From an uncultured Roseburia sp. (GTDB lineage Bacteria; Bacillota; Clostridia; Lachnospirales; Lachnospiraceae), in contig CAMXSH010000020.1 in the NCBI GenBank assembly GCA_947246475.1, forward strand, positions 1 through 37,965: DNA of 37,965 bases, read 5' to 3'. Positions within the stretch are counted from its first letter, which is position 1. The number at the start of each line of letters is the position of its first letter. The notes beneath the pieces are model-generated. The model ran no database searches and was not told where the DNA came from. It saw only the letters and a program-made list of their open reading frames with translations. The translations under genes and the position numbers were made by a program. Of the stretch, positions 1-37,965 are shown piece after piece.

Positions 1-394
1 CAGAGTGGAGGACAGTGATAAAGTCAAAGGATTTGGCATGGGCGGGGACGACTATATTGTAAAGCCCTTTTCATTGGAAGAACTGGGGGCAAGAGTAGCC
101 GCACATCTCAGGCGGCAGCGGCGCCGGGGGGAGACGTCAAAAGTCCGCTTTAATGATAAACTGGCGATTGACTATACCGGGAGACGCTTGTATTATGATA
201 ACGAGGAAATTTCCCTTGCCAAAAAGGAATTTGACATTATAGAATTATTGTCGGGGTATCCGGGGCAGATATTCAGCAAAGAGCGGATTTATGAGCTTGT
301 GTGGGGGTATGACAGCGAAGGTGATTCCTCAGTAGTAGCAGAGCATATCCGCCGCATCCGCAAAAAATTTGTGGCGGTGGGAGCAAAATCCTAG
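1..394 (+). CDS. OmpR/PhoB-family response regulator, 3' part, prematurely terminated
   Basis: The gene enters from the left edge of the window. The visible part is the end of a receiver domain (GGDDYIVKPFS, with the conserved Lys of the K-P pair) followed by a winged-helix DNA-binding domain (LAKKEFDIIELL, then VVAEHIRRIRKKF). The reading frame stops at TAG 392-394, just before the C-terminal beta-hairpin that the OmpR family needs. Reading on in the same frame gives VETVWWVGYIWAK and then TAA at 434-436, which is clearly the family's usual ETVWGVGYKW-type ending, with the conserved Gly after the first Trp changed. The protein is therefore about 14 residues short, and the tail looks relaxed. 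It is probably the partner of the kinase downstream and regulator of the ABC genes at 1756-4449. It is probably impaired, but a single amber codon could also be suppressed or be an assembly error. Confidence 0.8.
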   Translation, partial: RVEDSDKVKGFGMGGDDYIVKPFSLEELGARVAAHLRRQRRRGETSKVRFNDKLAIDYTGRRLYYDNEEISLAKKEFDIIELLSGYPGQIFSKERIYELVWGYDSEGDSSVVAEHIRRIRKKFVAVGAKS

Positions 395-483
395 GTGGAA
401 ACCGTCTGGTGGGTAGGATACATATGGGCAAAATAAGAGTCTTTTTCTAAAGCAGAGCGATTAAAAAGGCTTTTACGATATAC

Positions 484-1629
484 ATGTTTGTGGGTGTTGT
501 TTCTGCTTTTTTGTTTTCTCTTGTTCTCTCAAGTCTTTGTCAGTTTGTATGCTCTAAAGTTTATGAAAAATATGAGATTCAGTTTGGAGTGCAGGGTCAG
601 GATATCAGAATGGAATCTGAAAAGCAAGGTACGAATGAGCCAGATAGTACTTTATTCTATCAGATGCCCTACGATCTTTTTGGGAAATTTTCCCCAGAAG
701 ACCTCAGCATATATAATATTCTTGGTTTTTTGAGCGTAGGCGTTTATCCGGTCTGCTTCATAATCTTTATTGTCGTTACCAGCATTTTGTTTTATCGGCG
801 ACAGCTGCAAAAACCCCTTGCCATACTGGATCACGCTGCTGCTCAGATTGCAGGCAGCAATCTGGATTTCCATGTTGTTTATGAACGGGAGGATGAGCTG
901 GGAAAGTTGTGCGCCTCCTTTGAGAAAATGCGCCAGGCGCTGCTGGAAAACAATGAAGAAATGTGGCGGCAGATGGAGGAGCGCAGGCGGTTGAACGCAG
1001 CATTTTCCCATGATCTGAGAACACCACTGACCGTTCTGAGGGGACAGAGCGAACTTCTTATGCAGTACGCCCCAAAAATGACAGCAGAAAAGGTAAGCCG
1101 TACCTCAGAGATGATGCACCAGCATATCGCCAGGCTGGAGGCATATGTGCAGACCATGGGCGACCTGCAGCGGCTGGAGGACATAGAAATAGCCCGGCAG
1201 CCGATGGCTTTGAGGGAATTCTGTGAACAGATCCGGCAAACAGGAGAGGCGGTGTGCGGCGAAAAAGAGTTCTCATGTGTTCTTATTGGGGAACAGGAAA
1301 TATCTTTGAATATAGATACTGCCATTGTGCAGCGGGTGTTAGAAAACCTTCTTGCCAATGCGGTGCGTTTTGCAAAGAAAAAAACGGCAGTATCCTTAGA
1401 ATCCCGGGACAGGTATTTATATCTGACGGTTTCCGACGATGGGAACGGGTTTGCCAAAAAGGATCTTGAAAATGCAACCAAGCCCTTTTACAAAACGGTG
1501 AATGAAACAGACAACGAGCATTTTGGTATAGGGTTAAATATATGCAAGATCCTTTGTGAGAAGCATGGCGGCTATCTCCGTCTGGGGAATCGAAAGGGCG
1601 CTGTTGTTACAGCCGTGTTTCGACAATAA
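484..1629 (+). CDS. Sensor histidine kinase (HAMP, HisKA, HATPase), start region damaged
   Basis: A membrane sensor kinase of 381 residues. TM1 is at about 3-25, an extracytoplasmic loop at 26-82, TM2 at about 83-104 and HAMP at about 105-160. The HisKA box FSHDLRTPL has the phospho-accepting His near 176. The HATPase motifs are ENLLANAVRFA (N box), DDGNGF (G1) and GIGLNICK (G2). ATG 484 has only a weak AAAAAGG upstream. The expected start is ATG 424, in the same frame and overlapping the end of the regulator frame by 13 bp, giving MGKIRVFF and then TAA at 448-450 before the frame resumes with SRAIKKAFTIYM. The original start therefore appears cut off by a nonsense codon, and translation would need re-initiation at 484. 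All catalytic motifs survive, so the damage may be recent. Confidence 0.85.
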   Translation: MFVGVVSAFLFSLVLSSLCQFVCSKVYEKYEIQFGVQGQDIRMESEKQGTNEPDSTLFYQMPYDLFGKFSPEDLSIYNILGFLSVGVYPVCFIIFIVVTSILFYRRQLQKPLAILDHAAAQIAGSNLDFHVVYEREDELGKLCASFEKMRQALLENNEEMWRQMEERRRLNAAFSHDLRTPLTVLRGQSELLMQYAPKMTAEKVSRTSEMMHQHIARLEAYVQTMGDLQRLEDIEIARQPMALREFCEQIRQTGEAVCGEKEFSCVLIGEQEISLNIDTAIVQRVLENLLANAVRFAKKKTAVSLESRDRYLYLTVSDDGNGFAKKDLENATKPFYKTVNETDNEHFGIGLNICKILCEKHGGYLRLGNRKGAVVTAVFRQ

Positions 1630-1641
1630 ATAGTTGGTAAG

Positions 1642-1671
1642 AACTTCCTGACGATGTTGGGAAGTTTTTTT
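1642..1671 (+). terminator. Rho-independent terminator after the kinase gene
   Basis: The arms AACTTCC (1642-1648) and GGAAGTT (1660-1666) form a 7-bp stem with an 11-nt loop, running into a T tract to 1671. It separates the two-component genes from the ABC exporter genes. Confidence 0.75.
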
Positions 1672-1719
1672 GTTATGTAGATAAAAAGTTGAAAATCTCC
1701 TTTTATTCTATATTTATCA

Positions 1720-1734
1720 GATGTGAAACACATC
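1720..1734 (+). promoter_or_regulatory. Short dyad GATGTG-AAA-CACATC upstream of the ABC exporter operon
   Basis: Perfect 6-bp arms lie around AAA, 22 bp ahead of the ATP-binding subunit start at 1756, downstream of an AT-rich stretch with a TTGAAA at 1689-1694. It could be an operator or a small leader hairpin. I see no well-spaced -10, so the assignment is weak. Confidence 0.25.
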
Positions 1735-1755
1735 GGAAGAAAGGAGTATGTTCAA

Positions 1756-2664
1756 ATGAATCATTCTATCGAGATCAAAAACCTGAATAAGTTTTATGGA
1801 AAGAAACAGGCGCTGTATAATGTAAATCTTTCGATCCATCCGGGTATGTTTGGGTTGCTGGGCCGCAACGGAGCTGGAAAAACCACGCTGATGAAGACAT
1901 TGGCAACGCTGCTTCAAAAAAGAGATGGGGAGATTATGGTGTGCGGGGTTCCCATTGAAAACGCCAGAGATATTCGTAAAATCATCGGGTATCTGCCCCA
2001 GGAATTTTCTATGTACCCGACGATGAATGTGGGGGAGGCCATGGATTATCTGGCAATCCTTTCGGGATTGAACAAAACCGAGCGAAAAGAACGCATCGAT
2101 GTGTTGCTGCACAAGGTGAATCTCACCGAACACCGAAAGAAAAAAGTAAAGGCGCTCTCTGGCGGTATGAAGCGAAGGCTTGGAATCGCGCAGGCTCTGC
2201 TCAATGACCCCAAGGTTCTAATTGTTGATGAACCCACTGCCGGGCTGGATCCAGAAGAGCGGGTGCGTTTTCGGAATTTACTGTCCGAGCTGGCAGAGAA
2301 TAAGATTGTTATATTGTCTACCCATATCGTAGGGGATATTGAAGCCGTCTGTGAAGATATAGCGATTATTAACGAGGGCAGAGTTATCTATAATGGGACA
2401 GTAGATGCGCTTTTGCAGGCAGCAGAAGGAAGAGTGTTTACCATGACTGCTGCCAGGGAGGAGATTCCCCGGCTTAAAGGGAAGCTTTCTATCACCAGTA
2501 TGCACACCCAGGGTAATCTGGTTCATATCCGGTTTATCGCGGATGATTTGATGCCAGGGGCAGAGATATGTGTGCCCAATATTGAGGACGCATATATGCT
2601 TTATCTGCATAGCAGCGGTCTCCGGGATATTATGAATGAAGAAGAGATGGGAGGTGCGTGGTAA
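1756..2664 (+). CDS. ABC transporter ATP-binding protein
   Basis: The nucleotide-binding subunit of an ABC-2-type exporter, 302 residues. Walker A GRNGAGKT is at about 36-43, the Q-loop in LPQEF near 80-83, signature LSGG at 134-137, Walker B LIVDEP at 155-160 followed by the D-loop GLD, and the switch His in LSTH at about 190. The C-terminal ~80 residues form a regulatory extension common in drug or peptide exporters. ATG 1756 was chosen because AAGGAG (1741-1746) sits 9 nt upstream; an ATG at 1723 would put this site inside the gene. The stop overlaps the next start (TAATG). Its place behind a two-component system suggests an antimicrobial-peptide or cell-envelope stress exporter, but the substrate cannot be read from the sequence. 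Confidence 0.92.
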   Translation: MNHSIEIKNLNKFYGKKQALYNVNLSIHPGMFGLLGRNGAGKTTLMKTLATLLQKRDGEIMVCGVPIENARDIRKIIGYLPQEFSMYPTMNVGEAMDYLAILSGLNKTERKERIDVLLHKVNLTEHRKKKVKALSGGMKRRLGIAQALLNDPKVLIVDEPTAGLDPEERVRFRNLLSELAENKIVILSTHIVGDIEAVCEDIAIINEGRVIYNGTVDALLQAAEGRVFTMTAAREEIPRLKGKLSITSMHTQGNLVHIRFIADDLMPGAEICVPNIEDAYMLYLHSSGLRDIMNEEEMGGAW

Positions 2665-3869
2665 TGTTGTTTCTGCGGGAAATAAAGAAAATAGTCAAGT
2701 CCATTTCCTATTGGATCTTTGTTGCCGCCGTTGTAATGGCACTGCTTTCCCAGGGTGCATTCCATTTCCATGATGATCTGCTGCAGGAGCCCCAGCCGGG
2801 CGGCAGTTACGGCTTAAAACAGGAGGAAATCCCGGAGATCATTATGCCCGCCGCGCTGAGCGACCTTTGGATGGAGTTCTGTGAAAATAATTATTCCACG
2901 TATCCCATCGGCTTTGTGAAACATGTTAAGCTTAGTGAAGATGACCAGGGAAAAGTCGCCGCAATCCTTTCTGAGATCACAGGAGAGCAAAAAGATACGA
3001 TCCTGGGGAAAAGTGGTTTGGAAAAGTTAAATCCTGCGGTGCGTGATGGTATGGACTATTCCCGCTTCAAAGAGCGGATGGCACTTGTGGACGATCTCCT
3101 GGGCGGCGGCTCCAGCTATGCGCCGGATTCTCTGGCTGGATATGGAGCTGTTCCTTTAACCTATGAGGAAGCAAAAGCAAGGTATGAACTTGCAGTAAGT
3201 TCTGACCGGGTCACCGGGGGATATGCCCGTCTGTTCTCCGACTACGCCGGCGCCATGGTGCTGTCCATTCTTCCGGTATTTCTGGCGGTGATCCTGTGCA
3301 TGAAGGACCGGCGCGCCAAAATGGAAGCGCTTATTAATAGCAAAAAAATATCCGCTGCCAAACTGACTCTGATCCGGTTTCTTGCGCTGGTTATAGCAGC
3401 TATGATACCGGTGTTTATCCTGTCTTATGTGTCCAATATGATGGTATGGGGCGCTTCTAAGGGAATGCAGTTGGATTACCTGGCACCTCTGAAATATGAC
3501 CTGGGCTGGCTGTTGCCCAGTGTGATGATCTCCATAGCTGTTGGTATGTTTTTGACGGAGCTGACTGGCTCACCTGTGGCAGCTGCCGTACAGGGACTTT
3601 GGTGGATGCTTGATGTGAACCTGGGAATCAAAACTATTTCTTCTGGATATGCCCTGTTTCGTCTTTCTCCCCGCCATAATGCCGGGGCGGATTCCTGGTT
3701 CCGGACCGGGGATTACCTGAATCATTTTCAGGATCTCCTGCAGAACAGGTTTCTGATCGGTGGAATCTCTTTGGTTTTAGTACTGTTGACAATTCTGGTC
3801 TACGAAGCAAAAAGAAAGGGGAAATTTGGTGGAAACATTAGAAATCGCAAAAATAAATCTCAGGCATAA
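2664..3869 (+). CDS. ABC transporter permease, ABC-2 type, large subunit
   Basis: A membrane subunit of about 401 residues. One N-terminal TM segment follows the leader MLFLREIKKIVKSISYW. A long hydrophilic, probably extracytoplasmic region (about 35-190) comes next, then about five TM segments (GAMVLSILPVFLAVILC; FLALVIAAMIPVFILSY; LLPSVMISIAVGMFL; AAVQGLWWML; FLIGGISLVLVLLTILVY). This one-plus-five layout with a large loop after TM1 is typical of ABC-2 exporters. ATG 2664 shares its A with the TAA of the ATPase gene (TAATG), implying translational coupling, with GGGAGG upstream at 2649-2654; GTG 2658 is an alternative. The substrate is unknown. Confidence 0.85.
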   Translation: MLFLREIKKIVKSISYWIFVAAVVMALLSQGAFHFHDDLLQEPQPGGSYGLKQEEIPEIIMPAALSDLWMEFCENNYSTYPIGFVKHVKLSEDDQGKVAAILSEITGEQKDTILGKSGLEKLNPAVRDGMDYSRFKERMALVDDLLGGGSSYAPDSLAGYGAVPLTYEEAKARYELAVSSDRVTGGYARLFSDYAGAMVLSILPVFLAVILCMKDRRAKMEALINSKKISAAKLTLIRFLALVIAAMIPVFILSYVSNMMVWGASKGMQLDYLAPLKYDLGWLLPSVMISIAVGMFLTELTGSPVAAAVQGLWWMLDVNLGIKTISSGYALFRLSPRHNAGADSWFRTGDYLNHFQDLLQNRFLIGGISLVLVLLTILVYEAKRKGKFGGNIRNRKNKSQA

Positions 3870-4449
3870 TTCACTTTTGTCCATTGCTGCTGCTGTGATG
3901 TTGTGCCTGCTCACGCCGCTGCTTATCGGGACAGCCAATCTGGACCGGAATTCTGCCGCTATGCCGTTAGAGATGTTTGTTTCTTTGATTGGTATCATAC
4001 TTTTGACTCCGGTGTTTCAGCCAGAGCAGAAGGAGGAGATCCATGATCTGGTATCTTCAAAACACTGCAGCACAGAGAAAGTATATTTGATCCGAACGCT
4101 GTATTCTGTAGTCGTTTTGGTTTTATTGATATGTCTGTTCGCTGTGTATATGAAGATCCAGGGCAGTGATGTGACGATGATACAGGTGTTTGGCACCGCG
4201 GCAAATGCCATATTCTTAGGTTCCATGGGAATGCTGATCTCCGCGCCGACAGGGAATACGGTGATCGGATATATGCCGCCCTTTTTGTATTATGTACTCA
4301 ATATCGGTATGGGACCGAAGCTGGGCAGCTTTTATCTGTTCTCGATGGTCCTGGGTAATTACAGGGCAAAGATCTGGCTGCTGGCAGCGGGTGTGTTGAT
4401 GATCATGGTCTCTCTTTTTTTAACCCGGATTCTCCAGCAGCACACATAA
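3829..4449 (+). CDS. ABC transporter membrane subunit, small
   Basis: A hydrophobic protein of about 206 residues with roughly six TM segments (LLSIAAAVMLCLLTPLLIG; LEMFVSLIGIILLTPVF; LYSVVVLVLLICLFAVYM; VFGTAANAIFLGSMGMLIS; LYVLN-type core; IWLLAAGVLMIMVSLFL). It starts inside the previous permease gene, overlapping by about 40 bp, with AAGGGG (3816-3821) before a GTG at 3829; TTG 3826 is also possible. Position and overlap make it the third component of the same exporter. Its 3' end overlaps the convergent gene at 4420-5541 by 30 bp, so neither gene can have a conventional terminator there. Confidence 0.8.
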   Translation: METLEIAKINLRHNSLLSIAAAVMLCLLTPLLIGTANLDRNSAAMPLEMFVSLIGIILLTPVFQPEQKEEIHDLVSSKHCSTEKVYLIRTLYSVVVLVLLICLFAVYMKIQGSDVTMIQVFGTAANAIFLGSMGMLISAPTGNTVIGYMPPFLYYVLNIGMGPKLGSFYLFSMVLGNYRAKIWLLAAGVLMIMVSLFLTRILQQHT

Positions 4450-5541
4450 AATATTCCGCAATAGTGCCTCATCTTGTTTGGTTTTGTCATCCCAGAGCAC
4501 ATAGTTCTGTTTTTCCCGATAACCGGCACGAAAAAAAAGCGGCTGGCTGTCTTCCGGGTTCAGGCCGGCAGGAACAGGCAGGAAGATGCCCTCCTTTTTG
4601 GTGTAACAGTTAGACGCCTTTGCTGTCTGGCGGAATTCTTTTTCCACATAGGCTCCCACGCTTTTGTGGATGGCGGTATCTTCGGCAGGAAGATAAAAAT
4701 AGTCTTTATAATTTTTAAAGAAATGATATAAAGTGCCCTGATACAAAGGAATCTGGATGGAGATTTCCTGCCCCTCCCAGCAGACAGTATAAGGATCTGG
4801 TTCCCAGGTCAGAGGAAAAGGAAAGTGACAGGGGGAAGGAATGGATATGTAAATATGGTCATTCTGTTCCTTCACCTGCATCTTGGTTCCGATATGCTGC
4901 AGCTTTTGGGCGCTTTTGTAGTTCAGGAGCTGGGCGGAGTACAGTGTGCCGATAAGATCCTCCAGATTGTGGAGAAGCAGCTTTTGTTTTTCCAATTCCA
5001 TTCCCTCGTCCCGAAAGTATTTTTTCTGCATAAATTGGGAATAGATTTCAATACAGTCCCTGCCCGACAGGAGGTCTTTGCGCATAAATCCTGTCAGCCG
5101 TTCTACGGTAGGAAGTTTTAGGTCAGGGGCGGAAAAAAGGGATTTGAGCCGTCGGATTTCCCGGTAAATATCCAGGTTCTGTATTTTGTGAAAAGGAGAA
5201 TCCACATCCAGTTCCCCACACTTTTTTTGAATATAGGGGATGTCAAAACCGGAACCATTGTAGTGCAGGAGAAGCGTAAAGGGCTCTAAAAATTGTCCAA
5301 ATGCCAGCAAAATATCTGCCTCACTGATATAATCATCGGCAAACCACTGGCGGGTGCAGAATTGTCCCTGATCTCCGTCGTACCAGAGCGCTCCGATGAG
5401 ATACAGGGAGGAGATCTTCGGGGACAGGCCGGTGGTTTCGATGTCAAAGATGCAGAAGTTCTCTTTTGCCTGCTGGGTATATAGCTCCAGAGACTGGAGA
5501 GGCTCTGTTGGTAAGTGTAGTGTTTTATCTATGATCTGCAT
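4420..5541 (-). CDS. YprB-like ribonuclease H-fold (DEDD) exonuclease domain protein
   Basis: A 373-residue cytoplasmic protein. The N-terminal half has the DEDD exonuclease signature: FDIETTGLS with Asp33 and Glu35, then LLHYNGSGFDIPYI and a later GRDCIEIYSQF containing candidate acidic ligands. This matches the Firmicutes YprB type (RNase H-like superfamily). The C-terminal ~150 residues are less characteristic, and I assign no domain to them. The start is ATG at 5541 (reverse strand) behind GGAAAAGAG. It is monocistronic and faces the ABC operon, overlapping it by 30 bp. A good sigma-A-type promoter lies at 5605-5633. The substrate is unknown; a nucleic-acid 3'-exonuclease role is inferred from the fold only. 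Confidence 0.82.
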   Translation of the reverse strand: MQIIDKTLHLPTEPLQSLELYTQQAKENFCIFDIETTGLSPKISSLYLIGALWYDGDQGQFCTRQWFADDYISEADILLAFGQFLEPFTLLLHYNGSGFDIPYIQKKCGELDVDSPFHKIQNLDIYREIRRLKSLFSAPDLKLPTVERLTGFMRKDLLSGRDCIEIYSQFMQKKYFRDEGMELEKQKLLLHNLEDLIGTLYSAQLLNYKSAQKLQHIGTKMQVKEQNDHIYISIPSPCHFPFPLTWEPDPYTVCWEGQEISIQIPLYQGTLYHFFKNYKDYFYLPAEDTAIHKSVGAYVEKEFRQTAKASNCYTKKEGIFLPVPAGLNPEDSQPLFFRAGYREKQNYVLWDDKTKQDEALLRNILCVLLENPG

Positions 5542-5604
5542 AGGCTCTTTTCCTTTTTATTGTGTAAGATGCTGTGAACAAAAGTATTTCACCTGGATGA
5601 TACC

Positions 5605-5633
5605 ATTGTACTATAGACAAAAATCTCTGTCAA
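5605..5633 (-). promoter_or_regulatory. Promoter of the YprB-like gene
   Basis: On the minus strand TTGACA (5628-5633) and TACAAT (5605-5610) are separated by exactly 17 bp, about 60 bp before the start codon at 5541. The match to the vegetative consensus is strong. Confidence 0.75.
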
Positions 5634-5666
5634 ACTACATGGTTTTAGAAAAATAGCAAAATAACG

Positions 5667-5695
5667 TGGAAAAATAAATACGAGTGTGTTATGAT
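5667..5695 (+). promoter_or_regulatory. Promoter of the cls-ruvAB operon
   Basis: TGGAAA (5667-5672), a 17-bp spacer and an extended -10 (TGT-TATGAT, -10 hexamer at 5690-5695) lie about 90 bp before the cls start. The -35 is imperfect; the extended -10 would compensate. Confidence 0.55.
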
Positions 5696-5787
5696 ATGTG
5701 ATAAGTGTAATTAGCCGGGTGGGGCGGATTTGTTTCCTGTTTTTTTCTGTGCCGCCGGGCTGGCAGGAAGAAATGGGGAGAAAACAA

Positions 5788-7359
5788 ATGGTAAACAGAC
5801 AAAAGGGAAGATTGAAAAAATTAAAGGGAAGGATGCAGAGCAGTCTGAGTGGATTTTTCCGGGCATGTATTGTTGGTTCTCTTGTTTTGCTGCAGTTTGC
5901 CATCATCATCATCATTCCTCTATTGTTCCGTGATTATGCGACGCAGTTCTATATATTGATCGAGATTTCCGGGATGATCGGAATTCTTGCGCTGACCAAT
6001 GACAGCCGCAATTTTTCCTATAAATTTTCCTGGCTCTGCGTGATTCTTTTATTTCCCATTTCTGGACTGATCATGTTCAACCTCTGGGGGAAGGTGGGGA
6101 AGAAAAATAGATTAAACCGCGCCATCGCTGAGCGGATGAAGAGAACCGATGACCAGCTGGTACAGGATGAGCGGATCTCAGAGGAATTTGCCTCCAGACA
6201 CCCGGTGTCGTCACGGATGTCCCGTTATATGACAGCCATGGGGGCGCCTCTGTTTAAGAACAATTCTGCAGAATATTATGCCTTTGGCGAAGATGCCTTT
6301 GAAGATCTGTTTGAGGATCTGGAAAAAGCGGAAAAATTTATTTTTATCGAATTTTTCATTGTGGCGGAGGGTGCAATCTGGGACCAGATCCATGAGATTC
6401 TGCTGCGTAAGATCAAAGAAGGGGTGGAGGTAAAGTTTCTCTATGACGATTTTGGCGCCTTGTTCCGCACGGGGAAAAATTTTGCGGCGGATCTCCGTAA
6501 CGAGGGTTTTGAGGTGGAAATCTTTAACCCTATTCATAAATATGCCAGTAAATTGTATATGAATTTCAGAGATCACCAGAAGATTGTGGTCATTGACGGA
6601 AATATCGGGTATACCGGAGGGTTTAACCTGGCGGATGAGTATGCCAATCTCATCGAGCGTTTTGGGATCTGGAAGGATGCGGGGATCCGCGTGCGGGGGG
6701 ATGCTGTATGGGGGCTGACCGTGACCTTTCTGGAAATGTGGTCAGTCTGTACGACAGATCTTGCCATTGATGTAGAAAAATACCGCCCCACTGAGGCTTT
6801 TCCTCCTTCAGATATGTACTGCCATGTACTTCGGGACGGACCGGCGCTGGGAACAAAGAGTTTTGTGGGAAGTGTGTATAAACAGATGATCAATTACGCC
6901 GGCAAAATCATGTATATTATGACCCCCTATCTGATCCTGGAAGAAACGATGATACGAAGCCTGATTGAGGCAAAGAGCCGGGGAGTGGATGTGCGGATCA
7001 TCACCCCCAGCATACCAGATAAAAAACATGTGAAGTGGCTTACGGAGTATAACTACGGAGATCTCTTAAAACATGGAGTACGGATTTATGAGTATCTGCC
7101 TGGATTTATCCATTCCAAGGTAGTGATGGCAGAGCATTGTGCGGTGGTGGGAACGATCAACATGGATTACCGCAGTTTCTATCTGCATTATGAAAATGGT
7201 GTGTGGGTATACGACGAGGAGTTTCTGAAAAAAATTATGGAAGACTTTATCCACACCTTCGGGGTGAGCCGGGAGATTTCCTATGAGGAATGGATGAATC
7301 GGCCATTTAAGATAAAAATGGTTCAGCATCTTCTGAAGGTGTTTTCTACAATTGTATGA
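5788..7359 (+). CDS. cls: Cardiolipin synthase, phospholipase D family
   Basis: Makes cardiolipin from phosphatidylglycerol at the cytoplasmic membrane. Two N-terminal TM segments (CIVGSLVLLQFAIIIIIPLLF and a following pair around WLCVILLFPISGLIMFNLWG) precede two PLD domains. The first HKD motif is canonical, HQKIVVID then GNIGYTGG (His near 263). The second reads HSKVVMAE then VVGTINMDYRS (His near 442), with Glu in place of the usual Asp at 7132-7134. ATG 5788 (523 residues) was chosen because GGGGAG (5775-5780) is 7 nt upstream; ATG 5773 has its site too close, and a GTG at 5698 would overlap the promoter. The ruvA gene follows after 24 bp, so they are probably one transcript. Confidence 0.93.
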   Translation: MVNRQKGRLKKLKGRMQSSLSGFFRACIVGSLVLLQFAIIIIIPLLFRDYATQFYILIEISGMIGILALTNDSRNFSYKFSWLCVILLFPISGLIMFNLWGKVGKKNRLNRAIAERMKRTDDQLVQDERISEEFASRHPVSSRMSRYMTAMGAPLFKNNSAEYYAFGEDAFEDLFEDLEKAEKFIFIEFFIVAEGAIWDQIHEILLRKIKEGVEVKFLYDDFGALFRTGKNFAADLRNEGFEVEIFNPIHKYASKLYMNFRDHQKIVVIDGNIGYTGGFNLADEYANLIERFGIWKDAGIRVRGDAVWGLTVTFLEMWSVCTTDLAIDVEKYRPTEAFPPSDMYCHVLRDGPALGTKSFVGSVYKQMINYAGKIMYIMTPYLILEETMIRSLIEAKSRGVDVRIITPSIPDKKHVKWLTEYNYGDLLKHGVRIYEYLPGFIHSKVVMAEHCAVVGTINMDYRSFYLHYENGVWVYDEEFLKKIMEDFIHTFGVSREISYEEWMNRPFKIKMVQHLLKVFSTIV

Positions 7360-7383
7360 TGGTATGGCGGAAAGGATGAGAGG

Positions 7384-7995
7384 ATGATACATTTTGTAAA
7401 GGGAAAACTGGATACCGTGTCCGAGAATATGGTGGTGGTGGAAAATGGCGGCATCGGTTTTGAGATCATGGTGCCGCTGTCTGTCGTTCCCAGCCTTCCC
7501 CAGACAGGAAATGAAGTAAAGATATATACTTATACTTATGTGAGAGAAGATGCCCTGCAGCTGTATGGTTTTCTGACCAGGGATGAATTGTCCATGTTCA
7601 GGCTGCTTATTACGGTCAGCGGCATCGGTCCCAAGGGAGCGCTCGGCATTCTTTCTGTGATGGACGCCGACGCTCTGCGCTTTGCCATTCTTGCCGATGA
7701 TGCGAAAAGCATTTCCAAAGCGCCGGGTATCGGGGCAAAGACAGCCAGTAAGCTAATACTGGAGTTAAAGGATAAGATGGATTTTGAGGAAGCTGTTACC
7801 CATGTCCTGGATCAGGGACAGGCAGAGGCGGCTGGGGGAGTTTCCGATGGCGGAATGGCTGCCAACGATGCCATCCAGGCGCTGGTGGCGCTGGGATATA
7901 CCAGTACAGAAGCGGTCAAAGCGGTGAAGAAGGTAGAGGTCACAGCGGATATGACGGTGGAGGACATATTAAAGGCTGGCTTGAAAAACCTGTAG
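7384..7995 (+). CDS. ruvA: Holliday junction branch-migration complex subunit RuvA
   Basis: RuvA binds the four-way junction and loads the RuvB motor. It has 203 residues, the normal size. An N-terminal OB-fold (MIHFVKGKLDTV to about 62) is followed by two helix-hairpin-helix motifs (VSGIGPKGALGILS and APGIGAKTASKLILELKDKM), a flexible linker around 145-158 and the C-terminal RuvB-binding domain (NDAIQALVALGYTSTEAVKAVKKV). The start ATG has GGATGAGAGG directly upstream. RuvB follows 9 bp later. No ruvC is present, as is normal in Firmicutes, which use RecU. Confidence 0.97.
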   Translation: MIHFVKGKLDTVSENMVVVENGGIGFEIMVPLSVVPSLPQTGNEVKIYTYTYVREDALQLYGFLTRDELSMFRLLITVSGIGPKGALGILSVMDADALRFAILADDAKSISKAPGIGAKTASKLILELKDKMDFEEAVTHVLDQGQAEAAGGVSDGGMAANDAIQALVALGYTSTEAVKAVKKVEVTADMTVEDILKAGLKNL

Positions 7996-8004
7996 GAGGC
8001 ACAT

Positions 8005-9003
8005 ATGGAGAAGCGTGTTATTTCCACCGACGTGATGGAAGAAGATTATAAGATTGAAAACAGCCTTCGCCCCAGGCTGCTCTGCGATTATATTGGGCAG
8101 ACAAAGGCGAAGGAAAATCTGAAAATATTTATTGAGGCGGCGAAAGCGAGAGAGGAAGCGCTGGACCACGTACTTTTGTATGGTCCGCCAGGACTGGGGA
8201 AAACTACTCTTGCCGGGATCATTGCCAATGAGATGGGAGTAAACCTGAAAATCACTTCCGGTCCCGCTATCGAAAAGCCGGGAGAGATCGCTTCGATCCT
8301 GAATAACCTGCAGGAAGGGGATCTTTTATTTGTGGATGAGATCCACCGTCTGAACCGGCAGGTAGAGGAAGTGCTCTATCCGGCCATGGAGGATTATGTG
8401 ATCGATATCGTTATCGGCAAAGGGGCGTCGGCACGGAGCATCCGGCTGGATCTGCCGAGATTTACGCTGGTGGGGGCGACGACGCGGGCAGGTATGCTCA
8501 CGGCGCCGCTGCGGGACCGCTTTGGTGTGGTAAATAAGCTGGAGTTTTACAGCGTAGAGGAGCTGACTACTATCGTCCGTCGTTCTGCCTCCGTATTTCA
8601 GGTAGAGATCGATGAAAAAGGCGCTCTGGAGATCGCCAGGCGTTCCCGGGGGACGCCGCGGCTTGCCAATCGTCTTCTCAAGCGGGTGAGGGATTTTGCC
8701 CAGGTGAAATACGATGGCAGGATCACGCTGGAGGTGGCGAATTTTGCCCTGGATCTTCTGGAAGTTGATAAGTTCGGACTGGATAATACGGACCGGGAGA
8801 TCCTCATGACTATGATCGAAAAATTTGCCGGCGGACCAGTAGGACTGGACACACTGGCTGCCAGCATTGGGGAAGATAGTGGAACCATAGAAGACGTTTA
8901 TGAACCCTATCTGATCCAGAATGGATTTATTGCCAGGACCCCGCGGGGCAGGGTGGTGACAGAGCGGACCTATGGGCACCTGGGGCTGGAGATCAACAAG
9001 TAG
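8005..9003 (+). CDS. ruvB: Holliday junction DNA helicase RuvB
   Basis: The hexameric AAA+ motor of the RuvAB branch-migration complex, 332 residues. The N-terminal [13 protein letters not shown] is typical. Walker A GPPGLGKT is at 60-67, Walker B FVDEIHRL near 109-116, sensor 1 in VGATTRAG, and the arginine-finger region in [10 protein letters not shown]. The C-terminal winged helix ([37 protein letters not shown], split here for reading) contacts DNA. The start is ATG 8005 after GTAGGAGG. The gene is complete and in tight linkage with ruvA. Confidence 0.97.
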
Positions 9004-9018
9004 AGAGGAAGTGGGAAT

Positions 9019-9246
9019 ATGGCAAATACAGGTGCGGTCAAAGATCCAAAAAATGGGGTGATATCCTGCTGGGTGTGCACTGGAGTGCTGGTGGCGGTAA
9101 ATTTTATGCGGCTCTTTATGCTTCGGATGAATAACCGGATGGTGGATTGGGTTTTTCTTGTCCTTATTTTGATCTGGGTGGGCATATCAGTATATGAAAC
9201 CGTAAAATATAACAAAGAAAAGAATAGAGACGGGAAACGGGAATGA
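9019..9246 (+). CDS. Small two-TM membrane protein of unknown function
   Basis: A 75-residue protein with two predicted TM helices (about 14-33, VISCWVCTGVLVAVNFMRLF, and about 42-62, VDWVFLVLILIWVGISVYE) and a charged C-terminal tail (KYNKEKNRDGKRE). AGAGGAAG at 9003-9010 is well placed before ATG 9019. Its stop overlaps the start of the CDF transporter gene (ATGA at 9243-9246), so the two are translationally coupled. I recognise no family; it could be a small partner of the transporter or of an unrelated membrane process. Confidence 0.75.
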   Translation: MANTGAVKDPKNGVISCWVCTGVLVAVNFMRLFMLRMNNRMVDWVFLVLILIWVGISVYETVKYNKEKNRDGKRE

Positions 9247-10175
9247 AAGAAAGACTATTTAAAGACTGTACCAGTGAGCAGATCGCTATGAGAGTTTCCA
9301 AAAACAGCATCCTGGTAAATGTGGTTCTGTCCCTGGGAAAAATGCTGGCGGGTGTCCTTGGAAACTCTTCTGCCATGATCTCCGATGCCGTACACTCTGC
9401 TTCCGATGTGTTCAGCACGATCATTGTCATCATCGGAGTGAAGATATCGGGGAAGGAATCCGATGAAAATCATCCCTATGGACATGAGAGGCTGGAATGT
9501 GTAGCGGCGATCCTGCTGGCAGTGATCCTCGCGGGAACCGGCATAGGGATCGGTTATGGCGGGTTTATGGTGATATGGCAGGGCGATATATCTGACATCG
9601 CCGTACCCACAGTGCTTCCTCTGGCTGCTGCCATCCTTTCTATCGTTATAAAAGAGGCGATGTACTGGTATACGATTCTTGCAGCAAAAAAGATCCGGTC
9701 CGGTGCGTTGAAGGCAGACGCATGGCATCACCGGTCGGATGCGCTGTCATCCATCGGCAGTTTTGTCGGTATCCTTGGGGCAAAGCTTGGTTTTCCAGTA
9801 CTTGATCCCATCGCCAGCATCGTCATCTGCGCCTTTATTCTGAAGGCTGCCTTTGATATATTCCGGGATGCGGTGGGAAAACTGACAGATGAGGCATGTG
9901 ATTCCCAGCTCACCGGGCAGATGCGGGAGGCGATCATGGCTATGGAAGGGGTTCATGCCATCGATGATATGAAAACCCGGATGTTTGGGAACAAAGTATA
10001 TGTGGATATAGAGATTGGGTGTGATGGCAGTATAACGCTCTTTGAGGCGCATGAAATCGCAGAGAATGTCCATGACTGCATAGAGAACCAGTTCCCTGAT
10101 GTGAAACACTGTATGGTACATGTAAATCCTCACCATTTTCCAGAGGAACAGCCATCATCGTATAAGGAAAATTAA
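9243..10175 (+). CDS. Cation diffusion facilitator family metal exporter
   Basis: A proton-coupled divalent metal exporter of 310 residues with six TM helices and a C-terminal cytoplasmic ferredoxin-like domain (from about 215, HAIDDMKTRMFGNKVYVDIE, ending MVHVNPHHF). The intramembrane site A reads HSASD in TM2 (His51, Asp55) and HHRSD in TM5 (His162, Asp166), an HD-HD arrangement of the sort associated with Zn-preferring CDF proteins rather than the DD-HD of E. coli FieF. A second His-rich patch, NHPYGHERLE, sits in the TM2-TM3 loop. Start and stop codons overlap with the preceding small membrane protein (ATGA). Metal preference is inferred only. Confidence 0.92.
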   Translation: MKERLFKDCTSEQIAMRVSKNSILVNVVLSLGKMLAGVLGNSSAMISDAVHSASDVFSTIIVIIGVKISGKESDENHPYGHERLECVAAILLAVILAGTGIGIGYGGFMVIWQGDISDIAVPTVLPLAAAILSIVIKEAMYWYTILAAKKIRSGALKADAWHHRSDALSSIGSFVGILGAKLGFPVLDPIASIVICAFILKAAFDIFRDAVGKLTDEACDSQLTGQMREAIMAMEGVHAIDDMKTRMFGNKVYVDIEIGCDGSITLFEAHEIAENVHDCIENQFPDVKHCMVHVNPHHFPEEQPSSYKEN

Positions 10176-10252
10176 TAGTCCAGTCATGAAATGTTCATAT
10201 ATGTAGTGTAGGATAATAATCAGTACAGGGTACGACAGTGCCTAGACAATAA

Positions 10253-10276
10253 GGCAGGACATTTCATGGTCCTGCC
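10253..10276 (+). other. Intergenic hairpin
   Basis: Perfect 8-bp arms GGCAGGAC and GTCCTGCC with an 8-nt loop lie between the CDF gene and the zinc-ribbon gene. No T tract follows on the plus strand, so it is not a typical terminator; it may be a leader hairpin or an mRNA end. Confidence 0.45.
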
Positions 10277-10307
10277 GGGGTAATGAGATGATAAAGGAGA
10301 TGGAGCC

Positions 10308-10724
10308 ATGCGGTTCAGGGAGAGATTTCAGCAGATGATGTATGGCAGGTACGGCAACGACCAGTTGGGGATATTTTGTTTTGTGGCGTATCTGTTTCTT
10401 TGGGTATTGTCTGTCTGTTTCCGGGGAACAAGGATTATGATGGTGCTTACACCAGTGAGCTATCTGTTTGTGCTCGCTTATTTTTTCCGGTTCTTTTCAA
10501 GAAATATTTATAAGAGGCAGCGGGAAAACCAAAAGTTTTTACAGATTTACAACCGGGTTAAGAACTTTTTCAAATATCTGAAAATGAAGTTCACAGAGAG
10601 GGATGGGGTAAAAAAATTGTTCCGATGCCCCAAATGCCATCAGATCATCCGGGTTCCCAAGGGAAGGGGAAAGATTGCGATCACCTGTCCAAAATGCCGG
10701 TTTGAATTTATCCGGAAAACCTGA
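10308..10724 (+). CDS. Membrane protein with C-terminal zinc ribbon
   Basis: A 138-residue protein. Two hydrophobic segments (about 23-42, IFCFVAYLFLWVLSVCF, and about 46-66, IMMVLTPVSYLFVLAYFF) are followed by a basic stretch and a C-terminal CPKCHQII...ITCPKCRFEF, a CxxC-x18-CxxC zinc ribbon of the kind seen in zinc-ribbon domain proteins. The start ATG follows AAGGAGATGGAGCC. It opens a tight cluster with a DUF5685 protein and a J-domain protein, suggesting a shared membrane-proximal job. The function is unknown. Confidence 0.8.
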   Translation: MRFRERFQQMMYGRYGNDQLGIFCFVAYLFLWVLSVCFRGTRIMMVLTPVSYLFVLAYFFRFFSRNIYKRQRENQKFLQIYNRVKNFFKYLKMKFTERDGVKKLFRCPKCHQIIRVPKGRGKIAITCPKCRFEFIRKT

Positions 10725-10744
10725 GCTAAGCCAAGGAGGGTACC

Positions 10745-11575
10745 ATGTTTGGATATGTCACAGCTAATAAGCCGGAACTGAAAATGAGGGAGTTTAGCCG
10801 GTATAAAGCATTTTACTGCGGCCTGTGCAGGCGCCTGGGGAAGAACAACGGCGTTTTCAGCAGGCTGACACTGAGCTATGACATGACTTTTCTCATTCTG
10901 CTGCTATCTTCTCTGTATGAGCCGGAGGAACAGCAGGAAAAGCACCGTTGTCTGATCCATCCGGGAAAAAAGCAGTGGATGATCTGCAATCAGATCACGG
11001 ATTATGCTTCGGACATGAATGTGCTTTTGTCCTGTTATCATTTTCAGGATGACTGGGAGGATGAAAGAAGTATTTCCGGCTTTTGCGGTATGAAGGTATT
11101 TGCAGGGCGGGCAAAGAAGATTGCAGAACAGTATCCAAGGCAGGCGAAAGTGATCCAGGAACAGCTGGGCAGGCTGGCAGAACTGGAACAAAAGGGAATC
11201 ACAGAACCAGATGCCATCAGCCGTCCTTTCGGCGAGCTTATGTCAGAGCTGTTTGTCTACCGGGAAGATGCGTTTCAGGACATCCTGCGTGGTTTTGGAT
11301 TTTATCTGGGAAAATATATTTACCTTTTAGATGCCTTTATGGATCTGGAGAAGGATCTGAAAAAGGGAAGTTTTAATCCCTTTCGGGGGAGCACAGACAG
11401 AGAAGATTTTGAAGAGTCCCTCCGTCAAATGTTAGAGGGTACGATAAGACAGGCGGTGGCAGAGTTTGAAAAACTTCCGTTGGAACAGGATTTACCGATC
11501 CTTAGAAATATTTTATACGAGGGAGTGAAACTCCCTTTGATGAGAGGAGAAAATGATGATAAGCGATCCATATAG
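10745..11575 (+). CDS. DUF5685 family protein
   Basis: A 276-residue, probably cytoplasmic, helix-rich protein. The N-terminal signature [32 protein letters not shown], described here in parts, is what I recognise as DUF5685: the FGYV start, the KxYYCGLC-type Cys pair (residues about 28-31) and a later HxCxxxP ([11 protein letters not shown]). A conserved acidic segment [25 protein letters not shown] resembles an isoprenoid-synthase-like all-alpha fold, but this is only a visual impression. AAGGAGGG precedes the ATG. The 3' end overlaps the J-domain gene by 23 bp. Confidence 0.8.
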
Positions 11576-12251
11576 TATACTGGGGGTCAGCCGGAATGCC
11601 AGCGACCGTGAAATCAAACGGGCGTATCGGAATATGAGCCGAAAGTACCATCCAGATTCCTATGCCAGCAGTTCAGCGGCGGATGCAGAGGCTGCGGCAG
11701 AGAAATTTAAACAGATTCAGGAGGCCTACAATCAGATCGTCAACGAGAGGTCCGGCAGATCTTCCGGAGGGTATGGAGGTGCTTATGGCGGCTATGGAGG
11801 CAGTCAGTCTTATTCCGAGGAGGACCAGCATCTGATGGCGGCGATCAATTATATCCGTGCGAGACGATATAACGAGGCGATCAATGTACTGAATGGCATT
11901 GGCAACCGCAGCGGACGGTGGTATTATCTGAGTTCGGTGGCCAATATGGGGCTTGGTAATAACGTAGTGGCGCAGGATTATGCCAAAAAGGCAGTGGAAC
12001 TCGAACCGGATAACATGGAATTTCGTCAGTATTACCAGCAGCTGCAGAATGGCGGTGGTTTCGGTTCTTTTGGCGGCTATGGAAGTCCTTTTGGAGGAGG
12101 CTACGGGGGTGGCTATGGCGGTTATGGTGGTTACGGAAATTACGGAGGCGGCAGCTATAATTCCTGCGGCACCGGAAATTTCTGCTGTGACCTGTGGTGT
12201 GCAGATACCCTCTGCGAGTGTATGGGAGGCGACCTTTGCTCATGTATATAA
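11553..12251 (+). CDS. J-domain (DnaJ-like) protein with Gly/Tyr-rich and Cys-rich tail
   Basis: A 232-residue co-chaperone-like protein. The J-domain occupies about 1-68 ([22 protein letters not shown], then KYHPD with the essential HPD tripeptide). A short [12 protein letters not shown] linker, a TPR-like helical region (about 90-160, with [27 protein letters not shown]) and a low-complexity Gly/Tyr/Phe-rich stretch (about 170-205) follow. The last 30 residues hold eight cysteines in pairs and singles, ending CSCI. It has neither the DnaJ zinc-finger repeats nor the substrate-binding domains of housekeeping DnaJ. RBS AGAGGAGA is at 11543-11550. It overlaps both neighbours and is probably co-translated with the DUF5685 protein. 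Confidence 0.88.
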
Positions 12252-12784
12252 ATAAAACAAAAGCAATGGCGGGAGTGGCGCTGCTCTGTGGGTTCAGTGT
12301 CCTTCTACAGATGCTGGGTACTTTTATATCGGTGAATACCTTGTTTTTTACGGCGTTGGCAGCATATCTCATCGGTTTTTCCATTCATCGGTATGGACTG
12401 CGTTATGGAGGAATGCAGCTGGCGGCATGTACGTTATTGGATGTGATACTGAACCCGGACAAATTTCACTGGATCCTGTATGTCTGCCTGGGGATTTACA
12501 TTTTCCTCAGCGAGCTGATATTCTGTAAGGGAAACCGGGTCCAGGACATAAAGAAAAAAATGAAGGTTCAGTTGATTTATAACTGGATCTTGTTTAATAT
12601 AATATATATCCCTCTGGTCCTGTTTTTTCAGAACCTGTTATTTGCCGGAACGCTGCCGGGGGGGATCACCAGTAGTTCTCTCCAGGGTATGGCGGTGCTG
12701 TGGCTGGCGGGACAGGTGGGATGGTTCCTGTATGATAAGGCGTACCGGGTATTCTGCCAGACCTTGAGGGAGAGAAAAATTTGA
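12242..12784 (+). CDS. Multi-pass membrane protein of unknown function
   Basis: About 180 residues with five or six TM helices ([97 protein letters not shown]). ATG 12242 overlaps the end of the J-domain gene by 10 bp and has GGAGGCGA at 12223-12230; an upstream GTG at 12194 would give a basic, unlikely N-terminus. The overall shape resembles small integral-membrane transport or substrate-capture proteins, but I cannot name a family. Linked to the J-domain, DUF5685 and zinc-ribbon genes. Confidence 0.72.
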
Positions 12785-12801
12785 TAAAAGGAGGAGAAAA
12801 A

Positions 12802-13239
12802 ATGCAGTTTGCAGATTTACAGAAAGAAATGATTGCTGCCATGAAGGCAAAAGATAAGGTGAGAAAGGATGCTATATCTTCGCTGGTATCCGCGGCGAAA
12901 AAGGTTGCCATCGATGAGGGATGCCGGGATGATATATCGGAGGACATCGTCACCAAAGTGGTGATGAAGGAAATGAAGACGGTGAAGGAGCAGATTGACG
13001 CCTGTCCCGATGACCGAGCGGAGCTCCGGGCAGAGTATCAGGCAAGATATGATATTATTGCTGAATTTGCGCCCCAGATGATGTCTGGTGAGGAAGTGGA
13101 GAACTATATCAGGGAAAAATTTGCCGATGTGGTGGCTACGAAGAATATGGGTCAGATTATGAAAGCTGTTATGGGTGACTTAAAGGGCAAGGCAGAGGGG
13201 AAGGTCATCAATGACATTGTAAAGAAACTCTGCCAGTAA
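12802..13239 (+). CDS. GatB/YqeY domain protein
   Basis: A 145-residue YqeY-type protein, related to the tail domain of the GatB amidotransferase subunit that contacts tRNA. Typical features are the opening MQFADLQKEMIAAMKAKD, the KDAISSLVSAAKK helix, EYQARYDIIAEFAPQMMS and the C-terminal NMGQIMKAVMGDLKGKAEGKVINDIVKK. The length is normal. AAAGGAGGA (12787-12795) lies 7 nt before ATG 12802. It follows the membrane protein by 17 bp. The stand-alone YqeY function is not established; binding to tRNA or involvement in translation quality is the usual guess. Confidence 0.92.
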   Translation: MQFADLQKEMIAAMKAKDKVRKDAISSLVSAAKKVAIDEGCRDDISEDIVTKVVMKEMKTVKEQIDACPDDRAELRAEYQARYDIIAEFAPQMMSGEEVENYIREKFADVVATKNMGQIMKAVMGDLKGKAEGKVINDIVKKLCQ

Positions 13240-13315
13240 CATCCAGAGGTTAACTTTTTCTGCCTGTCTGCCGAGATATATTGTATAAAATACACATGAA
13301 AGGAGTCATGTCAGA

Positions 13316-14119
13316 ATGAGTTATAATGCATGGATGCCATTAAAGGATCAAGGAACGGCTGGGAAAACGTATCAATACTCAGCAAAAAAGAATGAGCGTA
13401 CATCCCGCGAGAGGAGTAATACAGCGGCAGATAGGAAAAAAGAGCAGGACAGTTTGTGGGATCTTTCCAAAGAAAGCTATGTGCCTTCTAATGAGGCAGA
13501 GCAGTACCAGGCGAAGAAAACAGAGGCTGCTAAGTCAGGGGCGGCAGGTCAGGCGAAACTGAGCAAGAAAGCCCAGGAACTTCTGAAACTGCTGAAAGAG
13601 AAATATTCCAATATGGATTTTTTTGTGGGTTCATATTCTTCGGATGCAGATGCCCAGAGATATCTGAGCCGGGGCACGAAAGAATATAGTGTGCTGATCG
13701 ATCCGGAGACGTTAGAGGCGATGGCTGCGGATGAGGATGTAAGGAAGCAGTATGAAGATATCCTTGCTGGGGCAGGAAACCGCCTGGAAGAGCTGAAAGA
13801 AAAGCTGGGCAAGGATGCGGATCAGGTAAAAAGTTTTGGGATCTCCATTGACAGAGAAGGCAAGGTGTCCTATTTTGCGGAACTGGATAAGATTACGGAG
13901 TCCAGAAACCAGCAGTTAGAGCGGGTCAAAGCGAAAAAAGCAGAGGCAAAAAAAGAAGCAGAGAGAAAAGAAGCCAAAGCAGAAGCGGCTGCCAAAAAGG
14001 AACAGGAGACAGAATCAAATTATGTAAAGGCTGATTCCATCGATGGGCTGGTGAAAAAAATCCGGAATGCAGTTTCTGGAGAGACCCCCTGGTATGAAAT
14101 TTTTGATGTTACGATGTAA
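13316..14119 (+). CDS. DUF6033-type protein, coiled-coil rich
   Basis: A 267-residue hydrophilic protein with no signal peptide or TM segment. A disordered N-terminus (about 1-75) leads into a domain with LSKKAQELLKLLKEKYSNMDFFVGSYSS and SVLIDPETLEAMAADEDVRKQYEDIL, which I recognise from memory as DUF6033. The part from about 205 is an Ala/Glu/Lys coiled coil (AKKAEAKKEAERKEAKAEAA). RBS GAAAGGAG sits 9 nt before ATG. A more distant relative is encoded at 34906-35649. The gene stands alone and its 3' end overlaps the convergent LysR gene by 11 bp. The function is unknown. Confidence 0.8.
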   Translation: MSYNAWMPLKDQGTAGKTYQYSAKKNERTSRERSNTAADRKKEQDSLWDLSKESYVPSNEAEQYQAKKTEAAKSGAAGQAKLSKKAQELLKLLKEKYSNMDFFVGSYSSDADAQRYLSRGTKEYSVLIDPETLEAMAADEDVRKQYEDILAGAGNRLEELKEKLGKDADQVKSFGISIDREGKVSYFAELDKITESRNQQLERVKAKKAEAKKEAERKEAKAEAAAKKEQETESNYVKADSIDGLVKKIRNAVSGETPWYEIFDVTM

Positions 14120-15017
14120 TATCGTGAAACATCTGGCGGAATTTTTCAGCAGAGGGATTGAAGAAAGATTCCTGTGAATAAGCAAAACCAACGGTGCGCT
14201 GAGAGATATTTTGTTCTAATGATATCTCGGTCAGCGTGCCGTTTTTTATGTCTGTTTTAACCATATCCCGGATCACGCAGGCGACACCCAGTCCAATCCT
14301 GGCAAATTCTACCAGAAGTTCCATGTTGCTTGTCTCTAAGATCTGTCCGGTCTCAATGGAATGATCCCGGAAATAATGTTCCACATGCTGTCTGGAGATA
14401 TTTCCTTCGTCCATGAGCATAAGGGTGGCTGCTTTGAAAAACAGACCGGTGTGTCTGGTGTGATCCACTTTTTCCCGGAGTTTAAGGTTGTCCAGATAAG
14501 ATGGGGATGCCACGAAGGTATAGGACAGATGCGACAGGGGAGTAAAGGTCAGCTGCCTCACAGCATTTGTCTCTGCCACTAGCCCAAGATCCAGTTTGTT
14601 TTCTAAGAGCCTGGAAGTGGTTTCTGCCGATGAGATGCAGTCGATGGTAATGGCGACATGGGGATTCTTCTGGATGTAGCGCTGCAGGAGAGGGAGCATG
14701 ATGTGTTTGCAGAGAGTGGTGCTGACCCCGATATGGAGGTGTCCTACTTCTAGTTCCTGATTTCGTTTGAGCTGGAGTTCTCCTTCTTCGATGGAAGAAA
14801 ATGCCGATGCGATATGCCGGTACAAAAGCGCGCCTTCCTTTGTCAGGGAAACTCCTCTGGACGTTCTGATGAACAGGGTGGTATTTAGCTGCTGTTCCAG
14901 ATTTTTAATAGCTTTGCTCACTGCCGGCTGGCTGATAAATAGTTCTTCGGCAGCACGGGAAATATTTCCAGTTTTTGCCGTCGTAAAAAAAATATGATAA
15001 TAGGATAAATTTTCCAT
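14109..15017 (-). CDS. LysR-family transcriptional regulator
   Basis: 302 residues. The N-terminal winged helix-turn-helix is at about 3-62 ([28 protein letters not shown], then [15 protein letters not shown]), followed by a LysR substrate-binding domain ([19 protein letters not shown] to about 295). The start is ATG at 15017 (reverse strand) with GGAGG 9 nt upstream and a TATAAT at 15043-15048 for its own promoter. It is divergent from leuCD with about 160 bp between the starts, and two dyads in the gap fit LysR operators. It is probably the regulator of leuCD, with a pathway intermediate as co-inducer by analogy with other LysR-controlled leucine genes. Confidence 0.93.
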
Positions 15018-15076
15018 AAGATATGTCCTCCAGATTTGCTTTATTATATCATATAAGAATAAAAAAGAAAAGAGAT

Positions 15077-15106
15077 ATAACTACAAATTATGTTTTGTAT
15101 GCAAAA
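15077..15106. promoter_or_regulatory. Candidate LysR operator between lysR-type gene and leuC
   Basis: Two adjacent dyads: ATAA-N7-TTAT at 15077-15091, which contains the LysR-type T-N11-A spacing, and TTTTG-TATG-CAAAA at 15093-15106. They sit immediately upstream of the leuC -35 region, as expected for LysR activation sites. Confidence 0.5.
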
Positions 15107-15113
15107 GGGGTAT

Positions 15114-15142
15114 TTTACTTTTCCTCATTTATCTGCTACAAT
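15114..15142 (+). promoter_or_regulatory. leuCD promoter
   Basis: TTTACT (15114-15119), a 17-bp spacer and TACAAT (15137-15142) with an extended TGC element. The poor -35 next to the LysR-like dyads suggests an activator-assisted promoter. Confidence 0.6.
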
Positions 15143-15177
15143 CATACATGATAAAAGAAACGAAAGGAGAGAGGATA

Positions 15178-16446
15178 ATGGGAATGACAATGACCCAGAA
15201 AATATTGGCTGCCCATGCAGGTTTAGACAGTGTAAAGGCGGGCCAGCTGATCGAGGCAGATCTGGATATGGTTCTGGCAAACGATATTACCGGACCAGTG
15301 GCGATCCACGAGGTGGAGAAGCTGAATAAAAAGACGGTGTTTGACAAGGATAAGATCGCCCTTGTACCAGATCATTTTACACCAAATAAGGACATCAAGT
15401 CCGCAGAGCACTGCAAATGTGTCAGAGATTATGCAAAGGCACAGGGGATCACAAATTATTTTGAGGTAGGAGAGATGGGGATCGAGCATGCCCTCCTCCC
15501 GGAAAAGGGACTGATCGTGGCAGGTGAGACCTGTATCGGTGCCGATTCACATACATGTACTTATGGGGCTTTGGGAGCGTTTTCTACAGGAGTAGGAAGC
15601 ACAGACATGGGAGCTGGTATGATCACTGGAAAGGCATGGTTTAAGGTTCCTTCTGCCATCAAAGTTGTTTTGAAGGGAAGTCTTCAAAAATGGGTGAGCG
15701 GCAAGGATGTCATCCTTCACCTCATCGGGAAGATCGGTGTGGACGGCGCTTTGTACCGTTCGCTGGAGTTTGCCGGAGAGGGAGTGGCGAGCCTTACGAT
15801 GGATGACCGTTTTTCTATCGCTAATATGGCGATCGAGGCTGGCGCAAAAAATGGTATTTTCCCAGTGGATGAAAAGACCATTGAATATATGAAAGAGCAT
15901 TCCACCAAGCCATATACCATTTATGAGCCGGATGCCGATGCAGAATATGACGAGGAGATCCTCATTGATCTGGATACTCTGGAGCCTACGGTGGCATTTC
16001 CACATCTTCCGGAGAATACAAAGACTGTAAAAGAGTCGGGTGTGGTAGAGATCGACCAGGTGGTGATCGGTTCCTGTACCAATGGACGTATTGGGGATCT
16101 GCGTGCAGCCGCCAAAGTGCTGGAGGGCAGAAAAGTGAAAAAAGGCATCCGCTGTATTATTTTCCCTGCCACTCAGGCGATCTATCTTCAGGCGATCGAA
16201 GAGGGGCTGGTGCAGACCTTTATCAAGGCTGGCGCGGTAGTCAGTACGCCGACTTGTGGACCATGTCTTGGCGGGCATATGGGAATACTGGCAGCTGGTG
16301 AGCGCGCGGTATCCACCACCAACCGAAATTTTGTGGGGCGTATGGGACATGTGGATTCTGAGGTATATCTGGCGAGTCCGGCTGTGGCAGCTGCAAGTGC
16401 TGTCACCGGAAAAATATCGGAACCATCTGAACTTGGCAATGAATGA
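15178..16446 (+). CDS. leuC: 3-isopropylmalate dehydratase large subunit
   Basis: Catalytic [4Fe-4S] subunit of isopropylmalate isomerase in leucine synthesis, 422 residues, the short archaeal/clostridial LeuC type. The cluster ligands are visible as Cys300 in GSCTNGR and Cys360/Cys363 in [10 protein letters not shown]. Other aconitase-family motifs are [21 protein letters not shown] near 121-140. ATG 15178 follows AAAGGAGAGAGG by 8 nt; an upstream ATG at 15148 lacks a site. The leuD gene begins 26 bp downstream. Related two-subunit enzymes (homoaconitase, citraconate hydratase) cannot be excluded without leuA/leuB in view, but the fit to LeuC is best. Confidence 0.93.
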
Positions 16447-16472
16447 TTGATTTAGAATGGAGGTACGTACCT

Positions 16473-16958
16473 GTGAAAGCGTTAGGAAACGTATTTAAAT
16501 ATGGGGATAATGTGGATACGGATGTGATCATTCCGGCACGTTATCTAAATTCTTCCGATCCAGCGGAGCTTGCGACCCACTGTATGGAAGATATTGATAA
16601 GGATTTTGTAAAGAACGTAAAAAAGGGTGATATCATCGTGGCAGAGAAGAATTTCGGCTGCGGATCATCCAGGGAGCATGCACCGATCTCGATCAAGGCA
16701 GCAGGGGTGAGCTGTGTCATTGCAGAGACCTTTGCCAGAATCTTTTACCGCAACGCCATCAATATCGGGCTGCCGATCATTGAGTGCAAAGAAGCTTCCG
16801 AGAATATTGAAGCCGGCGACGAGGTAGAGATTGACTTTGACAGCGGCGTGATTGTGAACAAGACGAAAGGCCAGACCTACCAGGGTCAGGCATTTCCGGA
16901 GTTTATGCAGAAGATCATAAAAGCCGAGGGGCTGATGAACTATATCAATAGTAAGTGA
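16473..16958 (+). CDS. leuD: 3-isopropylmalate dehydratase small subunit
   Basis: The swivelling small subunit that completes the active site with LeuC, 161 residues, the usual size. Motifs are [15 protein letters not shown] near 11-25, [13 protein letters not shown] (substrate-binding Ser and Arg) and [18 protein letters not shown]. The start is GTG 16473, chosen because TGGAGG (16458-16463) is 9 nt upstream and the resulting N-terminus matches the family; ATG 16443, overlapping leuC, would add ten unlikely residues. It is followed by a hairpin and a terminator, closing a two-gene operon. Confidence 0.93.
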
Positions 16959-16962
16959 TATG

Positions 16963-16988
16963 GTGCCGTCGAGCTAACTCAATGGCAC
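16963..16988 (+). other. Hairpin just after leuD
   Basis: GTGCCGTCGAG and CTCAATGGCAC pair around loop CTAA with one mismatch and one G-T wobble. The left arm resembles part of the sequence at 21145-21163. No T tract; a true terminator lies further on. Confidence 0.45.
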
Positions 16989-17015
16989 TGATTCGCACTG
17001 TCCAGATCACTGTAT

Positions 17016-17060
17016 ATCCCTTGAGAACTCTGTAAATTAAGGTGTTTTCAAGGGATTTTT
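17016..17060 (+). terminator. Terminator of the leuCD operon
   Basis: ATCCCTTGA (17016-17024) pairs perfectly with TCAAGGGAT (17048-17056), directly followed by T residues to 17060. The loop is long (23 nt). Confidence 0.7.
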
Positions 17061-17148
17061 GTATTCCCGGCAGGATTTTATATGGAAATGTCTAGAAAAA
17101 TATGGTATCCTAAATGTATTAAGACTAAAACTAAAAGGGAGAAACATT

Positions 17149-19479
17149 ATGAATACAAAAAGAAAAATTTTATCCATTGTGCTGATGCTAACCCTCATTG
17201 TTAATCCGCTGATGCCCTGGAGGCAGTCAAATGCTCTGGAGGGGGATGTTCAGCAGACTTTAACGATAGCCAGTACTAATATGTATAATGAGTTGAAAAA
17301 CTGCCTTGCACCAAACATACTTAATAATCAGGGCGCATTGGTCGACAGTGATGATGAAAAACAGACCATTACGCTGAAGCCGGAGAAGATCAAATTGATC
17401 AATCTAAAGGGAGTGGATATGACACAAAGTGATTCCCGGGATCATCTTGAAACGCTGCTCCGTGGCTGTACGAAATTGGAAACTCTACGCCTGCAGGACT
17501 GTGATCTCACCGGGGTTGATCTTTCCATTCTTAATCACAGAGAAAGTCTGACGGGTCTGTATCTTGTCAAGGACAGCCTTGACAAGATTCCCGATCTGAC
17601 ATTGGAAAATTTAAAATCTTTGAATCTTTCGAAAAATGATCTGTCTGCTGAGGGCGCCTGTGATAACCTTACCAGAGATAAACTGCCGAATCTGACTCTC
17701 CTGTGGATGGATGACTGCGGCATATCAGATCCTGGTTTTATAAAGAATGTGGGGGAACTGAGTGACCTGTCATTGGGAGATAACAAACTAACGGATGAAT
17801 CTTTGGCGGTATTGCTTGATATGGGGAAGGAGAATCTATCCGGTCTGCAGAACCTTAATCTTGGAATAAAGGTTCATCATATTGATGGAATCGGCATTTT
17901 AAATCGAAACAGCCGGAATATTTTTACAGACCCTGCAAAGCTGGCATTGATCCCGGAACGTTTTCCGATGCTGGGTTCCCTGGATCTATCCTCTCTCAGG
18001 ATTAATTCCCTACAGGAATTTGCCAATGTAAGGGATGACATCAGTATTGATTTCACTATGAATAAAATCTGTGATTTTACAGGTCTTGAAGGGAAGACAA
18101 AGTTTATTTTAAACCGGCAGGATATTTCTATTTCGGGTAATTTTGCTGCAGGACGGGAAAGTGAACTCCCGGAATTGGTTAAAAGAGTTCTGGATGAGAA
18201 CGATGTACTGAAGGGAGGATTGAGTTATGAAAACTGTAGTCTGTCTGATGACGGAACAAAACTTTTGATCCAGCCGGATGTAACAATGGCATATGTAACG
18301 GTGCAGAGTGGAAAGCTTGCAGATTCAAAAATCCGGTTTTTGTTGAAGAAGATTCCGTCTTATACCATTCCTCAAAATCTAACAGCAGCTGTAGGGAATA
18401 CCCTTGCTGACGTTCTACTGCCGGAAGGGTTTACATGGGAGGAGCCTTCATTGGATGTGGGGACAGCAGGCCCCCATATGTTTAAGGCGGTCTACACTCC
18501 ACAGGACACGGATAAGTATGTGGTTGTGGAGGATATTGATATCCTGGTAACCGTTGAGGGGGATGCAACTGAACCGCCAGAGCCAACGCCGTCCCCAGAG
18601 CCAGAACCTACCGCCGAACCGATGCCTACGGAAGCGCCGGCGCCGACCAAAACTCCGACGCCGACCGCAGAACCGGCACCTACCATAATGCCGACACCGA
18701 CTGTCGAACCAGCACCTACTGTGGAACCAACGCCTACCGCAGCGCCGACACCGACTGTCGAACCAGCACCTACTGTGGAACCAACGCCGGCAGCTGTGCC
18801 CACACCGTCTGTGGGTCAGGCACAACCGGTACAGCCAACGCCGCCAAGGGAGCTGACTGAGCAGGAAAAGAAGGAACAGAAAAAAAGGGAGATGGCGCTA
18901 AACGCCAAGCTGAAGGTTAGTCAGAAAGGCAAAAAAATCAAAATATCCTGGGGAAAGGTACCCGGTGCAGATGGATATGATGTCTATGTACAGTATTGTT
19001 CCAAGGATTTTGGCGCAGAATCCATCACATCCGTAAAGAATGGTAAGACCACAAAATTGACGGTAAAGAAGGTCAATGGCAAAAAACTGGATTTAAAAAA
19101 GGTATTTAAAGTTTACGTGCTTGCTTTCAAACAGGAAGAAGGAAAAAACGTAACACTTGCCAAAACCATAACCGCCCATGTCGTGGGCAGTAAGAATACA
19201 AAGTATACAAATGTGAAAGCAGTTAAGGTAAAGCAAAGTTCTTATAATCTAAAAAAAGGCGGGACTGCATCGATCAAGGCAGGGACTGTATTGGTCAGCA
19301 GGAACAAAAAGAAGCTTTCGGATGAACATGCCAAGGAATTTCGTTATGCAACTACCAATCATAAGATTGCTGCGGTGTCCAAAAAAGGAAAAATTAAGGC
19401 AGTAGGAAAAGGTTCCTGCAGTATTTATGTTTATGCCAGAAATGGATATGCGAAAAGAATCAAAGTAAAAGTGAAGTAA
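17149..19479 (+). CDS. Secreted leucine-rich-repeat surface protein with Pro/Thr repeat and Ig-like ends
   Basis: 776 residues. The signal peptide is MNTKRKILSIVLMLTLIVNPL with likely cleavage near SNA. LRRs occupy about 70-330 (LETLRLQDCDLTGVDLS; LKSLNLSKNDLSAEG; LSDLSLGDNKLTDES). A domain at about 425-500 (YTIPQNLTAAVGNTLADVLLPEGFTW, read in parts) is common in Firmicutes surface proteins. A PT/PE-rich linker at about 505-590 contains an 18-residue exact duplication. A fibronectin-like segment (KISWGKVPGADGYDVYV) and a C-terminal Big_2-like domain (ATTNHKIAAVSKKGKIKAVGKGS) follow. There is no LPXTG motif, so it is probably released or held non-covalently. ATG 17149 follows AAAAGGGAG; an upstream ATG at 17059 would bury the signal peptide. 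A similar, smaller Ig-like protein is encoded next. Confidence 0.82.
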   Translation: MNTKRKILSIVLMLTLIVNPLMPWRQSNALEGDVQQTLTIASTNMYNELKNCLAPNILNNQGALVDSDDEKQTITLKPEKIKLINLKGVDMTQSDSRDHLETLLRGCTKLETLRLQDCDLTGVDLSILNHRESLTGLYLVKDSLDKIPDLTLENLKSLNLSKNDLSAEGACDNLTRDKLPNLTLLWMDDCGISDPGFIKNVGELSDLSLGDNKLTDESLAVLLDMGKENLSGLQNLNLGIKVHHIDGIGILNRNSRNIFTDPAKLALIPERFPMLGSLDLSSLRINSLQEFANVRDDISIDFTMNKICDFTGLEGKTKFILNRQDISISGNFAAGRESELPELVKRVLDENDVLKGGLSYENCSLSDDGTKLLIQPDVTMAYVTVQSGKLADSKIRFLLKKIPSYTIPQNLTAAVGNTLADVLLPEGFTWEEPSLDVGTAGPHMFKAVYTPQDTDKYVVVEDIDILVTVEGDATEPPEPTPSPEPEPTAEPMPTEAPAPTKTPTPTAEPAPTIMPTPTVEPAPTVEPTPTAAPTPTVEPAPTVEPTPAAVPTPSVGQAQPVQPTPPRELTEQEKKEQKKREMALNAKLKVSQKGKKIKISWGKVPGADGYDVYVQYCSKDFGAESITSVKNGKTTKLTVKKVNGKKLDLKKVFKVYVLAFKQEEGKNVTLAKTITAHVVGSKNTKYTNVKAVKVKQSSYNLKKGGTASIKAGTVLVSRNKKKLSDEHAKEFRYATTNHKIAAVSKKGKIKAVGKGSCSIYVYARNGYAKRIKVKVK
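17561..17588 (+). repeat. Perfect 12-bp inverted repeat inside the LRR gene
   Basis: ATCTTGTCAAGG, loop ACAG, then CCTTGACAAGAT. It is fully contained in coding sequence for the LRR region (YLVKDSLDKIPD). Such a perfect hairpin is unlikely by chance and may reflect template-switch mutation or an mRNA structure. Confidence 0.8.
18691..18788 (+). repeat. Direct repeat in the Pro/Thr-rich linker
   Basis: A 44-bp sequence at 18691-18734 recurs identically at 18745-18788, a 54-bp (18-residue) period. It encodes a PTPTVEPAPTVEPTP-type unit. Exact nucleotide identity implies a recent duplication and likely length variation between strains. Confidence 0.9.
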
Positions 19480-19524
19480 GTACTAGGGACCCAGACCTGG
19501 CGCCAGAGAAGGGAGAAAAAAGCA

Positions 19525-20094
19525 ATGGTTTATTATGACGATGGTAAGATATTGGCTCGTAATATGCGATGGATTTCTGTCATAGTATCCTTTTCGGCAG
19601 TGTTGTTTTTTCCCCATGCAACAGCCTGTGCTAAAGTTGAAACAAATGGATTGAATAAGTCGAAGCTGACCGTAAGGGCAGGTCAGACTAAAGTTTTAAC
19701 GATGAAGGGAATCAAGAAAAAGACCTTATGGAAATCCTCAAATAAAAAGGTGGCGTCCGTATCAGCAGAAGGTGTTGTTTCCGGGATTGCCAGGGGGACG
19801 GCTGTGGTCACAGCCAGTTATGGAAAAAGATGTGTAAAATGTAAGGTTACGGTTATTGGGAAAAACGATTACTCTTCTGTATTGACAGAGAAAGTAATCC
19901 GTAAAGCTCTTTCGGTACCCCGACAGGCGAAGGTCAAGATCAAATATGGTAAAAAATATTATAAAAGATCTTTTGGGGCTACACTGGTTCCAGTGGATGT
20001 ATTTGAAAACGGTAAAAAAGCTGCAGGGGCGAGTTTTTTTGTAAAAGATGGGGAGCTGGGCTGCAATGTCTTAAACTATGGACATTATGAATGA
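19525..20094 (+). CDS. Secreted Big_2 (bacterial Ig-like group 2) domain protein
   Basis: 189 residues. The N-terminal hydrophobic segment (about 17-32, WISVIVSFSAVLFFPHATACA) looks like a signal peptide with cleavage after ACA. A single Big_2-like domain follows (about 45-110, LTVRAGQTKVLTMKGIKKKTLWKSSNKKVASVSAEGVVSGIARGTAVVTA, read in parts: the SSNKKVASVS and GTAVVTA signatures). A basic C-terminal segment (IRKALSVPRQAKVKIKYGKKYY) has no assignment. RBS AAGGGAG at 19509-19515 is 9 nt before ATG 19525. It lies 45 bp after the LRR surface protein gene and is probably co-transcribed. The function, perhaps wall or matrix association, is inferred from the domain only. Confidence 0.75.
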   Translation: MVYYDDGKILARNMRWISVIVSFSAVLFFPHATACAKVETNGLNKSKLTVRAGQTKVLTMKGIKKKTLWKSSNKKVASVSAEGVVSGIARGTAVVTASYGKRCVKCKVTVIGKNDYSSVLTEKVIRKALSVPRQAKVKIKYGKKYYKRSFGATLVPVDVFENGKKAAGASFFVKDGELGCNVLNYGHYE

Positions 20095-20158
20095 AAGTGC
20101 CTTTTAACCATGCTTCTTTGCTGAACAAATTTATTAGTACACAGGGGGGATGAAAGAA

Positions 20159-20704
20159 ATGAGTAGAATCGTTATTTTAGTCGGCAGTATGCGGAAAGGT
20201 GGAAATACAGATTTGCTTGCGCAGGCATTTGCAGAGGGAGCGAGTAAAGATAATACAGTAGAGATCGTTTCCGTTTCTGATTACAAAGTGAACCCCTGTA
20301 TTGGCTGTAATTCTTGCTTTACAAGGGAAGGAAATCAATGTTTTCAGGAAGACGATATGGCAGAAATTTATAAAAAGCTGAAGGCTGCAGATATGGTAGT
20401 CATCGCTTCTCCGGTGTATTTTTATGGGATTAGTGCAGAATTAAAAGCAATAATTGACAGGCTGCATACACCGATGAGAAATGAATTCAGGGTAAAGAAA
20501 CTGGCATTGCTGCTGGTGGGAGCTGCAACATTACCAGAATTGTTTGATGCAATCAAGTTACAATATCAGCTTGTACTTAATTTCTTTCATTTGGAAGATG
20601 CTGGAATGGTTCTTGTAAGAGGAGTTAAAGAAATGGGAGACATTAAGGAGACAAAAGCGTTAGAGGAAGCATATAATCTGGGAAGTTCGATGAGATTGTT
20701 TTAA
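20159..20704 (+). CDS. Flavodoxin-family / NADPH-dependent FMN reductase-like protein
   Basis: An iron-sulfur flavoprotein-like oxidoreductase of about 181 residues. The Rossmann-like start VILVGSMRKGGNTDLLAQAF carries the SxRxxGNT phosphate-binding loop for FMN. CIGCNSCFTREGNQC (about 46-60) is the Cys-rich motif shared by this family, next to DDMAEIYKKLKAADMVVIASPVYFYGIS, the isoalloxazine-contacting loop. ATG 20159 has GGGGGG about 9 nt upstream; ATG 20150 is too close to it. No redox partner is seen nearby. The substrate is unknown. Confidence 0.87.
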   Translation: MSRIVILVGSMRKGGNTDLLAQAFAEGASKDNTVEIVSVSDYKVNPCIGCNSCFTREGNQCFQEDDMAEIYKKLKAADMVVIASPVYFYGISAELKAIIDRLHTPMRNEFRVKKLALLLVGAATLPELFDAIKLQYQLVLNFFHLEDAGMVLVRGVKEMGDIKETKALEEAYNLGSSMRLF

Positions 20705-20830
20705 GTTCGACCTGTTGACAAACTAAAGAAATACGAGTAGGAGTGTTTGAACCAGGCAGACTAATGAAAGTGTTGGGCTGGGATTTGCAAAAATTGGAAA
20801 TTAAAGTTTGGAATTGACGAGGTTATAAAT

Positions 20831-21085
20831 ATGAGAAACGAAGCACAGAGAAATATCCTCAGTATTTCTCCAGAAGAAAAGAAAAAAATGCAGGAGGATA
20901 TTATTTATTTTTTCAAAGAGGAAAGAGATGAGGAGCTGGGAATCATAGGTTCTGAGATGATTCTTGACTTTTTTATCGAAATGCTGGGAGAAAGAGTTTA
21001 TAATAAGGCATTGGATGACGTGAAACTGTGGCTTACACGAAATGTAGAAAATCTGGAGAGCGATTATTATGCTCTCTATAAGTGA
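20831..21085 (+). CDS. DUF2164-like small protein
   Basis: 84 residues, hydrophilic and mostly helical. The segment DEELGIIGSEMILDFFIEMLGERVYNKALDDVKLWL is what I recognise as the DUF2164 pattern (E-x-G-x-x-x-x-x-x-LDFF ... G-x-x-x-YN-x-A). GAGG at 20819-20822 lies 8 nt before the ATG. It stands alone between a flavodoxin-family gene and a YdcZ-type gene. The function of DUF2164 is unknown. Confidence 0.8.
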   Translation: MRNEAQRNILSISPEEKKKMQEDIIYFFKEERDEELGIIGSEMILDFFIEMLGERVYNKALDDVKLWLTRNVENLESDYYALYK

Positions 21086-21260
21086 CTTAGTGGTGTGGTT
21101 TGGCAAATTGCTTTAGCAGTGTTTGCTGTCAGACTGGTTTGATGGCGCCATTGAGCTAATTGAATATTTTTCCTCAATATGCCCATAATAAAAGATAGCA
21201 GTTGGGGGCAGACTGACTTTTGCTCCTGACATCATATTTATGAAAGGACGGCATTTTTTT

Positions 21261-21695
21261 ATGTGGGGTATTGTGATTGGACTGATCTCTGGTGCATTGA
21301 TGAGTGTACAGGGAGTGTTTAATTCAGAGGTGACAAAACAAAGCAGTATCTGGCTGGCAGCAGCTTTCGTTCAGATTTCTGCTTTTGTTGTTTGCGTGGC
21401 TGCCTGGCTGGTGACAGGAAAGGATGGATCCATCAGCAGTCTGTGGGGGGTACAGCCTAAATATATGCTTCTTGGCGGTGCTATTGGTGCTTTTATTACG
21501 TACACGGTCATCCAGGCGATGAACCAGTGTGGTCCGGCGAGAGCGGTGGTATTTATTGTAACAGCACAGATCGTTGTGGCATACATCATTGAGCTGATGG
21601 GATTATTTGGCGTAGAAAAGCAGCCCTTTGAGTGGAGAAAGGTGATCGGGCTGGCAGCGATCATAGCGGGGATCATTACCTTTAAGTGGAAATAG
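21261..21695 (+). CDS. DMT-superfamily transporter, YdcZ/DUF606 type
   Basis: A small membrane protein of 144 residues with five TM helices: MWGIVIGLISGALMSVQGVFN (opening typical of the family), IWLAAAFVQISAFVVCVAAWLV, MLLGGAIGAFITYTVIQAM, ARAVVFIVTAQIVVAYIIEL and VIGLAAIIAGIITF. This is the half-size EamA-like DUF606 form, which usually acts as a pair or dimer; only one copy is here. ATG 21261 gives the expected N-terminus and AAAGGA lies 12 nt upstream; ATG 21240 has no site. It is immediately followed by the 146-bp structured repeats. Confidence 0.85.
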   Translation: MWGIVIGLISGALMSVQGVFNSEVTKQSSIWLAAAFVQISAFVVCVAAWLVTGKDGSISSLWGVQPKYMLLGGAIGAFITYTVIQAMNQCGPARAVVFIVTAQIVVAYIIELMGLFGVEKQPFEWRKVIGLAAIIAGIITFKWK

Positions 21696-21703
21696 GCACT
21701 CCC

Positions 21704-21849
21704 GCTGCCTGCTCGTGCCGGAGGCCCTCGCAGTCAGCTCCCCGAATTCGTATTGCGGGCTGTCGCTCTCCATACTCATTCGGTTAGCCCATCCAATGTC
21801 TATAACCCGTTCCGTGCAAGCACGGACGGCTTATAGCCGCTGGATGGAC
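21704..21849. repeat. 146-bp structured intergenic repeat, copy A
   Basis: First of two tandem copies, 9 bp after the transporter stop. It is rich in GC compared with its surroundings and built of several stem-loops. Stem 1 is 21704-21738 (GCTG.CTGC with GCAG.CAGC). Stem 2 is 21741-21759 (CCCG with CGGG). The terminal long hairpin is 21789-21847: CCATCCA/TGGATGG, CTATAA/TTATAG and TCCGTGC/GCACGGA stacked coaxially. There is no convincing open reading frame and no transposase. It differs from copy B at 4 of 146 positions by eye. It could be a REP/MITE-like element or a structured RNA unit. Confidence 0.85.
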
Positions 21850-21874
21850 CCGGACCCTGGTTTCATTAAATAAA

Positions 21875-22020
21875 GCTGCCTGCTCGTGCCGGAGGCCCTC
21901 GCAGTCAGCTTCCCGAATTCGTATTGCGAGCTGCCGCTCTCCATACTCATTCGGTTAGCCCATCCAATGTCTATAACCCGTTCCGTGCAAGCACGGACGG
22001 CTTATAGTCGCTGGATGGAC
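21875..22020. repeat. 146-bp structured intergenic repeat, copy B
   Basis: Second tandem copy, offset 171 bp from copy A with a 25-bp unique spacer. It ends 27 bp before the -35 of the comEA promoter. The long terminal hairpin arms are unchanged apart from one unpaired base (CCGC to TCGC). One difference turns GGGC/GCTC (with a G-T pair) into GAGC/GCTC, so pairing is kept; another weakens stem 2. The mix of retained and weakened pairing does not by itself prove selection. Confidence 0.85.
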
Positions 22021-22046
22021 TTTATATGAAAAATGTTATTTTGTGG

Positions 22047-22075
22047 TTGTCAAAAATATATTTCATTGATACAAT
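22047..22075 (+). promoter_or_regulatory. Promoter of the comEA cluster
   Basis: TTGTCA (22047-22052), a 17-bp spacer and extended -10 TGA-TACAAT (hexamer 22070-22075), 55 bp before the comEA start. Strong consensus match; no competence-specific ComK box was recognised. Confidence 0.75.
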
Positions 22076-22129
22076 TAGAGTATGCACTCTGGTCTTTATC
22101 CCATGCGGGCAAATTGGGAGAGAAAGACA

Positions 22130-22738
22130 ATGAAAGAAAATCAGATCAAATATATAATAGTGGCTGCAGCGGTTGTTCTCTTTGGTGTCTTATGGATTTT
22201 AACAGGGCAGAAGAAGGATCAAGGCAGCAGAGAAGAAACAGATATCTTTCGCAGTGAGACGGATTTTGTAGAAGAGGAAAAAACAGATCTGCCGGAGGGA
22301 AAGATATATGTGCATATAACCGGGGCAGTGAAAAATCCGGGCGTCTACATTTTTGAGAAAAAGCCCAGGGTGATCGAGGTGGTGGAAAAAGCAGGGGGAT
22401 TTAAGAAAAATGCTTCCACATCGGGGATCAATCAGGCAGAAATTGTGGAGGACGGTACCCAGATCGTGATTAGGAACAGGGGAGATACAAAGGCTTCTGG
22501 AGAGAATCCTCTGGAGCAGGAACAGCCGGAGCAGGAGATATCCAGTCTGGTGGATATAAATACTGCCGGAAAGGAACAGCTTATGACCCTTTCCGGAATT
22601 GGGGAATCTAAAGCGATGGCGATTATTGCTTACCGGGAAGAGCATGGGAAATTTAAAAAGATTGAAGATATTATGAATATAACAGGGATTAAAAATGGTG
22701 TATTTGATAAGATTAAAAGTCAGATCAAAGTATCGTAA
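22130..22738 (+). CDS. comEA: ComEA-type DNA-binding protein
   Basis: A membrane-anchored dsDNA receptor for natural transformation, 202 residues. TM anchor at about 7-25 (YIIVAAAVVLFGVLWIL), acidic linker, SLBB domain at about 57-121 (GKIYVHITGAVKNPGVYIFE...VVEKAGGF), a second linker and tandem helix-hairpin-helix at about 140-202 (VDINTAGKEQLMTLSGIGESKAMAIIAYREEHG, then IEDIMNITGIKNGVFDKIKSQI). ATG 22130 follows GGGAGAG by 8 nt; an earlier ATG at 22082 sits at the transcription start. comEC is not adjacent: a two-component pair and a GerMN lipoprotein lie between. Confidence 0.93.
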   Translation: MKENQIKYIIVAAAVVLFGVLWILTGQKKDQGSREETDIFRSETDFVEEEKTDLPEGKIYVHITGAVKNPGVYIFEKKPRVIEVVEKAGGFKKNASTSGINQAEIVEDGTQIVIRNRGDTKASGENPLEQEQPEQEISSLVDINTAGKEQLMTLSGIGESKAMAIIAYREEHGKFKKIEDIMNITGIKNGVFDKIKSQIKVS

Positions 22739-22799
22739 GGAATGAAATACGCACTGCGAGGAAGTGCGGAAAGGTATTGTTGAAAGGAAGAACAGGGAA

Positions 22800-23492
22800 A
22801 TGGCAAAGAGAGTTCTGGTAGTGGATGATGAAAAGCTGATCGTGAAGGGATTGCGGTTTAGCCTGGAGCAGGATGGGATGGAAGTCGATTGTGCCTATGA
22901 TGGAGAAGAGGCTTTAAATGCAGCGGCGGAAAAGAAGTACGATGTAATACTTCTGGATGTTATGCTGCCTAAGTTTACAGGGTTTGAAGTGTGCCAGCAG
23001 ATTCGGGAATATTCGGATGTGCCAATCATCATGCTGACGGCAAAGGGAGATGATATGGATAAAATCCTGGGACTGGAATATGGTGCGGATGATTATATCA
23101 CCAAGCCTTTTAATATTCTGGAGGTAAAGGCGAGGATTAAGGCGATCATGAGGAGGAGCAGCAAAAAAGAGGAAAAGCCTGTGGAGAATTCTTCTATTTA
23201 TACCTTTGGAAACATGAAAGTTGATGTGGACAGCCGCCGTGTGTTTATTGAGAATAAAGAGGTCAATCTTACGGTTAAAGAATTTGATCTGCTGGAGCTT
23301 CTTATTCATAATCCCAATAAGGTCTACAGCCGGGAAAAGCTGTTAAATGACGTGTGGGGATATGAGTATCTGGGGGATGTCCGTACTGTGGATGTCCACG
23401 TGCGCCGTCTGAGGGAGAAAATCGAATCAACGCCAAGTGATCCGAAATATATACATACAAAATGGGGTGTTGGCTATTATTTCCAAGCTTAG
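22800..23492 (+). CDS. OmpR/PhoB-family response regulator
   Basis: 231 residues. Receiver domain with acidic pocket Asp9/Asp10 in VVDDEK, phospho-acceptor Asp53 in VILLDVMLP, Thr in MLTAKG and Lys in DYITKPF. The winged-helix output domain is complete (NLTVKEFDLLELLIHNPNKVYSREKL to VDVHVRRLREKIE and the final KWGVGYYF hairpin), in contrast with the truncated regulator at the left edge. ATG 22800 has AAGGAAG 9 nt upstream. The kinase gene starts inside its 3' end. Placed between comEA and comEC, it is a candidate regulator of this cluster. Confidence 0.94.
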   Translation: MAKRVLVVDDEKLIVKGLRFSLEQDGMEVDCAYDGEEALNAAAEKKYDVILLDVMLPKFTGFEVCQQIREYSDVPIIMLTAKGDDMDKILGLEYGADDYITKPFNILEVKARIKAIMRRSSKKEEKPVENSSIYTFGNMKVDVDSRRVFIENKEVNLTVKEFDLLELLIHNPNKVYSREKLLNDVWGYEYLGDVRTVDVHVRRLREKIESTPSDPKYIHTKWGVGYYFQA

Positions 23493-24909
23493 AGAAAAAC
23501 TGAATGTAGTGAAAAGTCTGCACATCCAGAGTATGGGTGTGCTTATCCTTATCGGCGTCGTGCCGCTTATTATATTTTCCCTTATATTCCTGAATACGTA
23601 CCGGGCGAGAAATATCAGCCAGCGGGTATCTGAGATCCAGGTCAGGGGAAGTGTGATCTCGAATCTTATCGTAAGCTCTGGTTATATGACAAGTGACCGA
23701 AAAAATGAGGTGAATGCGGAGCTTTCCCAGGTGTCGGATATGTACGATGGAAGGATCCTGATCGTGGATTCCAAACTAAAGGTGCTTCGGGATACTTATG
23801 GATTGGAAGAAGGAGAGATCGTTGTGCTTCCGGAAGTGATAAAATGTTTCAGAAGGGATGCTGTCAAAATAGTAAACCAGTACAACGACAACGTAGAGAT
23901 TTTTGTACCCATTATGGGAAGTGATGAAATGACTGTGAATGGTGTGGTGGTAATGAATTTTTCTTTTCAGTCCATCAATACACTGTATGATAACATCCGC
24001 ACTGTCACGTTTTCTGTCATTCTTCTGTTTTCTGTTATCATCATTGTAATATCCTGGTTCCTGTCCGGAAAGCTGGTAAAGCCGATGAAAAAAGCTGTAG
24101 ATTCCATCCGGCACATCGGTTCCGGGGATTTTAGTGAGAAAATGGAAGTCCAGGACAATTTGGAGGTGGCAAATATCTCCGAAGCGGTGAATTTTATGCT
24201 GACTGCTGTTCAGAGCATGGAAGATTCCAGAAAGGAATTTGTATCCAATGTATCCCATGAGCTGAAGACGCCTATCACCTCCATCAAGGTTCTGGCAGAG
24301 TCATTGACCATGCAGGAAGAGGTTCCGGTGGAGCTTTACAAAGAATTTATGGTGGATATCAACCAGGAACTGGAGAGAATGAATAAAATCGTAAACGATC
24401 TGTTATCCCTTGTCAAACTGGACAAATCAGCTGTCCAGATCAATATTGAAGAAGTTAATATCAATGAATTTCTGGAAGGGATTCTCAAAGGAATCAATCC
24501 TATTGCCGCTCAGCGCAACATTGAGATTATATTTGAGAGTGTGCGTCCTGTTTCGGCGCAGATCGACAGTGTGAAACTGGGAATGGCGATTTCTAATATT
24601 ATTGAAAATGCCGTGAAATATAATTTTGACAATGGCTGGGTCAAGGTCACGCTGAATGCCGATCATAAATTTTTTTATGTAAGGGTATCGGATTCTGGCG
24701 TGGGGATACCAGAAGAACTGCAGGACCATATTTTTGAGCGTTTTTACCGGGTGGATAAGGCTCGATCCAGGGAGACGGGAGGAAACGGCCTCGGTCTTGC
24801 CATAACGAGAAATGCGGTTCTTCTGCACCGTGGTTCCATTAAGGTACACAGTGTGGAAAAACAGGGAACGACATTTGCCATCCGCATTCCGTTGACCTAT
24901 CAGGCGTGA
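23467..24909 (+). CDS. Sensor histidine kinase (HAMP, HisKA, HATPase)
   Basis: About 480 residues, WalK/PhoR-like. TM1 at about 24-43 (GVLILIGVVPLIIFSLIFL), an extracytoplasmic PAS-like sensor at 50-180, TM2 at about 181-201 (VTFSVILLFSVIIIVISWFLS), HAMP at 202-250, HisKA FVSNVSHELKTPITS with phospho-His near 264, N box NIIENAVKYN, G1 DSGVGIPEEL, F box ERFYRVDKARS and G2 GGNGLGLAI. No ATG lies near the expected N-terminus. I use GTG 23467, overlapping the regulator gene by 26 bp; TTG 23470 or ATG 23533 are alternatives. Partner of the preceding regulator. Confidence 0.92.
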   Translation: MLAIISKLREKLNVVKSLHIQSMGVLILIGVVPLIIFSLIFLNTYRARNISQRVSEIQVRGSVISNLIVSSGYMTSDRKNEVNAELSQVSDMYDGRILIVDSKLKVLRDTYGLEEGEIVVLPEVIKCFRRDAVKIVNQYNDNVEIFVPIMGSDEMTVNGVVVMNFSFQSINTLYDNIRTVTFSVILLFSVIIIVISWFLSGKLVKPMKKAVDSIRHIGSGDFSEKMEVQDNLEVANISEAVNFMLTAVQSMEDSRKEFVSNVSHELKTPITSIKVLAESLTMQEEVPVELYKEFMVDINQELERMNKIVNDLLSLVKLDKSAVQINIEEVNINEFLEGILKGINPIAAQRNIEIIFESVRPVSAQIDSVKLGMAISNIIENAVKYNFDNGWVKVTLNADHKFFYVRVSDSGVGIPEELQDHIFERFYRVDKARSRETGGNGLGLAITRNAVLLHRGSIKVHSVEKQGTTFAIRIPLTYQA

Positions 24910-24940
24910 TCTGGTAAAACAGGAAGAAATGAGGGACAGC

Positions 24941-25846
24941 ATGAGATTTGTGAAATATATCCTGGGTATGATTTTGATTAGTTTGTTTTTGTACAGCTGT
25001 GGGAAAAGCCAGCCAGATGTACAGGAGGGGAAATTTATTCTATACCAGGTAGAAGAAGACGGAAGCGGATTGAGGAAAACACTGTATGAGGTTCAGGCGG
25101 AATATGAGGATACAGTGGGCATTGTGGAGGAACTGCTGGATAAGTATAAGAACGTGGATATCCGTGATTTTCAGATCAAGGAAAAACAGCTGTCTCTATA
25201 TTTTTCAACAGCTTACAAAAATTTGCATGGAATTGAAGAGGTGCTTCAGCGGGCGGCCATTGTAAAGACGCTATGTCAGGTTGAAGGAGTAGAATATGTG
25301 GAGTTTTTTGTGGATGATATTTCCCTGCTGATCGACGGTGAGCCTGTGGGAGTCATGAGTTCCCTTTCTTTTCTGGACTCTATCGGAGGGGACGGCGATA
25401 CACAGGATAAATATGTGACACTGTATTTTTCAGATAACTCTGGAATGGGAATGAAGGAAGTGAATTCCAAACTTACCCATGATATGACGGTGCCGCTGGC
25501 AAGGCTTTTGATCCAGCAGCTTCTGAATGGACCGGAAGAATTAGAGGATGTGAATACTTCAGACCTCAAGCAGACGATTCCCGACGGTACCACGCTGAAT
25601 TCCCTGACGATCCGGGATAACGTGTGTTACGTAGATTTTAGCAGGGAGTTTCAAAATATTCAGACAGAAATAAAGAGTGAGATTGTGATATATAGTATTG
25701 TCAATACGCTGTGTGAACTTTCAGATGTTAATAAAGTACAGTTTACCATTGACGGAGAGCAGAAAAAGACCTATGGGGACACAAAAAAATTTAATATCCC
25801 TTTTGAGCGGAATCTCGATTTGGTAAGCGGAGGCAGTAAGGGGTGA
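24941..25846 (+). CDS. GerMN-domain lipoprotein
   Basis: About 301 residues with a lipoprotein signal: a hydrophobic stretch then lipobox LYSC (Cys near 22). Two GerMN-like domains: the first around 40-140 (VGIVEELLDKY...LSLYFSTAYKNL) and a second, better one around 155-285 (LYFSDNSGMGM...LARLLIQQLLNGPEE...LTIRDNVCYVDFSREF). GerMN domains occur in spore germination protein GerM and in envelope lipoproteins beside two-component systems. ATG 24941 was chosen for the better signal peptide; ATG 24929 is in frame too, and neither has ideal spacing. It overlaps comEC. Probably made with the kinase, perhaps as an extracytoplasmic partner. Confidence 0.86.
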   Translation: MRFVKYILGMILISLFLYSCGKSQPDVQEGKFILYQVEEDGSGLRKTLYEVQAEYEDTVGIVEELLDKYKNVDIRDFQIKEKQLSLYFSTAYKNLHGIEEVLQRAAIVKTLCQVEGVEYVEFFVDDISLLIDGEPVGVMSSLSFLDSIGGDGDTQDKYVTLYFSDNSGMGMKEVNSKLTHDMTVPLARLLIQQLLNGPEELEDVNTSDLKQTIPDGTTLNSLTIRDNVCYVDFSREFQNIQTEIKSEIVIYSIVNTLCELSDVNKVQFTIDGEQKKTYGDTKKFNIPFERNLDLVSGGSKG

Positions 25847-28038
25847 GGAGGAACATGTTTCGCAGACCGTTGTTTGTCGTTTTTTTATTGCAGATATTGT
25901 TTATTGGTGTTTGGTATCATATATCTGGCAGAGAAGAGAGCCCCCCGCAGGAAGACATCCCGGTAGAATGCGTGGGGCGTGTAGGTGAGATACGCATCGG
26001 GACATCCGGAAAAATGCTGGTACTATCGGATGTAAAGGCAAAACGTAAGGATACAGGCAGGGAAATTCTCGCAGATCTGTGTATCGTCTATGATTTTTCT
26101 GATAAACATCTATTTTCAAATTCCAAGATCGGAAATACAATTCATATCCAGGGAGTATATTCTACCTTTCAAGCTGTATCAAATCCTGGCGGTTTTGATG
26201 AAAACTTGTATTATAAAAGCCAGGGGATAAATGCAAAAATTTTTGCCGATTCCCTGGAGATTGTCGATGACCGCCTTGATTTTTTCCAGCAGGGCTTATT
26301 TCTGTTGCGCCAGCAGGCGATGGAACAGCTTCTGGAGGTGATGGAAGAGCGGGATGCTGGTGTGCTCGGCGCTATGATTCTGGGAGAAAAATCTTATCTT
26401 CCGGAGGACAGGAAAGAGCAGTTCCAGAAAACAGGCATTGGTCATCTGCTGGCGATCTCGGGGCTTCATGTGTCACTTTTAGGCGCTGGACTGTTCTTTT
26501 TTCTACGCAGTTACTGTCTTCCTATGAGAAAGGCCGTGGTGGTTACGGTGGTATTTCTATTTTTATACGGGCAGTTTACCGGCTTTCCGGTGGCGACAGA
26601 ACGGGCTGTGCTGATGATGGTCTGCGGGCTTTTAGCCAGGTATACTGGACGGTGTTATGATGCACTTTCGGCGATGGCCCTCAGCGGGATCATCACGTTA
26701 ATACAGCAGCCACTCCAGCTGTTCCAGTGTGGATTTATTCTTTCCTATACAGCCATAGCCGGAATTGTCCTGTTCTCTCCGGTGATGGAAAAACTCAGTC
26801 CTTATTTTAAGAAAAATGGATTTTGGGGAAAGATGCTGCAGGCGGTGTTGTCTTCTATCTCTGTATTTCTGGTTACCATGCCGGTTATGCTCTGGTTTTT
26901 TTATGAAATATCACCCTATGCCGTTCTGGCAAATCTTGTGGTTCTTCCCTTACTTTCCCTGCTGGTGGGAGCAGGTGTATTCGGCTGCGTTCTATCATTC
27001 TTCTGGAAGGCGGCAGGGGGCTTTCTTCTTTCTACAGTTCATTATATTCTTCGTTTTTATGAAATGGTTTGTCTGGCAGTGGAGGAACTTCCGGGCTGTA
27101 GTGTCGTGACCGGACGCCCGGCGCCAGGATTAATCTTGTTTTATTATGTGATTCTTGCAGGTGGGATCTTTCTGTATGTGAAATGGGATAAAAAATGGAC
27201 TATCTTAATCGCTGGTATGCTGCTGGCTGGAATCCTTTTGCTTTTTCCACCCAGTATTCCTTTTTTGTATATCCAGCTGGATGTGGGGCAGGGGGATTGT
27301 GCTGTGATCCTGTGTGGGGAGAAAACCTATCTGATCGACGGTGGCAGTACTTCCGAAAAAGAGGTGGGGAAATATGTGATCTCCAGAAGCCTTAAATACT
27401 ATGGAAGGAGCCGGATCGATGCTGTATTTATTACCCACAGCGATGCCGACCACACGAATGGAATCCTGGAGCTGGCAGCAAATCAGAAAAATTGGGACAT
27501 AAGAATCGAAAAAATAATTATGCCCGAAATACAAAAGATAGATGCGGGATATAAAATGCTATGCCGCAGTTTTAAGTCATATAATATAAAAGGTAATAAA
27601 ATGAAAAAGGGAGACCTGCTGTCCTGCCAGGCACTGCGTATCCGCTGCGTCCATCCAGCCCCGGATTATGAATGGGAGAGTGAGAACGATTATTCCCTGA
27701 CCCTGGACATTACATACCGGGATCTGAGGATTTTAGTAACAGGGGATCTGGAACAGGAGGGTGAAAATGCGGTAGGTACACTGCGGGGTGGTTATGATCT
27801 GCTGAAAGTGGGGCACCATGGCTCAAAAACTTCTACTTCCCAGGAATTTCTTGCGATGGTGTCACCCCGGTATGCAGTAATCTCTGCGGGAAAAAAGAAC
27901 CGGTATGGACATCCCTCCCCAGAGACGGTAAAGAAACTTAGGGCTGCCAGCGTGCGGATCCGTAATACCATGGAATGCGGGGCTGTGTTTGCGGAATGGC
28001 GCTCAGGAAAGAGGGTCTATGGATTCCGGGAAAAGTGA
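25843..28038 (+). CDS. comEC: ComEC/Rec2-family DNA-uptake channel
   Basis: A 731-residue polytopic protein that carries single-stranded DNA across the membrane. N-terminal DUF4131-like OB region (about 30-160), central competence domain with multiple TM helices (LGEKSYLPEDRKEQFQKTGIGHLLAISGLHVSLLG, read in parts, about 175-215), and a C-terminal metallo-beta-lactamase-fold domain (QLDVGQGDCAVI, HSDADHTNG, LVTGDLE, VGHHGSKTS, YGHP). All metal-site motifs are intact. GTG 25843 overlaps the previous stop (GTGA) and has GGAGG 9 nt upstream; ATG 25855 is an alternative. With comEA complete too, the DNA-uptake core looks functional; pilus genes are not in the window. Confidence 0.94.
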   Translation: MRRNMFRRPLFVVFLLQILFIGVWYHISGREESPPQEDIPVECVGRVGEIRIGTSGKMLVLSDVKAKRKDTGREILADLCIVYDFSDKHLFSNSKIGNTIHIQGVYSTFQAVSNPGGFDENLYYKSQGINAKIFADSLEIVDDRLDFFQQGLFLLRQQAMEQLLEVMEERDAGVLGAMILGEKSYLPEDRKEQFQKTGIGHLLAISGLHVSLLGAGLFFFLRSYCLPMRKAVVVTVVFLFLYGQFTGFPVATERAVLMMVCGLLARYTGRCYDALSAMALSGIITLIQQPLQLFQCGFILSYTAIAGIVLFSPVMEKLSPYFKKNGFWGKMLQAVLSSISVFLVTMPVMLWFFYEISPYAVLANLVVLPLLSLLVGAGVFGCVLSFFWKAAGGFLLSTVHYILRFYEMVCLAVEELPGCSVVTGRPAPGLILFYYVILAGGIFLYVKWDKKWTILIAGMLLAGILLLFPPSIPFLYIQLDVGQGDCAVILCGEKTYLIDGGSTSEKEVGKYVISRSLKYYGRSRIDAVFITHSDADHTNGILELAANQKNWDIRIEKIIMPEIQKIDAGYKMLCRSFKSYNIKGNKMKKGDLLSCQALRIRCVHPAPDYEWESENDYSLTLDITYRDLRILVTGDLEQEGENAVGTLRGGYDLLKVGHHGSKTSTSQEFLAMVSPRYAVISAGKKNRYGHPSPETVKKLRAASVRIRNTMECGAVFAEWRSGKRVYGFREK

Positions 28039-28060
28039 CGAAGTGAGAAATAAATTGGTG

Positions 28061-28089
28061 GTGACAGGAGGTCAAAAACGGAGTATACT
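28061..28089 (+). promoter_or_regulatory. Promoter for the lipoprotein gene (and holA)
   Basis: GTGACA (28061-28066), 17-bp spacer and TATACT (28084-28089), 67 bp before the start at 28156. It gives the inserted gene its own expression. Confidence 0.6.
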
Positions 28090-28155
28090 ATAATGGACGA
28101 GGCAGCATTGTAATGGTGAAGATGGATGATTAAAAAGATGGAAGCAGGTGGAATT

Positions 28156-29031
28156 ATGAAGAATAGTACATTAAGGGCAGTTGTTTATATCGGTGTTATT
28201 GCCTTTTGTGTACTGTCTGCGTGGGGCTGCGGGGGAGAATATAAGAATGAACCGGCAAAACCGGATGTTTCTGAAAACAGGGAAAATATAACTGTTACAG
28301 AGAAGCCACAAAAGAAAAACTGGAATCCATATTTTCCATATAGCTCAGATCAGGAAATCCTTTTTGAGGGACGTTATTATTTTTCCGAGTTGTTAGAAAA
28401 GCAAACAACAGTTTACGTAAAAAAGGAAAGTTCAGGAGAAAAGGGTGAGATATGGCATATTACGTTTAAGCGGGTTGAATATGATTCCTACGATTCAGAT
28501 GGAAGGTATCCGATGCCAGATGAGTGCCTGGATTTTTATTATTTCCTGATTCAGGATGATATCATATACTGGTATAGTATGCCTGAAATGCCAGCAGAAG
28601 AAAAGAAGGCTTTTTGTGAAGAGGGAGTACTTCCAAAAGATTATATCCATATTGTCTGCCAGGAAAATGAAAAGAAAGATGTTCTCTCAGATGATGAATC
28701 CGGCGATCATGAGGAAATTTCTGTGTGCGGAAGGGATAAAAACATCAGGCAGTATAAGTCCTGGTATGTGAAACCCGACTTTTCAGATACCAATAGTATA
28801 TATACATTTGTATTTAAAAAGAATGCAGGACTTATTGCTTATCGAAACAGTTGGACGGCAGCAGGAAAAAACGCTGTTCAATTATGGGACGGAAATCATG
28901 TTGCATTAAAAGAATCAAAAAAAGATTCAGGAGATTATTGGAAAGAATTTATTTATAAAAACAGTACTTGCAATTTGCAGACAGGAGGCAGAAGCTTTGA
29001 AGACGATTGCAGAACAGATCAAATCCGGTGA
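28156..29031 (+). CDS. Putative lipoprotein of unknown function
   Basis: 291 residues with a lipoprotein-type N-terminus (MKNSTLRAVVYIGVIAFCVLSAWGC, lipobox AWGC in the last four; quoted in parts) and a polar, acidic body with many Tyr and Asp. No domain recognised. ATG 28156 follows AGGTGG. The last 24 residues run across the holA ribosome-binding site and past its start codon by 35 bp, reading sequence that is non-coding or out of frame; the protein may therefore have lost its natural end. It separates comEC from holA, which are usually neighbours, and has its own promoter: signs of an insertion. Confidence 0.7.
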   Translation: MKNSTLRAVVYIGVIAFCVLSAWGCGGEYKNEPAKPDVSENRENITVTEKPQKKNWNPYFPYSSDQEILFEGRYYFSELLEKQTTVYVKKESSGEKGEIWHITFKRVEYDSYDSDGRYPMPDECLDFYYFLIQDDIIYWYSMPEMPAEEKKAFCEEGVLPKDYIHIVCQENEKKDVLSDDESGDHEEISVCGRDKNIRQYKSWYVKPDFSDTNSIYTFVFKKNAGLIAYRNSWTAAGKNAVQLWDGNHVALKESKKDSGDYWKEFIYKNSTCNLQTGGRSFEDDCRTDQIR

Positions 29032-29974
29032 TTTGTCCCGGTTTCATTTGATCTATGGAGAAGAGCCCTACATGGTCCGGTATTATAAAAATAAACTGAA
29101 AACAATGCTGTCCCAGGAGGGGGATGACATGAATGTCTCATCTTTTGAGGGAAATGGATTCCCCCTGGAGGAAGTTAGCTCTCTCGGAAGCACGCTGCCT
29201 TTTTTTGCCGAAAAGCGTCTGATACTTATGGAAAATACGGAATTGTTTAAATCATCCAGTGAGATGGCGGATCTGCTGGAGAGCTTTCCTGATACTACAT
29301 ATGTAGTGTTTGTGGAAAAAAAGGTGGATAAAAGAAACCGCCTCTATAAATGGATACAGAAGAACGGCTGTGTGACAGAATGTGCTCTCCAGCAGGAAAG
29401 AGAGCTGCTTCCCTGGATGGCGCGCTATCTTAAAAGCAATGGAAAGAGTATCTCCAAAAGAACGGCGGAGTATTTGATCTCAAAAATCGGTTTTCAGATG
29501 GATGGTATCGTGAATGAACTGGACAAGCTGATCGGATATGTAGGAGACCGGGAGGAAATAACGGTTGCGGACGTGGATGCCATCTGTTCTGGTCAGGTGG
29601 TGGGAAAGATTTTTGATATGATCGATTCAGTGATCGCCGGGGAGCAGGAAAAGGTATTCCGGCTGTACGGTGACCTGCTGGAACTGAAGGAGCCGCCTCT
29701 TGTCATTCTGCATCTGCTGGGAAGGCATATTAACATACTGATCCAGATGAAAGAGATCGGAGGGAGCCTGCCCGACAGGGATATTGCAAAAAAGGCAGGG
29801 ATTCCCTATTTTACCGTGAAAAAGTATAAGAGCCAGGCAAAACATTTTTCTAAAAAAACGCTGCACCAGCTGCTGGAGGAGCGGGCAGATTATGAAGAAC
29901 GGTTTAAAACCGGCAGGCTGGGGGAGCGGCTGGTGGCAGAATTCTTTCTTGTAAAAGCATTGACAAAAGCGTGA
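28997..29974 (+). CDS. holA: DNA polymerase III subunit delta
   Basis: The clamp-loader subunit that opens the beta clamp, 325 residues. The family's opening GDLSRFHLIYGEEPYMVRYYKNKL is clear, followed by SLGSTLPFFAEKRLILMENTELF and VVFVEKKVDKRNRLYKWI in the AAA+-like domain, and the helical collar (LHLLGRHINILIQMKEI, KKTLHQLLEERADYEERFKTGRL). The start is TTG 28997 behind AGGAGGC; no ATG is available nearby. It overlaps the upstream lipoprotein gene by 35 bp. The length is normal. Confidence 0.93.
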   Translation: MKTIAEQIKSGDLSRFHLIYGEEPYMVRYYKNKLKTMLSQEGDDMNVSSFEGNGFPLEEVSSLGSTLPFFAEKRLILMENTELFKSSSEMADLLESFPDTTYVVFVEKKVDKRNRLYKWIQKNGCVTECALQQERELLPWMARYLKSNGKSISKRTAEYLISKIGFQMDGIVNELDKLIGYVGDREEITVADVDAICSGQVVGKIFDMIDSVIAGEQEKVFRLYGDLLELKEPPLVILHLLGRHINILIQMKEIGGSLPDRDIAKKAGIPYFTVKKYKSQAKHFSKKTLHQLLEERADYEERFKTGRLGERLVAEFFLVKALTKA

Positions 29975-29988
29975 AAAAATGGTAAAAA
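29960..29988 (+). promoter_or_regulatory. Candidate promoter of tRNA-Ser
   Basis: TTGACA (29960-29965) inside the last codons of holA, then 17 bp and TAAAAA (29983-29988), about 50 bp before the tRNA. The -35 is perfect, the -10 weak. Confidence 0.45.
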
Positions 29989-30039
29989 TATATAGGTGCT
30001 GTTAGGCAGCATCAAAGTTCGACGGCGTCGGGCTGAACT

Positions 30040-30125
30040 GGAGACGTATCGAAGTGGTCATAACGAGAACGACTCGAAATCGTTTTGCCTTCACGGGCAC
30101 GTGGGTTCGAATCCCACCGTCTCCG
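30040..30125 (+). tRNA. tRNA-Ser (anticodon CGA)
   Basis: An 86-nt class II tRNA. Acceptor GGAGACG pairs with CGTCTCC, the anticodon stem ACGAC/ATCGT carries loop CTCGAAA (anticodon CGA, reads UCG), the long variable arm pairs around GCC/GGC, and the T arm is GTGGG-TTCGAAT-CCCAC. The discriminator base is G; CCA is not encoded. Confidence 0.95.
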
Positions 30126-30158
30126 CTTACAGAGGGTGACATAGTTCCCCAATAACTG

Positions 30159-30191
30159 CTGACATTTGTTTATTACAGATGTCAGTTTTTT
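30159..30191 (+). terminator. Terminator after tRNA-Ser
   Basis: CTGACAT (30159-30165) and ATGTCAG (30179-30185) form a 7-bp stem followed by six T residues. It ends the tRNA transcript before the next promoter. Confidence 0.8.
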
Positions 30192-30222
30192 CTTTCAGGC
30201 AGGAATTTTCATTATGCCAGCC

Positions 30223-30251
30223 TTGCGTAAAGATCGAAGGTGTAGTATAAT
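30223..30251 (+). promoter_or_regulatory. Promoter of the YaiI-like gene
   Basis: TTGCGT (30223-30228), a 17-bp spacer and a perfect TATAAT (30246-30251), 25 bp before the start codon. Confidence 0.75.
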
Positions 30252-30276
30252 TTGCATGAAAAGGGGGATTTTGTGT

Positions 30277-30723
30277 ATGAAAATTTATGTAGATGCGGAC
30301 GCCTGCCCGGTAGTATCCATTGTGGAGCAGGTGGCTGAGGAATATGAAATTGAGGTTATGCTTTTATGCGACACGAATCATGTACTGAATTCCCATTACA
30401 GTGAGGTGAAGATCATCGGGGCCGGGGCGGATGCCGTAGATTTTGCCTTGATAAATCTTTGCAAAAAGGATGACATTGTTGTAACCCAGGATTATGGTGT
30501 GGCGGCAATGGCTCTTGGAAAGGGAGCATATGCGATACATCATTCTGGAAAATGGTATACTGATGAAAATATAGACCAATTGCTTATGGAACGGCATTTA
30601 GGGAAAAAAGCAAGAAGGGCTTCTGGAAAAAATCATTTGAAGGGACCGAAAAAACGTACTGAAGATGATGACGTGAGATTTTATCAATCCTTTCAGAAAT
30701 TAATAATGAGTATTGTGGCATAA
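30277..30723 (+). CDS. YaiI/UPF0178 (DUF188) family protein
   Basis: 148 residues with a PIN-like fold expected. The opening MKIYVDADACPVVSIVEQVAEE carries the family's DADACPV motif; later conserved parts are GADAVDFALINLCKKDDIVVTQDYGVAAMAL, HHSGKWYTDENIDQLLMERH and KGPKKRTEDDDVRFYQSFQKLI. The conserved aspartates resemble those of nuclease folds, but no activity is established. ATG 30277 lies 9 nt after AAGGGGG; ATG 30166 and 30256 would include the promoter region. Monocistronic with its own promoter. Confidence 0.92.
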   Translation: MKIYVDADACPVVSIVEQVAEEYEIEVMLLCDTNHVLNSHYSEVKIIGAGADAVDFALINLCKKDDIVVTQDYGVAAMALGKGAYAIHHSGKWYTDENIDQLLMERHLGKKARRASGKNHLKGPKKRTEDDDVRFYQSFQKLIMSIVA

Positions 30724-30730
30724 AAATTCT

Positions 30731-30740
30731 TACAAATGTA
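30731..30740. promoter_or_regulatory. Second TACAnnTGTA box
   Basis: TACAAATGTA, a perfect BlaI/MecI/CopY-type operator core, 7 bp after the YaiI-like stop. Together with the box at 30878-30887 it brackets the repressor remnant. Confidence 0.4.
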
Positions 30741-30798
30741 ATATCAAAGGGCAGAAGATCTATGACAGCACTTGTATTTCTATCTAGTTTGTATTGCT

Positions 30799-30855
30799 TT
30801 AGGACTCTATCATCACTTCAAATTCTGTTTCTGAAATCCGTGGCAATGCTTTCAT
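30799..30855 (-). pseudogene. 5' remnant of a BlaI/MecI/CopY-family repressor gene
   Basis: On the minus strand an 18-codon frame starts at ATG 30855-30853 with a perfect AAGGAGGA 7 nt upstream and reads MKALPRISETEFEVMIES, then TAA. The first 15 residues match the start of the BlaI/MecI/CopY winged-helix family, whose N-termini read approximately LPKISEAEWEVMK (from memory). The rest of the ~120-residue protein is missing; no continuation was found in the other frames down to 30724. Its promoter and operator are intact, so the site is still likely bound by a relative of the repressor elsewhere, or the fragment marks a deletion. Confidence 0.7.
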
Positions 30856-30877
30856 TTTTGAATCCTCCTTTATATTC

Positions 30878-30922
30878 TACAACTGTAATATAAATTATAA
30901 AATGAACTGCAGGAAATATCAA
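30878..30922 (-). promoter_or_regulatory. Promoter with TACAnnTGTA operator for the repressor remnant
   Basis: Minus-strand TTGATA (30917-30922), 17-bp spacer and TATAAT (30894-30899), followed by the palindrome TACAACTGTA (30878-30887) between the -10 and the ribosome-binding site. Operator placement is that of autoregulated BlaI/CopY-type genes. Confidence 0.7.
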
Positions 30923-31043
30923 ATTTTTGCTATTATTTTCTAGTAAATCTGTTTGAAAATAGATAGACAAAGAAAAATATTATTTTGCCATATTTATAGA
31001 ATATTTTTGCATTATATTGTAATAAAATATATCGTTGAAGGAC

Positions 31044-31072
31044 TTGAAATATTTTTTTTTAGGTGATATACT
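31044..31072 (+). promoter_or_regulatory. L,D-transpeptidase promoter with a T9 spacer tract
   Basis: TTGAAA (31044-31049), a 17-bp spacer that contains nine consecutive T (31052-31060), and extended -10 TGA-TATACT (hexamer 31067-31072). The region from 30923 to 31043 is AT-rich without any recognisable gene. Confidence 0.7.
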
Positions 31073-31109
31073 TGACGAGACAGGGATATGAAAGGTGGAT
31101 ATGTTCGTT

Positions 31110-32477
31110 ATGAAGAACAAGAAAGTTTTAGTAATCGCTGGAATAATCGCGGGTGTAGCATTCTTATGCCTTGTTGGATTATTCTTTTTTAATAGCCGGG
31201 AGTATTTTTTTGGTCAGTTTGGAAGAAAAACATATATCAGCAATACAGATGTCAGTTCTATGACAGTGGAAGAAGCAGTTGCTGTCATGAATGAGTCCAG
31301 GGGATTCACTGTACAGTTTTCCAAAGATGGAAAGGTACATGATATTGATATATCGGATGCCGTGACCCGTGAATTTTCCAGGGACGAGGTGGTTGAGTGC
31401 AAAGATAACCTGACTTTCGCGGAGTATCTGCTGGGGCAGGAAAAAGATTTTCAGGTGAAGCCGGCACAGTCTACGGTGGATGAGGAGAAACTGCGCAGCA
31501 TTTTACAGCGTGCCCTTCCCCCAGAAACCACCAAGACGAAAGACGCATATATAGATGAAGAGTTTCAGCTTGTGCCTGAAGTATTTGGAGATCAGGTAAA
31601 TTTTGATGAACTTATCCATAATATCAAAGAGGGCGTAAATACAGGTTTGAAACTGGATTATAAGCTGGAAGATTATTACATTCAGCCCAAATTTACAAAA
31701 GAGAGTGAAAATATAGTCAAGACGGTAGAAGAAATCTCTACCTATAAGGCAATGAAGATTGTCTACCAGTTTGGTGAAGACAGTGAGGTCATTGACTGGG
31801 ATAAATTAAAAAAATATCTGGTCTACAATCCTGATACTGCAGTACTTACGCTAAAGACCAAATGGGTGAATAATTTTGTGCGTCGTATGGGTCAAAAATA
31901 TAACACATTTAATAAAACCAGGAAGTTTAAGACCACCAAGGATGGCACCGTTAAGATCCATGGCGGGATTATGGGATGGTGGATCAATGAAGACGATACA
32001 GTGAAGCAGTTAAAGAAGCTTTTGAAAAATAAGAAGAGTAAAAACGTTGAACCAGTATACCGGAATATTGCGGCACAGCACGGTGAGGATGACATCGGAG
32101 ATACGTATATTGAGATCAGCATTAAGAGACAGCATGTCTGGTTCTATAAGAATGGTAAATTGAAACTTGATTCGAAGACGGTGACAGGAAAGCTCACCAA
32201 AGACCGGAAAACTACAGTCGGAGTTCACCGGATCTATGGAAAACAGCGTGACCGTTATCTGGGAACGATGGCAGTACAGGGATACCGTTCCTTTGTACAT
32301 TACTGGATGCCGTTTAACTGGGATGGACAGGGACTGCACGATGCAACCTGGCGCAATAAGTTCGGCGGCGATATTTATAAGACCGGCGGTTCCCATGGCT
32401 GTGTAAATCTGCCCTATGACTTTGCGGGAAAATTATATGATGAGATAAGCATTGGAACGCCAGTGGTAGTATATTAG
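31110..32477 (+). CDS. L,D-transpeptidase (YkuD family) with membrane anchor
   Basis: A peptidoglycan cross-linking or wall-modifying enzyme of about 455 residues. N-terminal TM anchor at about 6-27 (VLVIAGIIAGVAFLCLVGLFFF), a peptidoglycan-binding/PG4-like stalk region at about 40-320 (SNTDVSSMTVEEAVAVMNE is the typical repeat start) and a C-terminal YkuD domain (YIEISIKRQHVWFYKNGKL) with the catalytic motif GGSHGCVNLPYDFA. ATG 31110 was chosen because GGTGG (31094-31098) is 11 nt upstream; ATG 31101 and GTG 31095 sit too close. Terminator at 32495-32537. Expression may be tuned by the T9 promoter spacer. Confidence 0.92.
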   Translation: MKNKKVLVIAGIIAGVAFLCLVGLFFFNSREYFFGQFGRKTYISNTDVSSMTVEEAVAVMNESRGFTVQFSKDGKVHDIDISDAVTREFSRDEVVECKDNLTFAEYLLGQEKDFQVKPAQSTVDEEKLRSILQRALPPETTKTKDAYIDEEFQLVPEVFGDQVNFDELIHNIKEGVNTGLKLDYKLEDYYIQPKFTKESENIVKTVEEISTYKAMKIVYQFGEDSEVIDWDKLKKYLVYNPDTAVLTLKTKWVNNFVRRMGQKYNTFNKTRKFKTTKDGTVKIHGGIMGWWINEDDTVKQLKKLLKNKKSKNVEPVYRNIAAQHGEDDIGDTYIEISIKRQHVWFYKNGKLKLDSKTVTGKLTKDRKTTVGVHRIYGKQRDRYLGTMAVQGYRSFVHYWMPFNWDGQGLHDATWRNKFGGDIYKTGGSHGCVNLPYDFAGKLYDEISIGTPVVVY

Positions 32478-32494
32478 TATATTAGCACCAAAAC

Positions 32495-32537
32495 AGGCTG
32501 TGGATCAGTATCAGACGTACTGGTCTGCAGCCTTTTT
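32495..32537 (+). terminator. Terminator of the L,D-transpeptidase gene
   Basis: GGCTGTGGATCAGTA (32496-32510) pairs with TACTGGTCTGCAGCC (32518-32532) over 15 positions, including wobbles and one imperfect pair, followed by TTTTT. Confidence 0.75.
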
Positions 32538-32645
32538 ATATGAATAGGAAAGTTTTCAATTTTGCAGAGCAATTCCGCAGGATCTGACAGACCACAGCAA
32601 TACTTGATGATACATTTAATAGCATACAAAATGATAAAAGCTGCG

Positions 32646-32673
32646 ATTCACGTAACTAGATTAACCATTCACG
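32646..32673 (+). promoter_or_regulatory. Candidate LytTR binding site (21-bp-phased direct repeat)
   Basis: ATTCACG at 32646-32652 is repeated at 32667-32673, exactly 21 bp apart (two helical turns), upstream of the LytTR regulator gene. Tandem short repeats with 21-22 bp spacing are typical of AgrA-like LytTR targets. The exact sequence is not the AgrA consensus. Confidence 0.5.
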
Positions 32674-32693
32674 AAGTGGGCATTAGAAATTCC

Positions 32694-32699
32694 TATAAT
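32694..32699 (+). promoter_or_regulatory. TATAAT -10 element of the LytTR operon
   Basis: A perfect -10 with no -35 at the expected position (ACGAAG at 32671-32676); the second direct repeat overlaps that place, as in activator-dependent promoters. Confidence 0.55.
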
Positions 32700-32728
32700 T
32701 TATCCGATAAGTTAGATGAGAACTGGAG

Positions 32729-33472
32729 GTGATAGGTACGGTAAAAATTGCAGTGTGCGATGATGAAAAAAATATAAGGGCCTATCTTGTTTCGCTCATT
32801 AAAAAACAAGGTATTGAATGCAGCATTATGGAATTTACTGTTGCTGAAGAATATTTGGCAGACGGTAAAGAGTATGATTTGATATTTTTGGACATTGATA
32901 TGGGAGGTCCTGATACGGACATGGATGGTATGGGGCTGGCAAGGCATATCCGGGGCATGGATACCTGCAGGCAGCCAGTTATCATATTTGTCACAGGTTA
33001 TGAAAAATATGTTTATGAAGCATTTGATGTAGGAGCATTCCAGTATCTTGTAAAACCTGTGGATGAACAAAAATTTGCAGAGGTGTTCAGCCGGGCAGTA
33101 AGGCATATTTCTTCTGGGCAGGTTGTATCGGAGGAGAAACGCAGGAAGAAACTTGTGATTCAGCATGCAGGTGAGAGTACAGTAATACCGTTTCAAGATA
33201 TTTATTATATAGAGAGCCAAAATCATAATATTGTGCTGTGTCTTAGAAAAGGAAGGCTGAAATTTTATGGGAAGATTGGGGATTTGGAGAAGGAACTGGC
33301 AGGTCAGTTTTATCGGGTACACAGAGGATACCTGGTTAATCTTCTTTATGTGGACAGCTATGACAGAACCGAGGTAAAAATGGAAAATGGAGATAAGCTC
33401 TTGCTTTCAAGGTATAAGTATAATAGTTTTGTGCAGGCATATATGGAATACATTTCGGAGGAAGGTCAATGA
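32729..33472 (+). CDS. LytTR-family response regulator (AgrA/ComE-like), unusual start
   Basis: About 244-247 residues. The receiver has the acidic pair in AVCDDEK, phospho-acceptor Asp55 in LIFLDIDMGG and Lys in LVKPVDE; a few extra residues (GGPDTD) follow the Asp, where most relatives have only a short MPGMDG. The LytTR DNA-binding domain covers about 140-243 (IPFQDIYYIESQNHNIVL, GQFYRVHRGYLVNLLYV). No ATG is present. A perfect GGAGGTGAT site (32725-32733) sits 8 nt before ACG 32738, where the family start Met-Val-Lys-Ile would lie; GTG 32729 is in frame but overlaps that site. The kinase follows with ATGA overlap. Confidence 0.85.
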   Translation: MIGTVKIAVCDDEKNIRAYLVSLIKKQGIECSIMEFTVAEEYLADGKEYDLIFLDIDMGGPDTDMDGMGLARHIRGMDTCRQPVIIFVTGYEKYVYEAFDVGAFQYLVKPVDEQKFAEVFSRAVRHISSGQVVSEEKRRKKLVIQHAGESTVIPFQDIYYIESQNHNIVLCLRKGRLKFYGKIGDLEKELAGQFYRVHRGYLVNLLYVDSYDRTEVKMENGDKLLLSRYKYNSFVQAYMEYISEEGQ

Positions 33473-34893
33473 GCCAATCACAGTTTGAATTAGTAAGCAA
33501 TATATCAGAAGTGATTAAAATTGCTGTACAGGTCATAATGTTCATCGTTTTGTGGGCGGCAGTTTTTGGTGCAGAAAAAGAGAAACGAGATGGCATTGCG
33601 GCAGGTTTGTTTTTCTTTACCAATATAGGAATATGGTTTCTGCCATGGGCTTCATGGATTCGATATGCCGTATCCGTCGTTTTGGTAATGGGGTACAGTG
33701 GAATAAGCCATAAAAAACAGAGTGGTAAAGTGGTCTTTACAATGCTTGCTTTTTATAATTTCCACTGCTTAAGTTTTCTGATTGCAAACAGCATTTATAT
33801 GAAACTGACAAGTGCACGGATGGAAAGTCTGGATGGTTTGCAGGATGGTTATGAACAGCAGGTGTACCATAGCATGGTAGTGGGTATATCTTTAACCGTT
33901 TTCTTTTATACAGCATTATTTGTAGTGATGGCTGTTGTTTTCTGCAGGCTTATAAAAGGAATGGTAATAATGATGTGGCAGGATGTTATCATGCTTTCTA
34001 TTCTGAACTTTGTGGGAAGTATGATGGCAAGTATGGTAAACAACCTGCTTGTTGTAAGAATAGACACAGGTGTTTTTATTTTATTTGAAGAAAGACCGGA
34101 TTTGCTCTGGAAGATTCCAATGATAGCTGTGCTTATTTATGCAGGGGAAACAGCATTAGTTTATTTCTGGCAAAGATACAGGGTTCTATTTGCCGATAGA
34201 CAGAAACATTTTGTGGAGGAACAGCAGGTTAAGGCACTGCGACAGCGGCTGGAAGAAGCAGAGAATTTTTATGGCAGTATCCGCAAGGTAAGGCATGAGA
34301 TGAAAAACCACATGGCAAATATCAAGGGGCTGGCGGAGATTGGGCAGTATGGGGAGATAGACGAGTATGTCCAGAAAATGGATGCGTCTATGCAGGCATT
34401 AGAATATAAGTATGCAACAGGGAATGCGGTAACGGATGTCATTATTAATGACAAATGGCGCAAGGCAGAGAAAGTGGGCATTCAGTTTGAAGCTGATTTC
34501 CATTATGATGGAGAAATCCCTGTATTCGATCTGGGTATTATCCTGGATAATCTTCTGGATAATGCCATAGAGGCCTGTGAGAAACTGGAACAGGGAAAAG
34601 GTTTTATACGCCTTGCTCTAAAGAAAAGGAAACAATTCCTGCTGCTCACAGTGGAGAACAGTTTTGATGGCATTGTGTCAATGGAAAAAGAAAGTTCGCT
34701 TCCACGTACGACAAAACAGAGTGCCCGTCCTGAGATTGTTACAGAGCATGGGATTGGTCTTAAAAATGTGCATGATATAGCAGAGCGATATTATGGTGGG
34801 GTAAATATAAAAGTGAAAAAGGATATTTTCTATGTAAAAGTTATGCTGCAACAGCAGGAGACAAAAGAAAGAGAAATGAAATATTTATCATAG
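33469..34893 (+). CDS. GHKL-domain sensor kinase (AgrC-like)
   Basis: 474 residues. Six or seven TM helices in the first ~240 residues (VIMFIVLWAAVFG; GLFFFTNIGIWFLPW; IRYAVSVVLVMGYSG; FTMLAFYNFHCLSFLIANSIY; VGISLTVFFYTALFVVMAVVF; IPMIAVLIYAGETALVYFW), a coiled-coil linker, the dimerisation/phospho-acceptor box VRHEMKNHMANIKGLAE (His276) and a GHKL ATPase domain (ILDNLLDNAIEACEKL, then HGIGLKNVHDIAERYYGG). This is the AgrC/ComD architecture. Coupled to the LytTR regulator by ATGA at 33469-33472. No agrB or agrD lies in the window, so the signal is unknown. Confidence 0.92.
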   Translation: MSQSQFELVSNISEVIKIAVQVIMFIVLWAAVFGAEKEKRDGIAAGLFFFTNIGIWFLPWASWIRYAVSVVLVMGYSGISHKKQSGKVVFTMLAFYNFHCLSFLIANSIYMKLTSARMESLDGLQDGYEQQVYHSMVVGISLTVFFYTALFVVMAVVFCRLIKGMVIMMWQDVIMLSILNFVGSMMASMVNNLLVVRIDTGVFILFEERPDLLWKIPMIAVLIYAGETALVYFWQRYRVLFADRQKHFVEEQQVKALRQRLEEAENFYGSIRKVRHEMKNHMANIKGLAEIGQYGEIDEYVQKMDASMQALEYKYATGNAVTDVIINDKWRKAEKVGIQFEADFHYDGEIPVFDLGIILDNLLDNAIEACEKLEQGKGFIRLALKKRKQFLLLTVENSFDGIVSMEKESSLPRTTKQSARPEIVTEHGIGLKNVHDIAERYYGGVNIKVKKDIFYVKVMLQQQETKEREMKYLS

Positions 34894-34905
34894 GAGGGCA
34901 AAATT

Positions 34906-35649
34906 ATGTCAATGGAGATTGTGGGCAGTTATGCTGCAGGTTACACAAATACTACAAAAAAAGCAGACAGTGCAAAAGAGAGTGGGAGCAAAAAGGAAAA
35001 TAAGGTGATAACCAGTACGGTGGAATTGAAAACATCGACTCCCGGCGTAACCAGAACAGAGCAGATTAAAACGGGTTTTAGTACGGTAAACGATTATTCT
35101 AAATATTTGCAGGATAAATACAGCTATATGAATACAGGGACAACTTCAATGCAGGGTGTGCCGACAACGGTATCCGTATCCAGTGCATTTTTGAAAAAGT
35201 GTATGGATGACCCGGAAAAGGCGAAATATCTGGAGGAAAATCTGGCGGTTATTCCAGATTGTGCGAAAATGGCAGTAAATGGAAGTCTTGGGACTTTGAC
35301 AAGTCTGAGTTATCAGATAGATGCTAACGGAAATATAACCTGCATCTCATCTGGAACAAATGATCCAGACGGGAAAATAGCCAGAGAAAATGCTAAAAGA
35401 AAGGCACAGGAGGAAAAAGCGGCAGAGAAAAAGGCTGCTAAGAGGCGCAAGGTGAAAAGGGCAGAGGAAAGAAAGGCTGCAGAAAGATGGGCAGAAAGGA
35501 AGGAACAGACGGAAAAGCTGGCAGATGGCAGAGAAACAGGTACATTTACGGTGACTGCTACTGGCACTGATGTAAAAAGTGTTACACAGAGCCTTATAAA
35601 TACGTCTTCTGCTACTTCTACAGCAAGAAGTTTTGATATAAAGGCATAA
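34906..35649 (+). CDS. DUF6033-like protein in the LytTR operon
   Basis: 247 residues, hydrophilic, no signal peptide. Ser/Thr/Lys-rich N-terminus, then STVNDYSKYLQDKYSYMNTGT and VSVSSAFLKKCMDDPEKAKYLEENLAVIPDC, which align by eye with the core of the protein at 13316-14119 (KEKYSNMD ... VLIDPETLEAMAADEDVRKQYEDIL). A charged coiled coil (about 165-205) and a Thr/Ser-rich tail follow. GGAGGG is 8 nt before ATG, 12 bp after the kinase stop, so it is in the same operon. The function is unknown; it may be an output or sensed factor of the system. Confidence 0.72.
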   Translation: MSMEIVGSYAAGYTNTTKKADSAKESGSKKENKVITSTVELKTSTPGVTRTEQIKTGFSTVNDYSKYLQDKYSYMNTGTTSMQGVPTTVSVSSAFLKKCMDDPEKAKYLEENLAVIPDCAKMAVNGSLGTLTSLSYQIDANGNITCISSGTNDPDGKIARENAKRKAQEEKAAEKKAAKRRKVKRAEERKAAERWAERKEQTEKLADGRETGTFTVTATGTDVKSVTQSLINTSSATSTARSFDIKA

Positions 35650-35724
35650 TGAGTCTGATTTAGCAAAGGCGCTTCTGCGGTTTTTATTATACCACCCATG
35701 TTGATACGCAATAAGATGTGAGAA

Positions 35725-35755
35725 GAGGGGCTGGTCAGCGGATGACCAGCCCCTC
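35725..35755. other. 13-bp perfect hairpin between convergent genes
   Basis: GAGGGGCTGGTCA and TGACCAGCCCCTC with loop GCGGA. It lies between the DUF6033-like gene and glmS and may stop transcripts from either side. No long T tract follows. Confidence 0.7.
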
Positions 35756-35787
35756 ATTTCATAGGAGAACTTGACATCTGCGGAGCG

Positions 35788-35807
35788 AAAAACACGAAGT
35801 GTTTTTT
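35788..35807. terminator. Bidirectional terminator between the LytTR operon and glmS
   Basis: AAAAACAC and GTGTTTTT with a 3-nt loop give a U tract on both strands. Next to glmS a further GGGCTG/CAGCCC stem (35811-35832) is possible. Confidence 0.7.
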
Positions 35808-35843
35808 ATAGGGCTGCGGTTTTCAGCCAGCCCTTTTCATCAT

Positions 35844-37667
35844 CTATTCTACCGTTACAGACTTCGCAAGATTTCTCGGCTGATCTACATTCAGCCCCTT
35901 TTCCACAGATACATAGTAGGCGAGATACTGAAGTACCACGGCCGATACAAAAGGAGTAAACAGTGGAGAAGTTTCCGGGAGTACGACCTGGTGGTCGCAC
36001 AGGCTGGCATCCACGGAGGCATTGATATCCGTGATCAGGATGACTCTGGCGCCACGGGAGCGCACCTCCTGAACATTGGAGATCACCTTCGCATAGACGT
36101 CCGGCTGGGTGGCGAGGGCGACCACGGGAACATTATCGGTGATCAGGGAGATCGTTCCGTGTTTGAGTTCCCCGGCGGCATAGGCTTCCGAGTGAATATA
36201 ACTGATCTCTTTTAACTTGAGAGATCCCTCACAGGAAAGAGCGTAGTCCAGCCCTCTGCCGATAAAAAAGATATGATCCGAGAGGGTAAGGCGCTTGGAA
36301 ATGTTTTCAATCTGGGAATCGTAGGACAGTGCATCCTCTACTTTGTCTGCAATGCCCATTAGATTTTCCACATATCCTCTGGTTTCCTCCTCAGAGATGT
36401 TCTTTGTGACATAGGCGAGGCGGAATGCGATGAGGTACATCAGGGAAAGCTGTACGGTATAGGCTTTCGTGCTCGCCACTGCGATTTCCGGGCCTGCATG
36501 GGTATAAAGTACATAATCACTTTCTCTGGCGATGGAGGATCCTTTTACATTTACGACAGAGAGAGTTTTCGCACCCTTTGTTTTTCCAAGTTTCAGTGCT
36601 GCGAGTGTGTCAGCGGTTTCTCCGGACTGGGAGATTGTAATAAGTAATGTATGCTGGTCTATAATCGGGTTTTGATATCGGAATTCCGAAGCGATCTCTA
36701 CCGTTACCGGGATCCTTGCCAGGCGCTCGATCATATTTCTGCCGATAAGACCAGCATGCATGGCAGTACCACAGGCTGTGATCACGATGCGGTGAATGCC
36801 GGTAAAGATCTCATCTGGAACATTGTCGGTGGAGAAATCGGGCATTCCATGTACGACTCTTGGGGTGATGGTATTTCGGAGGGCTTCCGGCTGTTCATGG
36901 ATTTCTTTCATCATAAAATAGTCATAGCCGCCTTTTTTGGCTGCTCCCACATCCCAGCTGATATGATGGATCGTCGGTCCATACAGATCGCCATATTCAT
37001 TTTTGACCAGTATTTCGTCTTTGGTGATCTTGGCAATATGGTTTTCCTGCAGTACAAAATAGTGTTTTGTATGGCTCACCAGTGCCACCATGTCGGAGGC
37101 GATGATGGATCCCTTTTCCGTATGGGCTGCCACCAGGGGGCTGCCGCTTCTCACCGCGTAGATCGTTTCCGGGATATCCTCAAACATAATACAAAAACCG
37201 TATGCCCCTGTAAGTTTTCCCGTGGCAAGACGGATGGCTTCTTCTGGATCTCCCTGGTAGCAGTCATCGATGACCATCGCTGCAATCTCTGAATCTGTCT
37301 GGGATACCGGGTGTTTTCCTTTTTCCTCCAGTTCCCTCTGCAGTTCCTGGTAATTTTCAATGATCCCGTTATGGATCAAAGTTACCTTCCCTGCTGTATG
37401 GGGATGAGAGTTGGTATCCGATACCCCGCCATGGGTTGCCCAGCGGGTGTGTCCGATGCCGCAGGTGGAGACGATATCATCTGCCTGCGCCTTGACCAGT
37501 TCCCGTAATACGGAGACCTTTCCTATTGTTTTTATTGTCTGGATGCCATCATCCGTAAAATAAGAAATACCAGCGCTGTCATAACCACGGTATTCCAGTG
37601 TCTGCAGTCCGTCTATCAACGTCTTTTTTGCATCGAGAAAGCCGACGTATCCTATAATTCCGCACAT
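35844..37667 (-). CDS. glmS: Glutamine-fructose-6-phosphate aminotransferase (isomerizing)
   Basis: Makes glucosamine-6-phosphate, the entry step to peptidoglycan amino sugars. 607 residues. N-terminal nucleophile Cys in MCGIIGYVG (the Cys becomes residue 1 after Met removal), glutaminase domain to about 220 (GIGHTRWATHG, NGIIENYQEL), two SIS isomerase domains (ITACGTAMHAGLIGR, TISQSGETADT, TKAYTVQL; SEAYAAGELKHGTISL) and the conserved C-terminus PRNLAKSVTVE. GGAGGATCACT precedes the ATG. Promoter at 37792-37820, about 120-nt leader; no glmS-ribozyme core was found in it. Confidence 0.97.
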   Translation of the reverse strand: MCGIIGYVGFLDAKKTLIDGLQTLEYRGYDSAGISYFTDDGIQTIKTIGKVSVLRELVKAQADDIVSTCGIGHTRWATHGGVSDTNSHPHTAGKVTLIHNGIIENYQELQRELEEKGKHPVSQTDSEIAAMVIDDCYQGDPEEAIRLATGKLTGAYGFCIMFEDIPETIYAVRSGSPLVAAHTEKGSIIASDMVALVSHTKHYFVLQENHIAKITKDEILVKNEYGDLYGPTIHHISWDVGAAKKGGYDYFMMKEIHEQPEALRNTITPRVVHGMPDFSTDNVPDEIFTGIHRIVITACGTAMHAGLIGRNMIERLARIPVTVEIASEFRYQNPIIDQHTLLITISQSGETADTLAALKLGKTKGAKTLSVVNVKGSSIARESDYVLYTHAGPEIAVASTKAYTVQLSLMYLIAFRLAYVTKNISEEETRGYVENLMGIADKVEDALSYDSQIENISKRLTLSDHIFFIGRGLDYALSCEGSLKLKEISYIHSEAYAAGELKHGTISLITDNVPVVALATQPDVYAKVISNVQEVRSRGARVILITDINASVDASLCDHQVVLPETSPLFTPFVSAVVLQYLAYYVSVEKGLNVDQPRNLAKSVTVE

Positions 37668-37726
37668 AGTGATCCTCCATTCCGGTGTATTGCTGCACCT
37701 TTGATTCTAAACTTATTCCTAATATA

Positions 37727-37742
37727 TGCAGGTACGCCTGCA
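37727..37742 (-). other. Small hairpin in the glmS leader
   Basis: TGCAGG and CCTGCA with a 4-nt loop lie within the glmS 5' leader, 60 nt upstream of the start codon. Not part of any riboswitch I recognise. Confidence 0.5.
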
Positions 37743-37791
37743 CATGAAAATAATTCTCTCCAGACCGTAAAAAAGGCTAAAAATCATAAAA

Positions 37792-37820
37792 ATCATATCA
37801 TATGAGCCAGGGAAAGTCAA
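37792..37820 (-). promoter_or_regulatory. glmS promoter
   Basis: Minus-strand TTGACT (37815-37820), 17-bp spacer, TATGAT (37792-37797). Good vegetative match; a GC-rich hairpin (CCGGCG/CGCCGG) lies just upstream at about 37826-37851. Confidence 0.7.
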
Positions 37821-37890
37821 GAAAGCCGGCGGGGGCAGACTAACACGCCGGGCTGCGGAATTTGGTGTGGATCTGTCCTTAAAAAAAGAA

Positions 37891-37919
37891 TTGTGGGGAG
37901 TTACAGAATATGATACAAT
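37891..37919 (+). promoter_or_regulatory. Divergent promoter leading out of the window
   Basis: TTGTGG (37891-37896), 17-bp spacer, extended -10 TGA-TACAAT (hexamer 37914-37919). It would serve a gene starting beyond the right edge; 37920-37965 shows no start codon with a site. Confidence 0.5.
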
Positions 37920-37965
37920 GAACGCATAAGCACGAACGCAGACTTTTAAAGAATGCGGTGCCTGT

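What the first reader, a model, noticed from the sequence alone, without database searches (positions are those of the whole stretch)
21704..22020. Tandem 146-bp multi-hairpin element of unknown class
Two copies, 142 of 146 positions identical by eye, 25 bp apart, sit between a transporter gene and the comEA promoter. Each has a short 5' stem pair and a long 3' hairpin with three stacked helices (CCATCCA/TGGATGG, CTATAA/TTATAG, TCCGTGC/GCACGGA). GC content is visibly above the flanks. One copy difference swaps a G-T for an A-T pair, keeping a short stem; another weakens a stem, so selection on structure is not proven. No transposase, reading frame, or match to a riboswitch or ncRNA I know. Could be a non-autonomous mobile element, a REP-like insertion, or a structured RNA array.
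Basis: partly seen in the sequence, partly recalled or inferred. Interest (0 to 1): 0.75.

Follow-up and report, generated by a model that had tools for sequence, protein, structure and literature searches.

The report
Mobile hairpin repeat catalogued as RNA
The doubled hairpin sequence belongs to a repeat family that databases list as a small RNA of unknown function, but its relatives in many related bacteria look like small pieces of jumping DNA that settle between genes.

Summary
In detail: two copies, 142 of 146 bases identical, 25 bp apart. Both are full-length matches, on the MINUS strand, to Rfam RF01699 "Clostridiales-1 RNA" (66.7 and 58.3 bits, cut-off 48), typed as an sRNA.

RF01699 does not behave like an RNA gene. 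This genome has 17 matches, 10 over the cut-off; three relatives have at least 111, 93 and 70. In 49 of 171 sampled clusters, none from this genome, both ends fit one inverted-repeat pattern; 36 of the 49 have perfect 7-8 bp flanking direct repeats (shuffled mean 1.6, max 8). One orthologous site holds a solo palindrome in one species and a full unit in another; unit number varies at others. Stems covary strongly but are almost only Watson-Crick: GU 69, AC 85 of 4513 cells, against GU 198, AC 1 of 990 in SRP RNA of relatives. That suggests DNA palindromes rather than an RNA fold.

Best reading: a modular MITE/BOX-like element. The window copies lack recognised ends and target duplications and look like an old relic. 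No transposase partner was found; transcription is untested.

The parts
21694..21858 (-). RF01699 unit 1, full model 1-166, 58.3 bits; its 3' end abuts the exporter stop codon
21868..22027 (-). RF01699 unit 2, full model 1-166, 66.7 bits
21704..21849 (-). 146-bp repeat copy 1
21875..22020 (-). 146-bp repeat copy 2
21787..21849 (-). hairpin H1 of copy 1 (three stacked helices, GCTTGC loop)
   Evidence: fold; Rfam structure line
21742..21783 (-). hairpin B of copy 1 (conserved ATGAG / CGAAT)
21704..21738 (-). hairpin C of copy 1
21958..22020 (-). hairpin H1 of copy 2
21913..21954 (-). hairpin B of copy 2
21875..21909 (-). hairpin C of copy 2
21240..21695 (+). upstream gene, YdcZ-type DMT exporter (context)
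22047..22075 (+). promoter-like site (TTGTCA-17-TACAAT) before the ComEA-like gene, outside the array (context)
   Evidence: a consensus match only
22082..22738 (+). ComEA-like protein, SLBB + HHH_3 (context)

Best explanation
The pair is a two-unit remnant of a modular, non-autonomous DNA mobile repeat that Rfam lists as 'Clostridiales-1 RNA' (RF01699). SHOWN for relatives: copies with recognised ends are 183-203 bp in 45 of 49 cases (range 152-244), end in GATG...CATC inverted repeats and mostly have 7-8 bp AT-rich direct repeats outside; units occur as solo palindrome, single unit or tandem array, and unit number differs between species at the same site. INFERRED: a transposase acting in trans cuts at the inverted repeats; arrays grow and shrink by recombination or slippage between units; the hairpins are kept as palindromic DNA (cruciform or folded single strand) during propagation rather than as a transcript. 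The window copies share the three-hairpin core but have no recognised terminal repeat or target duplication, so they are read as an old, immobile insertion present at the same site in close species.
For: Rfam match. 17 matches in the own genome, 10 over the cut-off; at least 111/93/70 in G418/G386/G148 (150 of 169-177 candidates scored each). 111 of 392 genomes of the order, patchy. Direct repeats of 7-8 bp in 36 of 49 clusters with recognised ends, shuffled mean 1.6, max 8 in 2000: 27 of 31 in G418/G386/G148 and 9 of 18 in the own genus. Solo palindrome in G016, full unit in G024 at one site. At the comEA site units are found in 4 of 30 loci (G000, G016, G020, G024), 2/1/4/1 by Rfam, plus a piece at a contig edge in G001 (by eye). 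Another site has 2/3/3/1 units. GU 69 vs AC 85 of 4513 cells; subfamily consensus GU 3 vs AC 9 of 247; SRP control GU 198 vs AC 1 of 990. No single orientation to genes: 58/44/39/15 of 156.
Against: No partner found: Y1 transposase absent from G000 and G025; IS256 type absent from G000, G418, G148 and G057, and no matching ends in the 22 IS256 loci fetched; other transposase families were not tested. None of the 49 clusters with recognised ends is from the own genome; its 10 clusters, and all 7 of G057, fall among the 122 without, and the window pair shows no convincing flank repeat. So mobility of the window's own subtype is inferred. Covariation and conserved unpaired letters (ATGAG, CGAAT) are unusually strong for the interior of a MITE and mean that the core has some function. 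No expression data.
Confidence: 0.78

Rival explanations
1. It is a true small RNA, as Rfam lists it, encoded in tandem genes on the minus strand; the copies spread by duplication or transposition but work as RNA.
For: Rfam type 'Gene; sRNA'; Weinberg 2010 table: probably an RNA, probably not cis-regulatory, probably not a switch; very strong covariation; conserved unpaired letters.
Against: G-U and A-C cells about equally rare, unlike SRP RNA; in 21200-22200 no promoter-like site on the minus strand upstream of the pair and no terminator-like site on that strand (a simple consensus scan); between presumed orthologous units single-sided stem changes break the pair in 30 of 37 cases.
Confidence: 0.14
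2. Once inserted, the hairpins serve the host as transcription barriers or mRNA 3'-end stabilisers between genes (here between the exporter and comEA), whatever moved them. This can be true together with the best explanation.
For: Copies lie between genes in 147 of 159 clusters by my ORF caller, and in the co-oriented context the upstream gene ends at a median of 20 nt; predicted RNA fold of the window copies -71.0 and -75.5 kcal/mol on the minus strand, -62.7 and -64.7 on the plus strand.
Against: No single orientation to genes; no terminator-like site at the pair; stems differ between presumed orthologous units about as much as the rest.
Confidence: 0.2
3. A purely local tandem duplication with no wider significance.
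For: 97% identity and 25 bp spacing; a DNA search of the own genome with one copy finds only its twin and one 73% partial match.
Against: The structure model finds relatives across this genome and others; units occur at the same site in related species in different numbers.
Confidence: 0.03

Closest known systems
Rfam RF01699 Clostridiales-1 RNA (Weinberg et al. 2010, PMC2864571; seen: passages, the table row and its legend; supplements not seen)
   Same: Same sequence and structure model; both window copies pass its cut-off over the full length.
   Different: Listed as an sRNA gene; here it appears as a dispersed repeat with target duplications, variable tandem units and no excess of G-U pairs.
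BOX elements of Streptococcus pneumoniae (Croucher et al. 2011, PMC3049150; seen: passages)
   Same: Modular interspersed repeat whose middle module may be absent or present in several copies; palindromic and predicted to fold; thought mobile.
   Different: Sequence relation not tested. Here the covarying core spans an order and 7-8 bp direct repeats flank many copies; the passages I read give no target duplication for BOX.
MITEs such as Nezha (as described in PMC3049150 passages)
   Same: Short, terminal inverted repeats, strongly base-paired, target-site duplications, many copies.
   Different: Tandem arrays of the internal unit, order-wide covariation of internal hairpins; no parent insertion sequence found.
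REP sequences with TnpA-REP (Y1) transposases (PMC8266576; search listing with start of abstract)
   Same: High-copy palindromic repeats.
   Different: Target duplications are present, and Y1 transposases are missing from two genomes rich in copies.

Membership tests
Rfam RF01699 | score at or above the gathering cut-off of 48 bits over the model | tested here: met
   66.7 and 58.3 bits, model 1-166
Rfam RF01699 | is an RNA (transcribed, works as RNA) | not testable with these tools
   no expression data; indirect evidence against from G-U counts
Functional RNA fold | G-U tolerated more than A-C in conserved stems of the modelled strand | tested here: not met
   GU 69, AC 85 of 4513 cells; one control, SRP, 198 vs 1 of 990
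MITE (relatives with recognised ends) | terminal inverted repeats | tested here: met
   49 of 171 clusters by the pattern used
MITE (relatives with recognised ends) | target-site duplication | tested here: met
   36 of 49 perfect 7-8 bp
MITE (window copies themselves) | terminal inverted repeats and target-site duplication | tested here: not met
   window cluster is among the 122 without recognised ends; no convincing flank repeat
MITE | parent transposase with the same ends | tested here: inconclusive
   Y1 and IS256 types tested, neither fits; other families not tested
MITE | dispersed high copy number | tested here: met
   17 matches in the own genome, at least 111, 93, 70 in three others
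BOX-like modular repeat | module in variable number at orthologous sites | tested here: met
BOX element proper | sequence homology to boxA/boxB/boxC | not tested
   compared by architecture only
REP with TnpA-REP | Y1 transposase in the same genome | tested here: not met
   none found in G000 or G025, both draft genomes; 10 of 39 genus genomes have one

The most novel reading that the evidence does not exclude
RF01699 is a structured DNA, not an RNA: an order-wide mobile element whose three hairpins are kept by selection for strict Watson-Crick palindromy of the DNA itself (folded single strand or cruciform, read by an unidentified transposition or replication protein). Its covariation led it to be filed as RNA. 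The same wobble test may expose other catalogued 'RNAs'.
Probability: 0.45. Interest if true: 0.7.

Novelty: new variant of a known kind. Interest (0 to 1): 0.5.

Why it matters
If right, a curated RNA family is a transposable DNA element, and annotations of many genomes of this order call transposon copies sRNA genes. Counting G-U against A-C cells is a cheap check that may separate DNA palindromes from RNA folds when both show covariation. The arrays vary in unit number between close species and could serve as typing markers.

Tried and rejected
REP/IS200 partner: Y1 transposase (PF01797) in 10 of 39 genus genomes, none in G000 or G025 (17 and 20 RF01699 matches), four matches in G027, which has no RF01699 match; but G016, G024, G030, G012 and G005 have both. 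IS256 partner (PF00872): in 4 of 8 genomes, absent from G418 with 111 matches; none of the 22 loci fetched has the ends by my regular expression. Autonomous parent by paired ends: reading the pattern lists of five genomes (G000, G016, G025, G386, G418) I followed up one pair (811 bp, L199), which is two element copies with another ORF between; among held loci the one wide pair (1146 bp, L129) corresponds to the site where L083 has a 290-aa ORF without a Pfam match, so a parent there is not formally excluded, though the ORF lies beside the same conserved genes in G016 and G024. Plasmid and phage collections: no DNA match to the pair. tRNA as a second wobble control: only 10 tRNAs in held loci and my parsing of stems was faulty; discarded, so SRP is the only control. 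Promoter for the modelled strand: none by a simple scan. Ends and target duplications of the window subtype: none found. A gene-orientation rule: none. Boundary choice: a first definition gave 30 six-mers and 8 seven-mers in 52 clusters; I then moved the boundary by one base after looking, giving 36 of 49. With a projected Rfam structure instead of RNAalifold pairs, A1 gives GU 46, AC 68 of 1295. One search paired L074 with the wrong unit of L134. Integron attC likeness was considered and not tested. An early note says that solo palindromes outnumber full units; the counts do not show that and the claim is dropped.

Full report
OBSERVATION. The repeat is real: 21704-21849 and 21875-22020, 171 bases start to start, 142 of 146 identical. 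Both copies are GC-richer than the 300 bp on either side and are predicted to fold into a long hairpin plus two shorter ones. They lie between the stop codon of a YdcZ-type exporter and a promoter-like site of a ComEA-like gene.

IDENTITY. Rfam finds both copies on the minus strand as RF01699 Clostridiales-1 RNA, full length, above the cut-off. Weinberg et al. 2010 rate it probably an RNA, probably not cis-regulatory and probably not a switch (table row and legend seen; the supplements, where single motifs are discussed, were not seen). Three searches of the paper library by its name and three on mobile repeats or misfiled RNAs showed no study of its function or mobility; the library holds only open-licence papers.

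COPY NUMBER. The own genome has 17 matches at E up to 1e-3, 10 over the cut-off; the weakest are partial. Of 61 genomes searched as relatives, the own one included, 28 have a match and 20 one over the cut-off; of 392 genomes of the order, 111, in 55 of 173 genera; of 391 of the class, 16, three of them outside the order. Large searches use stricter filters, and searches scored at most 7 candidates per genome. Three genomes searched with up to 150 candidates scored have 111, 93 and 70 matches, which are lower bounds.

SAMPLE. I studied 192 units in 171 clusters, mostly the best-scoring ones listed, so weak and decayed copies are under-represented. Of the own-genome hits, L012, L016, L017, L019 and L020 (weak or partial) were left out.

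ENDS. Many copies start TGATRYYAGGGTCAAAAGG and continue past the Rfam model into a second palindromic piece that ends TTTTGACCCCAACATC or close to it; I call these type I and the rest, the window included, type II or unassigned. With GATG...CATC as the element, 49 of 171 clusters have both ends by my pattern, 45 of the 49 being 183-203 bp (range 152-244). 36 of the 49 are flanked by a perfect direct repeat, 28 of 7 bp and 8 of 8 bp; 2000 shuffles of the right flanks gave mean 1.6, max 8. By genome: G418 16 of 17, G386 7 of 8, G148 4 of 6, own genus 9 of 18, own genome 0 of 0. At least two of the 49 are the same site in two species (L120, L030), both without a duplication. Of the 28 seven-mers, position 1 is A in 26 and position 2 is T in 26. 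Among the other 122 clusters some in G418 and G386 show duplications by eye with variant ends (not counted).

SITES. In G016 a palindrome of about 40 bp follows a stop codon; in G024 the same site holds a full unit ahead of the same palindrome. Since direct repeats flank the unit, gain or loss by recombination fits that site as well as insertion does. At the comEA site a structure model finds units in 4 of 30 loci: G000, G016, G020, G024; Rfam counts 2, 1, 4 and 1 units there; G001 has a piece at a contig edge by eye; the other 25 loci have no match. Another site has 2, 3, 3 and 1 units in G000, G016, G024 and G020. One further site is filled in G024 and apparently empty in G001, in diverged flanks. 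By eye, units within an array resemble each other more than units elsewhere; for the window, one copy finds its twin at 97% and otherwise one 73% partial match in the genome.

STRUCTURE. In 111 distinct copies all 26 modelled pairs show changes on both sides; covariation 0.455 against 0.150 in shuffles, 0 of 500 reaching it (the alignment was fitted to the model, and the model was built from 44 of these and similar copies). The pairs are almost only Watson-Crick: WC 2464, GU 52, AC 62, other 140 in A3; WC 1714, GU 17, AC 23, other 41 in A4; A1 alone GU 22, AC 21 of 1126, or GU 46, AC 68 of 1295 with projected Rfam pairs. Subfamily consensus pairs in 11 clusters of three or more copies: WC 224, GU 3, AC 9, other 11; one representative for each of 73 clusters: GU 42, AC 34 of 1780. 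SRP RNA from 30 of the 39 relatives with a match, paired by RNAalifold in the same way: WC 784, GU 198, AC 1, other 7. A fold that works as RNA should tolerate G-U far more than A-C on its own strand. Here neither is clearly favoured. This rests on one control family and is an inference, not proof.

DECAY. In 16 pairwise comparisons of presumed orthologous units (not independent, and unit orthology within arrays is uncertain), stems differ at 87 of 780 positions and the rest at 186 of 1731; single-sided changes break the pair in 30 and keep it in 7 cases; double changes keep it in 20 and break it in 3; GU 8, AC 12. One comparison (L074/L134) used the wrong unit; without it the rates are 79 of 728 and 146 of 1622, and 16 double changes keep the pair. 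So single copies are not visibly under selection for pairing as RNA after insertion; the kept double changes, some of them in blocks at the comEA site, are unexplained and could be conversion between units.

CONTEXT. Of 159 clusters with enough flank, 12 overlap an ORF by more than 60 bp by my own crude ORF caller. Of 156 with two neighbours: co-oriented 58, divergent 44, antisense 39, convergent 15; 27 of the 58 co-oriented ones lie within 12 nt of the upstream gene.

MECHANISM. Shown: dispersal, inverted ends and target duplications in relatives, difference in unit number. Inferred: a transposase in trans; growth of arrays by recombination between units; palindromes kept as DNA. Not shown: the helper, current activity, absence of a transcript, mobility of the window's own subtype.

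VERDICT. The window pair is an ordinary, probably immobile member of a catalogued family; the family looks misfiled, which is the interesting part.

Noticed in passing
L054:2410-3152 (G057): Four matches to model R1 on one strand, two of them with the same score, like a young array.
   Followed up: no
L007, L037, L135: A variant with ends like TAAAACAGTGA...TTTTA and, in L037 and L135, further GCGGGAG-type hairpins downstream; fits neither main type.
   Followed up: no
L017:1-240 (own genome, contig C3): Tandem hairpin arrays (GGAACG...GCGGGAGTTCC) that match RF01699 only weakly; perhaps a related repeat family.
   Followed up: no
L204, L212, L213, L228, L229, L230, L231, L234: After the right-hand direct repeat a few bases of another left end (GATAC) follow, as if whole elements had been duplicated and then deleted.
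   Followed up: partly
L050-L056 (G057): The terminal stem differs from copy to copy within one genome yet stays paired, for example TATAAGC/GCTTATA and GGAAAGC/GCTTTCC.
   Followed up: partly
G025 sites; L071 near 2102-2118: 54 end-pattern sites in G025 against 20 RF01699 matches (a full element gives up to two), so lone ends or solo palindromes exist besides full units.
   Followed up: partly
L083:3233-4105 - (G024): A 290-aa ORF without a Pfam match lies between two RF01699 copies.
   Followed up: partly
window 30040-30125 +: A tRNA gene of 86 bases by Rfam.
   Followed up: no
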